This document shows, one piece after another, positions 1-51,679 of a stretch of 51,679 nt of DNA. Location: positions 1-51,679 of the forward strand of contig JAFUEX010000008.1 of NCBI GenBank assembly GCA_017470165.1, written 5' to 3'. Made by a program: the position numbers and the translations under genes. The stretch comes from Alphaproteobacteria bacterium (GTDB lineage Bacteria > Pseudomonadota > Alphaproteobacteria > RF32 > CAG-239). The notes beneath the pieces were generated by a model. That model searched no databases. It worked only from the letters and a program-made list of their open reading frames with translations, and was not told the origin of the DNA. Within the stretch, counting starts at the first letter, position 1; the number at the start of each line of letters is the position of its first letter.

Positions 1-20
1 AATGCTATGCTTTCTACCAT
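1..20 (-). CDS. Start of an unidentified gene running off the left edge
   Basis: On the minus strand a good ribosome binding site (AAGGAGG) sits 6-7 nt before an ATG at position 20, and the reading frame stays open to the window edge (MVESIA). A well-spaced promoter lies about 60 nt upstream at 79-107, which supports a real start. Only six codons are visible, so no function can be given. Confidence 0.4.
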
Positions 21-78
21 CTCCGCCTCCTTCCCGGCGCTGCTCCCGCCGCGCAAAATATCCTACTCATCTTGTTCC

Positions 79-107
79 ATATTACCACATTTTTACCCCT
101 TTGTAAA
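79..107 (-). promoter_or_regulatory. Sigma70-type promoter for the gene leaving the left edge
   Basis: Read on the minus strand, TTTACA (102-107) and TAATAT (79-84) are separated by 17 nt, close to the sigma70 consensus. It points at the start codon at position 20. No terminator or coding sequence was recognised between it and the repeat cluster at 169-600. Confidence 0.45.
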
Positions 108-168
108 CCCCTTTTATTTAATTTATCGTTAACATATCTTTTTTTATTGTTTTATTGTTTTTTATCCT

Positions 169-600
169 GTCACCCCCGAGCGGCTGTAAGCCGCGAGTAA
201 GGGGTCTCATGACCATTAAGGAAATGTCACCCCTTTTTCTGTGACGGATGTCACAGGAAAATCAGGGGTCTCATGACCACAAGGACACTTATGACAAAGA
301 GATGCCTTATTCGCGGACTAAAGTCCGCTCAGGCATGACATTCCTGTGTTTTTTTTCATTATCCTGTCACCCCTTTTCATTATCCTGTCACCCCTTCGCC
401 GCATCGCGGCGAATAAGGGGTCTCATGTTGTTTTTTTATGTCATCGCTGAGCCGTTTATAAAACGGCGAATAAGCGATCTCTTCCTTTTTTATGTCATCG
501 CTGAGTGCCGTAAGGCACGAATAAGCGATCCCATCGTCACAAGGACACTTATGACAAAGAGATGCCTTATTCGCGAACTAAAGTCCGCTCAGGCATGACA
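169..600. repeat. Cluster of seven double-stem hairpin repeats (cluster 1)
   Basis: Seven hairpin units lie at 169-206, 226-270, 301-340, 388-422, 441-480, 495-530 and 561-600. Units 3 and 7 are inverted relative to the others. The common plan is TGTCA, a 5-6 bp outer stem, GAG, an inner stem-loop, GAATAA (or GAGTAA), then the other half of the outer stem followed by a CTCATGAC-like flank. Outer stems differ between units (ATCGCT/AGCGAT, ACCCCT/AGGGGT, ATGCCT/AGGCAT) but stay paired, and inner stems do the same. The unit at 226-270 has the other inner stem, CTGTGAC/GTCACAG. A stretch of about 65 bp around 275-345 is nearly repeated at 535-605. No protein-coding gene is supported here. The layout resembles REP/BIME intergenic repeats, but I do not recognise the family. 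Confidence 0.85.
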
Positions 601-651
601 TTTCTGTGTTTTTTCGGCTTTAATCGCCCATTAAAACATCGGGCAATTACC

Positions 652-2415
652 TTATTTATACAATGGACGCTTGCTATACTTCGTATGCAGCAACTTATGC
701 GCCAACTTTCCGCCGGCCTCACCCAAATAATCATTATAAAGTTTCTTTATCGATTCGTTTTTGTGAGACAAACGATTGGCCGCCGCTGCATCTTCGCAGT
801 TAAGTCCTTGCGAGCGCAGTTTGCGTATCTCATCATTAATTCCCCAAGGCTTCGGACGTCCTTGTCCCATCACTTTGGGCTGCCCGCCTCCGGCAATACA
901 TCCGCCAGGGCAAGCCATTACTTCAACAAAATGATACGGCATCTCCTCGCCTTTTTCCATCGCTGATTTAATCTCTTCCAAAACTGCCTCGGCATTTCCT
1001 ACGCCGTTAACCACCGCTATGCGCACCTTAGTACCCATAATATCAACCTCGGCCACCTTCACCGCGTCCAATCCGATAATCGGGTCAAAACACAGATTTC
1101 CCAGCTCCTGACCGGTAATATAGAAAAATGCCGTACGCAAAGCCGCCGTCATCACTCCGCCCGACACACCGAAAATCGTTCCGGCGCCGGAGTATTCTCC
1201 CAGCGGATTATCCGCCTCTTCCTCCGGCAGATTGGCAAAATCAATTCCGTTTTGCTTAATCATCTTGGCCAACTCACGCGTGGTTATCACCTCGTCGACA
1301 TCTTGATATCCTGAAGACGCCATTGTTTCATCCCGCGCGATTTCCCATTTTTTCGCAGTACAGGGCATCACCGAAACCACTTTTATCTTAGCGGCATCAA
1401 TCCCCATCTTCTCGGCATAATATGTTTTGGCCACAGCCCCCACCATTTCGTGAGGCGACTTGCAGCTTGACAAATGCGGCAACATCTCGGGATAATACTT
1501 TTCGATATAATCCACCCACGCCGGACAACACGATGTAAACATCGGCAAATTGTCCTTTTCCTTAAACCGCTTAACAAACTCGGTGGCTTCTTCAATAATT
1601 GTCAAATCCGCCCCGAAATTGGTGTCAAACACTTTGGCAAAACCCAATTTACGCAAAGCCGCATAAATCTTTCCGGTCAAATTGCTGCCGAAATCTGCTC
1701 CGAATTCTTCACCCAAAGCCACTCTGACGGCCGGAGCAATCTGCACCACCGTCACCAAATCCTTGTCTTTAAGCATATTCCACACTTTGCCCGTGGTATC
1801 ATAATCGGTAATGGCACCGGTCGGACAGTGCGCCGCACATTGCCCGCATTTAATACAAGGCGAATCTCCCAACTTGGTATCGTTGGCGCCGGTCACCTTG
1901 GTAGACATTCCGCGGTGCAAATAGCTCAAAGCCCATACATTCTGCACATTTTGGCATATATCCACGCACCGACCGCAAACAATACACTTGGCCGGCTCCA
2001 AAACTATCGCCTTGGTAGTGTCATCAATCGGCTCTGCAGACAAAATCTTGCGAATTTCATCACCGCCCACTCCCATCTGCGCGGCCATATCCTGCAGCTC
2101 GCAAGCCCCGTTGCGCGAACAAGTCAAACAACTATTGGGGTGATTGCTCAAAATCAGCTCCAGCACAGTCTTTCTAATCTCTCTCAGCTCGGCATCATTG
2201 GTAACAATCTCCATTCCCTCAGCCGCCGGAGTGCAACACGACCGCATAATCCGTCCGCCGGCCTTCACAATACACATACCGCACCCTGCACTCGGATCAA
2301 CATCCGGATGTTTGCACAAAGTGGGGATGTCTATATGTGCCAACCGTGCCGCTTCCAAAATACTGGTTCCGTCTTGAACTTCAACATCCACGCCATCAAT
2401 TTTCAGCTTAACCAT
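652..2415 (-). CDS. hydA: NADH-dependent [FeFe] hydrogenase, catalytic subunit HydA/HndD
   Basis: Catalyses reversible proton reduction to H2 at the H-cluster, in the cytoplasm. The 587 residues show the full modular layout: an N-terminal [2Fe-2S] domain (C34, C45, C48, C60), a His-Cys [4Fe-4S] site (H92, C96, C99, C105), two ferredoxin-type [4Fe-4S] motifs (C144-C154 and C187-C197), then the H-cluster signatures TSCCPAW (C296), MPCTAKKWE (C352) and ACPGGCIAGG (C502, C506), and a C-terminal small-subunit-like domain. Length is normal for HndD-type enzymes of about 580-590 residues. It is the last gene of hydCBA and starts 2 nt after the hydB stop. The maturases HydE, HydF and HydG are not in this window. 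Identification is very secure; whether the enzyme bifurcates electrons is not decided by sequence. Confidence 0.95.
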   Translation of the reverse strand: MVKLKIDGVDVEVQDGTSILEAARLAHIDIPTLCKHPDVDPSAGCGMCIVKAGGRIMRSCCTPAAEGMEIVTNDAELREIRKTVLELILSNHPNSCLTCSRNGACELQDMAAQMGVGGDEIRKILSAEPIDDTTKAIVLEPAKCIVCGRCVDICQNVQNVWALSYLHRGMSTKVTGANDTKLGDSPCIKCGQCAAHCPTGAITDYDTTGKVWNMLKDKDLVTVVQIAPAVRVALGEEFGADFGSNLTGKIYAALRKLGFAKVFDTNFGADLTIIEEATEFVKRFKEKDNLPMFTSCCPAWVDYIEKYYPEMLPHLSSCKSPHEMVGAVAKTYYAEKMGIDAAKIKVVSVMPCTAKKWEIARDETMASSGYQDVDEVITTRELAKMIKQNGIDFANLPEEEADNPLGEYSGAGTIFGVSGGVMTAALRTAFFYITGQELGNLCFDPIIGLDAVKVAEVDIMGTKVRIAVVNGVGNAEAVLEEIKSAMEKGEEMPYHFVEVMACPGGCIAGGGQPKVMGQGRPKPWGINDEIRKLRSQGLNCEDAAAANRLSHKNESIKKLYNDYLGEAGGKLAHKLLHTKYSKRPLYK

Positions 2416-2417
2416 GC

Positions 2418-4103
2418 CTAATTCTCCTCATCTTTTAAGTTGCCGTCAACCAGCTTGGTAATATATTCATTTTCATAAAACTTCAGAGTCGACAAAACCG
2501 GATTCGGTGCCGTCTGCCCCAAACCGCAAAGTGATGCCTTCTGCATGGCAAAAGCAATTTTTTTCAACAACTCCAAATCTTTCTTTTTGCCCTTGCCGCG
2601 ATTGATTTTATCCAAAAGTGCCAGCATCTGCCGTCCACCGATTCGACAAGGCGCGCATTTGCCGCAAGACTCATCAACCGTAAAATCCAAATAGAATTTA
2701 GCCAGCGACACCATATCCGAGGAATCATCAATCACAATCATACCGCCCGAGCCCATAATCGAGCCGACTTTTTTCAGCTCCTCGTAGCACACCGGCATAT
2801 TCATATATTCCTTGGGTATCACCCCGCCGGAAGGCCCGCCGGTCTGCACCGCTTTAAGGTGTTTTCCTGTAGGCACTCCGCCGCCTATCTCATTGACAAT
2901 CTCGTTAATGGTGGTCCCCATCGGCACCTCAATCAACCCCGAATGTTCGACCTGACCGGTCAACGCAAACACCTTAGTACCTTTGGAGGTCTCCGTTCCA
3001 AACGAAGCAAACCAATCTGCACCTTTGAGCATAATCTTTGACACATTGGCCAAAGTTTCAACATTGTTCACGCAAGACGGCTTCTCCCACAATCCTTTGT
3101 TCGTCGGATAAGGCGGACGCGGACGCGGTGTACCTCTTGCTCCCTCAATCGAGTGAATAAGTGCCGTTTCTTCACCGCAGACAAAAGCACCGGCGCCCAA
3201 GCGAATATCCACATTGAAGCAAAAATCCGTACCCATAATATTATTGCCCAACAGGCGATTCTTCTTGCAGGCCTTGATAGCCTTTTCCAGTCTTTCAACC
3301 GCCAAAGGATACTCAGCACGCACATAAAACCATCCCTCGGTTGCCCCGATGGCATAAGCGGCAATCATCATACCCTCAATCACCGCGTGCGGATCACCCT
3401 CCAAAATTGACCTATCCATATAGGCGCCGGGGTCTCCTTCATCACCGTTACAAATAATAAACTTTTCGTCAACCGTCGGAACTTTAGCCGCCAGCTCCCA
3501 CTTCATACCGGTCGAAAATCCGCCACCGCCGCGGCCGCGCAAACCCGAGCGCTTAATTTCATCAACCACTTGCGCCGGCGTCATCGTTTTCAGCGCTTTT
3601 TCCAAAGCCAGATATCCGCCGCGAGCAATATATTCGGCAATATCCTCTGGATCCATATGACCGGCATTTTTCAATACCACCTTTTCCTGCTTGGTAAAAA
3701 ACGGCAGCTCCAAAGACAGCATATAGCGCTCCAAATCCGCCGGAATCTTTTGCGTTCCTTGAGCCTTCAGCGCCGGAATAACATATTTCAACATAATATC
3801 TTTAACAGCGTCCAAATTAACTCTTTTGAACAAAACATCCTTCTGTCCGCCCACCTCAACTCTGATAAGCGGACCTTGTGCGCACAGCCCCATACATCCG
3901 GTAGCCACCACCCGCACCTTATCCTCCAGTTGATGCTCGGAAACGATATTTTTAATCAGCTCCAAAATATCATCACTGCCCGAAGACTTGCACCCCGTCG
4001 AGTGACAACAATAAATGTTGCAAACAAACTTTTCGATTTCCGCCAGCTTATTTTTGGCTATCTCGTGAATATCAAATCTTTTTTCCAAATCAATATCGGC
4101 CAT
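2418..4103 (-). CDS. hydB: NADH-dependent [FeFe] hydrogenase, NAD/FMN-binding subunit HydB/HndC
   Basis: NuoF-like diaphorase subunit that exchanges electrons between NAD(H) and the hydrogenase. The 561 residues have an N-terminal thioredoxin-like [2Fe-2S] domain (C33, C38, C70, C74), the glycine-rich NADH site GLRGRGGGGFSTGMKW near 187-202, the FMN-region motif CNGDEGDPGAYMDRS near 218-232, an SLBB domain, and the [4Fe-4S] ligands ESCGKCAPC (C480, C483, C486) with C526. The usual C-terminal two-cluster ferredoxin domain of HydB proteins is absent: the protein ends about 35 residues after C526. The start at 4103 was chosen because AAGGAGG precedes this ATG at good distance; an upstream in-frame ATG at 4127 lies inside hydC. 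One nucleotide separates it from hydC, indicating tight co-expression. Confidence 0.93.
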   Translation of the reverse strand: MADIDLEKRFDIHEIAKNKLAEIEKFVCNIYCCHSTGCKSSGSDDILELIKNIVSEHQLEDKVRVVATGCMGLCAQGPLIRVEVGGQKDVLFKRVNLDAVKDIMLKYVIPALKAQGTQKIPADLERYMLSLELPFFTKQEKVVLKNAGHMDPEDIAEYIARGGYLALEKALKTMTPAQVVDEIKRSGLRGRGGGGFSTGMKWELAAKVPTVDEKFIICNGDEGDPGAYMDRSILEGDPHAVIEGMMIAAYAIGATEGWFYVRAEYPLAVERLEKAIKACKKNRLLGNNIMGTDFCFNVDIRLGAGAFVCGEETALIHSIEGARGTPRPRPPYPTNKGLWEKPSCVNNVETLANVSKIMLKGADWFASFGTETSKGTKVFALTGQVEHSGLIEVPMGTTINEIVNEIGGGVPTGKHLKAVQTGGPSGGVIPKEYMNMPVCYEELKKVGSIMGSGGMIVIDDSSDMVSLAKFYLDFTVDESCGKCAPCRIGGRQMLALLDKINRGKGKKKDLELLKKIAFAMQKASLCGLGQTAPNPVLSTLKFYENEYITKLVDGNLKDEEN

Positions 4104-4104
4104 C

Positions 4105-4578
4105 TTAATCCTCCTTGAAAGCCTCACGCCACTCGTTCAAAATTTCCGGAACATTCTCCGGCGTCATCCGACCATAGGTTTTGCCGTTAACCACACACAC
4201 CGGCGCCAACCCGCAACATCCCACGCAACGCACACATTGCAAGTGAAACAATCCGTCTTTGGTGCTCTCGCCTTCATTGATACCCAATTCCGACTTAAAC
4301 TTCTCAAGCACCTTATCATTTCCCTTCAGATAGCAGGCCGTACCGGTACAAACCGAAATAACCGCCTTTCCCGGAGCTTTCAGCTTAAAGAAATTATAAA
4401 AAGTCAAAACTTCGTAGATTCGCGCCAGCGGAATATTCATTCCTTTGGCCAAATCAACGGCATCTTGCCAATCTACATATCCTTTAACGTCTTGAATTTC
4501 GTGCAGCGCCATAATCAACGACCCGCGTTTTTTGCGCCATTTTGTTGCAGCCTGCGCAGCTTGAGAAGTATCAGCCAT
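4105..4578 (-). CDS. hydC: NADH-dependent [FeFe] hydrogenase, NuoE-like subunit HydC/HndA
   Basis: Thioredoxin-fold [2Fe-2S] subunit of 157 residues that relays electrons within the HydABC complex. The four cluster ligands fit C77, C82, C118 and C122 (motifs SVCTGTACYLKG and CVRCVGCCGLAP). It is the first gene of the operon. A strong ribosome binding site (AAAGGAGA) stands 8 nt before the ATG. The order hydC-hydB-hydA matches NAD-linked hydrogenases of anaerobes. No separate HndB-type gene is present, because the corresponding domain is fused to the N-terminus of HydB. Confidence 0.92.
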   Translation of the reverse strand: MADTSQAAQAATKWRKKRGSLIMALHEIQDVKGYVDWQDAVDLAKGMNIPLARIYEVLTFYNFFKLKAPGKAVISVCTGTACYLKGNDKVLEKFKSELGINEGESTKDGLFHLQCVRCVGCCGLAPVCVVNGKTYGRMTPENVPEILNEWREAFKED

Positions 4579-4734
4579 ATATGCGTCTCCTTTAATATTT
4601 GCATTTCACTTCCGAATTGTAACGGCTTTTTTTTCATCTGCAAGCAGTTTCGTTAAGAATTGCCAAATTTATTTGACAATTGCAAAAAAATCGATCATTT
4701 TGCTCGACAGGTGTAATCTAATAATATATCATCA
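4579..4734. promoter_or_regulatory. Divergent intergenic region between hydC and lptF
   Basis: These 156 nt must hold promoters for both the hydrogenase operon and the lptF cluster. A TTGACA lies at 4673-4678 on the plus strand, but I see no convincing -10 box 16-18 nt after it. An interrupted palindrome, CAAAT-TT-ATTTG, lies at 4664-4675 and could be a regulator site. The exact promoters are not resolved. Confidence 0.35.
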
Positions 4735-5877
4735 ATGATTATGAAAAAGTTAAACGTTTACATTTTTAGACAAATTGTTATAGGTTTTTTGCTGGTCAGT
4801 TTCTCACTGATGTCAATTATCTGGCTGTCGCAGTCGTTGCGTTTTTTGGACTTGATTGTCTCTAAGGGTATTTCTGCCGGCATTTTCGTTAAATTGACAT
4901 CTCTGTTGATGCCGCGTATTTTTACGATTCTCGCACCGATTGCCCTGTTTGCCTCAGTCCTGTTTGTCTATAATCGTATGTTGATAGACCAAGAGTTGGT
5001 GGTTATGAAATCTGCCGGCATCAGTCCTTGGCAGTTAGCTAAAGCCGTAGTTTTATGCGGAGCAATATTGGCCATACTCAATGTTTATATAATGAATATA
5101 GGCATTCCCAAAGCCGAAGCCAAGTTCAAGGAATTGGAATGGCGGGTCAAAAACAACATTACCCAAATGATGTTCCGCGAGGGCGAGTTTACCAAGATTC
5201 AAGACAATCTCACCGTATTTATCAGCAAACACGATGATGACGGCACCGTCAAGGGTATCATCATCAATGACGAACGCTCTCCCAAAACCAAATCTACCAC
5301 CTCAGCCGAAAAAGGTCTGATGGTGCAAACCGACCAAGGCCCCCGCATTATTTTGATTAACGGCAGCCGTCAAGAGGTGGGCATCCGCAAAAATACTTTT
5401 TCCTCCGTAAGTTTCAGCCAATATTCCGTAGACTTCGGCCTGCAAGGCTCGCGCAAACGCGGCAAAGACAGCGCTCGAACTCACTCCTTCGAAGAACTCA
5501 TTACCGCCCTTAGTAACCCGACCCTCTCAAAAGAGGACCGCTACAAATGGTTTACCGAGGCCAATCGCCGCATCACCACTCCGTTGTTGGCATTGGTTTA
5601 TGCCCTGATTGCCTGCACCGGACTGCTCATCAGCAACTTCAACCGCCGCGGCCAAACCAAAACTATTGGTACTGCCATCGCATCAATTGTCATTATTCAA
5701 GCTATTGATTTGGTATCCGGCAATCAATCGGCCAAACACCTGCCTTTTTTGCTGATTATGTATGCCAATGTGCTGCTGCCGATATCCGTTTGTATTACCC
5801 TGTTACTAAAACCGGACATTCTAAATGGGCGGCCGTTTAGGTCAACGCTCAATGTTATGGGAGAAACTAATGCCTAA
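4735..5877 (+). CDS. lptF: LPS export ABC transporter permease LptF (YjgP/YjgQ family)
   Basis: Inner-membrane permease of the Lpt system, which extracts lipopolysaccharide from the inner membrane and feeds the periplasmic bridge. The 380 residues have the family layout: three N-terminal transmembrane helices (about 12-34, 55-78, 100-120), a periplasmic beta-jellyroll-like domain (about 130-270) and three C-terminal helices (about 283-360). The start is either 4735 or the in-frame ATG at 4741; no clear ribosome binding site decides. Its stop overlaps the lptD start by 8 nt. Alphaproteobacteria usually carry lptF-lptG-lptD; here only one permease precedes lptD, so it could also be called LptG and its partner must be elsewhere. 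Confidence 0.88.
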   Translation: MIMKKLNVYIFRQIVIGFLLVSFSLMSIIWLSQSLRFLDLIVSKGISAGIFVKLTSLLMPRIFTILAPIALFASVLFVYNRMLIDQELVVMKSAGISPWQLAKAVVLCGAILAILNVYIMNIGIPKAEAKFKELEWRVKNNITQMMFREGEFTKIQDNLTVFISKHDDDGTVKGIIINDERSPKTKSTTSAEKGLMVQTDQGPRIILINGSRQEVGIRKNTFSSVSFSQYSVDFGLQGSRKRGKDSARTHSFEELITALSNPTLSKEDRYKWFTEANRRITTPLLALVYALIACTGLLISNFNRRGQTKTIGTAIASIVIIQAIDLVSGNQSAKHLPFLLIMYANVLLPISVCITLLLKPDILNGRPFRSTLNVMGETNA

Positions 5878-8119
5878 GTTGAAACCGCTGTTTTTAACCG
5901 GCTTTTTGTGTGTTATAAGCATCTGCTCTGCAGCCAAAGACGACACCGACAGCCTCATTTTGCTTGACACCAACAAATCAATCGACGCGGTTCAGCCCAA
6001 ACCCAAGGCCAAAATCGAGCCCAAATACAATATAACCAACGTCCTCGACAAACCCAATGTCGAAACCACCGATATTTATTTCAATGCCGATTCTTTAGAA
6101 AATTCTTCACACACCGGCCTGATTACCGCTTCCGGCAATGTTGAAATCACCCGCGAAGATCTGACCTTGCGCGCCGATAAGGTCACCTACGACCAAAACA
6201 CCGACCATATCAGTGCTTCCGGCAACGTCATCCTGTTAGAAAAAAGCGGCAATGTTTTGTTTGCCGACAGCATTAATCTCAGCGAAAAGATGCAAAATGC
6301 CGATGTCGAAAACATCAAGGTCATTCTGCTTGACAAAACTCGCTTAGCCGCGCGTTCGTTCCGCAAAAAATCCAACGACCGCAAGGTTATGCGCAACGCT
6401 GTTTACACCCCTTGTGACAATTGTCAAAATTCATCTCCCTTATGGCAAATCAAAGCGACCAAAGTTTTACACAACCCGATTGACCAAAATGTCGAGTATC
6501 AAAACGCTCTGTTGGAAATAAAAAGTGTACCGGTATTTTACACCCCCTATTTTTCTCACCCTGACCCTTCGGTAAAGCACCGTTCCGGCTTTTTGTTTCC
6601 CCGTTTTATGAGCAACGGTTTTTTAGGCGCGGCGGTTCAGCCTCAGTATTTTTGGGACATTTCCGAACAGACCAACCTCACCTTCAATCCCATTATCTCC
6701 ACTGACAAAGACCCTGTCTACTCGGCTATTTTCCGCACCTATTTCTATCGCGGCGAGTTAAACGCCTCAGGTTCGATTATGCAAGACAAAGACTATGACA
6801 AAAAAGACGACCCCCGCGGGCATTTATTCCTCTATGGGCGCTACGAACTTAACGATTATTGGGTAGCCGATACCGACATCAATTACGTTTCCGATCACAA
6901 TTATCTTGATGACTTGGATTTACCCAAACGCGACGATTCGTGGCTCACCTCCCGTCTGCGTTTGCAAGCATTCGACAACCGCAACTATGCCTATGTTGAG
7001 GGTTATTATTACGATATGTTGAGCTATCGTTTGCAAAATTTCAACAAACCTTACGTCTTCCCCACCGTGGGTTATGAAAATATCTCCACTCCCAATGCTT
7101 ATGGCGCCTATTTCCGCAATTCTTTTTCCGGAGCCTCCATTTACCACAAAGAAGACGACGCCTCGCAACGTCTCACCATGGTCAACGAGTGGAACTTACC
7201 CTACACCAGCCCTTATGGTGAAAAATACAAAATGACGGCCTCATTAAAATCCGATGTTTACTACGCCACTCGTTATTATAACTTCCAAGACGAGTATTAT
7301 ACCGGCACCACCGCCCGCGTATTCCCGCAGTTAGGCTTGGAATGGCGGCTGCCGTTTATTCGCAACACCGAGAACACCTCGCAGATTTTGGAACCGATTA
7401 TTCTCGGTGCTATCGCCCCCGACAAAGGCAACAAACGTGATAAAATTCCCAATGACGACAGTCGCTATATTGAGTTAACCGATACCAATATTTTTGATTT
7501 GGACCGCTATGCCGGCTACGACCGCAACGACGTCGGCTCCCGCGTCAGCTATGGTCTCAACTGGAGCTTCTATGGCAAACAATGGGGGCGCTCTTCGTTG
7601 CTTTTTGCGCAAAACTACGAATTCAAAGAAAATGACGAGATTTTCAAACAAAACAACTCCGGCAGCAGATTTTCGGACTATGTCGGCCGCCTGTATGCCG
7701 CCCCCAGCGACTTTTTTGACATTACCTATCGTTTTAAGTTGGACAAAGACGACTACGACATCACCTACAGCGAGCTGTCTTCCTCTTTCGGTAATGACCT
7801 GTTACGCCTGAATGTCGGTTATATTTTCTTCCCACAAAACGATCAGGAATCTCTCTACTACGGCTATCGCCGCAAAGAGCTGTACACCTCCGTACGCTCG
7901 CAAATCACTCGCAATTGGTCAGTCAAGGCCTTCACCCGTCAAGATTTGGAAAATTCTTCCACCATTTCCAACGGCGGCGGCATTTCTTATGAGGATGAAT
8001 GTGCCAAATTCGCCCTCACCGCCGAAAAAGAATATTCCAAAGACCCTCATGCTGACAACGATATCTCGTTTTATTTCACATTCTACCTGAAAACCATCGG
8101 CGGAATAGGCAACAACTAA
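5870..8119 (+). CDS. lptD: LPS-assembly protein LptD (OstA/Imp)
   Basis: Outer-membrane beta-barrel that inserts lipopolysaccharide into the outer leaflet together with LptE. The start at 5870 gives 749 residues with a signal peptide (MPKLKPLFLTGFLCVISICS, cleavage near 23). An OstA-type domain follows (about 60-170, alternating-strand sequence with SGNVEITREDLTLRADKV), then a long aromatic-rich barrel with many Tyr/Trp/Asp strands. A conserved-looking Cys pair, TPCDNCQNSSP, lies near 180. GGGAGA precedes the ATG; an earlier in-frame ATG at 5825 lies within lptF and would bury the signal peptide. The gene sits between lptF and surA, the usual alphaproteobacterial context. Confidence 0.93.
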   Translation: MPKLKPLFLTGFLCVISICSAAKDDTDSLILLDTNKSIDAVQPKPKAKIEPKYNITNVLDKPNVETTDIYFNADSLENSSHTGLITASGNVEITREDLTLRADKVTYDQNTDHISASGNVILLEKSGNVLFADSINLSEKMQNADVENIKVILLDKTRLAARSFRKKSNDRKVMRNAVYTPCDNCQNSSPLWQIKATKVLHNPIDQNVEYQNALLEIKSVPVFYTPYFSHPDPSVKHRSGFLFPRFMSNGFLGAAVQPQYFWDISEQTNLTFNPIISTDKDPVYSAIFRTYFYRGELNASGSIMQDKDYDKKDDPRGHLFLYGRYELNDYWVADTDINYVSDHNYLDDLDLPKRDDSWLTSRLRLQAFDNRNYAYVEGYYYDMLSYRLQNFNKPYVFPTVGYENISTPNAYGAYFRNSFSGASIYHKEDDASQRLTMVNEWNLPYTSPYGEKYKMTASLKSDVYYATRYYNFQDEYYTGTTARVFPQLGLEWRLPFIRNTENTSQILEPIILGAIAPDKGNKRDKIPNDDSRYIELTDTNIFDLDRYAGYDRNDVGSRVSYGLNWSFYGKQWGRSSLLFAQNYEFKENDEIFKQNNSGSRFSDYVGRLYAAPSDFFDITYRFKLDKDDYDITYSELSSSFGNDLLRLNVGYIFFPQNDQESLYYGYRRKELYTSVRSQITRNWSVKAFTRQDLENSSTISNGGGISYEDECAKFALTAEKEYSKDPHADNDISFYFTFYLKTIGGIGNN

Positions 8120-8146
8120 GAAAAAAACTTAAAGGAGCAAAAAATT

Positions 8147-9052
8147 ATGCGCAAATTTATTCTTACTTTTCTGCTTACATTTGTTATAGCGTTTTCCTCT
8201 CGGGCCGACAATGTAAAAATCGCCGCACTGATTAATGGCGAAATCATCTCCAGTGAAGATATGAACAACCAAATCAACATCTTTATGCTCAATTCGCCGA
8301 TTCCGCTCAATGCGGAAACTCGCGGTATGATAACCCGCAGAGTGCTGGCGCAAACCATTGAGCAAAAGCTCAAGCTCCAAACAGCCCAAAAAAATGACAT
8401 CAAAGTCAGCGACGATGAGGTAAAAAATCAGTTGCAAATTTGGGCCAAAAACAATCACATCAGCCTCAATAATTTGTCGGCCAAAAAAATCGATCGTCAA
8501 GCCCTGAGCGACAACATCAAAGCCGAATTGGCCTGGGTTAAATTCATCCGCAAAAAATACTATCAAACTGCCAACATCACCCAAACCGAAATTGATGAAA
8601 CCATCAACGAAATAACTCAGGATATGAGTATCAAAAAATACCAAGTTTTGGAGATTTATATCAAAAAAGAAAACGCTCGCGATATTCAAACTTTGGTTGC
8701 CAAACTGCGTGAAGACCCGCGTTTTGAACTGTATGCCGCCCGTTTTTCCGATGCACCGTCCGCAGCCAACGGCGGCAATTTAGGCTGGATTAACTCCGGC
8801 AAAATGCTCTCTGCCTTAGAGGTTCGTTTGGCCAAAATGCGTATTGACGAAGTCAGCGATGCCATTCTTATCGGCGACGGCTATTACATCCTCAAGTTAT
8901 TGCAAGTATTCGACCCTCAGCAAAACAAAGGCTTTGCTCCTGACCAAAACGAAGTTCGCACCCTGTTAGAAAATCAAAAGATGGAAGCCTTGTCCAAAAA
9001 AATGCTGCAAGAAATCAAGCAAAAAGCCATCATTGAGATTAAAAAATCGTAA
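8147..9052 (+). CDS. surA: SurA-like periplasmic peptidyl-prolyl isomerase/chaperone
   Basis: Periplasmic chaperone that helps fold outer-membrane proteins such as LptD. The 301 residues have an N-terminal signal peptide (MRKFILTFLLTFVIAFSSRA), a SurA_N-type helical region (about 22-160) and a single parvulin domain (about 165-260) with the signature FSDAPSAANGGNLGWI. Classical SurA has two parvulin domains; the one-domain form is common in Alphaproteobacteria. AAAGGAG precedes the ATG. It is 27 nt downstream of lptD and 8 nt upstream of rsmA, so likely in the same transcript. Confidence 0.88.
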   Translation: MRKFILTFLLTFVIAFSSRADNVKIAALINGEIISSEDMNNQINIFMLNSPIPLNAETRGMITRRVLAQTIEQKLKLQTAQKNDIKVSDDEVKNQLQIWAKNNHISLNNLSAKKIDRQALSDNIKAELAWVKFIRKKYYQTANITQTEIDETINEITQDMSIKKYQVLEIYIKKENARDIQTLVAKLREDPRFELYAARFSDAPSAANGGNLGWINSGKMLSALEVRLAKMRIDEVSDAILIGDGYYILKLLQVFDPQQNKGFAPDQNEVRTLLENQKMEALSKKMLQEIKQKAIIEIKKS

Positions 9053-9060
9053 GAACCATT

Positions 9061-9909
9061 ATGAGCATCGCCGATATAATCTCTTCGCTGCCCTCCTTAA
9101 AGCTCACTATCGAAGCCTATGGGCTGATGGCGCAAAAATCTCTGGGACAGAATTTTTTGTTAGACAGCAACATCACCGACAAAATTGTCCGCTCTTCGTT
9201 GCGTGCACAAAATTTACCATCTTTTGCCGATGCTTGTTTGTTTGAAGTAGGCTCCGGCCCCACCGGCCTCACGCGCTCTATTCTCAAGGCCGAACCGCAA
9301 AAACTGACCGTCATAGAGCTGGACGAACGCTGCATAAAAATTGCCGAAGATATCCGCGCCCGCGTCGGTGACAGATTGGAAATTGTCAATCAAGATGCTC
9401 TCACTTACGATTTTACCGCTCCGGCAGCGGCGCCCAAACACATCCTTTCCAATCTACCATACAACATTTCAGTTCCCTTGCTGAGCAAATGGCTGGCTGA
9501 CATCGGCTGTTATAAGTCCCTAACCTTGATGTTCCAAAAAGAAGTCGCCGAACGCCTTATGGCCTCCACCAAAACCAAAGACTATGGCCGCCTGTCTGTT
9601 TTAACGCAATTGCAGTGCCGCATCACCCATCTATTTGACCTGCCCCCCGAAGCCTTCACTCCGGCGCCCAAGATATGGTCGAGTGTATTACTGCTGCAAC
9701 CGGTCATCGCGCCGCTTAGCCGCGAGGAAATCGCTCACTTAGAAAAAATAACCGCGTTGGCCTTTTCCAAACGCCGCAAAATGCTGCGCCAAACTTTCAA
9801 ACATATTGCCGATTTTGCCGATATCTGCGAGCAAATTGGCATTGTTCCGACCTCCCGTCCAGAAGAACTCACTCCGCAGCAATTTTTCGAATTATCACAA
9901 TCACTGTAA
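9061..9909 (+). CDS. rsmA: 16S rRNA (adenine1518-N6/adenine1519-N6)-dimethyltransferase RsmA
   Basis: Dimethylates two adjacent adenines in the 3' hairpin of 16S rRNA during 30S maturation. The 282 residues carry the family motifs: GQNFLLD (29-35), the S-adenosylmethionine loop [10 protein letters not shown] (62-71) and the catalytic NLPYNIS (131-137). The C-terminal helical domain is complete. It closes the lptF-lptD-surA-rsmA run; pdxA, often found between surA and rsmA in related bacteria, is missing here. Also known as ksgA. Confidence 0.95.
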
Positions 9910-9915
9910 TAACAC

Positions 9916-9944
9916 TTGACAAATATTGAATTATAATTTATCAA
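9916..9944 (+). promoter_or_regulatory. Promoter of tRNA-Ala
   Basis: TTGACA (9916-9921), a 17-nt spacer, then TATCAA (9939-9944), ending 15 nt before the first base of the tRNA. A TATAAT at 9932-9937 is closer to consensus but badly spaced from the -35. Confidence 0.55.
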
Positions 9945-9959
9945 GACCGCATACATATT

Positions 9960-10035
9960 GGGGCTATAGCTCAGCTGGGAGAGCGATTGGTTCGCAATCA
10001 ATAGGTCAGGGGTTCGATCCCCCTTAGCTCCACCA
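9960..10035 (+). tRNA. tRNA-Ala(CGC)
   Basis: A complete 76-nt cloverleaf with encoded CCA. The anticodon loop TTCGCAA places CGC at the anticodon, reading GCG. The acceptor stem GGGGCTA/TAGCTCC contains the G3-U70 wobble that identifies alanine tRNAs. The D and T arms are normal. Confidence 0.95.
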
Positions 10036-10046
10036 ATTTAAGATTC

Positions 10047-10070
10047 AGCCCGTTTGAAACGGGCTTTTTT
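10047..10070 (+). terminator. Rho-independent terminator after tRNA-Ala
   Basis: AGCCCGTTT and AAACGGGCT form a stem closed by a tiny loop and followed by TTTTTT. Confidence 0.85.
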
Positions 10071-10300
10071 CGTGCCTGAAATGGAGGGATAATAAGCCCG
10101 TTATAAAGGCTGTTGTGATGAATTCATGCATTCACTTGAAAATGCCCATTTACCACAATTCATCCGCATTTTTTGGGGAAAGAAAGCAAAAGTGCTATTT
10201 GAGCAGATGAACCAACCCAAACTTGGCTTTGCTAGGTAATCCATAAAAAAGGCATAACTTTGCGCCATATCTATTTTGTATCTTTATCTGCTAAGCAATT

Positions 10301-10559
10301 TTAATTATCACTTGGAATATCAAAATTCCCATAGTCAAAGACAGTGGCGCGGTATTTACTGATTTTCTTTCTGAGTTCCGAATCACTTAAAAGATACTCT
10401 TTCACCAAGGCAGTGGCTAACTAATCTTTGGTCCGTTTCGGTTTTTCTATCGCATAAAATTCATCCGCCGGCACAATGGGCTTTTTGGTATGCCCTTCCT
10501 GCATTTTCTTCAGTTCTTCCCCTTGTTGATAGGCGGCCAAATTCAGGTGGTCCAGCGTC
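10301..10559 (-). pseudogene. Decayed fragment, probably of a phage or island protein
   Basis: The minus strand reads as a plausible hydrophilic protein tail interrupted by one in-frame TAG. Before it comes a stretch containing LAAYQQGEELKKMQEGHTKK and PIVPADEFYAIEKPKRTKD; after it comes LATALVKEYLLSDSELRKKI and YGNFDIPSDN before a TAA at 10301. There is no start codon. I do not recognise the family. It lies with other mobile-element debris just after tRNA-Ala. Confidence 0.4.
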
Positions 10560-10575
10560 TATGGAGAAATAAAAG

Positions 10576-10720
10576 ATGGAAAAAAGAAAAAACACAACGC
10601 TTTTACACAACAAAGGATGCCGCCACCTATTTAGGGCTGGCCCCGCGTACCTTGCAAAAATACCGAGTGAACGGTTCCGGCCCCAAGTTCAGAATTTTCC
10701 TCTTGGCTTTGTCAAATTAG
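10576..10720 (+). pseudogene. Frameshifted excisionase/AlpA-like HTH protein fragment
   Basis: An ATG at 10576 opens with MEKRKNT. After a one-base shift in an A-rich run, the next frame gives RFYTTKDAATYLGLAPRTLQ followed by KYRVNGSGPKF, the typical winged-HTH (MerR/AlpA-like, HTH_17) domain of excisionases and phage regulators. The rest of the domain is lost and the frame ends after RIFLLALSN. Such genes normally sit beside an integrase; none is intact here. Confidence 0.5.
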
Positions 10721-11304
10721 ACAGACGTTATTTAAACTGGCGTTGGCTTCCAGATGAGAATGTGTGCCAAGTATATCTTTACTTATTATTGCGGGCAACT
10801 TTCCAAGATAAAGAACTTTATGAATATGTTATCCACAAAGGGGAATTACTGACCAGTTATGCTGTGATCTCAGAGGCCTTAAAAAATCTCCGCAACAAAT
10901 CAAGCGAGTCTTAACAAAGCTCAAAAAGACAGGTGAAGTTGATACAAAACGCTTAGGAAACGGACTACTTATAAGACTTATAAAATATAATGATTTCAAT
11001 GTGATAGATGGAGATAAATTATCCCAATGCGACTTAGGCGCGAACTACCTGCGAACTAACTGCGGCTATAAATAAGAAAGGAAAGAATACCCAGAACGTA
11101 TATAATGAAAAAGAAACTCCCTCGGGCTTGGCAATGAATTGGAGTGTACCAAGGCAAGATTCCGCCTCTAAAGGGTTGGTTCCAATCGAACAGCTGTTCG
11201 GGCCGAGTGGTAACAGCCCGTCCATAGAACAAGTGGAAGAGTATTGTCAAACAATGTGCTATCATAAATCGGGTATATTTAATAAATATTTTAATATCAA
11301 ATAG
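10700..11304 (+). pseudogene. Relic of a phage-type replication-initiation protein
   Basis: Three consecutive frames together resemble phage replisome-organiser proteins. The first frame has FVKLDRRYLNWRWLPDENVC, YLYLLLRATF and KGELLTSYAVISEAL. A shift near 10890 continues as IKRVLTKLKKTGEVDTKRLG and KYNDFNVIDG. A second shift near 11070 continues as NTQNVYNEKETPSG, then PSIEQVEEYCQTM and FNKYFNIK before the stop. At least two frameshifts make it non-functional. The family assignment rests on remembered motif similarity. Confidence 0.5.
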
Positions 11305-11318
11305 TTATATCAATTTCA

Positions 11319-11390
11319 AAAATCGGGAGCTGGTCACTTTTGAAATCGGGCTGGTCACCGCTGAGCGAGGAACGAGCGAATAAGCGGTCT
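11319..11390 (+). repeat. Solo double-stem hairpin repeat plus a short tandem duplication
   Basis: A unit of the same hairpin family lies at 11354-11390, with outer stem ACCGCT/AGCGGT, the GAG and GAATAA internal loop, and a degenerate inner stem. Just before it, AATCGGG...CTGGTCAC is duplicated in tandem (11321-11337 and 11345-11358). The rest of 11305-11498 holds no gene I can support. Confidence 0.6.
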
Positions 11391-11498
11391 TATGACTAAA
11401 AGTGCACTATGACAAGGAGGTCCCTGATTTTTCGCGATATTCATAGCAGAAAAAGGAACGGAAGAGAAAAAGAGAGGACTACAAGAGACAGGCGGAGA

Positions 11499-12137
11499 TT
11501 AACCGAGGCGGGAAAAATATTGGCGAACGGCACCGACTGTGGTTGCCTCAGTGTGTCCGGAATAAAGTTTGACCACGTCCGGCAGGGGCAATATTTTGTT
11601 TTTGATGCTGGCGGCCAATTGAGCCGCATCGCCGCCAAACAAGTCGGTACGACCAACCGCATCTTTGAATACAGTATCACCGACAAAAGCCGTTTGCGCG
11701 GCAGCATCATACATAACTATGCCATCTAAAGTGTGACCTGGAGTATGCAATACCTGCAACTCAACCGACGGAGCTGCAGCAAGCGTGATTATGGCGCCAT
11801 CATCCAAGTAAACGGCATCGGGCAAAATTATCGGTGCGCTACTCCAAGCCGACAAATTCCACTGCGGGTCAAGCAGATATTTTGCCGCCTCCCGATGCGC
11901 CAAATAAGGAGCGTTGAACTTTCGGCTCAATTCGGCAACCGCCCCGATGTGGTCGAAATGCCCGTGCGTGAGCAATATTTTTTCAATCGTCCAATGATTT
12001 TTCGCCGCCTCGGCCGCCAATTTATCAGCCTCAGCTGCAGCATCAATCAAAAAACCATGACCGCTTTTTTCATCAATATAAAAATAGGCATTAGTGCACA
12101 ACGCTCCGAAAACTTCAACCTTTTTGACAATCATCAC
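11499..12137 (-). CDS. MBL-fold metal-dependent hydrolase (glyoxalase II-like)
   Basis: Small cytoplasmic metallo-beta-lactamase-fold hydrolase of 212 residues, of the single-domain type often annotated as hydroxyacylglutathione hydrolase-like. The metal site is complete: THGHFDH (57-63), H135 in HTPGHT, D154 in VGDTVF and H195 in YSGHTE. The true substrate cannot be read from sequence; thioesters of glutathione or another thiol are likely. Its start overlaps the ogt stop by 4 nt (ATGA), so it is translationally coupled to ogt. Confidence 0.85.
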   Translation of the reverse strand: MMIVKKVEVFGALCTNAYFYIDEKSGHGFLIDAAAEADKLAAEAAKNHWTIEKILLTHGHFDHIGAVAELSRKFNAPYLAHREAAKYLLDPQWNLSAWSSAPIILPDAVYLDDGAIITLAAAPSVELQVLHTPGHTLDGIVMYDAAAQTAFVGDTVFKDAVGRTDLFGGDAAQLAASIKNKILPLPDVVKLYSGHTEATTVGAVRQYFSRLG

Positions 12138-12637
12138 TTGATACTCCCCTCAAAACGCAACAGACGGCTTTTGACATCAAGACCGCTGGCAAACCCTCGC
12201 AAATCGCCATTGGCGGCCACAACCCGATGACAAGGGATAATCAGCGAAATCGGATTGTGAGCGATGGCCGAACCCACTGCCTGAGCCGCGATACTGCTGC
12301 GATTGAGCCGAGCTGCGGCCAAGCGAGCCACTTCGCCATAGGTGCTCAGCTGACCATACGGAATATCTTGCAAAATGCGCCAGACGGTCTGGCGAAATTC
12401 ATTGCCGAAAGGAGACAGCGGCAAGGCAAACGGCGATGGTGCGCGGCCGGCAAAATAGTCATCCAGCCAATGTTTGGTGCGGATAAAAAGCGGCAGATCT
12501 TCCCGCAAAGTAAAATCGCGCCCCAATGTGTAAGCATAATATTTTTGACCGGCTATCCACAAACCGGTCAGGCAATCAGCCTCGCCGGCCAGCAGCATAT
12601 TGCCGATTGGTGATTGGTAGTGGGCGCTGTAGGTCAT
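12134..12637 (-). CDS. ogt: Methylated-DNA--protein-cysteine S-methyltransferase (Ogt/MGMT)
   Basis: Repairs O6-alkylguanine and O4-alkylthymine by transferring the alkyl group to its own cysteine. With the start at 12637 the protein has 167 residues: an N-terminal domain (1-75) and the C-terminal catalytic domain with PYGQLSTYGEVA (93-104), AHNPISLIIPCHRVV (active C136) and the final ANGDLRGFASGL loop. That ATG is preceded by AAAGGAAC at good spacing; an in-frame ATG nine codons upstream (12664) has no such site. It is the first gene of a two-gene operon with the hydrolase. Confidence 0.92.
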   Translation of the reverse strand: MTYSAHYQSPIGNMLLAGEADCLTGLWIAGQKYYAYTLGRDFTLREDLPLFIRTKHWLDDYFAGRAPSPFALPLSPFGNEFRQTVWRILQDIPYGQLSTYGEVARLAAARLNRSSIAAQAVGSAIAHNPISLIIPCHRVVAANGDLRGFASGLDVKSRLLRFEGSIK

Positions 12638-12938
12638 ATCTGTTCCTTTGTGAGGGTTAGACATCTGATGGCAATATATATCCCCCTGCTTGGTTTGCCA
12701 ACAATTTTTTAGTTTTTTGTTAAGGAAATTTAAATGCCTGAAAAATTATCAACATTCATAAAAGATGAGCAAAAATATCGCAAAAAGAGCAGATTTTATT
12801 TTTCGAGATTTAGATATTAAATAATATACTTACTGTAAATTGATATTATGCTCCATCTTATTACACAATTGGCAAAGTTTTCATCTGTTAATAGAAAAGA
12901 TTAAACACCCACCATTCCTTGCATCGGTCGGATATTGA
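12638..12938. other. Intergenic stretch with no supported gene
   Basis: About 300 nt of AT-rich sequence. The plus strand has one tiny frame (12734-12820, 28 codons, starting MPEKLSTFIKDEQKYR) with AAGGAAA six bases before its ATG. Nothing else supports it as a gene. No terminator or repeat is evident. Confidence 0.4.
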
Positions 12939-14189
12939 TTATTTAACAAGCCATTCTAAAACGTTTAGTTGCGTTATCCCCTCATAGTCTTTTGTACCAT
13001 AATCTCTGGTCAGAATATATTTAGGGTAGTTGTCTTTTATCATTTGTAATGATGCCAGTTCTCTTGCCAAAGTTTGCGGTTCGTTCATCGTATCACTAAC
13101 TTGATAATACTCTAAACCATTTGGTGTTTCGGCTACAAAATCAACTTCGGCTGTTTGTAATTTACTTGTTTTATCACGATAATCTATTTTTCCGACATAA
13201 ACATTATATCCGCGGCGTAATAATTCTAAATAGACGATATTCTCTAAAATATGCCCTCTATCGGCTGCTTTATTCCCCAGCAGATGTCTTCTTATACCCA
13301 TATCAACAAGGTAGTATTTGTTCAGGGTTTTTAAGATTTTCTTGCCCTTGACATCATATCTGTCAGCTTTATACAGCACAAAGGCATCTCTGAAAGCATC
13401 AAGGTATGTTTCTATGGTTGCCGGCAATATCTTTATTCCGTCAGAAGTCATGGTATCACTTATTTTCTTAACCGAAATTTCCGAACCGGTGCAATTCGCT
13501 ACAAATTTCAGCACCCGACGCAACCTGTCTGCGGCACTGATGTTTTTGTTGTCCATTACATCATTTAAGACAATGGTGTCATAAATTCCTTGGATATAGG
13601 TATCTATTTGTTGCTGGAAATTAGGTGCACCGATATTTACAAAGTGCTGAGCATAAGGAAATGAACTATAACTGAGAAAATTCTCATATATCTTATCTTT
13701 GTTACCATTTTCCATATTTTTGTAGATTTCATAAAACTCCTTAAATGACAGCGGATACATCTTTATTTCCACATATCTTCCGGCAATGGAGGTAGCCCAT
13801 TCACCTGATTGAAGTTTTGAGTTTGAACCAGTCAAATATAAATCAATGTCCTTCTTTTCATACAAACTGCGAACGGCTTTTTGAAAGTCCGTTACCTTTT
13901 GAATTTCATCCAAAAATACATAATTTTTCTTATTCGGAACTAAATTGCTCATAACTTGACTATGTAATTTATGATAATCAAGCAAATGCTCGTTTTCCAC
14001 TTCTTCCAATTTGATTATCTGTATTTGTTCTTTGGAAACGCCTTGTTTTAAGAGTTCTTGAACATATAAATCAAACACTGTTGATTTACCACAGCGGCGC
14101 ACACCGGTTACTATTTTAATTAAATCAGCGTCCTTAAAGCTCATCAGCTCTTGGATATATTTTGGTCTTTGAATAACAAAATCGCTCAT
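12939..14189 (-). CDS. AAA family ATPase with DUF4143 domain
   Basis: Predicted ATPase of 416 residues with a Walker A GVRRCGKST (29-37), a Walker B YVFLDEIQ (90-97) and a C-terminal DUF4143 domain ending in a restriction-endonuclease-like fold region (EVDFVAETPNGLEYYQVS). Family members are common, mobile and largely uncharacterised. The start at 14189 was chosen because AAAGGAGA precedes this ATG; an upstream in-frame ATG at 14258 has no such site and would add a hydrophobic lead. The sequence is AT-richer than its neighbours and stands alone between an intergenic gap and repeat cluster 2, which suggests acquisition. A distant paralogue occurs at 49009-50232. Confidence 0.85.
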   Translation of the reverse strand: MSDFVIQRPKYIQELMSFKDADLIKIVTGVRRCGKSTVFDLYVQELLKQGVSKEQIQIIKLEEVENEHLLDYHKLHSQVMSNLVPNKKNYVFLDEIQKVTDFQKAVRSLYEKKDIDLYLTGSNSKLQSGEWATSIAGRYVEIKMYPLSFKEFYEIYKNMENGNKDKIYENFLSYSSFPYAQHFVNIGAPNFQQQIDTYIQGIYDTIVLNDVMDNKNISAADRLRRVLKFVANCTGSEISVKKISDTMTSDGIKILPATIETYLDAFRDAFVLYKADRYDVKGKKILKTLNKYYLVDMGIRRHLLGNKAADRGHILENIVYLELLRRGYNVYVGKIDYRDKTSKLQTAEVDFVAETPNGLEYYQVSDTMNEPQTLARELASLQMIKDNYPKYILTRDYGTKDYEGITQLNVLEWLVK

Positions 14190-14289
14190 AATTGTCTCCT
14201 TTATCTTAAAGATAATCCAAATAAAATTGCATTTCAACATATTTTTTACACTAAACAATAAAAACTATGTAAAATATGTATAAAAACCA

Positions 14290-14316
14290 AAAACCGCCCC
14301 GCGGCGAATAGCCCGA
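14290..14316. repeat. Mini-hairpin direct repeat, copy 1
   Basis: An imperfect direct repeat around CCGCCCCGCGGCGAATAG, matched at 14762-14789 with two C/T differences. It contains a small GCC/GGC hairpin followed by GAATAG, recalling the 3' internal loop of the larger hairpin family. The two copies bracket the central part of repeat cluster 2. Confidence 0.6.
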
Positions 14317-14349
14317 ACCCAAATAAGGGCATAGTCCATCCCAGCACTG

Positions 14350-14596
14350 TCATCGCTGAGTGCCGCAAGGCACGAATAAGCGATCCCATGACTATTAAGA
14401 GAATGTCATCGCTGAGCCGTTTGTAAAATGGCGAATAAGCGATCCCATCGTCAAGGGGACTGTCACCCCTTTTCATTATCCTGTCACCCCCCCCTTGCTG
14501 CATCGCGGCGAATAAGGGGTCTCCCGACCATTATGCACCCAAAGCCCTTGCTGTCACCCCTTTTTCTGTGACGGATGTCACAGAAAAATCAGGGGT
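14350..14596. repeat. Double-stem hairpin repeats (cluster 2, left part)
   Basis: Four units lie at 14350-14386, 14404-14446, 14482-14523 and 14552-14596. The first two have outer stem ATCGCT/AGCGAT, with inner stems GTGCC/GGCAC and GCCGTTT/AAATGGC; the latter pairs through a G-U where cluster 1 has C-G. The third has outer stem ACCCC/GGGGT with inner GCTGC/GCGGC. The fourth is the CTGTGAC/GTCACAG type also seen at 226-270. The linker between the third and fourth units recurs exactly near 51611-51650. Confidence 0.8.
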
Positions 14597-14671
14597 CGCA
14601 TCATCATAAAGCGCTGTGACAACAAAAAAACATTAGGTTCGGGCTTGATGAGCAAAGCGGGAAACAGTGGC

Positions 14672-14766
14672 TTTTTCTCAAGGCTGGCGATGATTATCCT
14701 TTTGCGACCTCGTCACGCGCGTATTGTCGCGTGTAAGTAGATCGCAGCCTTATGCCTTGAGAAAAA
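14672..14766. repeat. 13-bp inverted repeat enclosing about 70 nt
   Basis: TTTTTCTCAAGGC (14672-14684) and its exact complement GCCTTGAGAAAAA (14754-14766) bracket a GC-rich segment. No coding sequence is evident inside; a long-range stem or an eroded mobile-element core are both possible. The stretch 14790-14865 shows nothing recognisable. Confidence 0.55.
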
Positions 14767-14789
14767 CCGCCCCGTGGCGAATAGTCCGA
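14762..14789. repeat. Mini-hairpin direct repeat, copy 2
   Basis: Second copy of the CCGCCCCG-GGCGAATAG repeat at 14290-14316. It overlaps the right arm of the 13-bp inverted repeat. Confidence 0.6.
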
Positions 14790-14865
14790 TGATTTTAGGG
14801 TTACGCCAGCCCGCGGCTGTTTGATCACTCAAAAGTAACGTAAAAAAACGTTTTTTATGACGATG

Positions 14866-14960
14866 AGATGCCTTATTCGCGGACTAAAGTCCGCTCAGGC
14901 ATGACATTCCTTGGAGGATAAAGAGACCGCTTATTCGTGCCTTGTGGCACTCAGCGATGA
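14866..14960 (-). repeat. Two inverted-orientation hairpin repeats (cluster 2, right part)
   Basis: Units at 14866-14905 (outer stem ATGCCT/AGGCAT, inner GCGGACT/AGTCCGC) and 14925-14960 (outer ATCGCT/AGCGGT with one wobble pair, inner GTGCC/GGCAC), both reading on the minus strand. They lie directly downstream of cysS. Confidence 0.8.
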
Positions 14961-14988
14961 CATTCCTTAATTGTCGAAACCCCTTGAG

Positions 14989-16359
14989 TTATAATCTTTT
15001 CCAAGTGGTACCTTGAGGAGAATCTTCCAGAATTATGCCGCGAGATTTCAGCTCCTCACGGATACCATCCGCCTTAGCAAAGTCTTTGGCCTTTTTAGCC
15101 GCCGCACGTTCGGCAATCAGCTGTTCAATTTCCGCGGTCTCATCGCCGGCATCTCCCTTAAACCAAACCTCAGCATCCTGATACAACAGTCCGAGCAAGT
15201 CAGCCGAGGCCAGCAATACCGCCTTTTTCTCGGCAATTTCCTGCGGTGTCTCCGCCTTATTCAAATCACCGGCCAGCTCGTGAATATAACTCAATGCCAA
15301 TGGAGTATTGAGGTCATCTTCCAATGCATTAACTACCCGCACATCCGGTTCTGCCGTCAAAGTTGCCGCATCTTTAGCCTTCAGCAAAGCATTGTAAAAT
15401 TTATCCAAGGTCTGCTTGGCATTTTCCAGCCCCTCAAACGTAAAATTAAACGGCTGATGATAATGCGCGGTAAGAAAAGTCAACCGCAATGCCTCAGCCG
15501 GCGCTTTTTCCAACACCTGTTCAATCGTGTAAAAATTACCCAGCGATTTTGACATCTTTACGCCGTCAACCATCAGCATTCCGCCGTGCACCCAAAATCT
15601 GGCAAATTCATCATTCGGATGAGCGCACATCGACTGCGCACACTCATTTTCGTGGTGCGGAAATATCAAATCGGCACCACCGCCGTGAATATCAAACGAA
15701 TTTCCCAACAACTTGGCGCTCATCGCCGAACATTCCAAATGCCATCCCGGACGGCCGAACCCCCACGGGCTCTCCCATCCTGGTTGCTCCGCAGATGACG
15801 GCTTCCACAAAACAAAATCTTCCGGATTCTTTTTATAATCGGCCACCTCGATTCGTGCACCGGCCAACATTTCTTTGCGCGAGCGCTTGGAGAGGAACCC
15901 GTAATTCGGCATCGATTCAACATCAAACAAAATATGTCCGCCGGCGGCATAAGCATGACCGTTGTCCAACAATTGCTGGACCAACTCTATCATCTCGTTG
16001 ATATATTCGGTAGCCTTGGGACGAAAATTCGGCTCCAACACATTGAGCTTAGCCATGTCATCAACATACCATTGATAGGTCTGCCGCGTAATTTCGGCAA
16101 TTGTCTGCCCGCTGCTCAGTGACTTGTTGATGATTTTATCATCAATATCCGTAATGTTGGAGACATAAGTAACGTGATTTTTGCCATATTTATGCACCAA
16201 CACCCGATACAAAATATCAAACGACACCGAGGTTTTGATATTGCCCAAATGCGCATGGTCATAAACCGTCGGCCCGCAGACATACATCCTAACATTATCG
16301 GCATCAATCGGCTTAAACTCTTCTTTGCGTCCGCTCAAGGTATTAAAAATCTGCATCAA
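14989..16359 (-). CDS. cysS: Cysteine--tRNA ligase CysS
   Basis: Charges tRNA-Cys with cysteine. The class I synthetase of 456 residues shows the zinc-site cysteine in MYVCGPTVYDHAHLGN (C28, HIGH-type motif at 37-40), a WHLECSAM zinc ligand region, HHENE, and the KMSKS loop in GVKMSKSLGNF. The length is normal. The ATG at 16359 (or the next codon) follows AAAGGAGAAAAA. It lies 15 nt downstream of gltX on the same strand, so the two synthetases are probably cotranscribed. Confidence 0.97.
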   Translation of the reverse strand: MMQIFNTLSGRKEEFKPIDADNVRMYVCGPTVYDHAHLGNIKTSVSFDILYRVLVHKYGKNHVTYVSNITDIDDKIINKSLSSGQTIAEITRQTYQWYVDDMAKLNVLEPNFRPKATEYINEMIELVQQLLDNGHAYAAGGHILFDVESMPNYGFLSKRSRKEMLAGARIEVADYKKNPEDFVLWKPSSAEQPGWESPWGFGRPGWHLECSAMSAKLLGNSFDIHGGGADLIFPHHENECAQSMCAHPNDEFARFWVHGGMLMVDGVKMSKSLGNFYTIEQVLEKAPAEALRLTFLTAHYHQPFNFTFEGLENAKQTLDKFYNALLKAKDAATLTAEPDVRVVNALEDDLNTPLALSYIHELAGDLNKAETPQEIAEKKAVLLASADLLGLLYQDAEVWFKGDAGDETAEIEQLIAERAAAKKAKDFAKADGIREELKSRGIILEDSPQGTTWKRL

Positions 16360-16374
16360 TTTTTCTCCTTTAAT

Positions 16375-17697
16375 CTAAGCGTTTTGCCCGCTAAGGCGCA
16401 ACTTGGCTTTTTGTCTACCGATAAATTTCAGCAACACTTTCAGCTCCGGCCCGTTATCCGTTCCGGTCAAAGCCAGCCTCAAGGGATGAAACAACTCTTT
16501 GCCCTTTTTGCCGGTGGCTGTTTTTATGGCATTAATCCATTCGTTATAAGTTGCATCATCGCCGCAATATCCGTCCAAATTTTCTGCTGCAGCCGCGCAC
16601 ACTTGGGTATCCTCAATTATCGGGACAATTTGCGCAAAGCACACCTCACTCCAAATTTTTGCCTCTTGCACGGTGTCCAAATTTCCCTTTATCGCCTCCC
16701 AAAATTCTTCTGTGGTGTCCAGCCGGTCTTTAACTTGCGCAAAACTCATTTGGCGCACCACTTTGTGATTAAACAATTTCAGTTCTTCCTCATCAAATTT
16801 GGGCTGCGAGCGTCCCAACTTACTAAAATCCAGCGACTGCGCCAAAGCACTCAAATCTTTCCAAGGTTCAATTGCCTCCGAAGTTCCCAATTTGGCCAAA
16901 AAAGCACAAATCGCCATATTTTCAATTCCCTCGGCGCGCAACTCCCGCACTCCGAGCGAGCCCAAGCGTTTGGACAACTTTCCCTCTTTACCGGTCAAAA
17001 GCGGCAAATGAGCAAACTGCGGTGCCTGACCGCCCAAAGCCTCAAACATCTGGATTTGTGCCGCAGTATTGGTTACATGGTCTTCGCCGCGCACAATATG
17101 TGTTATACCAAAATCAAAATCATCAATCACCGACGGCAAATGATACAAATAGCTTCCATCTTCGCGGATAATTACCGGATCGGCCAAATTAGCCGCCTCA
17201 TAGCGAATATGCCCCCTTACCATATCATCCCATTCGATAACCCCGTCATTCAACTTAAACCGATAATGCGGACGTCTTCCTTCGGCCCTATAGCGGGCAA
17301 TATCTTCCTCACTCAACCGTAAAGCTCCGCGGTCATAAATCGGCGGTTTACCTTGGCTCATCAATTTTTTGCGCATAACCTCCAGTTCTTCCGCGCTTTC
17401 CCAACAGGCATAAATTCTCCCCTGTTTCATCAGCACATCACGCACTTCATCATAACGCTGCTTACGCTCTGACTGGCGGGCTTCTTTGTCCCAGCTCAGC
17501 CCCAGCCACAACAACACATCACGAATGGCATCTTCGTATTCTTTTTTGGAGCGCATTGCATCGGTGTCATCGATTCTCAGCATAAATTCGCCGCCCAGTT
17601 TTTTGGCCAGCAACCAGTTAAAAACAGCCGTTCGGGTATTTCCGATATGCATCCATCCCGTAGGACTGGGAGCAAACCTAACTCTTACATTATTCAT
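16375..17697 (-). CDS. gltX: Glutamate--tRNA ligase GltX
   Basis: Charges tRNA-Glu, and in many Alphaproteobacteria one of two GltX paralogues charges tRNA-Gln for later amidation. The class I enzyme of 440 residues has RFAPSPTGWMHIGNTRTA (HIGH-type motif at about 17-21) and the KMSKS-type KLSKRLGSLG near 245. At 440 residues it is on the short side of the usual 440-490. Which tRNA it serves cannot be decided here. Confidence 0.95.
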   Translation of the reverse strand: MNNVRVRFAPSPTGWMHIGNTRTAVFNWLLAKKLGGEFMLRIDDTDAMRSKKEYEDAIRDVLLWLGLSWDKEARQSERKQRYDEVRDVLMKQGRIYACWESAEELEVMRKKLMSQGKPPIYDRGALRLSEEDIARYRAEGRRPHYRFKLNDGVIEWDDMVRGHIRYEAANLADPVIIREDGSYLYHLPSVIDDFDFGITHIVRGEDHVTNTAAQIQMFEALGGQAPQFAHLPLLTGKEGKLSKRLGSLGVRELRAEGIENMAICAFLAKLGTSEAIEPWKDLSALAQSLDFSKLGRSQPKFDEEELKLFNHKVVRQMSFAQVKDRLDTTEEFWEAIKGNLDTVQEAKIWSEVCFAQIVPIIEDTQVCAAAAENLDGYCGDDATYNEWINAIKTATGKKGKELFHPLRLALTGTDNGPELKVLLKFIGRQKAKLRLSGQNA

Positions 17698-17741
17698 CAG
17701 TCAAAACCTTATTGATTCATAAACAAATATTAAAGCGTACC

Positions 17742-18425
17742 TTAAAGGGTTTCTTCGTCAAATTCAAGGGAATTCTGTTGAGATGAAACATTTTCCTGCA
17801 AGTTATTTTCAAACGAGCGGGTCATATCTTCCAAATCCTCCAAAAACCAGTCGATTTCATCATCATTTTCCGCCAGCATTTTATAAAATTTGTTACGATA
17901 ATACAGCAGCATACTGCTTTCGGCTACCTTGACATCCACCGCCTTGATGATACCGTCAGCTCTGTGCAAACGGAATATCAGCGCGATATTTTGCGGCTGA
18001 TTGCCGCTTAAAGAAAATTTTACCACACAAGATACATTGGTAAAATTTTTATCATCCTCGGCATCAATAATATCATAGGTCAGATTATTGGCAAAATCCA
18101 GCGGCAATGTTTTGTAATAGGCCAGTCCGTAACGTACAAAAAGTTTTTGATATGCCTCGCGCTGCGCTTTTGACATCACCTTCCAATATTTGCCGATAAC
18201 AAACTTGGATATATAATCAACATCAATATAAGTAACAAACAAATCATCCAGTGCGGCATATCTCTTTTGCAGATTGGTTTCCTGAAAATTCATCAATAGC
18301 TCTTTGCCTTTGGTACGGGCAAAATCCAGCGCTTCAGTTTTGGAAATATTCGCAGCGTCAACCCTGCCGACATATAACATCAGCACTAAAGCGGTGATAA
18401 ATCGCAAAAATATGTTACTTTTCAT
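17742..18425 (-). CDS. mlaC: MlaC-like phospholipid-binding periplasmic protein
   Basis: Periplasmic lipid carrier of the MlaC/Ttg2D family, which shuttles phospholipids between the outer membrane and the inner-membrane Mla ABC transporter. The 227 residues have a signal peptide (about 1-24, ending GRVDA) and a core with KYWKVMSKAQREAYQKLFVR, GLAYYKTLP and the terminal VDVKVAESSMLLYYRNKFYK, typical of the fold. An acidic C-terminal tail follows. The other mla genes are not adjacent, so it stands apart from the usual operon. Confidence 0.82.
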   Translation of the reverse strand: MKSNIFLRFITALVLMLYVGRVDAANISKTEALDFARTKGKELLMNFQETNLQKRYAALDDLFVTYIDVDYISKFVIGKYWKVMSKAQREAYQKLFVRYGLAYYKTLPLDFANNLTYDIIDAEDDKNFTNVSCVVKFSLSGNQPQNIALIFRLHRADGIIKAVDVKVAESSMLLYYRNKFYKMLAENDDEIDWFLEDLEDMTRSFENNLQENVSSQQNSLEFDEETL

Positions 18426-18475
18426 TTTTTATGCCCTATAATCAAACCAACATTATTAACTGATTGTAGCATAAA

Positions 18476-19501
18476 ATGGTTAACAAAGTGAGTCTGAAAT
18501 CATTATTTTTGCTTTTGGCAGCAGTTTCGTTCCCGACATTTGCCGAGTGTGCTGATGTCGGGTTTAGTGCAATCAATCAGCGCCACTATATTATCTGCGG
18601 CACCACGCGGGAATATCCGTATTTGGCTGAAAAGAAAGACGGCAACAGCAAAGGTTTTGATGTAGATATTTGCCGAGCCTTTGCTCAAAGCATTTTGCAA
18701 AGCGACACAAGTTTTAAGATGGTATCGGTTAACCCAGCACGCGCCGGCGAGGCACTTAGCTCAGGTGCCGTCGATGTAATGCTGGGACATCATATATTTT
18801 CTTCCGCTCAAGAGGCCCAAGGCTATCTCTCACCGGTTGACACCATGTACTATGACCGCTTGGTTTTTGCCGCTCGCAGCAAGAAGGGCGGCGCATCTTC
18901 GATGAAAGACTATGCCGGTGCCAAGGTCTGCGTTGCGGAAAACTCACCGGCTTATGACAGTCTGGTAAGCTACAACACCAAATATGCCTTAGGCTTCAGC
19001 TATCTCAAATTTCCTTTGCTGTCAGCATTGAAAGAGGCATTTTACTTGCGCCGCTGCGACTTGCTGGCCGGTGATGAGGTGTTTGTTACCGGCGTGGTCA
19101 AAGATTTGCATTCAGATGAGGCCGCCGTCCTGCCGGAAGAATTTGGCACCATTGCCGTAAAATCTTATGTTTCCGGCGCCAACAACACTTTGGCAATTGC
19201 TCTGCGCGCGGTGATTAACGCCCTTAAGTTAGCTGCACAGTTGAATATCAACTCGTCCAATCTGGAAGCCTTTGCCCTTGATAGTTCACCCTCGGTGCGC
19301 AACCTTTTGGGCCAAACACCGCAATATTGGCAAAAACTGGGGCTTGATACCGGTTGGGTAAGCAAATATATAGCCGACTACGGCAATTATTCCCTCATTT
19401 TGGAACGCAATCTCGGCACGCGCTCTGCTTTAGGGATTAATATGTCCCGCAACCTTCCCTATTCCGAGGGGGGATTGCTGACAGCCTCCCCGTTGTTTTA
19501 A
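18476..19501 (+). CDS. Amino-acid ABC transporter substrate-binding protein (AapJ-like)
   Basis: Periplasmic solute-binding protein of family 3, closest in layout to general L-amino-acid binding proteins. The 341 residues have a signal peptide (about 1-26), the binding-domain opening RHYIICGTTREYPYLAEK, GFDVDICRAFA, and the hinge region LSSGAVDVMLGH. The permease and ATPase genes are not next to it, so transporter pairing is unknown. It is divergent from mlaC across a 50-nt gap. No strong ribosome binding site precedes the ATG; a GTG four codons later is an alternative. Confidence 0.82.
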   Translation: MVNKVSLKSLFLLLAAVSFPTFAECADVGFSAINQRHYIICGTTREYPYLAEKKDGNSKGFDVDICRAFAQSILQSDTSFKMVSVNPARAGEALSSGAVDVMLGHHIFSSAQEAQGYLSPVDTMYYDRLVFAARSKKGGASSMKDYAGAKVCVAENSPAYDSLVSYNTKYALGFSYLKFPLLSALKEAFYLRRCDLLAGDEVFVTGVVKDLHSDEAAVLPEEFGTIAVKSYVSGANNTLAIALRAVINALKLAAQLNINSSNLEAFALDSSPSVRNLLGQTPQYWQKLGLDTGWVSKYIADYGNYSLILERNLGTRSALGINMSRNLPYSEGGLLTASPLF

Positions 19502-19520
19502 CTTAAAACCGATTTGCAAT

Positions 19521-20228
19521 TCAGCTGTGTGCACGAATAAATTTCATTGCAGCGGCAATACCCTCATCGGTTATTTTGTGCGCCGTTTCGGCAAAAGACA
19601 ATTGCTCAACGCTACACCCCAAATTCCTCAAATTTTGCGCAGTAAACTCCAGCGCTCCGATACGGATTTTTTCATCCTCGCGTCCATGCAAAAGCAACAC
19701 ATCCGGCCTGCTTTTGTAGTGATTTTCGATATATCCCTGCGCTGCCAAAATTCCGCCGAAACTGATTACTCCGGCAATCTTCTCCGGACACATCAGCCCC
19801 GAATACATCGCGCACATCGAACCTTGGGAAAACCCGCATAAAAACAAATCGGCATAATCTAATTGATAGTCATTGAGCAGATTGTCGGCATATTCCATAA
19901 TATTTTGATATGCCGTCTCCAACCCCACGGTCATTTTGTTGTACAACTCAACAAACTCCTCCCACGATGGAGTGTCGCGTCTTGCATCATTGGGATCAAA
20001 CTGCCTTATGGAAAACCATTGGCGAGTGGTATTGTCCACTTCACTCAAAAACGGCGCCTCCGGAATATGCAAAGCCACATCCTTAAGCTGTTGCAAACCA
20101 ACGGTTTTGTGTTCAATATGTCCGGCACAATCCTGATAACCGTGCAAAAAAATTATCAACTTTTTAGGATGCCCGTTAACGTGCACAATCTCTTCGCTTA
20201 TCATATCCGCCCAATCCGCAAATTCCAT
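19521..20228 (-). CDS. Phospholipase/carboxylesterase family alpha/beta hydrolase
   Basis: Serine hydrolase of the phospholipase/carboxylesterase (Abhydrolase_2) family, 235 residues. The triad is visible: nucleophile in LCGFSQGSMCAM (GxSxG), the acid in LLLHGREDEKI and the His in SFAETAHKITDEG. It has no signal peptide, so it is likely cytoplasmic and acts on short acyl esters. AAGGAT precedes the ATG. It probably shares transcription with no close neighbour, since the next minus-strand gene starts 50 nt away. Confidence 0.82.
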   Translation of the reverse strand: MEFADWADMISEEIVHVNGHPKKLIIFLHGYQDCAGHIEHKTVGLQQLKDVALHIPEAPFLSEVDNTTRQWFSIRQFDPNDARRDTPSWEEFVELYNKMTVGLETAYQNIMEYADNLLNDYQLDYADLFLCGFSQGSMCAMYSGLMCPEKIAGVISFGGILAAQGYIENHYKSRPDVLLLHGREDEKIRIGALEFTAQNLRNLGCSVEQLSFAETAHKITDEGIAAAMKFIRAHS

Positions 20229-20281
20229 TTATCCTTGGTATCATTTAGCTCCTTAAGTGCTAAAAAATAGTAAATATCGGC

Positions 20282-21055
20282 CTAACTTTCGTCTTTCAGC
20301 ACCATAAAAGTTATACTGCCGTCATTCGCCTTGAGTACCCGCAAACCCTTGCCGTTAATGGTAATCAACCCCGGTTTATCGGGAAAACTTATGCGTTCGA
20401 ATTTACCCGAGGCATCACTTCCGTCATATGCCAAATAATCAAACCAAATACGTCCCAAATCATTACCGGCATATTTTACCTCGTAACCGCGGCGCACATT
20501 GCTGATTTCATCGCGTGTTTGCACGGTTTTCTGCATTTTCAAATCCGCCGGATAAACCACAAGCTCTTCATCCAAAATTCTGATAACTCCGTCATCTTCC
20601 AGTCCGCCGTAGTTATAAAAATTGCCGTCATCATCAAACATATAAACATAATCATTAATACCGCTTTCCAGAATATAATAAACCTTACCGTCCATTTTGA
20701 TATAACGCTTAGCCTCATAAGCCTGCCGCGGTTTTATGTTCAACTGATGCACGGCATCCTGCAGGCTTCCGGCCTTATTTGCCATAAACACCACCTTTTC
20801 AAAGGTAGATTTATCATATATCTTGTCGCTCAAAACGGATTCGCCTTTTTTGGCGGTTATCGCCTTGTTCAAAACCACCTCGTTTTCCCTGATGGCGGAA
20901 ACTCCTTTCGAGGTTTCTGCCGCCAGCTCATGAGCAGAATATCCTCTGGTGAGATTAGACAACGTCTTGTTATACGACACAATATCATAACTTCCGGCTC
21001 TGATACAGGCGGCAAGCAGACACAATGTGCCGAGTACGGCAACGATTTTTTTCAT
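20282..21055 (-). CDS. Predicted lipoprotein of unknown function
   Basis: 257 residues starting MKKIVAVLGTLCLLAACIRA, a clear lipoprotein signal with lipobox LLAAC (Cys near 17). The mature part is hydrophilic, with mixed strands such as GKVYYILESGINDYVYMFDD and DGNFYNYGGLEDDGVIRIL, suggesting a beta-rich fold, and contains no cysteine beyond the lipidated one. I do not recognise the family. Confidence 0.7.
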   Translation of the reverse strand: MKKIVAVLGTLCLLAACIRAGSYDIVSYNKTLSNLTRGYSAHELAAETSKGVSAIRENEVVLNKAITAKKGESVLSDKIYDKSTFEKVVFMANKAGSLQDAVHQLNIKPRQAYEAKRYIKMDGKVYYILESGINDYVYMFDDDGNFYNYGGLEDDGVIRILDEELVVYPADLKMQKTVQTRDEISNVRRGYEVKYAGNDLGRIWFDYLAYDGSDASGKFERISFPDKPGLITINGKGLRVLKANDGSITFMVLKDES

Positions 21056-21159
21056 AATTTTTCTCTTTACAAAATTGCGAATATCAATCTATTTTTAATC
21101 ATTATATCATAAATTAAGCCTTGGCAAACAAAATTATAATCAAAGTAGGATAAAATGCT

Positions 21160-22026
21160 ATGCAAACCCGATGTTGGCAGGTAACCTTTTCTCCGCAGCC
21201 GGCAATTACAGCTCCGATGCAAGAGTTTTTGGATGAATTTTTCGCAGTCAATGCGATTGATTATACTCCCGACGGACAAGAGCAGGGAATAGGCTACGCG
21301 CAAGACGGCAATTTCAGTGAACAGGCAATGTTGGCCTTTGCCCAAAGCAAATCGCTGAAGTTACCGAGCTATCAAATTTCATTACTCAAAAGCGAAAACT
21401 GGCTCAAAGATTATGTGATTAAATTTGCTCCGTTCACCACGGGTGACTTTTGCATTTACGGCATCCATCAAACCACGCCGCCGCAAACCTCTTTGCAAAC
21501 TTTGCAAATTTATGCCGCCACGGCTTTCGGCTCCGATCATCAAACAACCCGAGCCTGTATCAGCGCCATCTGCGAGCTTTATCATCAAGGGGCAGATGTC
21601 TCCACTGTACTGGATATGGGGTGTGGTTCGGGAATTTTGTCGCTGTGCGCCGGCAAATTGTGGCCGCAATCACGCATTTTGGCAGCGGATATAGATGCCG
21701 AAGCCGTGGTGGTAACACTCAACAATGCTGCTCATAACGGGCTTACCGACAATATAACCGTTCTGCAAAGCGACGGCTATAAGACGCCTCAAATATCGCA
21801 GCAAGCTCCCTACAACCTTATTTTGAGCAACATTTTGGCCAATCCGCTCAAAGAATTTGCTCCCGCTTTAACTGCGGCGCTGTCTCCTTTGGGCTATTGT
21901 GTGCTTTCCGGTTTTGTCGATAATCAAGTCGACGAGGTTATTGCCGCGCACACTGCCTGCGGGCTTAAGCTCTTAAAAATTTATTCGTTCGACAACTGGC
22001 GCGCTGCGCTTCTTCAAAAGGCATAA
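21160..22026 (+). CDS. prmA: Ribosomal protein L11 methyltransferase PrmA
   Basis: S-adenosylmethionine-dependent methyltransferase that trimethylates ribosomal protein L11. The 288 residues have a substrate-binding N-terminal domain (1-110) and a Rossmann domain with VLDMGCGSGILSL (motif I, near 150), AADIDAEAV and the catalytic-pocket motif LILSNILANPL near 220. It ends 4 nt before pepP, so the two are cotranscribed. Confidence 0.92.
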   Translation: MQTRCWQVTFSPQPAITAPMQEFLDEFFAVNAIDYTPDGQEQGIGYAQDGNFSEQAMLAFAQSKSLKLPSYQISLLKSENWLKDYVIKFAPFTTGDFCIYGIHQTTPPQTSLQTLQIYAATAFGSDHQTTRACISAICELYHQGADVSTVLDMGCGSGILSLCAGKLWPQSRILAADIDAEAVVVTLNNAAHNGLTDNITVLQSDGYKTPQISQQAPYNLILSNILANPLKEFAPALTAALSPLGYCVLSGFVDNQVDEVIAAHTACGLKLLKIYSFDNWRAALLQKA

Positions 22027-22030
22027 TACC

Positions 22031-23707
22031 ATGACAACTCTAGCTGCAATCCAAACCTACTTAACCGAGCATCAAATAGACTGCTACATTGTTACCCGCA
22101 ACAATATGTTTATCGGCGCCGATGTTTTACCGAATGAAAATAAAATTCGGGAATTGACCGGTTTTACCGGCTCAGCCGGCAGCCTGTTGGTTTTTGCCGA
22201 CCACGCAGTGCTCTTGGTCGATGGCCGCTACGAATTGCAGGCCTCCTTGCAGGTCGACACCGCCCAAATAAAAGTGGTCTGCACCCGCGATTCGCTTGGC
22301 TCGTGGATACATCACAATCTCAAGCAGCCCACCGCTTTTATGTATGACGCTTGGTGTCATTCAACCGCCGAAACCGACTATTGGCATCGCGCTTTGGAGC
22401 AGCATCGGTTTATTGAGGACAACGACCATCTTTTAGGAGAGCGGATAAACCATAAAGAATCCGAAATTTTCGAGCTTAAGGAGGAATTCACCGGCATTTC
22501 CTCTGATGAAAAAATTGCCGAGTTTGCTAAGTTTTTGCAAGAGAACAAATTGGATGCCTATCTGTTGTGCGAGTGTGACAGCGTCTCTTGGCTGATGAAT
22601 TTACGTTCGGATTTAATTCAATACTCACCTTATCTCAGGGCTTATGCTCTGGTCGATTCGGATGGCGGGGTCAGTTTGTTTACCGCTGATTTTTCCAAAT
22701 TGCAAACCGAATTATCCCGTTATTCCGGCAAATTGATAGGCCTCAATTTTGCCCGCACGCCGCGCCGAATATTAGCCTGTCTTAAAGACAATCGCATTCG
22801 TTTTCGCAACATCAATAACCCGATAGTCGATTGGAAATCCATCAAAAACCCCATCGAAATCGACGGTTTCCGCAAATGCCATCTGCGCGATGGAGTTGCC
22901 GTGTGCGAGTTTTGGCATTGGCTTGTGCAAAATTACACCTCGGTTGACGAAATAAACTGCGTTGAGAGACTGCACGAACTGCGCGCCCTTCAAGAGCACT
23001 ATTATTCCGAGAGTTTTGCCACCATCGCCGGATGCGATGCCAATTCCGCCATTATTCACTACCAGCCGCAACCGGACACCAATCGCAAATTGAACACCGA
23101 TTCACTGTTACTTTTAGACAGCGGCGCGCATTATTTTGACGGCACCACGGACATCACCCGCACTTTTGTTTTTGCTACTGCCAAACCGGAAATCAAGGCC
23201 GCTTATACTCAGGTGCTCAAAGCGCACATAGCTCTGTCCCGTCAGCGTTTTCCCGCAGGAACATCCGGCGCGCAACTTGATGCCGTTGCCCGCAGCCGCT
23301 TGTGGATGTATGACAAAGATTACGCCCACGGCACTGGTCACGGAGTGGGCCATTGCCTCAATGTCCACGAAGGTCCGCAGTCAATCTCGCTCAAAAATCC
23401 GATCGCCCTTAAAAGCGGAATGATTTGCTCAATTGAACCGGGGTATTATCAAGCCGGCGCTTTCGGTATCCGAATAGAGAATTTGGCTGTCGTACGGCAG
23501 GCATTTCCCGAACGTGACGATTCGCCGTTATATTTTGACACTTTGACTTTGGTTCCCTACGAGCGGAAACTGATTGCCCCGATACTGCTTGATAAAGACG
23601 AAATCACTTGGGTAAACGACTATCACCAAAAGGTTTATACTGCTCTTGCCCCTCTGCTCAAACCCGAAGTTGCCGCTTGGCTCAAAGAGATAACCCTGCC
23701 GTTATAA
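22031..23707 (+). CDS. pepP: Xaa-Pro aminopeptidase (M24B family)
   Basis: Cytoplasmic metallopeptidase that removes N-terminal residues before proline. The 558 residues follow the long three-domain plan: two creatinase-like N-terminal domains (about 1-130 and 155-290), then the pita-bread M24 domain with metal ligands in LLDSGAHYFDGTTDITRT (two Asp), GTGHGVGHCLNVHEGP (His) and ICSIEPGYY / GIRIENLA (two Glu), and a short C-terminal domain. It is translationally close to prmA. Confidence 0.92.
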   Translation: MTTLAAIQTYLTEHQIDCYIVTRNNMFIGADVLPNENKIRELTGFTGSAGSLLVFADHAVLLVDGRYELQASLQVDTAQIKVVCTRDSLGSWIHHNLKQPTAFMYDAWCHSTAETDYWHRALEQHRFIEDNDHLLGERINHKESEIFELKEEFTGISSDEKIAEFAKFLQENKLDAYLLCECDSVSWLMNLRSDLIQYSPYLRAYALVDSDGGVSLFTADFSKLQTELSRYSGKLIGLNFARTPRRILACLKDNRIRFRNINNPIVDWKSIKNPIEIDGFRKCHLRDGVAVCEFWHWLVQNYTSVDEINCVERLHELRALQEHYYSESFATIAGCDANSAIIHYQPQPDTNRKLNTDSLLLLDSGAHYFDGTTDITRTFVFATAKPEIKAAYTQVLKAHIALSRQRFPAGTSGAQLDAVARSRLWMYDKDYAHGTGHGVGHCLNVHEGPQSISLKNPIALKSGMICSIEPGYYQAGAFGIRIENLAVVRQAFPERDDSPLYFDTLTLVPYERKLIAPILLDKDEITWVNDYHQKVYTALAPLLKPEVAAWLKEITLPL

Positions 23708-23795
23708 AAACAAGAAGATTCTCCGCCGGCATATTTAAAATTTGCCCTATGCCCTTATATTAAACCGGTATTTAACTTGTTTAACGGAGGAGAAT

Positions 23796-24236
23796 ATGAA
23801 AAAATTTTTGCTTTGCTTAGGGATATTTTTGTGGAGCATATCGGCTCAGGCTCAGGATAATATGTTGCAAACCGAGGTGGAAGAACAGTATTTTCAAGAA
23901 CACAACCAAAGCCCCGACAAATCGGTTATTTATATCTTTTTTAACAACAAACCTTGCCCAACTTGCGCTCAGGCCGTGGCAATGGTCGAAGAGGCATATA
24001 ATCGCAATTTTCTCAATCAATACAGTCTGTTTATGATTAATTATGCCGAGGATGAAAATGCCGGTTTTATTCAAACCTACGATTTAAGCCAGCCCTTGGA
24101 GGTGGTGATGGTTGATATTGTTGACGGACAAGAGCAAGGCTACCGCAAAATGGAGGGAATAGAGTTTATGACCTCTGACCCGCAGGCCTTCAACAGCTAT
24201 TTTGTCGATCAGGTAAACGGCTACCTCGGCACTTAA
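23796..24236 (+). CDS. Periplasmic thioredoxin-fold protein, ArsF-like
   Basis: 146 residues with a signal peptide (MKKFLLCLGIFLWSISAQA) and a short thioredoxin-like domain carrying NKPCPTCAQAVAMVEEAY, a CPTC redox pair near 50-53. The second half (INYAEDENAGFIQTYDL, VVMVDIVDGQEQGYRKMEG) fits the compact fold annotated as nitroreductase-linked ArsF-like in some bacteria. The start at 23796 was chosen because GGAGG precedes this ATG; an upstream in-frame ATG at 23742 has none. The redox partner is unknown. Confidence 0.65.
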   Translation: MKKFLLCLGIFLWSISAQAQDNMLQTEVEEQYFQEHNQSPDKSVIYIFFNNKPCPTCAQAVAMVEEAYNRNFLNQYSLFMINYAEDENAGFIQTYDLSQPLEVVMVDIVDGQEQGYRKMEGIEFMTSDPQAFNSYFVDQVNGYLGT

Positions 24237-24243
24237 CAAAAAC

Positions 24244-24316
24244 AAGCACACTCCCCCTCCGCTACATGGCGCATACTTTCCGAATGCGTCATCAAACAGA
24301 AGGCGAGTGTGCTTTT
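24244..24316. terminator. Long hairpin between convergent genes, likely bidirectional terminator
   Basis: AAGCACACTC (24244-24253) pairs with GAGTGTGCTT (24305-24314) and is followed by TTTT. Inside the about 50-nt loop a second hairpin, GCGCAT/ATGCGT, can form. It lies between two converging genes. The large branched loop is unusual for a plain terminator. Confidence 0.6.
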
Positions 24317-24341
24317 ATAAAACGCTGCCAAACAATTTTTT

Positions 24342-24794
24342 CTAGTTGGCAGGAATTACACGCGATTGATCACCATACAGCAAGAAACACCGCTGCCCCG
24401 GTTGCATATAAACATCGGTTCCTTGTGTAATGGTGCGCATATTACCATTGTCAAGTTTCACGATATACTCCACGCCGCTCTGCGAGGTCAATCCTTCTTG
24501 AGCATAATTTCCGGCGATTCCGCCCAGAGCTGCACCGCCCAAAGCACCCAGCAGTGCCCCGCGGCCATGGCCGATGGTCGAGCCGGCAACACCGCCGCCG
24601 ACAGCGCCAATAATAGAGCCTGCCGATGAGTCAGATGACGAAACATTAACCTGCCGCACACTCACCACAGTGCAGTTCATAGCCTGCCCGACCGAGCCGG
24701 TTCCGGAGGTTGCATAGTGATTCGAATTGATGTTCGGGGCGCAGGCTGCCAAGGCCAACACCGCCAGTCCTGTCGATAATACACGCTTTTTCAT
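24342..24794 (-). CDS. Glycine-zipper outer-membrane lipoprotein (SlyB/17 kDa antigen type)
   Basis: 150 residues with a lipoprotein signal (MKKRVLSTGLAVLALAACAP, lipobox LAAC) and a glycine-zipper segment GSIIGAVGGGVAGSTIGHG followed by GALLGALGGAALGGIAGNYA, the hallmark of the SlyB/Pcp surface-antigen family. The C-terminal part is a small beta domain (VEYIVKLDNGNMRTITQGTD). It probably sits in the outer membrane. The start at 24794 begins the signal sequence; the longer in-frame start at 24860 does not make sense as a signal. Confidence 0.82.
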   Translation of the reverse strand: MKKRVLSTGLAVLALAACAPNINSNHYATSGTGSVGQAMNCTVVSVRQVNVSSSDSSAGSIIGAVGGGVAGSTIGHGRGALLGALGGAALGGIAGNYAQEGLTSQSGVEYIVKLDNGNMRTITQGTDVYMQPGQRCFLLYGDQSRVIPAN

Positions 24795-24856
24795 AACTCT
24801 AAGCCCTTGCAATAAATTAAACACTACCACATTTTTAAACCGTAGAATAACATTTG

Positions 24857-25125
24857 TCAATGCTGTTTCGCAGAAGTCGCCTGATTTTCAGCGCGGCGAA
24901 TAATATCTTTGACGTCTACTTTAAGAGCTGAGGCAAGCATCAACAATGTACGCAAAGTCTGACTGTTTTACCCTCCGCAATAAGAGTGATTGCCGTGCGG
25001 CTCAAACCGGTGGTTTTGGCAATCTGCAGCTTGGTAATTCCGCGAGCAATGGGGTTCACTCCATTTTTTATAAAAGCATTGATTTTACTTGCTTTTGCAT
25101 TTTGCTTAAGCTTGGTTTTACCCAA
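24857..25125 (-). pseudogene. Frameshifted HTH (XRE/addiction-antidote type) regulator
   Basis: The minus strand begins with a helix-turn-helix of the form GITKLQIAKTTGLSRTAITL followed by IAEGKT. The frame then slips, and the neighbouring frame continues as QTLRTLLMLASALKVDVKDI and IRRAENQATSAKQH before a TGA at 24857. Together they read as one small DNA-binding antidote/XRE-like protein broken by a single frameshift near 24960. It adjoins the methyltransferase fragment. Confidence 0.6.
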
Positions 25126-25149
25126 TTGGCGGCAAACTGCTGTCAGAGA

Positions 25150-25797
25150 AATAAATTTTCAGCGAATTTATTAAGAATTCCTGAAGAATTGCGTCATTTA
25201 GCAATACCAGATAATCCAGACGATTTATCGGTGTTTGTTGCTGAAGGTGAAAATTTCATAAATGCAGCCAAGAAATCTCTAAAAAACAATAAGAGAAAGA
25301 TTACGGCAGAGGAATTTCAGAACGCTGTTTTAGATGACGATGGCAGAACTGTTGAACAACGTATTCGAGATTTTTTGAAGCCATTGGGTTATCACGTGGA
25401 AATATTAGCACAGGATGCCGTTGGATTTGGGTGCCCGCAACATCGTCGCCGTACGATTATCTTATTTTCTCGTGTTGGCATATGGAAACATCCTCAAGAA
25501 TGCGATGAAAGTAAATATACTACTGCTGAATCTGCTATTGGTAATCTACCTCCAGTCGCATCGGGCCAACGTAGCGGAATAACTTTGCATAATGGTCCAA
25601 GCATATCTAAATGCCCAGTAGATATGTTACATGGTGTTAAGGAAGGCGAATCTCCAAAACAATTTGTAAATGCTGATGGTTCTTTTCCGAAGAAGCCTAA
25701 ACCAAAATTTGTTGGTCGTCGCAACTTTAGGAATAAACCTTGGGGAACGATTGTTCAAAAAAGTGCGAGCATTTCCGGTTATCTGATTCATTGTTAG
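25150..25797 (+). pseudogene. C-terminal fragment of a DNA (cytosine-5) methyltransferase
   Basis: The open frame contains the late conserved motifs of C5 methyltransferases: YHVEILAQDAVGFGCPQHRR (motif VIII, QHRRR) and later RNKPWGTIVQK, with a target-recognition-like stretch between. The upstream half with the catalytic PC motif and the S-adenosylmethionine FxGxG motif is missing, and the region before about 25150 is antisense to the HTH relic. The protein is cut short again after GTIVQKSASI. It is the remains of a restriction-modification or solitary methyltransferase gene. Confidence 0.65.
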
Positions 25798-25910
25798 AAA
25801 AGATACGTAATGACTATAATCAACTATATAATGAGTATGTTGAACATATAAAATATTTAAGAAGTAATGGTGTTAAGGTAAAGTATAAAAAAGTAGACAT
25901 TCAGCGATAA
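25773..25910 (+). pseudogene. Short unidentified coding remnant joined to the methyltransferase fragment
   Basis: In the next frame over the end of the methyltransferase relic, a helical stretch can be read: FRLSDSLLEKIRNDYNQLYN, then EYVEHIKYLRSNGVKVKYKK and VDIQR before a TAA. It has no start codon, so it looks like the tail of a different gene fused at a deletion junction. No family is recognised. Confidence 0.35.
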
Positions 25911-25922
25911 AAAGTAGACATT
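25888..25922. repeat. Tandem 14-bp motif, possible solo transposon end
   Basis: AAAAAGTAGACATT occurs at 25888-25901 and again at 25909-25922. Closely spaced copies of a TGTCTACTTTTT-type motif are typical of the multi-repeat ends of some insertion sequences (IS21-like), but no transposase is present. Confidence 0.4.
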
Positions 25923-25950
25923 GGAAATTTACATAGCAAAATACTTTATT

Positions 25951-26046
25951 ATTGCTTCATAAACAGCCCAGAAACAAGTAAATTTGAATTTTATATAAAA
26001 CCTATCCCCCAAAGGAAAAAGGTTGTTATGAAGTAAAAAATGAGAC
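25951..26046. repeat. Flanking repeat copy A (left of AbiE pair)
   Basis: A 96-bp element that begins ATTGCTTCATAAACAGCC and ends GGTTGTTATGAAGTAAAAAA plus TGAGACT, so its ends are inverted repeats (CTTCATAA / TTATGAAG). A diverged copy in the same orientation lies at 27604-27700. Together they bracket the abiEi-abiEii genes. Confidence 0.6.
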
Positions 26047-26102
26047 TTTGTATTTTTTCAACCTATTTCCAATAAGCAATAGGTTAACTTTCCTATTAGA
26101 TA

Positions 26103-27005
26103 TTATTCAATAAACAATTTACTTAAATCTGCAAAAAAAAATAATGCATCCTCATATTTAATGCGTTCAGATATAGATGCATATGACATAACCTCAACAT
26201 ACTCTTCATATTTTCTACGGAATATGGGATCCGTCTGCAATAAATTCAAAGCATTTTTTACAATATCCTTAATTTCTATAATGTTATCATGTAAACGAGG
26301 TTTATCTTTTGTTTCAAAGTTATGTATAACGCGTTCCTTAAAAGCTTGTCTGTCTTCTAAATAAGATTTCATAGCATAAAGATCATGTAAATGTCGTAGC
26401 AAAGTGTAGTCTGCTGCTTTATCTTTATTATAAATTCGCCAAACCAAAGCATTAAACTTATCTGCACCGGTATTAAATGGTTTAACACAGTTTATACGCG
26501 TATCTGCTTCATTATTGCCATATTGTGTAATAAATGATTGGATAGACCTTAACTCAAATGGCAATTTATCATCATCAAAAAAGATTTCAACTTGTAAGAA
26601 AGGACGTAAAAATTGTGGTAAATCAGGATTATGAGGATATTCTACATAAATACAGCAGTTTTTTCCTTCATTTCTAATCTTAATATTATCGTCCGCAATT
26701 TTAAAGTCTGATATCTTTTTAATACAATCTATAAAACTATTTCTGATATTTCTGCGCTGTTCTCTAGTTAAACTTGATGCTCCGACAAATTTAAAATCTA
26801 AATCTTCTGAAAATCTTTGAATAATATTATATCCTTTTGATAAAGAGGTTCCACCGGCAAACACAGGAGTGAAACCATCAAATTTCTTTTCTGATAACGC
26901 TTTGATAAGTTCAACTGCATACCAATCTTTTTCAATGAAAGCTGGATTAACACCTAATTCTCCAGATATTTCTTCTAGAATTTCTTTAGATAATAGATTG
27001 TTCAT
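26103..27005 (-). CDS. abiEii: AbiEii/AbiGii-type nucleotidyltransferase toxin
   Basis: Toxin of the type IV-like AbiE abortive-infection system, a polymerase-beta-fold nucleotidyltransferase thought to inactivate tRNA or a similar target during phage attack. The 300 residues carry GGTSLSKGYN (51-60) and RFSEDLDFKF (64-73), the two signatures of the family, and the typical helical C-terminal half. Its start overlaps the antitoxin stop by 20 nt. The sequence is AT-rich compared with the core genes. It is probably intact. Confidence 0.85.
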   Translation of the reverse strand: MNNLLSKEILEEISGELGVNPAFIEKDWYAVELIKALSEKKFDGFTPVFAGGTSLSKGYNIIQRFSEDLDFKFVGASSLTREQRRNIRNSFIDCIKKISDFKIADDNIKIRNEGKNCCIYVEYPHNPDLPQFLRPFLQVEIFFDDDKLPFELRSIQSFITQYGNNEADTRINCVKPFNTGADKFNALVWRIYNKDKAADYTLLRHLHDLYAMKSYLEDRQAFKERVIHNFETKDKPRLHDNIIEIKDIVKNALNLLQTDPIFRRKYEEYVEVMSYASISERIKYEDALFFFADLSKLFIE

Positions 27006-27402
27006 AGCTTATTTCTCTTCCATTATATGATATTGTTCTGGAAATTCTTTTATTAACGCCAATACGCAAACCGGTAGGTACTTGAGTAGATTTTCCTGAA
27101 TTATAATCCTGTTCTGCTTTAGAAGGAAATATTTTCACCTTTAACTTTTTTAATGCTTGTTTAGCGGTGGTAATAAAATCCGTCTCCAGAACACGTTTAC
27201 CTGTCAATTTAGATTCTTTTGTTTTAGCAAATATACCTTGGCCAATTTTAATGAGAAATTGTTCTTTTACCATTTTTCTCAATACACGTCCAACCTGATC
27301 TCTATCACTCAAATCATAGAAATCAGATAAAATAAATGCAGATACCTTACTCTTATTAATACGATATCTCATTTTGGCTTCTAATGTATTACCAATAGGC
27401 AT
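26986..27402 (-). CDS. abiEi: AbiEi-type antitoxin (DUF6088)
   Basis: Antitoxin partner of AbiEii, 138 residues. The N-terminal winged-helix region (SKVSAFILSDFYDLSDRDQV, VLRKMVKEQFLIKIGQGIF) is the DNA-binding part used for autorepression in this family; the rest matches the DUF6088 type. The start at 27402 was chosen because AAGGA lies 8 nt before this ATG, while the in-frame ATG at 27432 has none. It is the first gene of the pair. Confidence 0.78.
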   Translation of the reverse strand: MPIGNTLEAKMRYRINKSKVSAFILSDFYDLSDRDQVGRVLRKMVKEQFLIKIGQGIFAKTKESKLTGKRVLETDFITTAKQALKKLKVKIFPSKAEQDYNSGKSTQVPTGLRIGVNKRISRTISYNGREISYEQSII

Positions 27403-27603
27403 ATATGTATCCTTTTTACAAAAACACGACATTATTTAATGTAAATATACGACATTTTATTTTAAAAGTAAACAGATAAAATGCAGTAAATAAAAGAATT
27501 TTTATAAATCTTACGATAATTACGAAATTATAATTAAGATGAAAATGAAATTATTTTATGATAATGAAGTAATAAAAAGTATTTATAACATAAAAGGTAG
27601 GAT

Positions 27604-27700
27604 ATTGCCTCATAAACAACCACATAATAAGCAATTTTGAATTTTGTAATAAAATATATATCGAACTTCAAATTGTTGTTATGGGGTTAAAAAATGAGCT
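27604..27700. repeat. Flanking repeat copy B (right of AbiE pair)
   Basis: A 97-bp copy of the element at 25951-26046, same orientation. It begins ATTGCCTCATAAACAACC and ends TTGTTATGGGGTTAAAAAAT plus GAGCT. Matching is strongest at both ends and around TTTTGAATTTT in the middle. Confidence 0.6.
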
Positions 27701-27719
27701 TCTATATCTATGAATATCC

Positions 27720-27820
27720 TTAATTAGCACTTTCCATACCTAATTCAGCTAAAAATTCTTTAAACCGGCAAAGAGCATTCCAATCGGCATCAAAATACCA
27801 TTTACTTTGATTTGATACAT
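27720..27820 (-). pseudogene. Small broken gene with good ribosome binding site
   Basis: AAGGAGA precedes an ATG at 27820 (MYQIK), after which a one- or two-base shift gives WYFDADWNALCRFKEFLAEL and GMESAN with a stop at 27720. The sequence looks like a real small protein of about 33 residues broken by a frameshift. It is not recognised. Confidence 0.35.
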
Positions 27821-27976
27821 GATTTTTCTCCTTAAAACGAGTTATTAACTATTTACGCTAAATAGTATAATATGTTCTGGTGACGTCGGAAGCCCTGAAA
27901 ACACACGTTACCAACGACATTTTGCTACGATTTATAATAACGGGAATCAAACCCTTGTATTTAAAAGAAAAAAAAT

Positions 27977-28006
27977 AATACCAAGCCCCGTGCGTAACTT
28001 GGTATT
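27977..28006 (-). terminator. Second of two tandem terminators
   Basis: On the minus strand AATACCAAG/CTTGGTATT forms a 9-bp stem followed by a run of eight T. It lies downstream of the hairpin at 28017-28044 and the outer-membrane protein remnant. The remaining sequence from 27821 to 27976 shows nothing I can name. Confidence 0.75.
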
Positions 28007-28016
28007 TAAAACAAAA

Positions 28017-28044
28017 ACACCTCTGAATTTTACTCCAGAGGTGT
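28017..28044 (-). terminator. First of two tandem terminators
   Basis: On the minus strand ACACCTCTG/CAGAGGTGT forms a stem followed by TTTTTGTTTT. It directly follows the stop codon of the remnant at 28065-28118. Confidence 0.75.
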
Positions 28045-28064
28045 CTTTGCACGTTACTTAAGCA

Positions 28065-28118
28065 TTAAAAATGATATTTAATATCAATACTTGCATCGAT
28101 GCGATATTCGCGGTCTGT
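28065..28118 (-). pseudogene. C-terminal remnant of an outer-membrane beta-barrel protein
   Basis: The minus strand reads TDREYRIDASIDIKYHF then stop. Alternating polar/hydrophobic residues ending in Phe are the beta-signal of outer-membrane proteins. The frame is closed upstream, so only about 17 codons survive together with the gene's terminators. Confidence 0.4.
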
Positions 28119-28175
28119 TGGTTAATAAATTTGCTGTTACATCAATATAGTCTTTCAGCTCATAATATAGGTGCA

Positions 28176-28709
28176 TTATTCTACAATTTTCAAATATTTT
28201 GGTTCTATTACTCCCCCTTTAACCACAATCAGATAGTAACGAACATAGGCAAAACGATGACCGAGTTCGTCATCGCACACGCTCCAATCAATCGGCGAAT
28301 AGTCTATACCCTTAATGCCGTTATCAAGTTTAACCCATACTTCATCACAATCTTGCTGTTCTTTAATATCCGGAATATCCAAAACTGATGGGCTGACATA
28401 AACCGCTTCAATTAATCCGTCTTCATTCATGGCAGAAATATCAATTTCAAATTTATCAGCATTATCAATAAAATTTTTCAAACACTTTATACTACGCTCC
28501 ATCCATTTAATCGGTTCAGTAAACCCTCTGATTGCTCTACTGCGTCCGACATAACAATTTTCCATCCATTCGCAGATTTCTTTATGAGACGTTTTGTGAC
28601 CGGTACGCTCATAGTAATAATGTAAATCTGCATTTGGATTTTTTGCAAACGATAACAAACCATTTTCCAGTACATCATTTCCTTTGGTAACATAGTGATA
28701 TAGTTTCAT
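28176..28709 (-). CDS. Unrecognised 177-residue protein
   Basis: Soluble protein with no signal or membrane segment. It begins MKLYHYVTKGNDVLENGLLS, an opening reminiscent of LYHYT-type ADP-ribosyltransferase-like folds, and contains GHKTSHKEICEWMENCYVGR and a central KFEIDISAMNEDGLIEAVYV. The similarity is only to the first strand, so no function is proposed. It is the last gene of a minus-strand group (28724-31592), 14 nt downstream of its neighbour. Confidence 0.6.
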   Translation of the reverse strand: MKLYHYVTKGNDVLENGLLSFAKNPNADLHYYYERTGHKTSHKEICEWMENCYVGRSRAIRGFTEPIKWMERSIKCLKNFIDNADKFEIDISAMNEDGLIEAVYVSPSVLDIPDIKEQQDCDEVWVKLDNGIKGIDYSPIDWSVCDDELGHRFAYVRYYLIVVKGGVIEPKYLKIVE

Positions 28710-28723
28710 TTATTTGGCTCATT

Positions 28724-29022
28724 TTATTTATTGCGTCGTTGTTCTAAATAGTTTTTGATAAACGGTTTTAAGTCCTCAATTTGGCTTTCCGCGACTTTTT
28801 TATGGGTTTCGGTTACGGCTTCATTAGGATTGGTGGCTCGCGAGTTACCGGTTTGTCCCATTCTACCTTCTAAACCGATTTCTTCAAGACCTTGTTTAAC
28901 AATACGTTCTTTAAGAGCCAAAATATCTTGCTTGGTGCGATTTAGTCCACGTCTGCGCTCGGCAATCTCTCGAAACTTAGGGTTTCAACTTCCATTGAAG
29001 TCAGATTGAATTTCCTTTCCAT
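28724..29022 (-). CDS. Unrecognised small protein, probably frameshifted
   Basis: The ATG at 29022 follows AAGG and opens with MERKFNLTSMEVE. One base appears to be missing in a CCC run near 28980, after which the frame continues as KFREIAERRRGLNRTKQDIL, then ALKERIVKQGLEEIGLEGRM, and ends LKPFIKNYLEQRRNK. If no frameshift exists, the gene would start at the internal ATG-less LALKER region, which is less likely. Highly charged and helical. It lies 5 nt downstream of the 642-residue gene, indicating an operon. Confidence 0.5.
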
Positions 29023-29027
29023 AGCCT

Positions 29028-30956
29028 TTACCTTGATTTTCGATAGCGAATTGCCATATTTAATGACATTCTCTGCCACATTTTTGCTCCGTTTTCTTTT
29101 AATTTATCAAACAATTTTTGATATCTTTCATCTTGACCGCAAACAAGCTCTTTAACCGATGGGCATGGTTTGCCGGCAAGCGAATTTTTTACACCATTAA
29201 CAACCGTGTTTCCAGATAAAGCCATAATAGTCAGACCTTCTTTGCTTAATCCCTGTTTTTTTGGTAGGTAGCCTAAGAAATCATGATCTTCGACATCTTC
29301 ACCCATTGACGGTGTTAAAAATAACTCGCCTTGTTTATCTGGAAAGTAACTCAACATTACTTCATTATTTTTTGCCATTGCCCGAATTTCGGTTTCAAAA
29401 TTGTTATGGTGGTTGATTCTCCAATCTTGTGCCGAAGCAAACGAAATCATTGTTGATTTAGAAACACCGAGCGGAGCATAAGGAGCATGAGCCACACATA
29501 ACATTTCGTGCTGAATTTTGGCGTGTTCCTCTGCAGAATAACCAAGCTCCTGCATCTTTTTCTGCATTTTCTCTTCTAATTTAAGGAATGTGTAAGCACC
29601 ATGACAATGTGCCACAATCGTTAATTTGCGGATTTTTGCGCAAGCCTCTTCAGTAGAAAGCCTTTTCCCGTTTTTATCGCTTATACGTGGCAATAACGCT
29701 TTATCAAATAAATCGTCAACATAACGCGGATGGAGCGTATCTTCATTAAGTTGTTTATTTAGTTTTACCGAGCGGTGATGGTCTTGCATTAACTTTGTTC
29801 GAGCTAAATAATCATTGAACGCAACAGCTTCATCATCAAACTCGCCAAAATCATAAATCGCCGCGTAAAGTGCAACATTTTCCTCTACCTTATGGTGTTG
29901 CAATAATTTTTCGAGAGATGAAAGATACCCGTTAGCACTTCTGTCTGAATTTGTGGCATTTCCGCCCAAAAACAAAATGGCCGTTTCATCAGTTGTTATG
30001 CTGTCCACATTTTTAAACCCGTGTGGATTATCGTCTGTCTTTTCGACACGCTGGCCGACAGATAAACGCGATGTTAATTCATCAATTCTGCCCATTTGCC
30101 GATAAGCGGCTCTTTTAGAACTCATGCTGTTTTTGGGATTTTGCAAACCTTGCATAAAAATTGCATCTACTTTTTCTGTATGCGGATAAACACTACGTAT
30201 TTTGCCTAAAACTTCATAGGCTTTTTTAAGGTCTATGGTATCGTGGTTTGTATCTGCTATTTTTGAGCTTATTATATGCATACATTCCGGTATTTTCTCA
30301 CTGTCTGCCGTAATAATAGCTCCCAAATTTTCATACAGACGATTAAATTTGGAGGTTGTTGAAGCTTCTTTTAATAACTTTCCCCAAATTTTCTCCCTTA
30401 AGCGTGGTTTTTGAGCATATAATTCTCCGTAAGACGAAACAAATAAATTCTGAATTTCAGGTTTAAATGAATTTACTTTCTTCATCATGAAAGGAAGTTC
30501 TTCATCTGCCGCACACAGGAGTGCAGTTGTCATATTATGAGCCGCTAGCATAAAAAAATTTTTCTTATCATCACTATACGGTATTTTCTCAACTTGTGAT
30601 GCAATAAAATTAAAAACCGGCTCGACGGCAACAGGATTTTGCTCACAAATAATATTTGCTTCACGCTCAATAAAATCATCTCTCTTTTGATTATGGAGAG
30701 TACTAAGTACTTCGGCTATTTGTGTCTGTGAAAGATTTTTTGAAATGGAAGCAAATGTTTCAGCTGCAACCGGTAACATATCCGAACTTGTGCCTTTCCC
30801 TTCAAGCAAGCGATAAAATTTCGGCAATAACTGACTCGCCGTTTGCGGAGATTCTTCGACTAATTTTTGCAATGACTTTAACAAACCGGCATGTTCTCCG
30901 AAGTTCAATGCCGATATATCTTTAATCGTTTCTATATCCACTACATTTTCAGCCAT
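29028..30956 (-). CDS. Large unrecognised protein with hydrolase-like C-terminal half
   Basis: 642 residues with no signal peptide or membrane helix. The first 300 residues are helical and repeat-like (LLKSLQKLVEESPQTASQLL, NLSQTQIAEVLSTLHNQKRD), suggesting a HEAT-like solenoid. The second half has strand-turn motifs of an alpha/beta hydrolase: ETAILFLGGNATNSDRS (about 324-340) and RKLTIVAHCHGAYTFLKLEE (about 443-462), where AHCHG resembles a nucleophile elbow with C451 in place of Ser. A later HNNFETEIRA or HDFLGYLP segment could supply the His. It may be a secreted or intracellular effector, but that is inference. It belongs to a minus-strand group inside the integrated region. Confidence 0.65.
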   Translation of the reverse strand: MAENVVDIETIKDISALNFGEHAGLLKSLQKLVEESPQTASQLLPKFYRLLEGKGTSSDMLPVAAETFASISKNLSQTQIAEVLSTLHNQKRDDFIEREANIICEQNPVAVEPVFNFIASQVEKIPYSDDKKNFFMLAAHNMTTALLCAADEELPFMMKKVNSFKPEIQNLFVSSYGELYAQKPRLREKIWGKLLKEASTTSKFNRLYENLGAIITADSEKIPECMHIISSKIADTNHDTIDLKKAYEVLGKIRSVYPHTEKVDAIFMQGLQNPKNSMSSKRAAYRQMGRIDELTSRLSVGQRVEKTDDNPHGFKNVDSITTDETAILFLGGNATNSDRSANGYLSSLEKLLQHHKVEENVALYAAIYDFGEFDDEAVAFNDYLARTKLMQDHHRSVKLNKQLNEDTLHPRYVDDLFDKALLPRISDKNGKRLSTEEACAKIRKLTIVAHCHGAYTFLKLEEKMQKKMQELGYSAEEHAKIQHEMLCVAHAPYAPLGVSKSTMISFASAQDWRINHHNNFETEIRAMAKNNEVMLSYFPDKQGELFLTPSMGEDVEDHDFLGYLPKKQGLSKEGLTIMALSGNTVVNGVKNSLAGKPCPSVKELVCGQDERYQKLFDKLKENGAKMWQRMSLNMAIRYRKSR

Positions 30957-31005
30957 TCAATAATCCTCTTTATTCTTTTTTACACTATTTTTTGTTAAAA
31001 ATCAA

Positions 31006-31592
31006 TTAAAATCGACCTTTTGGTATAGGCCCTTTGGCTCGAAGAATTGATAAATCCATAGTTTTTTCAATTTTCTGTTGACGTTCAAAACGACCGGCAA
31101 TCGCCAATAACTTATTCTCAACAAGTTTTACCGCTTCTTGAGGATTTGTCGGAATTTCTATTTCAACTTTATTGTAGAGATTGCGGATACAATTTCCGTC
31201 TTTAGGGATAAAACGAATAACACCATCCTTTACTAAATTATCTGCAATTTCTTTATTTTTATCACTCAAAGTATCATAATTTATGGTTATATACGCTCGA
31301 TTAGAACAATTTTCGCCATTGCATCCGCTATCCACCGTTTGGATATTTCTTTCAAAAAGTTGTTGGCATGCTTTCAAGATGGTTCTTCTATGATTTCTCT
31401 TAACTCATCTTTGTTTTTGACCTTTATATCTGTATGATTTCTTATCGGCGGAACATCTTTAATCTTTTTAACATTTCCAATCGTAAAAAGAGGTTTCTTC
31501 TGACCGATTTTAAACGGAACTCTCTTTTGCCCGATTTTAACTGAAAAAAATCTATTATGTAAACACCTTTCCGAGATACTAACAAAATAGAC
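31006..31592 (-). pseudogene. Unrecognised gene split by a frameshift
   Basis: Two minus-strand frames meet at 31374-31377 through a TTGA overlap. The upstream part (no ATG) contains a short duplicated motif, VKIGQKRVPFKIGQKKPLF, and ends DELREIIEEPS. The downstream part, 123 residues if started at TTG 31377, continues with ACQQLFERNIQTVDSGCNGE and ends SILRAKGPIPKGRF. Read through, they make a coherent protein, so a one-base frameshift is more likely than two genes. It precedes the 642-residue gene by about 50 nt. Confidence 0.5.
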
Positions 31593-31611
31593 TTACATTT
31601 TTCCAAAGATA

Positions 31612-31919
31612 CTATCGCTTTTGTATCTGTAATTGCGACAGCATACCATAGATGCCGTTATTCAAACCTTGCCCTAAGTCCATATCAAAGATTAACCCCT
31701 TGAAAAGGCGATGTAATTCATCAAAAGGCCAATTTTTATCTGTTGTCATTGCGCGTAATTTCTCTCTTGCTTCGAAAAAATTGTCTGTGTGTAACGATAT
31801 GCGCTTATATCGGCGCTTTCCATCCACACGTTCAAGCTCGACTCTATAATAAAAATATTATTTCGCAACCACAAATGGGGTACTTTTGCCTCACAGTTTG
31901 CATCACACTCTTTAAGCAT
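31612..31919 (-). pseudogene. Truncated, frameshifted tyrosine-recombinase (integrase) N-terminus
   Basis: GGAGG precedes an ATG at 31919 (MLKECDANCEAKVPHLWLRN). After loss of one T in a T-run near 31850 the frame continues as YRVELERVDGKRRYKRISLH and TDNFFEAREKLRAM, an arm-type DNA-binding/SAM-like N-terminal region of phage-type integrases, and stops after GMLSQLQIQKR. The catalytic domain is gone. It lies about 130 nt from the duplicated tRNA-Gly end, the expected place for an integrase of an element using that attachment site. Confidence 0.6.
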
Positions 31920-32024
31920 TTCAGCCTCCAGACGTTATTTTGACGACGGTTTAAGTGTAACTGCTTGATTTGTAATGCTTTTGATTTTTTTGGAAGCACA
32001 CTAAACTTTTCAGTCTTTAAAAGC

Positions 32025-32048
32025 AAAAAAGCCTTGAAAATCAGGGCT
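32025..32048 (-). terminator. Terminator beyond the displaced tRNA-Gly 3' end
   Basis: On the minus strand AGCCCTGA/TCAAGGCT forms a stem followed by TTTTTT. It lies 4 nt beyond the left copy of the tRNA 3' end, so it may be the original tRNA-Gly terminator. Confidence 0.65.
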
Positions 32049-32051
32049 TAT

Positions 32052-32073
32052 CTATTGGAGCGGGCAATGGGAT
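32052..32073 (-). repeat. Duplicated tRNA-Gly 3' end (attachment-site copy)
   Basis: These 22 bp are identical to 32222-32243, which cover the last part of the T arm, acceptor arm and CCA end of tRNA-Gly plus 3 nt. The copies are 170 bp apart and match on exactly the tRNA 3' end, the signature of site-specific integration at a tRNA gene. The 148 bp between them (32074-32221) hold no gene I can support. Confidence 0.8.
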
Positions 32074-32186
32074 TGACTTCGTCGCCACTGCGCTCATCGT
32101 CTGTCGACGACCGCCATACCCCCGTCTGGCTTTCGCTTGTGGTCGGACCACTTCTTCGTGTGTCCTTATCCCACCGTTCCTAATAA

Positions 32187-32220
32187 CACAAAAAGGCCGC
32201 CTTTCAGCGACCTTTTTGTG
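32187..32220 (-). terminator. Terminator-like hairpin directly after tRNA-Gly
   Basis: CACAAAAAGG/CCTTTTTGTG forms a perfect 10-bp outer stem with a GC-rich inner part. It lies 4 nt beyond the tRNA-Gly end on the minus strand. Confidence 0.65.
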
Positions 32221-32224
32221 TTAT

Positions 32225-32299
32225 TGGAGCGGGCAATGGGATTCGGACCCACGACATCAACCTTGGCAAGGTTGCGCTCTACCCCTGAGCTATACCCGC
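32225..32299 (-). tRNA. tRNA-Gly(GCC)
   Basis: A complete 75-nt cloverleaf with encoded CCA. The acceptor stem is GCGGGTA/TGCCCGC, the anticodon loop is TTGCCAA (GCC, reading GGC/GGU) and the T loop is TCCGAAT. Its 3' end is duplicated at 32052-32073. Confidence 0.95.
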
Positions 32300-32317
32300 A
32301 TCGTTACAACGACACAT

Positions 32318-32345
32318 TTAATATCACATAATTTTTATTTTGCAA
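32318..32345 (-). promoter_or_regulatory. Promoter of tRNA-Gly(GCC)
   Basis: On the minus strand TTGCAA (32340-32345) and TATTAA (32318-32323) are 16 nt apart, with the tRNA beginning 18 nt downstream. Confidence 0.45.
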
Positions 32346-32373
32346 GAACTATTTTTTAATTTTTGCATATTTT

Positions 32374-32742
32374 TTATAGCTCTGCCCATTCTGCCAAATT
32401 TTGCAAATCCAGCCCGCTTATCACCGTATCTGCCGACATTCCCATCCACACCAAACAAACCAACACTCCCAATCTCAGTCCCCATATCACCGTGCGATTC
32501 CCGCTAAAAGCGCAGCCATCGGCACTCTTATCAACAAACAATATCTCCAATGTCGCCCACAATGCGGTAAATATCAACGGGATAAACATCATATACGGCG
32601 AAACTATCGTCAGCCCCAATTGAGCCAACCCTCTTTTCCAATATTGCGCGTAAAAATTATGTATCCCCAAACACCCTAGGAAAAAAGCCGCAGCAATATA
32701 TACTATGCCGTTGTGAGTGCTGTCCGAATATCTGTAGTACAT
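32374..32742 (-). CDS. TM2-domain membrane protein
   Basis: 122 residues. The N-terminal half is a TM2 domain with AAAFFLGCLGIHNFYAQYWK, two helices joined by the conserved GxHxFYxG-like turn, followed by GLAQLGLTIVSPYMMFIPLI and a further helix (VIWGLRLGVLVCLVWMGM). It sits in the inner membrane; the function of bacterial TM2 proteins is unknown. It lies between two minus-strand tRNA genes. Confidence 0.72.
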   Translation of the reverse strand: MYYRYSDSTHNGIVYIAAAFFLGCLGIHNFYAQYWKRGLAQLGLTIVSPYMMFIPLIFTALWATLEILFVDKSADGCAFSGNRTVIWGLRLGVLVCLVWMGMSADTVISGLDLQNLAEWAEL

Positions 32743-32781
32743 CTCCGCCTCGCTTACGCAGCAATCCCTTCGTTTACAAAA

Positions 32782-32802
32782 AAATCCCTACTTGAGGGAT
32801 TT
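32782..32802 (-). terminator. Terminator of tRNA-Arg
   Basis: AAATCCCT/AGGGATTT stem; on the minus strand it continues into a run of T. Confidence 0.75.
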
Positions 32803-32811
32803 CTAAAATCT

Positions 32812-32888
32812 TGGCGCGCCCGGCGGGATTCGAACTCACAACCTTCTGATCCGTAGTCAGATGCTCTATCCAATTGAGCTACGGGCGC
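32812..32888 (-). tRNA. tRNA-Arg(ACG)
   Basis: A complete 77-nt cloverleaf with encoded CCA. The anticodon loop CTACGGA gives ACG (A34 normally deaminated to inosine), and the acceptor stem is GCGCCCG/CGGGCGC. A promoter lies upstream at 32910-32938. Confidence 0.95.
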
Positions 32889-32909
32889 ATCATCGTTGAT
32901 ACGAAAACG

Positions 32910-32938
32910 TTAATAATGCAATCCGAATTAAAAATCAA
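32910..32938 (-). promoter_or_regulatory. Promoter of tRNA-Arg
   Basis: On the minus strand TTGATT (32933-32938), 17 nt spacer, TATTAA (32910-32915), ending 22 nt before the tRNA. Confidence 0.5.
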
Positions 32939-33105
32939 GATTTTTTTTCAAAAAAAATAAATTTATTTACCAATAATTCACCTATTACCCTTATACTCAA
33001 TGCAAAATCGTGGTATATTCCTGTGTTTTCATAAAAAAAAACTTTACAAAACCGGCGAATAGTGTAAAACCATTGTTGTTGGTATTTTTTTTCAAGGTGC
33101 TATAA

Positions 33106-34206
33106 ATGATTAAATTATCTAAATTATCCTACTTGGCAATGATTGCGGCATTAACCGGCTGCACTTATTCGCAAGACGCTATTTTCCCGTCGTTGTTTGG
33201 CTCCGACATTCAAGAGGCCGCCGTCGATAATTCCGATGCAGCCAATGCCGGAATTGTTTTGGGTCAGACCGATTTCAAACCGGTTAATGTCTCCAAAGTC
33301 AGTGACACCGGCACATTCGTTGGACAAAAGGTTATGACTTTCCGCAGCGAATTAAGCCAACTGCAGGACTCCATTAAAAACAACAACGACCAATTGCAAA
33401 AAATCCGCAAGTCCGTCGTCACCAATGCCTTGCAATATCACAAAACTGTCGGCATGGTCGAGGCCAAACTGCAGGTTGGCACCACACCGGGCAACCCGCG
33501 GATGTTTGAGATGATTAATTCTGCGCAGAACAATATTCAAACTATGAGCAGCAACTTGTCGGCGCTCAATCAGCTTTCGGCATCCATTGCTGCTGACACT
33601 GCCAACACCGACTACTTGGCCGATTCTATCCGTCAGGCCTACACCATCTCCGGTGCGGTTGATGAAGATCACGCCCATTTGCGCACTTTGGAAAACGAGG
33701 CCAATCAAACCTCTGTTTTGATGCACTCGCTGCTCTCCGAGATAAATGGCGACATCACCCGTCAGCAACAATATGTAGATACAGCCAACAGCAATTTGTC
33801 CTCTCTTAACGAGGCCACCAAAGTCGGCAGCTTCGGCATCAGCAATCCGAGCATATCCCCCCGCACTTCCCGCGGCTATATCTCGCGTGCGCCGTTGTCT
33901 CCCGTTCGCGCCTCCGGTATAACAACATCGGGTTCGCGGCCGCTGTTTGCCGTTAACTTTGCTAATACCAAAGTCAATTATAAAGACAGCCTCAAACAAG
34001 CCGTAAGCACTGCCGTAGCCAAAAAGAACAATGCCGCTTTTGAAGTTGTCGCGGTTAATACCCTCAAAGGTCAGACCGCCCAAACCTATGCTTCGCAAGT
34101 GTTTCAGGATATAGTTTCCTTCGGGGTCAGTGCCGATAGGGTAAATATCTCATCCAAAACTGATGCCTCGGCATCGGCGCCCTCGGTTATGGTATTTGTG
34201 CAATAG
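33106..34206 (+). CDS. Predicted coiled-coil lipoprotein of unknown function
   Basis: 366 residues with a lipoprotein signal ending LTGC (Cys near 19). A central region of about 200 residues is helical with coiled-coil character (FRSELSQLQDSIKNNNDQLQ, NNIQTMSSNLSALNQLSASI). A Ser/Pro-rich linker near 245-270 follows (ISPRTSRGYISRAPLSPV). The C-terminal domain (about 280-366; AFEVVAVNTLKGQTAQTYA ending ASAPSVMVFVQ) has the strand-helix-strand rhythm of an OmpA-like or BON-type periplasmic domain, but no clear signature. It probably links an envelope layer to another. AAGGTG precedes the ATG. Confidence 0.65.
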   Translation: MIKLSKLSYLAMIAALTGCTYSQDAIFPSLFGSDIQEAAVDNSDAANAGIVLGQTDFKPVNVSKVSDTGTFVGQKVMTFRSELSQLQDSIKNNNDQLQKIRKSVVTNALQYHKTVGMVEAKLQVGTTPGNPRMFEMINSAQNNIQTMSSNLSALNQLSASIAADTANTDYLADSIRQAYTISGAVDEDHAHLRTLENEANQTSVLMHSLLSEINGDITRQQQYVDTANSNLSSLNEATKVGSFGISNPSISPRTSRGYISRAPLSPVRASGITTSGSRPLFAVNFANTKVNYKDSLKQAVSTAVAKKNNAAFEVVAVNTLKGQTAQTYASQVFQDIVSFGVSADRVNISSKTDASASAPSVMVFVQ

Positions 34207-34228
34207 ATTTCGGCTGAAATTCCAAAAA

Positions 34229-34256
34229 AACTCCAGATGATCTCTGGAGTTTTTTA
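34229..34256. terminator. Bidirectional terminator between lipoprotein gene and rbfA
   Basis: AACTCCAGA/TCTGGAGTT stem with T-runs on both strands, between two converging genes. Confidence 0.88.
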
Positions 34257-34282
34257 TTGTCTTATCTATCCGTTTCATTTGG

Positions 34283-34657
34283 TTATTTCAAATCTTGCGC
34301 CACGTGCGGATGGTGCAGCAGTTGTTCGATTCTATCTGCCTCTTCAAAACTTTTATCAACCCGAAAGTTAATCTCCGGCACATATCTCAGCGATGTCCGC
34401 GCGGCAATCTGTTTGCGAAAATAGTTCGCCGCCAACTGCAATCCCCCCAACACCTCTTGCAAATAATCACCGTTAGAAGTGATAAACAACACCGTGCAAT
34501 ACTTCAAATCCGGCGAGACCGTAACATTAGTCACCGTCACCATTGTATCGATTCCCTCCAGGTTATGCACCTCGCCGCGATCAATAAACTGCGCGATGAT
34601 TTTACGGATTTCCTGTGCCACTCTCAATTGTCTCTGCGACATTTCCTTATCAGCCAT
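34283..34657 (-). CDS. rbfA: Ribosome-binding factor A RbfA
   Basis: Binds free 30S subunits and helps 16S rRNA 5' processing. The 124 residues are a single KH-type domain with SQRQLRVAQEIRKIIAQFI, VTVTNVTVSPDLKYCTVLF and ARTSLRYVPEINFRVDKSFE, the family core. In most bacteria rbfA and truB are consecutive in one operon; here rbfA is divergent from truB across a 91-nt gap. GGAG precedes the ATG. Confidence 0.92.
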   Translation of the reverse strand: MADKEMSQRQLRVAQEIRKIIAQFIDRGEVHNLEGIDTMVTVTNVTVSPDLKYCTVLFITSNGDYLQEVLGGLQLAANYFRKQIAARTSLRYVPEINFRVDKSFEEADRIEQLLHHPHVAQDLK

Positions 34658-34748
34658 TTCAAAATCTCCTTGCGATTAATTACCAGTATAATAATATAAA
34701 AATGCTTAGGCAAGCCTTTTTAACAACCTACCGCAAAGATTATACCAA

Positions 34749-35648
34749 ATGAAACACACCAAAGGACAAAACATTAACGGTTGGCTGATAGTTGACAAAC
34801 CCATCGGCGTCACCTCAACTTATGTCGTCAACCAAACCCGCCATTTGTTCAACGCGTCCAAAGCCGGCCACACCGGCACTCTCGACCCCTTTGCCTCTGG
34901 CGTGCTGCCCATAGCCTTCGGCGAGGCCACTAAATTAATACCTTATGTCACCGACGGCCGCAAAGAATACGAATTCACTCTTAAATTCGGCGCCGCCACC
35001 GACACCCTCGACCCCACCGGACGCCTCACTGCTGAAGGGCATCCCGTTCCCTCAGTGCAGCAAATAACCTCCGTCTTACCACAATTTATCGGTTCCATTA
35101 CCCAAACCCCACCGCTTTATTCTGCCATCAAAATTGCCGGACGCCGAGCCTACGATTTGGCTCGCGCCGGTCTGTCCGCCGACATTCCCCAACGAAAAAT
35201 CAACATTTACAATTTGGAGTTTTTGGGTCTATTGTCCGATTCGCAAGCGCATTTTCGCGTGGCCTGCTCCAAAGGAACATACGTTCGTACTCTTGGCGCC
35301 GATATTGCCGAAAAGCTCGGCACTGTCGGCTATTTAACCGCCCTGCGACGCACCAAATGCGGCAATTTTTCGCTTTCGGATACGATTTTACTGGATAATT
35401 TAAAAAAACAGGAGTATATTGCCTTCGAGCAATGGCTACGTCCTCTTATGACGTGTCTGTGCGACATCACGGTCATCGCCTTATCTCAAGAGGAAGCATT
35501 GCGTCTCCGTCAAGGACAAAAGCTCAGTGTCAAAGGCCGGCAGTTGCCGAGCTCAAAAGAGGCTGTTGCCGTCTTGGACGGATTACCGATAGCCGTTGTG
35601 CGAACCGATGCGAAAGCCATTTCGCCGATTCGTGTGTTTAACTTATAA
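34749..35648 (+). CDS. truB: tRNA pseudouridine(55) synthase TruB
   Basis: Makes pseudouridine 55 in the T loop of tRNAs. The 299 residues show WLIVDKPIGVTS (12-23), the catalytic motif GHTGTLDPFASG with Asp 46, and the C-terminal PUA-like tail (KLSVKGRQL and LDGLPIAVVR). It lies 19 nt upstream of rpsO on the same strand. Confidence 0.95.
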   Translation: MKHTKGQNINGWLIVDKPIGVTSTYVVNQTRHLFNASKAGHTGTLDPFASGVLPIAFGEATKLIPYVTDGRKEYEFTLKFGAATDTLDPTGRLTAEGHPVPSVQQITSVLPQFIGSITQTPPLYSAIKIAGRRAYDLARAGLSADIPQRKINIYNLEFLGLLSDSQAHFRVACSKGTYVRTLGADIAEKLGTVGYLTALRRTKCGNFSLSDTILLDNLKKQEYIAFEQWLRPLMTCLCDITVIALSQEEALRLRQGQKLSVKGRQLPSSKEAVAVLDGLPIAVVRTDAKAISPIRVFNL

Positions 35649-35667
35649 ATAAAAAAGGAATATACTG

Positions 35668-35937
35668 ATGTCGTTATCAAATGAAGAAAAACAAAATTTG
35701 ATTAAAACTTATGCAATCAATGCCAAAGATACCGGCTCTCCGGAAGTACAGATTGCCCTTTGGACTGTTGAAATCAACAATCTGATTGAACACTTTAAAA
35801 CTCATGCCAAAGACAATCACTCACGTCTCGGCTTGATGAAAAAAGTTGCTCGCCGTCGTCACTTGCTTGACTACCTGAAAAAGAAAGACGAGAGCAGATA
35901 TCAAAATATTATCGCCAAATTGAACATCAGACGATAA
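35668..35937 (+). CDS. rpsO: 30S ribosomal protein S15
   Basis: Primary 16S rRNA-binding protein of 89 residues with the conserved [20 protein letters not shown] and [20 protein letters not shown] motifs. The ATG follows AAAAAGGAA. The truB-rpsO-pnp order is standard in bacteria. Confidence 0.97.
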
Positions 35938-35950
35938 TCGCTTTACCCTC

Positions 35951-36021
35951 TGCGGAGCTTCGATTTTTTTTGATCAAGCTCCGCAAAGGTTGTCAAAGCA
36001 AAAAATCCTGCATGGGGCAGG
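35951..36021 (+). promoter_or_regulatory. Hairpins in the rpsO-pnp intergenic leader
   Basis: A strong stem TGCGGAGCTT/AAGCTCCGCA (35951-35985) encloses an eight-T loop but is not followed by a T-run, so it is not a clean terminator. A smaller CCTGC/GCAGG hairpin follows at 36007-36021. In Enterobacteria the pnp leader carries an RNase III-cut hairpin through which PNPase limits its own synthesis; these stems sit in the equivalent place, and a similar role is inference. Confidence 0.5.
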
Positions 36022-36058
36022 TAGAGGTTTATATGGAAAATGAAAGGTATATAAAACT

Positions 36059-38179
36059 ATGATTCAATTTAACGAAGTCCGCAAAGAAATGGAATGGGGC
36101 GGACGCAAACTCACCATCGAAACAGGTAAAATTTCCCGTCAAGCCGCCGGCTCGGTAATTGTTACCTATGGCGAAACAGTTGTGCACGGCACCGTTTGCG
36201 CTGCCAAAGAAGCAAAAGAAGATCAGGACTTCTTCCCTTTAACAGTCAACTATCAGGAAAAATATTATGCCACCGGTAAAATCCCCGGCGGCTTTGTCAA
36301 ACGCGAGGGCAAACCCTCCGAGCGCGAAGTGCTCATTTCTCGCCTGATTGACCGTCCGATTCGTCCGCTTTTTCCAGATGCTTTCAAAAACGAAGTACAA
36401 ATCATATGCACGGTTTTATCCCATGACAAACAATCCGATTCCGATGTGGTTGCAATGATTGCTGCATCTGCCGCCTTGGCTGTCTCTGGAATTCCGTTTT
36501 TGGGTCCCATCGGCGCTGCCAAAATTGGGTATATTGACGGCAATTATGTTCTCAACCCCACCTTGGAGCAGCAAAAATCATCTCGTTTGGAATTGGCGGT
36601 TGCCGGTACCAACGAAGGCGTTTTGATGGTTGAATCCGAGGCGCAGGAACTCTCGGAAGAAGTTATGCTGGGCGCAGTTATGTTTGGGTTCGAGAGCTTC
36701 CAACCGGTTATTGCCATGATTAACGAGCTCAAAGCTCAAGCCGGCAAAACTCCTTGGGAAGCCCCCTGTTTTCCGCCGGAGTTTGACACTATGTTGGCAC
36801 GTTTGGAAAAAGACTATGGCGCCAAATATTCAACAGCTTTTGAAGAGACCGACAAGCTCACCCGCGGTGACAAATTAGGCGCTATCGCCGAAGAAATCAA
36901 AGCCTCTATCGACCCCGAAAACGAAATTGAAATGCGTTATGTCGGTGAAGCTATCGAGCAGTTAATGCACAAAATTATGCGCGAAAAAGTGCTCACCACC
37001 GGCCGCCGCATTGACGGGCGCGACACCAAAACCGTACGCCCGATTGAGTGTCAGGTAGATGTTTTGCCCACTACCCACGGCTCGGCTTTGTTTACCCGCG
37101 GTGAGACTCAGGCTTTGGTAGTCACCACTTTAGGCACCGGCGAGGATGCTCAAATTATCGATGGTTTGATGGACGAAACCAAAGAGAACTTTATGCTCAA
37201 TTACAATTTTCCGCCCTATTCGGTTGGTGAATGCGGACGCTTAGGCTCTCCCGGACGTCGTGAAATCGGCCACGGAAAATTAGCTTGGCGTGCTATCCAT
37301 CCGATGATGCCTGATGATCCGGACAAGTTCCCTTATACTGTGCGCGTAGTCTCCGAGATTATGGAGTCCAACGGGTCTTCGTCGATGGCCACAGTCTGCG
37401 GCTCAACCATGTCATTAATGTCGGCAGGTGTGCCTTTACGCAAACCGGTTGCCGGTATCGCTATGGGCTTAATCAAAGAAGATGACGGCCGCGTTGCCAT
37501 TCTCACTGATATCTTGGGCGATGAGGACCACCTCGGTGATATGGATTTCAAGGTAGCCGGCACAAAAGATGGTGTTACCGCCTTACAGATGGATATCAAA
37601 ATTACCTCCATTACCAAAGAGATTATGGAAAAGGCGCTTATACAAGCTCACGAAGGCCGCATCCATATCTTGGGCGAAATGGCCAAAGCCATTGCCGAGC
37701 CGCGTCCGCACGTATCCGACAAAGCTCCGCGCATTGTTGCCATCAAGATTGCGGTTGACAAAATCCGCGAGGTTATCGGCACCGGTGGCAAAGTCATTCG
37801 TGAGATTGTCGAAAAAACCCACACCAAGATTGACATTACCGATGATGGCATTGTCAAAATCGCCTCGCTTAAAAAAGAAGACGGCGATGCCGCTTTGGAG
37901 TGGATTATGGGTATTGTGGCCGAACCGGAAACCGGCAAAATCTATCACGGCACCATCACCAAGATTATGGAATTTGGCGCATTCGTTCGTTTCCTTGGTT
38001 CAACCGAGGGCTTGGTTCACATCTCCGAAGTCAAACCTGAGCGCATTGCCTCGGTTTCTGATTTCTATAAAGAGGGTGACCAAATTTGGGTTAAGTGTTT
38101 GGGTTCGGACAACCGTGGCAAAATCAAGTTGTCTGCCAAACGTGTAAACCAGAAAACCGGCGAAGATTTGGAAAAATAA
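36059..38179 (+). CDS. pnp: Polyribonucleotide nucleotidyltransferase (PNPase)
   Basis: Phosphorolytic 3'-5' exoribonuclease of RNA turnover and degradosomes. The 706 residues contain two RNase PH domains (about 1-220 and 300-545) with the conserved [20 protein letters not shown] and [20 protein letters not shown], a KH domain with the GTGG loop near 575, and an S1 domain near 620-690. Length is normal for the family. AAGG lies about 12 nt before the ATG, a long spacing. Confidence 0.97.
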
Positions 38180-38200
38180 TTTTCGTCACATAAACCTCCG

Positions 38201-38232
38201 ACGGCGGTTCTGCTTGCAACCGCCGTTTTTTT
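38201..38232 (+). terminator. Terminator of pnp
   Basis: ACGGCGGTT/AACCGCCGT stem with a 7-nt loop followed by TTTTTTT. Confidence 0.92.
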
Positions 38233-38332
38233 GTTTGGCAGTCATCGTTTTTCCCGCTTTTAGAGGTTGACGGGCGCCGAATTTATCTTTATAAGTATGG
38301 AATATTTAATAACTGAATTTAGAGCTAAACCT

Positions 38333-39922
38333 ATGACAAAACCCAATCCGCGCAAGACTTTTGCGATTATCTCCCACCCCGACGCCGGTAAAACAACTTT
38401 GACCGAAAAGTTGTTGCTCTTCGGCGGTGCCATTCAACAAGCCGGTGCGGTTAAGGCCAGAGGTGAAGCGCGCCGCGCTCGTTCCGACTGGATGAAAGTT
38501 GAGCAAGAGCGCGGTATTTCGGTTGCCTCCTCGGTGATGACTTTTGACTATGATAATATCACTTTTAACCTGCTCGACACCCCCGGACACGAAGATTTTT
38601 CTGAGGACACTTACCGTGTGTTAACGGCCGTAGATTCAGCGGTGATGGTGCTTGATTCCGCCAAAGGTATCGAAACCCAAACCAAAAAATTGTTTGAGGT
38701 CTGCCGCCTGCGCGATGTGCCGATTATCACTTTTATCAACAAACTTGACCGCGAGGGACAAGACCCGTTTGCTCTGCTTGACGAAATTGAGCGCACTCTT
38801 GCCTTAGATGTTACTCCCGCCAGTTGGCCGGTCGGCTCGGGCAAAGATTTTATGGGATGTTATGATATTTTAAACAACCGAATGATTTTGATGACTAAAA
38901 CCGGCGACAAATCAACGGTAAACTCCACGATTGAAACTTGCAGCGGACTTGATGACCCCAAATTGGATAAATTATTGCCGCCGCATCAAGCAGCCAAACT
39001 GCGTGAGGACGTGATGATGATTGATGAGCTTTGCCCCAAATTTGATTTACACGCCTATTTGGAAGGGACTTTGACACCGGTATTTTTCGGTAGTGCGATT
39101 AATAATTTCGGGGTTAGAGAAGTCTTAGAAGGCCTGCGCGCTTTTGCGCCACAACCGCGCCCGCACCCTGCGGTTGAACGGATGGTCAAGGCCGACGAAC
39201 CCAAGGTGAGCGGTTTTATATTCAAAATTCAAGCCAATATGGACCCCAAGCACCGTGACCGCATTGCCTTTATGCGGATATGTTCGGGGCATTTTAAGCG
39301 CGGTATGACATTGGTTCAATCCCGCACCGGCAAGGGCTTAAAAGTGCCCACTCCGGTTATGTTTTTAGCCCAAGAACGCGAGTTGGCCGAGGATGCTTAT
39401 CCCGGCGATATTATCGGCATTCCCAACCACGGGCAGTTGCGTATCGGTGATAGTTTAACCGAAGGCGAAAAACTCAATTTTACCGGAATTCCGGCCTTTG
39501 CTCCGGAATTATTAAAGTCGGTGCGCGCGCTTGACCCCTTAAAATCCAAACATTTGGGCGATGCCTTAAAACAAATCGCCGAAGAGGGCGGAGCGAGTGT
39601 TTTCAAACCGGTAGTCGGTGCCGAATGGATTGTCGGCGTGGTAGGGGTATTGCAATTTGAAGTTATGGCCGACAGAATTAAAAATGAGTTTGGCCTTCCA
39701 GTGATGTTTGAGCCGACGCAGTATTTTACTGCACGTTGGGTATCAAGCGAAGATAAAAATGCAATGAAAAACTTTATGGATGCAAATCGCTTGAATTTGG
39801 CCGAGGATAATGATGGCGCATTGGTCTTTTTGGCACGCAATGCGTGGCATCTGAACAAAGCGCAAGAGGATTTTCCCAAAGTTGTGTTTAATAAAACAAA
39901 AGAAACTTTTGTTAAAGGCTAA
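38333..39922 (+). CDS. prfC: Peptide chain release factor 3
   Basis: GTPase that removes RF1/RF2 from the ribosome after termination. The start at 38333 gives 529 residues, the same length as the Escherichia coli protein. G motifs are SHPDAGKTTLTEKL (P loop), QERGISVASSV (G2 region), LDTPGHEDFSEDTYR (G3) and NKLDREGQDP (G4), followed by EF-Tu-like domain II and the RF3 C-terminal domain. In-frame ATGs at 38267 and 38297 are less likely. No strong ribosome binding site was seen. Confidence 0.94.
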   Translation: MTKPNPRKTFAIISHPDAGKTTLTEKLLLFGGAIQQAGAVKARGEARRARSDWMKVEQERGISVASSVMTFDYDNITFNLLDTPGHEDFSEDTYRVLTAVDSAVMVLDSAKGIETQTKKLFEVCRLRDVPIITFINKLDREGQDPFALLDEIERTLALDVTPASWPVGSGKDFMGCYDILNNRMILMTKTGDKSTVNSTIETCSGLDDPKLDKLLPPHQAAKLREDVMMIDELCPKFDLHAYLEGTLTPVFFGSAINNFGVREVLEGLRAFAPQPRPHPAVERMVKADEPKVSGFIFKIQANMDPKHRDRIAFMRICSGHFKRGMTLVQSRTGKGLKVPTPVMFLAQERELAEDAYPGDIIGIPNHGQLRIGDSLTEGEKLNFTGIPAFAPELLKSVRALDPLKSKHLGDALKQIAEEGGASVFKPVVGAEWIVGVVGVLQFEVMADRIKNEFGLPVMFEPTQYFTARWVSSEDKNAMKNFMDANRLNLAEDNDGALVFLARNAWHLNKAQEDFPKVVFNKTKETFVKG

Positions 39923-39974
39923 AATTTTTTGGTTGCTATTTGTAATTTTTAAGGATAAACATAAGGCAATCAAT

Positions 39975-40048
39975 GCAGGTATAATTCAATGGTAGAATGT
40001 GAGCTTCCCAAGCTTAATATGCGGGTTCGATTCCCGTTACCTGCTCCA
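39975..40048 (+). tRNA. tRNA-Gly(CCC)
   Basis: A complete 74-nt cloverleaf with encoded CCA. The acceptor stem is GCAGGTA/TACCTGC and the anticodon loop TTCCCAA gives CCC, reading GGG. The D stem is the weak ATTC/GAAT type. The defence block begins about 195 nt downstream. Confidence 0.92.
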
Positions 40049-40058
40049 ATAAACAAAG

Positions 40059-40080
40059 ACCTCCCTTGCGGAGGTTTTTT
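40059..40080 (+). terminator. Terminator of tRNA-Gly(CCC)
   Basis: GACCTCC and GGAGGT form a stem around CTTGC, followed by TTTTTT. Confidence 0.9.
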
Positions 40081-40242
40081 GTTTATTGATGGTAAGGTCG
40101 GGAATAGCCATCCAAAATATAGTTTTTACTTTAACTTAAAGACGTTCTAATTAATTCCACTAAATCCGATTCTGTTCTTGATTTTGTTAATATAACTGTT
40201 AAAATTCGTCAGGTTTGTTTATAATCACTTATGGACTGAACG

Positions 40243-42963
40243 ATGGCAATAACTCCGGAAGAAAAAGCAAGAGAAAAAATTGATGACATTCTGACACAAG
40301 CAGGTTGGATTATCCAAAATCGAGATGATTTTGACCGCACAGCAGGTTTAGGCGTTGCCGTTCGCGAATTTCTTATGGATGACAATACCGAAGCTGATTA
40401 TCTTTTGTTTATTGATGGCAAAGCTTGTGGAATTATCGAAGCCAAAAAAGCCGGTGTTGCTTTAAGTGGTATTGAAAATCAATCACATGGATATGCTTGC
40501 CATTTACCGGATTATGTTAAAAATTGGCTCATGCCGTTACCATTCGTTTATGAAAGCACAGGAAACGAAACATTTTTCTGCGATGGCAGGGATAATATTT
40601 GCCGTTCACGTCGTATTTTTGCTTTTCACTCTCCGCAGTCATTATATGAAATGTTGCAAGACACTGATACTCTGCGCAATCGCTTACAGCATTTGCCTAT
40701 CTTAGAAAAAGGAACTTTGCGCGATTGTCAATTTGAAGCAATTCAAGGTTTAGAGCAATCTCTTTCTCAAGGAAATAAAAAGGCTTTAATTCAAATGGCC
40801 ACAGGTGCTGGCAAAACCTTCACTGCTTGCAATTTTTCATATCGTTTGCTCAAATATGCCGGAGCAAAACGTATTTTATTCTTAGTTGACCGCAATAACT
40901 TAGGCAAACAAACTAAAAAAGAGTTTGAAAATTTTCGTCTTCCTGATGAAAATCGCTTATTTCCGGAAGTTTATATCGCACAACATCTTCAACAAAACCA
41001 AGTTGATAAAGATGCAGAAATTGTCATTACTACTATCCAGCGTCTTTATTCAATGTTGCGCGGTGAAGAAAGCTATGACGAAGCTGATGAAGAAGTTTCT
41101 GCTTATGAATTAGGCTCTTTAGGTCGTCCAAAGGAGGTCGTTTACAATCCTACTCTTCCACCTGATTATTTTGATTTTATCATTACTGATGAGTGTCACC
41201 GCAGTATTTATGGGGATTGGCGACAGGTTTTGGAATATTTTGACGCGTTTATCGTTGGTTTAACCGCAACACCTTCTAAACAAACTTTTGGTTATTTCAA
41301 TCGCAACATTGTTGCTGAATATCCTTATGAACGTTCGGTTGCTGATGGTATTAACGTAGATTATCAAGTTTTACGGATTAAAACGCAAATCAGTGAAAAC
41401 GGCGGTAAGCTGGATAAAGACTTTCCTGTTCCTGTTCGTGATAAGAAAACCCGCAAGATTACTTATGAGCAGTTAGATGAGGATTTAGAATACAACAAGA
41501 ATGATTTAGATCGCTCAGTTTTAGCAAAAAATCAAATTAGGACAATCATTGAATGTTATAAAAACTCGCTTTATACCGATCTGTTTCCCAATCGCGAGCC
41601 GAATTTTGCTTGGACGCCTAAAACCTTAATTTTCGCTAAAGATGATCATCACGCTGAAGAGATTGTTCGTATTGTTCGCGAAGTCTTTAACCAAGGCAAT
41701 GATTTTTGCAAGAAAATCACTTATAATGTTACCGGCGAAAAGCCTGAAGAATTGATTAAACAGTTTAGAATTTCACCGCAACCACGTATTGCCGTCACGG
41801 TTGATATGATTGCTACCGGAACAGACATCAAACCTCTGGAGGTTGTGATGTTTCTACGTGATGTTCGCTCATCGCTTTATTATGAGCAAATGAAGGGACG
41901 TGGCGTTCGTTCAATCAATGAAACTGACCTTAAACAAGTCACTCCCAATGCCGAGGGCAAAGGTTTCTTTTATCTGATTGATGCGGTTGGTGTAACCGAA
42001 AGCAAAAAGACAGCAGCTCAACCTTTGGAACGCAAACGCTCGGTATCATTAAAGAAGATGTTGGAACAAATTGCCCAAGGTAAAACTGATGATGATACTT
42101 TGAGCTCGGTTGCCAGTCGTTTGGTTAATATTGAGCGCAAACTTAATGAGGCTGAAAAAGAGAAGATCAAAGAGACAACCGGCGGTTTGTCTTTGCATGA
42201 AATTGCCGGCAATTTGCTTAATGCGGTTGATGCCGACAAGCAGGAAGGTAAATCGGAGAGTGAAATTGAACAAATTAAAGAAGACGCTGTTAAACCGTTC
42301 AATAAACCGAGTTTTCGTAACATTTTAATGGATATGAGTGCTAAAACCGGCATTTATATTGACGAATTGACGAGAGATGAAGTTATCTCGACTGATATCA
42401 ATAGCGAAAAAGCACATTATGTGGTTGCATCGTTCAAACAATTTATTAAAGACAATAAAGATGAAATTGATGCCTTGTCCATCATTTATAACACCCAGTA
42501 TAGCAAGCGGAGTTTGACTTATCAAAATATTCAAGAGCTGGCAGATAAAATGCGCGAGGCTCGCCCGCCATTGGCACCGATTGAAATTTGGCGAGCTTTT
42601 GAACAGCTGGAAAAAGACAAGGTTCAGCACGTCAAAGATCCGTCTCGTTTATTGACCAATTTGGTGCAACTGGTGCGTTTTGCTATCGGACAAGATGAAC
42701 ACTTGGAGGAATTTGATAAGGTTGCCAATCAACGTTTCAACCTCTGGAAAGGTCGTCAACTCAAAAAAGGTGTTGTTTTTACCGATGAACAAAACGAATG
42801 GCTGGAAAGAATTAAAGATTACATTGTTGCCAATGTTCAGATGGATAAAGACGATATTCAAGATGCTATGGACGATAAAGGAGGAATCTTCCGCGCCCGT
42901 GCCATTTTCGGAGCCAATCTGGAACCATTATTGGCCGACTTGAGCTTGAGTCTGGTAGCGTAA
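40243..42963 (+). CDS. hsdR: Type I restriction enzyme, motor/nuclease subunit HsdR (EcoEI-like)
   Basis: ATP-driven translocase and endonuclease of a type I restriction-modification system. The 906 residues begin with a PD-(D/E)xK nuclease core (D58, E66, K68 in FIDGKACGIIEAKKAG), then the helicase motifs ATGAGKT (186-192), TDECHRS (315-321), LTATPS and, in the second RecA domain, GTDIKPLEVVMFLRDVRSS and MKGRGVRSI. The C-terminal region matches the EcoEI_R_C type. It opens the operon and a TATAAT-like -10 lies at 40220-40225, though the -35 is poor. The frame is intact. Confidence 0.93.
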   Translation: MAITPEEKAREKIDDILTQAGWIIQNRDDFDRTAGLGVAVREFLMDDNTEADYLLFIDGKACGIIEAKKAGVALSGIENQSHGYACHLPDYVKNWLMPLPFVYESTGNETFFCDGRDNICRSRRIFAFHSPQSLYEMLQDTDTLRNRLQHLPILEKGTLRDCQFEAIQGLEQSLSQGNKKALIQMATGAGKTFTACNFSYRLLKYAGAKRILFLVDRNNLGKQTKKEFENFRLPDENRLFPEVYIAQHLQQNQVDKDAEIVITTIQRLYSMLRGEESYDEADEEVSAYELGSLGRPKEVVYNPTLPPDYFDFIITDECHRSIYGDWRQVLEYFDAFIVGLTATPSKQTFGYFNRNIVAEYPYERSVADGINVDYQVLRIKTQISENGGKLDKDFPVPVRDKKTRKITYEQLDEDLEYNKNDLDRSVLAKNQIRTIIECYKNSLYTDLFPNREPNFAWTPKTLIFAKDDHHAEEIVRIVREVFNQGNDFCKKITYNVTGEKPEELIKQFRISPQPRIAVTVDMIATGTDIKPLEVVMFLRDVRSSLYYEQMKGRGVRSINETDLKQVTPNAEGKGFFYLIDAVGVTESKKTAAQPLERKRSVSLKKMLEQIAQGKTDDDTLSSVASRLVNIERKLNEAEKEKIKETTGGLSLHEIAGNLLNAVDADKQEGKSESEIEQIKEDAVKPFNKPSFRNILMDMSAKTGIYIDELTRDEVISTDINSEKAHYVVASFKQFIKDNKDEIDALSIIYNTQYSKRSLTYQNIQELADKMREARPPLAPIEIWRAFEQLEKDKVQHVKDPSRLLTNLVQLVRFAIGQDEHLEEFDKVANQRFNLWKGRQLKKGVVFTDEQNEWLERIKDYIVANVQMDKDDIQDAMDDKGGIFRARAIFGANLEPLLADLSLSLVA

Positions 42964-42973
42964 GGAGGATAGG

Positions 42974-43795
42974 ATGAGATTTTCAGAAAGAATAAAGAAG
43001 GTTGAGATTTCAAATATCATACAACGAGATGATATGAATCAAGATTTGCGAAACAGCTTATGGAATATGTTTTGTTTTTATTTAGAAAGAGATTCCCATA
43101 ATAACTTTGCATATGGATTGCAAAAATGGTTATATTTCCGTTTATACAAATTGCCTATTGATGAAATTAAACAGTATTATAGCAATCATTTTTTAAAAAA
43201 AGTGTTACTAAAGGATGATTGGTTTATCGTATATGATATGTTGGAGGAAACATTAGCCTTTTTAGAAACAAATAATCCTTATAGAATTGTTACTAAAAAT
43301 GATTTTATAAGAAATTGTAACATAATTTTCCAACGTGAAAATTCCGCTTATCGTTTTGTGGATGAAGTGATTACAGAAATAACAAATGAAGACGAGATTA
43401 AGAGCATAGAGGATGGTATAAATGCACCTCTTGAAAAAGCAGGTCTTCATTTAAAAGAGGCTTTAATTTTATTATCAAACAGAGCACATCCTGATTATCG
43501 TAATTCAATTAAAGAAAGTATTTCTGCTGTTGAAGCTGTCTGTCGTCATATAACTGGTGAAAGTACTTTAGACAGAGCTTTGCTAAAATTAAAAAATAAA
43601 AGAATTATCATTCCAGATATGCTTGAAGATGGTATGAAAAAGCTGTACTATTTTACAAATGGTGAGGCTGGGATTCGCCATGCTCTTATGGACGAAAGTA
43701 TAAGTATAGACTTTGAAGAGGCAAAATATATGCTAGTAACTTGTTCTGCGTTTGTAAATTATTTAAATGGAAAGCTAAGTAAAGTAGATAAATAG
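42974..43795 (+). CDS. AbiJ-N-terminal-domain (AbiJ_NTD4) protein
   Basis: 273 residues embedded between hsdR and hsdS. The opening MRFSERIKKVE and DMNQDLRNSLWNMFCFYLER match the AbiJ_NTD4 domain found at the N-terminus of abortive-infection proteins. The C-terminal half is helical with NRAHPDYRNSIKESISAVEA and GEAGIRHALMD, a motif pair seen in HEPN-like abortive infection proteins, although the exact RNase motif (RxxxxH) is only partly met by RHALMD. It starts 10 nt after hsdR, so it is cotranscribed. Its AT-rich sequence contrasts with hsdR. Confidence 0.7.
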   Translation: MRFSERIKKVEISNIIQRDDMNQDLRNSLWNMFCFYLERDSHNNFAYGLQKWLYFRLYKLPIDEIKQYYSNHFLKKVLLKDDWFIVYDMLEETLAFLETNNPYRIVTKNDFIRNCNIIFQRENSAYRFVDEVITEITNEDEIKSIEDGINAPLEKAGLHLKEALILLSNRAHPDYRNSIKESISAVEAVCRHITGESTLDRALLKLKNKRIIIPDMLEDGMKKLYYFTNGEAGIRHALMDESISIDFEEAKYMLVTCSAFVNYLNGKLSKVDK

Positions 43796-43805
43796 GACTA
43801 AATAA

Positions 43806-44579
43806 ATGGAATATTTGGACATAGTAAAAACCTTTTGGATAGAAAATTGGGAAAATTTTTTTGGTATTGTTGGTGTAATAGGTACTATTTTTACCATTTG
43901 TAGCTTTTACCTAAAACATGGATATAGACTTGGTTATGTTCAAAATTCTTCATTTCCTTTAATGCTTAGTGGTAAATTAGCTAATGATATGCAAATACTA
44001 TATAAAGGAAAATCCGTATCTCGTATTAAGGAAAAATACTATAGAATATTTAATGTAGGCGACAAAGCTCTAAGAAAAGATGATTTGTTTAATAATAAGT
44101 TGACCATTAGTATTGAAGACGGGAGAATATTTGATATTCAATTATTTGTTAAAGATAAATCTCAAAATGTAAAACTAAAAAGAATAAACGATAAAAAATA
44201 TATAATAAATTTTGATTATTTTGATACGAATCAAATTATTGATATAGTATTCGTGCATAGTGGGATAAAAGAAAATATAGAGTGCCATGCCCCTGGAATG
44301 AAAAACATAAAAAAATATAGAAGAAAAAAAAGCTTAGATGCGTTATGTGTTATAAGTGCATTTACAATATTATGGGGTATGATTCTTTATAACACATGTA
44401 TCAATTTTCAAAAAGATATTATATCTGTGCTATCAATAATATTCATCGGTTTTTTATTCATTGCATGTTTATGGGGCTTTTTGCGTATAATTCCTAGGGT
44501 TGTTCGTTCAGCCCCAAGAAGGATTTTGAAATATTCATTTGACGAAAATAGTCAAAAATATATTAATGACAATAAATAG
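43806..44579 (+). CDS. Unrecognised membrane protein in the hsd operon (257 residues)
   Basis: One predicted N-terminal helix (about 17-38, FFGIVGVIGTIFTICSFYL), a soluble beta-rich middle (about 60-165, DKALRKDDLFNNKLTISIED), and two closely spaced helices near 180-200 and 212-234 (ALCVISAFTILWGMILYNT; IISVLSIIFIGFLFIACLWG). No family is recognised. It follows the AbiJ-domain gene by 10 nt and precedes hsdS by 9 nt, so it belongs to the same transcript. A role as a membrane-anchored partner in defence is inference. Confidence 0.6.
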   Translation: MEYLDIVKTFWIENWENFFGIVGVIGTIFTICSFYLKHGYRLGYVQNSSFPLMLSGKLANDMQILYKGKSVSRIKEKYYRIFNVGDKALRKDDLFNNKLTISIEDGRIFDIQLFVKDKSQNVKLKRINDKKYIINFDYFDTNQIIDIVFVHSGIKENIECHAPGMKNIKKYRRKKSLDALCVISAFTILWGMILYNTCINFQKDIISVLSIIFIGFLFIACLWGFLRIIPRVVRSAPRRILKYSFDENSQKYINDNK

Positions 44580-44588
44580 AGAATCGCA

Positions 44589-45818
44589 ATGCCGAATAGC
44601 CTTCCGTTAAATTGGTGTGAGTGTAAATTGGTTGATACTTGCGATGTATATCAACCCAAAACTATTTCTACAAAAGAACTTATAAAAGATGGTAAATATA
44701 CAGTCTATGGCGCAAATGGAATAATTGGAAGATACAACCAATATAATCATGAAAATTCTGAAATATTAATTACTTGTAGAGGTGTAACTTGTGGCACAAT
44801 CAATAAGTCCAAACCATTTTCATGGATTAATGGAAATGCAATGGTGGTGCACCCGTTTATAAAAATATCTTCTGATTTCTTATTTTATTATCTTAATTCT
44901 GTAAATTTTAAACCTTATATTTCAGGTTCGGCACAACCACAGATTACTCGTATTTCTTTACAACCACTATCTTTGCCTCTTCCCCCTTTTGCAGAGCAAA
45001 AGCGGATTGTGGGGAAGATTGAGGAGTTGTTTGCCAAGATTGATAACGGAATTGAAAACCTTAAAACCGCACAAGCACAAATCAAACAATACCGCCAATC
45101 CGTCCTCAAATCCGCTTTTGACCAATGTAAACACAGAGGAACTATTAACGATATTGCTCAATTAATAAAAATAGGTCCATTTGGTTCGCTTCTGCACAAA
45201 TCTGATTATGTAAAAAATGCTATTCCTTTGGTAAATCCAAGCCATATTAAAAATTTAACTATTTTACCTAATAAAGATATTTGTGTTTTACCTTCAAAAT
45301 TAAAGCAGTTACAGTCATATGTGTTAAAGAAATATGATATTGTAATTGGCAGAAGAGGTGAAATGGGAAGATGTGCTGTTGTTGAAGAACAACAGGAAGG
45401 TTGGTTGTGCGGAACCGGTAGTATGTTCTTACGATTAAAAAAGGAAAATTATCCATACTTTTATGCACTATACATTGCAAGTCAACAATGTATTCAGCAC
45501 TTAGAAAGAAATGCTATGGGAACGACAATGAAAAATCTTAATGAAAAAATTATAAAAAAAGTTCCTATTCCTCTTCCTTCACTCTCTGAGCAAAAACGTA
45601 TTGTTGCAAAAATTGAAAAACGTTTTGCGGTGGCTGATGAGTTAGAAAAAGCTGTTAGTGACGGATTAGAAAAAGCTAACCAACTCAAGCAATCTATCCT
45701 CAAAAAAGCCTTTTCCGGTCAACTTGTTCCACAAGATCCAAATGACGAACCAGCTTCCGTCCTCCTCGAACGCATCAAAAAAGACAAACAATCCCAAACC
45801 AAAGGAAAGAAAAAATGA
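44589..45818 (+). CDS. hsdS: Type I restriction enzyme specificity subunit HsdS
   Basis: DNA-recognition subunit of the type I complex, 409 residues, with two target recognition domains (about 5-125 and 185-325) each followed by a conserved helix beginning LPPFAEQKRIVGKIEELFAK (near 135) and LPSLSEQKRIVAKIEKRFAV (near 335). The first spacer helix carries KTAQAQIKQYRQSVLKSAF, the second KANQLKQSILKKAFSGQL. This two-repeat layout is complete, so the subunit should be functional. The target sequence cannot be read. Its stop overlaps the next gene by ATGA. Confidence 0.92.
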   Translation: MPNSLPLNWCECKLVDTCDVYQPKTISTKELIKDGKYTVYGANGIIGRYNQYNHENSEILITCRGVTCGTINKSKPFSWINGNAMVVHPFIKISSDFLFYYLNSVNFKPYISGSAQPQITRISLQPLSLPLPPFAEQKRIVGKIEELFAKIDNGIENLKTAQAQIKQYRQSVLKSAFDQCKHRGTINDIAQLIKIGPFGSLLHKSDYVKNAIPLVNPSHIKNLTILPNKDICVLPSKLKQLQSYVLKKYDIVIGRRGEMGRCAVVEEQQEGWLCGTGSMFLRLKKENYPYFYALYIASQQCIQHLERNAMGTTMKNLNEKIIKKVPIPLPSLSEQKRIVAKIEKRFAVADELEKAVSDGLEKANQLKQSILKKAFSGQLVPQDPNDEPASVLLERIKKDKQSQTKGKKK

Positions 45819-46522
45819 TAGATTGGAATAATTTGCTACCATCGTTTTTAGGAGCTTTAGTTGGTGGATTATTTGTTCTTATAGCTACTCATTGGGCATA
45901 TAAGTGCAATTTAAAGCTTTCTGAAAAAGAAAAGCAAAAAGACGAAAAAATTACTATATTGTCTTTGAACGAAGAGCTAAAGGTTATTATGGACTGCTAT
46001 AAAAAAGAGTTTGAGGCTCTTTTTAAAACCTTAAAAACTCAAAATCATTTAACAGACACATATGTTATTACGCAAGAATACTTTACGGTTTATAAAAATA
46101 ATGCTGGAAAATTAGGACTTATACAGGATGAAAAGCTCAGGAACTTATTTATAAAAATCCACATTTTGCTGAATCGATTTATTGAAGATTTAATTATATA
46201 CCGGCATCAATATTGTACTCATTGTGAAAGACAAGGAGCTTTTTTACATGATTTTAATCCTGATTTATATAAGGGGGAATTGTTAAAAGAGTTTGATTCT
46301 TATCTGATAATTGAACAAATCAGAGAAAATCCGAATAAGTATATAAGCAAAAAAAATAAAGATGAAATTGATGCCATTATTTTACGGATGATGCAATTTT
46401 TTAATAATTATGACGTTGAAAATAAAATTCTTCGGGACAAATCTCTCGAATTAAAAAGACTTTTTGAGGACATCAAAAAATTATATACCAAAATTCAATC
46501 TATTATAGGAACACTAAAATGA
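45815..46522 (+). CDS. Unrecognised membrane-anchored helical protein in the hsd operon
   Basis: 235 residues: one N-terminal transmembrane helix (about 8-30, LPSFLGALVGGLFVLIATHW), then a basic, coiled-coil-prone cytoplasmic part (NLKLSEKEKQKDEKITILSL; LIIEQIRENPNKYISKKNK). No family is recognised. It overlaps hsdS and hsdM by ATGA at both ends (45815-45818 and 46519-46522), showing full translational coupling. A Cys/His pair, HQYCTHCERQ near 130, could bind metal. Confidence 0.6.
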   Translation: MIDWNNLLPSFLGALVGGLFVLIATHWAYKCNLKLSEKEKQKDEKITILSLNEELKVIMDCYKKEFEALFKTLKTQNHLTDTYVITQEYFTVYKNNAGKLGLIQDEKLRNLFIKIHILLNRFIEDLIIYRHQYCTHCERQGAFLHDFNPDLYKGELLKEFDSYLIIEQIRENPNKYISKKNKDEIDAIILRMMQFFNNYDVENKILRDKSLELKRLFEDIKKLYTKIQSIIGTLK

Positions 46523-47970
46523 CTGAAAGCAATCTCGTAACCAAAGTTTGGAAGTATGCAACCATCTTAAAAGATGCCGGTGTTGTCTATATGGACTATG
46601 TTGCACAGTTGACATATCTGTTGTTCTTAAAAATGGATGATGAACGGACTTCTTTACTTGGTGAAAAATCATTGATTCCCGAAAAATATCGCTGGAATAG
46701 GCTCAAATCGCTCTCTGGTCTTGATTTGGAAACTCAATATTCCGAAACGTTGACTGCTCTTTCTAAGATGAGTGGAATTATCGGAGCTATTTATACCAAG
46801 GCCTCAAATAAAATCAATGAGCCGGCAAAATTGCAACGTTTGGTTTCTTTGATCGATGGCGAAAACTGGCTCGGTTTGGATGTTGATGTCAAAGGTGCGG
46901 TTTATGAAGGCTTGCTAGAGAAAAATGCAACCGAAACCAAAGCCGGAGCCGGACAATATTTTACCCCGCGTCCGCTTATTCGTGCTATTGTTGAGGTTAT
47001 GCGTCCTACGCCTGAGATGACAGTTGCTGATCCGGCTTGCGGAACCGGTGGATTTTTGTTGCTTGCTTATGAATATATGAAAAAGCAAACTCAAGACAAA
47101 ATGAAAATTAAGGCTTTGAGAGAAAATAAACTGTTCGGAGTTGATATAACAGCGCAAATTGTCAGTCTGTGCGCAATGAATATGTATTTGCATGGTATTG
47201 GCGGTAAAAATTCTCCTGTTCAAGAAGGCAATTCTTTAATGAATGCCGGTGATATGCGTTTTGATATGGTTTTAGCAAATCCCCCTTTTGGTAAACAGGG
47301 TGGGCTAAAAATCATGGGCGAAGATGGCTCGGTTACAACGGAAAAAGAAGAGTATAACCGTGATGATTTTATCGCTTCAACCTCAAATAAGCAAATTAAC
47401 TTCTTGCAACACATTATGACCATCTTAAATTCTCATGGTCGTGCCGCTGTGGTTGTGCCGGATAATGTTTTGTTTGAAGGTGGTGCCGGAGAAAAAGTTC
47501 GTCGTCGGTTATTAAATGAATTTAATTTGCATACGGTTTTGCGTTTACCGACCGGCATCTTTTATGCTCAAGGTGTCAAAGCTAATGTGATTTTCTTTGA
47601 TAAATACCCACCGCTGGACAACGGACATCGCACCAATGATGTATGGTTTTATGACTTAAGAACCAATATGAATTTGAGTTTAGTGACAAATTCCTTAAAC
47701 GAAGGGCATTTGGCAGATTTTATTAAATGTTATAACGCCGATAATATCGCAAAACGGAAGATAAGCGAACGATTTAAGAAATTTACTTATGATGAAATTA
47801 TCAATCGCGACAAAGTCAGTCTCGATATCACTTGGCTTAAAGATGAAAGTCTGGAAAATCTTGAAAACCTGCCGGAACCGAAGGTTTTGGCTCAAGACAT
47901 TGTAGAAAATTTGGAAAACGCTTTAGGTTCATTTAAAAACGTGTTGTCCGAATTGCAAAAAGCTGAGTGA
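46519..47970 (+). CDS. hsdM: Type I restriction enzyme methyltransferase subunit HsdM
   Basis: N6-adenine methyltransferase of the type I complex, 483 residues. It carries the N-terminal HsdM helical domain, AGAGQYFTPRPLIRAIVEVM (142-161), motif I DPACGTGG (171-178) and motif IV NPPF (254-257), followed by LVVPDNVLFEGGAGEKV-like terminal motifs. The frame is intact. It is unusual for hsdM to be the last gene, with hsdS and an extra gene in front. Confidence 0.93.
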   Translation: MTESNLVTKVWKYATILKDAGVVYMDYVAQLTYLLFLKMDDERTSLLGEKSLIPEKYRWNRLKSLSGLDLETQYSETLTALSKMSGIIGAIYTKASNKINEPAKLQRLVSLIDGENWLGLDVDVKGAVYEGLLEKNATETKAGAGQYFTPRPLIRAIVEVMRPTPEMTVADPACGTGGFLLLAYEYMKKQTQDKMKIKALRENKLFGVDITAQIVSLCAMNMYLHGIGGKNSPVQEGNSLMNAGDMRFDMVLANPPFGKQGGLKIMGEDGSVTTEKEEYNRDDFIASTSNKQINFLQHIMTILNSHGRAAVVVPDNVLFEGGAGEKVRRRLLNEFNLHTVLRLPTGIFYAQGVKANVIFFDKYPPLDNGHRTNDVWFYDLRTNMNLSLVTNSLNEGHLADFIKCYNADNIAKRKISERFKKFTYDEIINRDKVSLDITWLKDESLENLENLPEPKVLAQDIVENLENALGSFKNVLSELQKAE

Positions 47971-47995
47971 TTGTTCATAAAATGTATAATTGTAA

Positions 47996-48022
47996 CCTCT
48001 GCTCATTTTGGCAGAGTTTTTT
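47996..48022 (+). terminator. Terminator of the hsd operon
   Basis: ACCTCTGC/GCAGAG stem with a TTTTTT tail, 26 nt after the hsdM stop. Confidence 0.88.
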
Positions 48023-48048
48023 GTCTGTTGGTTAGCAATCACGTCTAA

Positions 48049-48183
48049 ATTGAAGCAAAATGTCATCAAATATTCTGGAAAATTGATTATTATGATAAGA
48101 CGTTACGCTATTTATCAAATGACCCTGCTGATCCAAAGCAAACAGTCAGAGTAATGACAATCATGCGAGCGGATGAATATTAA
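48049..48183 (+). pseudogene. C-terminal remnant of a DUF3768 protein
   Basis: The frame reads CHQIFWKIDYYDKTLRYLSN, then DPADPKQTVRVMTIMRADEY before a TAA. This is the C-terminal motif of DUF3768, a small family common on alphaproteobacterial plasmids and islands. It has no start: an in-frame stop lies at 48046. Confidence 0.55.
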
Positions 48184-48230
48184 GTATATACATAATATGT
48201 ATTGACATTATATGATTTATGTATTATATA
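48184..48230 (+). promoter_or_regulatory. Promoter and operator of relB
   Basis: TTGACA (48202-48207), 17 nt, TATATA (48225-48230): a near-consensus sigma70 promoter. An ATACATA-A-TATGTAT palindrome (48188-48202) overlaps the -35, and TTATGTA/TACATAA arms flank the -10. RelB-type antitoxins repress their own operon through such sites. The segment 48184-48209 is almost repeated at 48929-48954. Confidence 0.7.
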
Positions 48231-48256
48231 TTATTACATAATATAGGAGAAATGAC

Positions 48257-48526
48257 ATGACAACACTTATACAAGCTCGCGTGGATAGCAAATTAAAGGA
48301 AGAAGCTGAAAGCATTATGAGTAAATTAGGCATAACTCTTAATGAAGCTATCCGTATGTTTTTAACTCAAGTTATCATACAAAAAGGCATTCCATTCCGC
48401 GCAACGCTAAAAACCGAGCATGAACCTAATGAAAGGTTACAACAGGTTATTGCAGATGTTGAAGCCAAAAAGGATTTAACACACTATAAAAATACTGATG
48501 AACTGTGGGAAGATTTAGGACTTTAA
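48257..48526 (+). CDS. relB: RelB/DinJ family antitoxin
   Basis: 89 residues. The ribbon-helix-helix N-terminus TTLIQARVDSKLKEEAESIM and SKLGITLNEAIRMFLTQVII binds DNA and dimerises; the C-terminal tail binds the toxin. GGAG lies before the ATG. The toxin gene follows 3 nt later. The closest family is DinJ-YafQ. Confidence 0.9.
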   Translation: MTTLIQARVDSKLKEEAESIMSKLGITLNEAIRMFLTQVIIQKGIPFRATLKTEHEPNERLQQVIADVEAKKDLTHYKNTDELWEDLGL

Positions 48527-48529
48527 CTA

Positions 48530-48805
48530 ATGCTGGAACTGGTCGTTTCTTCTGCCTTTAAGACAGAAGTGAAAAAGATTAAGAAAGCTAAAGACAAAGC
48601 AGAACTTAAACTTGTCTTAGATACGTTGCTTAACGAAAAGTCGTTGGCTAAAAAGTATAAAGATCATTGCTTAACCGGCAATTATAAAGATTATCGCGAA
48701 TGTCATATTAAGCCTGATCTGCTTTTGGTTTATAAGGTGGTAAAGGCAGAACTCGTTTTGTACGCTGTTCATATCGGCTCGCATTCAGATCTATTCAAAA
48801 AATAA
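48530..48805 (+). CDS. yafQ: YafQ/RelE family toxin (ribosome-dependent mRNA endoribonuclease)
   Basis: 91 residues with the YafQ layout: DHCLTGNYKDYRECHIKPDL with H46, H59, D63, and H84 in GSHSDLFK, matching the catalytic His/Asp set of YafQ, which cuts mRNA in the ribosomal A site. It looks intact. Confidence 0.88.
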   Translation: MLELVVSSAFKTEVKKIKKAKDKAELKLVLDTLLNEKSLAKKYKDHCLTGNYKDYRECHIKPDLLLVYKVVKAELVLYAVHIGSHSDLFKK

Positions 48806-48928
48806 TACTCATTTTTGACCCGTGGCAAACAATAAACTAAAAATGCTTATAACTAGCTATGTTGGGGGTATTTTGCTTGCCAAGAGCCATTTATTAAATA
48901 ATGGACGGCGTTTTAAGGATTCCTGTTC

Positions 48929-48975
48929 GTATATACTTAATATGTATTGACATTTTCATAAAATCAGACTATTTT
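48929..48975 (+). promoter_or_regulatory. Promoter of the DUF4143 ATPase, matching the relB promoter
   Basis: TTGACA (48947-48952), 17 nt, TATTTT (48970-48975). The 26 bp 48929-48954 match 48184-48209 at all but one position, including the palindrome that overlaps the -35. The ATG is 34 nt downstream of the -10. Confidence 0.65.
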
Positions 48976-49008
48976 AAATTATAATTTTCGTTTTGGTCGG
49001 AGTTTTGT

Positions 49009-50232
49009 ATGTACATTAGAAGAACAATAGAAAGAGAAATTCTTAAGTTAAGCTCGTTTTTTCCGGTAGTTTTTATCGGAGGACCTCGTCAAGTTGGTAA
49101 AACAACCGTATTTGAAAATTGTGAAGAAAAGCCACGTTTGAAAGTTTCTCTAGACATTCCTTCTATCAGAGAGTTAGCTAAATCTGATCCAAAAGCTTTT
49201 TTTGATAAATATCCGGCACCTGTTTTGATTGATGAAGTCCAGTATGCTCCGGAATTATTCGCTTATATCAAAGCGATAGTAGATGAAAAGAAGCAAAATG
49301 GGCTGTTCTGGTTAACCGGTTCACAGCAGTTTCATTTGATGAAAAACGTAACCGAGAGTTTAGCCGGTCGTGTCGGTATTTTAACATTGGAAGGTTTGTC
49401 GCAAAATGAAAAAAGCGGTCATCCTGATGTTCAACCATTTTTGCCGACATTAGAATATATAAAAACAAAGGAGAAAAACGCTACTGAAACAACCTTACCA
49501 ATAATTTATGAAATGACATGGAAAGGGAGCTATCCGAAATTATATCAGGCAGATAATGATTTTTGGTCCGTTTATTATGATTCATATATTCAGACATATC
49601 TGGAAAGAGATGTTAAATCTTTAACATCTGTTCAAAATGAGTTAGATTTCTTGAAATTTATGAAGATATTAGCAGCCAGAACTTCTCAAGAGTTAGAATA
49701 TTCCAGCATTGCTGATGAAATAGGAATTTCTGTTCCGACGGTAAAATCTTGGTTGTCGATTCTTGCAACAACCGGTGTAATTTATCTTTTAGAGCCTTAT
49801 TATACAAATATAACTAAGAGATTGATTAAATCACCCAAAATACACTTTTTAGATACCGGTTTGGCCTGTTACTTAACCGGTTGGAATTCTCCTGAAACAT
49901 TAGAAAATGGTGCAATGGCAGGTAATATGTTGGAAAGTTACGTCTTTTCTGAGATTCTTAAAAGCTATTGGCACAATGGAAAACGACCAAATATTTATTA
50001 TTACCGCGATAAAGACAAACGTGAAATTGATATTTTAATAGAAGAAAATGGTGTTTTGTATCCAATAGAAGTTAAAAAGAAAAGCAATCCTGATAAAGGC
50101 GACATTAAAGCATTTAAGGTTATAGAAAATGTCTTAAAGCAAAAATGCGGTGAAGGAGCCGTTGTTTGCATGGCCGATACATATATGCCATTAGCTGAGA
50201 ATGTTACGATTGTTCCTGTCGGATATTTATAA
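49009..50232 (+). CDS. AAA family ATPase with DUF4143 domain (second copy)
   Basis: 407 residues with Walker A GGPRQVGKTTVF (near 24-35), Walker B PVLIDEVQYAPELF (near 73-86), a sensor LTGSQQFHLMK and a C-terminal DUF4143 domain ending in a nuclease-like YRDKDKREIDILI and LYPIEVKKKS. The last part has the D/E-D/E-xK spacing of PD-(D/E)xK folds (EIDILIEENGVLYPIEVKK). Related in layout to 12939-14189 but distant in sequence. Its promoter copies that of relB, so it may be controlled together with the toxin pair. Confidence 0.87.
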   Translation: MYIRRTIEREILKLSSFFPVVFIGGPRQVGKTTVFENCEEKPRLKVSLDIPSIRELAKSDPKAFFDKYPAPVLIDEVQYAPELFAYIKAIVDEKKQNGLFWLTGSQQFHLMKNVTESLAGRVGILTLEGLSQNEKSGHPDVQPFLPTLEYIKTKEKNATETTLPIIYEMTWKGSYPKLYQADNDFWSVYYDSYIQTYLERDVKSLTSVQNELDFLKFMKILAARTSQELEYSSIADEIGISVPTVKSWLSILATTGVIYLLEPYYTNITKRLIKSPKIHFLDTGLACYLTGWNSPETLENGAMAGNMLESYVFSEILKSYWHNGKRPNIYYYRDKDKREIDILIEENGVLYPIEVKKKSNPDKGDIKAFKVIENVLKQKCGEGAVVCMADTYMPLAENVTIVPVGYL

Positions 50233-50307
50233 AATCAATTAAAATAAGGACGTGTAAAGAATAGATTTTCTAATGGATACATTTCGCTCTATAGTTAGAT
50301 ATTTTTT

Positions 50308-50389
50308 AAACTATGAAGTATAAACTTGACAACGAACCATTTAAAGTTTATAGTTTAAATATATTAAAACTATGAAGTATGAGGTTGGT
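50308..50389 (+). promoter_or_regulatory. Promoter and repeated operator-like motif of the fic gene
   Basis: TTGACA (50326-50331), 17 nt, TATAGT (50349-50354). AAACTATGAAGTAT occurs at 50308-50321 and again at 50367-50380, flanking the promoter. The second copy covers the first possible ATG. Such pairs often bind a regulator; the Fic protein's own C-terminal HTH is a candidate. Confidence 0.55.
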
Positions 50390-51322
50390 ATGCAGGAAAC
50401 TCGCTCTAAAATTGAAGAAAACCGCAAAAAACTGCAAAAGTTATTGCAAAATAAGGACAATCAAAAAGTTTTGGATAAATGGCTCAAGACCGAGCTTGCT
50501 TATACTTCAAACGCGATTGAAGGTAATACTTTAACAAGGCGTGAGACCGAACTGGCAATTGAAGAGCAAATTACCACCGGCGCTAAACCGATAAATGACT
50601 ATTTGGAAGCCAGAAATCACGCTAACGCTTTTGATTTTATCTGTCTTGCCGCTAAAAATAAGGTTAAAATTGATGAAAATTATGTATTGCAGATTCATAA
50701 AATCATTTTATCGGGTATAGATGACACGAATGCCGGCTTTTATCGTTCGGTCAGAGTTCGGATATCGGGTTCGCAGACGATTTTACCCAATCCGCTCAAA
50801 GTGCCGGATTTAATGCGTGACTTTGGTAAATGGTTAATCGAAAAAAGTGATGATGCATTACTAAAAGCCATAGAAGCACATTATCGCTTGGTTTCAATTC
50901 ATCCGTTTGTTGACGGCAACGGTCGGACAGCGCGATTGCTCCTTAACAGTATGCTGCTTAAGAGCGGTTATGCGCCGATCATCATCAGAAAAATTGACCG
51001 TAAAAGATATTTGAGTGCCTTGGAAACATATCAAACCAAAGACAACAGCGAGCCTTATTATAAGTTTATGCTGACGGCTTTCAACCGCTCGCTCAAAATG
51101 ATGATCGATTTGCTTGATGTTGAAAAAAAAGAACCGCAAGGAAAGCTTCTTACGATTGCCAAGTTTGCAAAATTGGCAGAACTTCCGGTTTCAACCATTC
51201 GTTATTGGATGAAAGAAGGCAAAATCAAACCAATCACTTATACTGCCTCCGGTTATGCAATGTTTGATGAAAATCAGGTTGCTGAAGTTAAGAAAATAAA
51301 TGATAAACGTATCAAAGATTAA
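50390..51322 (+). CDS. fic: Fic family protein with C-terminal HTH
   Basis: Predicted AMP-transferase (AMPylator). The start at 50390 gives 310 residues, with GAGG just upstream; the first in-frame ATG at 50372 lies in the repeat. The inhibitory helix TSNAIEGN (39-46), the catalytic motif HPFVDGNGRTAR (171-182) and a preceding flap region ETYQTKDN-like stretch are all present, so the enzyme should be autoinhibited but active. The C-terminal domain (about 245-305) is a MerR-like helix-turn-helix (LAELPVSTIRYWMKEGKIKP). No antitoxin gene is visible next to it. Confidence 0.9.
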   Translation: MQETRSKIEENRKKLQKLLQNKDNQKVLDKWLKTELAYTSNAIEGNTLTRRETELAIEEQITTGAKPINDYLEARNHANAFDFICLAAKNKVKIDENYVLQIHKIILSGIDDTNAGFYRSVRVRISGSQTILPNPLKVPDLMRDFGKWLIEKSDDALLKAIEAHYRLVSIHPFVDGNGRTARLLLNSMLLKSGYAPIIIRKIDRKRYLSALETYQTKDNSEPYYKFMLTAFNRSLKMMIDLLDVEKKEPQGKLLTIAKFAKLAELPVSTIRYWMKEGKIKPITYTASGYAMFDENQVAEVKKINDKRIKD

Positions 51323-51367
51323 ATAGGTACGATGAGTGCATCACTGTATCAAAGCAACCGTTTTTTG

Positions 51368-51397
51368 TGAACTGTCCAACTTTCGGGGGACAGTTCA
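51368..51397. terminator. Perfect stem-loop after fic, possibly a solo insertion-sequence end
   Basis: TGAACTGTCC/GGACAGTTCA form a 10-bp stem around AACTTTCGGG. It may end fic transcription, but no long T-run follows at once (CATAAAAGGGGTTTTT). The sequence also resembles the terminal repeat of IS3-family (IS150-like) elements. The stretch 51398-51535 contains nothing else I can name. Confidence 0.5.
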
Positions 51398-51535
51398 TAA
51401 AAGGGGTTTTTAATCTTTATATTCTTTTATATGATTGAGAGTAAAGAATTTCCTAAACGTGCTAGAGCTAGAAAATTAATATTTTAACATCTTTTTGCAA
51501 CAAAACCGTGTACTTTAGCCAAAAACTTCGGTATA

Positions 51536-51679
51536 ATGGCGAGTAAGGGGTCTCATCGTCACAAGAGGAATGTCACCCCCGAGCCGTTTGCAGAACGGCG
51601 AGTAAGGGGTCTCCCGACCATTATGCACCCAAAGCCCTTGCTGTCACCCCTTCGCTGCATCGCGGCGAATAAGGGGGCT
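51536..51679 (+). repeat. Double-stem hairpin repeats (cluster 3, continues past the edge)
   Basis: A half unit at 51536-51553 (only GGCGAGTAAGGGGTCTC), a full unit at 51571-51612 (outer ACCCC/GGGGT, inner GCCGTT/AACGGC) and another at 51641-51679 cut by the window edge (inner GCTGC/GCGGC). The linker 51611-51650 is identical to one in cluster 2. Confidence 0.8.

Follow-up and report, generated by a model that had tools for sequence, protein, structure and literature searches.

The hairpin repeats analysed here are probably DNA-level elements with a GTC tag, which would be amplified locally by recombination or template switching and dispersed by a trans-acting activity other than a Y1 transposase. 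They were studied in a stretch of 51,679 bases (the window), which is the whole of contig C24 of a draft genome of 1.45 Mb in 26 contigs (G000), so that the clusters at its two ends are cut off by the contig ends. The refined anatomy of the hairpin and the covariation of its arms are well supported.

Hairpin anatomy

Read on the TGTC strand and from its base upwards, the hairpin has an outer stem of 5 bp, then a 3-nt T-N-A bulge in the 3' arm, a Y-R pair, a tandem GA/GA step and an inner stem that varies freely. The Y-R pair is a sixth outer pair, to which the base directly following the 3' GA contributes (T pairing with A, or C with G), and this leaves T-N-A as the unpaired 3' part. Among the 65 unique units that kept at least three of the five outer pairs, the base before the 5' GA and the base after the 3' GA were T-A in 49 cases, C-G in 14, T-G in one and C-A in one. 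The asymmetric internal loop noted in the preliminary description is therefore kept as an irregularity, which is here divided into three elements: the Y-R pair, the tandem GA/GA and the T-N-A bulge of 3 nt. The bulge was TAA in 79, TTA in 47 and TCA in 18 (together 144) of the 193 scanned hairpins, and it was absent from 27, 20 of which came from genome G027, where many CGGGCTTGACCCG hairpins occur. The GAG and GAATAA said to be shared by the units were not universal: the units at 226, 387, 14483, 14553 and 51643 carry other inner hairpins yet keep the T-N-A bulge, those at 226 and 387 with inner hairpins that are unrelated. Of 70 unique units, 35 had a G-N-A and 10 a G-N-N-A apical loop, and a second GA/GA step was found at inner pairs 3–4 in several unrelated inner stems.

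The ends of the units were read from 171 units that had passed a filter demanding GTCA, T.A and a C directly thereafter. In these units, the base 5' of GTC was T in 168, G in two and C in one, and the tag, previously given as TGTCA, is read as TGTC. The base after the required C was T in 162 units, which places a CT next to the hairpin; the 3' tails were CTT (77), CTC (52), CTA (30), CCC (6), CTG (3), CCA (1) and two others. Repeats of the GTCATTCTCGGGCTTGACCCGAGAATC type, a GTC-tagged hairpin without a bulge, are found alongside the bulged type in G027 and are present in G009 as well (L093–L095, L102, L166).

Units in the window

Direct reading of the window, a hairpin scan and a covariance model located units at 169–599, 11354, 14349–14961 and 51537–51679, that is, in the three clusters and at the solo site named in the preliminary description, and all the outer and inner stems listed there were recovered by direct reading and the hairpin scan. 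GAATAAGSS occurs 14 times in the window (2.19 expected).

The first cluster opens on the plus strand with a unit at 169–206 (outer ACCCC/GGGGT, Y-R pair C-G, GA/GA, inner GCGGCT/AGCCGC, bulge TAA) and one with a different inner hairpin (TTTTTCTGTGAC..GTCACAGGAAAA) and the bulge TCA (226–269), followed on the minus strand by a unit with outer stem ATGCC/GGCAT, inner stem GCGGACT/AGTCCGC and bulge TAA (302–339). The plus strand then carries a truncated 5' half unit (GTCACCCCTTTTCATTATCCT, 366–386), a second copy of which lies in the next cluster (14462–14482, plus strand), a unit with the inner stem CGCCGC..GCGGCG that is without GAG and has the bulge TAA (387–421), and two units with outer stem ATCGC/GCGAT and bulge TAA, one with inner stem GCCGTTT/AAACGGC (440–478) and one with GTGCC/GGCAC (494–529). 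A minus-strand unit at 562–599 (outer ATGCC/GGCAT, inner GCGGACT/AGTTCGC with one wobble, bulge TAA) ends the cluster. The solo unit (11354–11388, plus strand) has outer stem ACCGC/GCGGT, an inner GCGAG-GAA-CGAGC with a second GA/GA step, and bulge TAA.

The plus strand of the next cluster holds two units with outer stem ATCGC/GCGAT and inner stems GTGCC/GGCAC (14349–14384) or GCCGTTT/AAATGGC with one wobble (14405–14443), a degenerate unit with outer stem ACCCC/GGGGT and bulge TAA (14483–14520), and a unit resembling that at 226, with bulge TCA (14553–14596); its minus strand holds a unit with outer ATGCC/GGCAT and inner GCGGACT/AGTCCGC (14868–14905) and one with inner GTGCC/GGCAC whose outer stem, ATCGC/GCGGT, contains a T.G wobble (14926–14961). 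Imperfect outer arms were recorded for this last unit (ATCGCT/AGCGGT) and for two chimeras on other contigs (C3:9477 and C7:79630). At the contig end, all on the plus strand, lie a 3' half unit (GGCGAGTAAGGGGTC, 51537–51553), a unit with outer stem ACCCC/GGGGT, Y-R pair C-G, inner stem GCCGTT..AACGGC and bulge TAA (51572–51610), and a unit with inner stem CGCTGC..GCGGCG and bulge TAA that is cut by the contig end (51643–51679).

Further repeat modules are interleaved with the units (window 14289–14316 and 14762–14789; L097 2288–2440 and 3739–3890) and include AAAAACCGCCCCGCGGCGAATAGCCCGA and the TTTGGGATTGCGAGCC.. block. Elsewhere in the window, a 642-aa ORF (29028–30956) gave no Pfam match at E ≤ 0.001.

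Covariation of the arms

The hairpin scans (193 hairpins, 171 units, 70 clusters) select paired arms, and pairing itself can be tested only in letter-anchored sets; for the analysis of covariation, units were collected from loci in four genomes, each of a different species, by their unpaired letters only (GTC, GA, GA, T-N-A, C). This gave 135 matches, of which 70 were unique, two plain chance matches to the anchor among them. Ten of the 12 stem pairs stood among the 13 top-ranked of 276 column pairs (ranks 1–7, 9, 12 and 13; corrected G statistic, 70 unique units), the Y-R pair holding rank 9, and outer pairs 5 and 1 ranked 36 and 89 because they hardly vary. Non-stem column pairs share the units' history, and the ranking thus serves as a partial control for relatedness, one that differs from R-scape. 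Inner pairs 2–5 were paired in 66, 60, 51 and 63 of the 70 units, compared with shuffled means of 32.5, 20.8, 23.1 and 19.6, and each of them used three to four Watson-Crick types. With the six-pair outer stem as set before the Y-R correction, outer pairs were Watson-Crick in 410 of 468 cases in 78 unique units, compared with a shuffled mean of 320.

All six outer pairs were Watson-Crick in 48 of the 70 units and seven units had wobbles only, while 15 had at least one mismatch, a count that includes the two chance anchor matches and the chimeras in G000. Changes on one arm are thus matched on the other, as the preliminary description had it, and mismatched arms, which were named there as grounds for refutation if as frequent as matched ones, are a minority. 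There were only four outer stems in the GA class, so that the outer covariation rests on few events; the same inner stem occurred with two or three outer stems within one genome in seven cases, chimeras and point variants counted. Selection on a folded nucleic acid, which had been read from these patterns, is likely and falls short of proof, since template switching can also hold arms complementary (PMC8794818, in the part available).

The folding molecule and strand

We infer that the folded molecule is DNA rather than RNA. Folded as single-stranded DNA, eight of a subset of nine window units gave z values from -2.4 to -6.3, the ninth, at 11354, reaching -0.36 because its inner stem relies on G.A pairs, which the model does not reward. 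The TGTC strand had the lower predicted DNA energy in seven of the nine units and the higher in one, with a tie in the remaining one, and the difference was small. The purine mismatches occur on the TGTC strand only, suggesting that this is the strand that would fold. Tandem sheared GA pairs and G-N-A loops are stable in DNA, and NMR work has reportedly been carried out on d(ATGAGCGAATA), whose letters resemble the unit junction. Entries for d(GCGAAGC) are given in the available part of PMC5430850.

An RNA element, acting as a 3' UTR stabiliser, a terminator or a processed small RNA, had also been considered in the preliminary description. Such a role would suit the scarcity of clusters between divergent genes, the start of some clusters 9–17 bp from a called gene end, and the GTAA and GCAA loops, which fit RNA too, as well as four terminator-like sites in window 14200–15100, compared with 1.2 in shuffles. 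These four sites were located in another repeat module (three) and on a truncated unit (one); no complete unit formed a terminator-like site in 14200–15100 or in 1–900, the latter region being without any such site. In tandem gene contexts, 32 units were sense and 28 antisense, showing no gene-strand bias, an Rfam search returned four tRNAs and otherwise no match, and the distribution across the genus is patchy. Neither strand use nor the terminator scan of the two regions lends support to an RNA element, which we regard as improbable.

Arrangement and gene context

Neighbouring units were arranged with GTC outside (HH) in 39 pairs, with GTC inside (TT) in 31 and in tandem (HT) in 34, and clusters reached eight units (L082). 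Spacers fell into fixed classes: GTC-outside spacers measured 29–30 bp in six of seven pairs in G000 and 23 bp (5) or 84–89 bp (12) in 17 of 20 pairs in G007, and GTC-inside spacers 8–14 bp in 12 of 13 pairs in G027. The 70 clusters include two chance hairpins inside ORFs, one making up a whole cluster (window 22306) and one being the first member of a cluster (L083 1641). For the 46 clusters with both neighbouring genes visible, a simple ORF caller gave 19 convergent, 22 tandem and five divergent contexts. The fixed spacer classes and the few divergent gene pairs agree with the REP/BIME-like character first suggested for the units. Fourteen of the 70 clusters overlapped a called ORF of at least 90 aa. 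Of these ORFs or sets of ORFs, 11 are short, most being doubtful, and the three long ones correspond to the two chance hairpins and to a flagellin ORF (L095), overlapped in the region N-terminal to its Pfam domain.

One nine-member protein family flanks clusters in four genomes (L074, L086, L091, L095, L098, L102, L106, L107, L109), and three of its four scanned members match flagellin. An HU-like gene also recurs beside clusters (L055, L097 and L108, of which L055 was scanned against Pfam).

Cluster dynamics in sister species

Over the long flanks of four loci, the genomes G027 and G009 share 86–92% identity. One of these loci carries a single unit in G009 and, in G027, two units of like orientation with a block between them; elsewhere, G009 lacks a six-unit cluster, or a dimer together with the repeat module next to it, that is present in G027. 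No clean single-unit insertion or empty site with exact ends was found in these comparisons, L093/L105 and L102/L166 differing by a block with other repeats at its borders. The inner-stem swaps and the block differences are both what recombination or template switching between units would produce, and deletion or exchange between units explains the sister-species differences as well as insertion does. This pair of species offers a way to follow the gain and loss of blocks. Plain palindromes, GTTACTTTTG..CAAAAGTAAC and GACACTTTTGAGTGACCAAAAGTGTC, recur in the mosaics (L097 near 7800; L093, L102, L105, L106).

Replication template switching (quasi-palindrome correction) might by itself keep the arms complementary without selection on the fold, in which case the units would be inert debris copied by recombination. 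According to the available part of PMC8794818, a single event of template switching is capable of both creating and repairing stems, and the chimeric and truncated units, the inner-stem swaps and the block gains and losses are all in keeping with such a process; it should, on the other hand, wipe out bulges and mismatches, yet the T-N-A bulge and the GA/GA step persist across unrelated inner stems. We consider this explanation rather unlikely. In the mechanism that we propose, the folded molecule would be single-stranded DNA exposed at replication, clusters would grow and shrink through recombination or template switching between units, and new sites may be seeded by a trans-acting, non-Y1 activity that would recognise the irregularity in mid-stem together with the TGTC tag. 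An influence on mRNA ends, if there is one, would be secondary.

Distribution among genomes

Counting units genome-wide and in relatives, as had been proposed, gave 77 places at E ≤ 1, 67 at E ≤ 0.01 and 64 under stricter filters in the own genome with a covariance model built from 14 of its own units. For 44 of the 67 matches, the nearest contig end is no more than 650 bp away, and the zone so defined makes up 2.3% of the genome; the repeats thus break the assembly, and copy number is underestimated. Strong matches among 35 genomes of the genus numbered 64 in G000, 36 in G007, 36 in G027, 12 in G009 and one in G029; G002, G008, G010, G018 and G023 had one or two matches at E 0.001–0.01, and 25 had none. 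A second class, GTCATTGCGA..GCAATC, which is also GTC-tagged, was represented in 36 genomes by 68 matches in G006 (a few of them nested), 12 in G007, three each in G003 and G029, and one in G018. In G006, these matches have very diverse inner stems within one 1.4-Mb genome, which makes them well suited as a second set of units for the study of covariation.

A class-level model search of 289 genomes recovered the own genome and one marginal match at E ≤ 1e-4, with 20 candidates scored per genome, so that weak carriers could escape. A loop-anchored pattern matched once in GTDB contigs and once in viral contigs; on reading, the arms of these matches were not complementary, and they were set aside as chance. 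The GTDB contig set may omit the own genome and its near relatives, no genus member having appeared, and that search is no measure of breadth. No TNA unit was found downstream of cysS in the 14 loci examined out of 29 from relatives, one of the 14 (L153) starting within the gene; GTCATTGCGAG units lie downstream of cysS in L164.

Two observations concern the host. In plasmid and chromid records, the best six matches to the PNPase from the window were alphaproteobacterial (60–61% identity), the best gammaproteobacterial match reaching 55%. A model for the alphaproteobacterial marker GcrA, which matched the Caulobacter and Sulfolobus acidocaldarius controls, gave no match in the own genome.

Search for a mobilising enzyme

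The suggestion that the units are REP/BIME elements moved by a RAYT, a Y1 transposase that would read the tag and the mid-stem bulge, was followed up by the search for a Y1 gene that the preliminary description had proposed. The architecture resembles that of E. coli REP, with a tag, an outer stem, unpaired mid-stem bases, an inner stem and a CT beside the hairpin (PMC8266576, in the part available), although the tag is TGTC, not GTAG. At E ≤ 0.01, PF01797 (Y1_Tnp) had no match in the repeat-rich genomes G000, G006, G007, G009 and G027, which are 88.9, 100, 96, 99 and 99% complete, G006 being ranked as repeat-rich through its GTCATTGCGA..GCAATC matches, nor in G029. The same search was positive in eight of the 36 genus genomes, all eight among the 31 that are not repeat-rich, and in six of 14 control genomes, E. 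coli and Caulobacter among them; the eight positive genus genomes had zero unit matches, whether to the TNA-bulged model or to the GTCATTGCGA..GCAATC class. PF12784 gave no match anywhere, the controls also being blank. Five of 36 congeneric species are thus rich in GTC-tagged repeats and none of these has a detectable Y1 gene, which argues, for this lineage, against a borrowed RAYT, and we regard mobilisation by such an enzyme as very improbable.

The units might instead form the termini of a larger MITE or composite element, or serve phages or insertion sequences as attachment sites, in line with their interleaving with other modules (GTTACTTTTG..CAAAAGTAAC and the TTTGGGATTGCGAGCC.. block). 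No such module was seen beside the solo unit at 11354, no transposase Pfam match was obtained for the 10 proteins scanned among 218 called flanking ORFs, and window 300–600 had no DNA match in phage records; of the explanations weighed here, this seems to us the least probable.

The spread of the repeats is compatible with a non-Y1 activity as well as with recombination and template switching alone. As a tentative candidate, which we would not expect to be correct in this specific form, the mobiliser could be a hypothetical non-Y1 enzyme acting on single-stranded DNA, reading TGTC and a TNA-bulged, GA/GA-stacked DNA hairpin and acting at the adjoining CT. Repeat-rich and repeat-free species stand side by side in this genus of small genomes, so that a comparison of gene content could find such an enzyme if it exists. 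The refined hairpin, with its TNA bulge, GA/GA step and G-N-A loop on one strand only, offers a concrete substrate for testing.

Comparison with known repeats

The intergenic mosaic elements of Neisseria, which are reportedly built on dRS3, resemble the present arrangement in that GTC-tagged palindromes lie amid other repeat families between genes, whereas their stems differ, and we know of no TNA-type bulge in them. The GTCATTGCGAG..GCAATC repeats of the genus share the tag and usually have GA after the outer stem on both sides, but have another outer stem and no TNA bulge. In open-licence papers, searched as text without figures, no published description of the TNA-bulged form was found.

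According to the available part of PMC8266576, the E. coli TnpA-REP cuts at CT and depends on GTAG and on bases left unpaired in mid-stem. The units are like these GTAG REP/RAYT systems in having a tag, unpaired mid-stem bases, alternating units and a CT beside the hairpin (162 of 171 filtered units), and unlike such REPtrons in their TGTC tag and in that a Y1 transposase was not detected in the carrying genomes, the own genome being 88.9% complete.

The closest likeness in detail concerns the CGTC repeats of Di Nocera et al. 2013 (PMC3733652), which, in the part of that paper available, comprise the families CGTC-1 to -4, including Neisseria dRS3 and Rickettsia RPE-4 and RPE-6, and are characterised by TGTC and CCTC tag variants, an A-T first pair, an uninterrupted 8–9 bp stem, a 4–5 nt loop and mostly a CCA tail. 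The same part describes HH dimers as predominant and clusters as rare, with the CGTC-1 repeats of Neisseria clustered, and reports an alphaproteobacterial bias and no association with a transposase; CGTC/TGTC repeats without one are said there to be common in alphaproteobacteria, their mode of spread being left open in 2013. Shared with that superfamily (PMC3733652, same part) are the one-ended GTC tag, the A-T first stem pair, sub-families set apart by complementary stem changes, spaced dimers, a location between convergent or co-directional genes (here 41 of the 46 clusters with visible neighbours) and, probably, the alphaproteobacterial home and the orphan status. The units differ in their two-part stem with a TNA bulge, a GA/GA step and loops mostly of 3–4 nt, in the tail CT(T/C/A), with CCA in one of 171 filtered units, and in their arrangement, as they commonly cluster and HH pairs are not predominant (39 HH, 31 TT, 34 HT). 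The units are likely a structural variant near the CGTC/TGTC-tagged REP superfamily rather than a member of CGTC-1 to -4.
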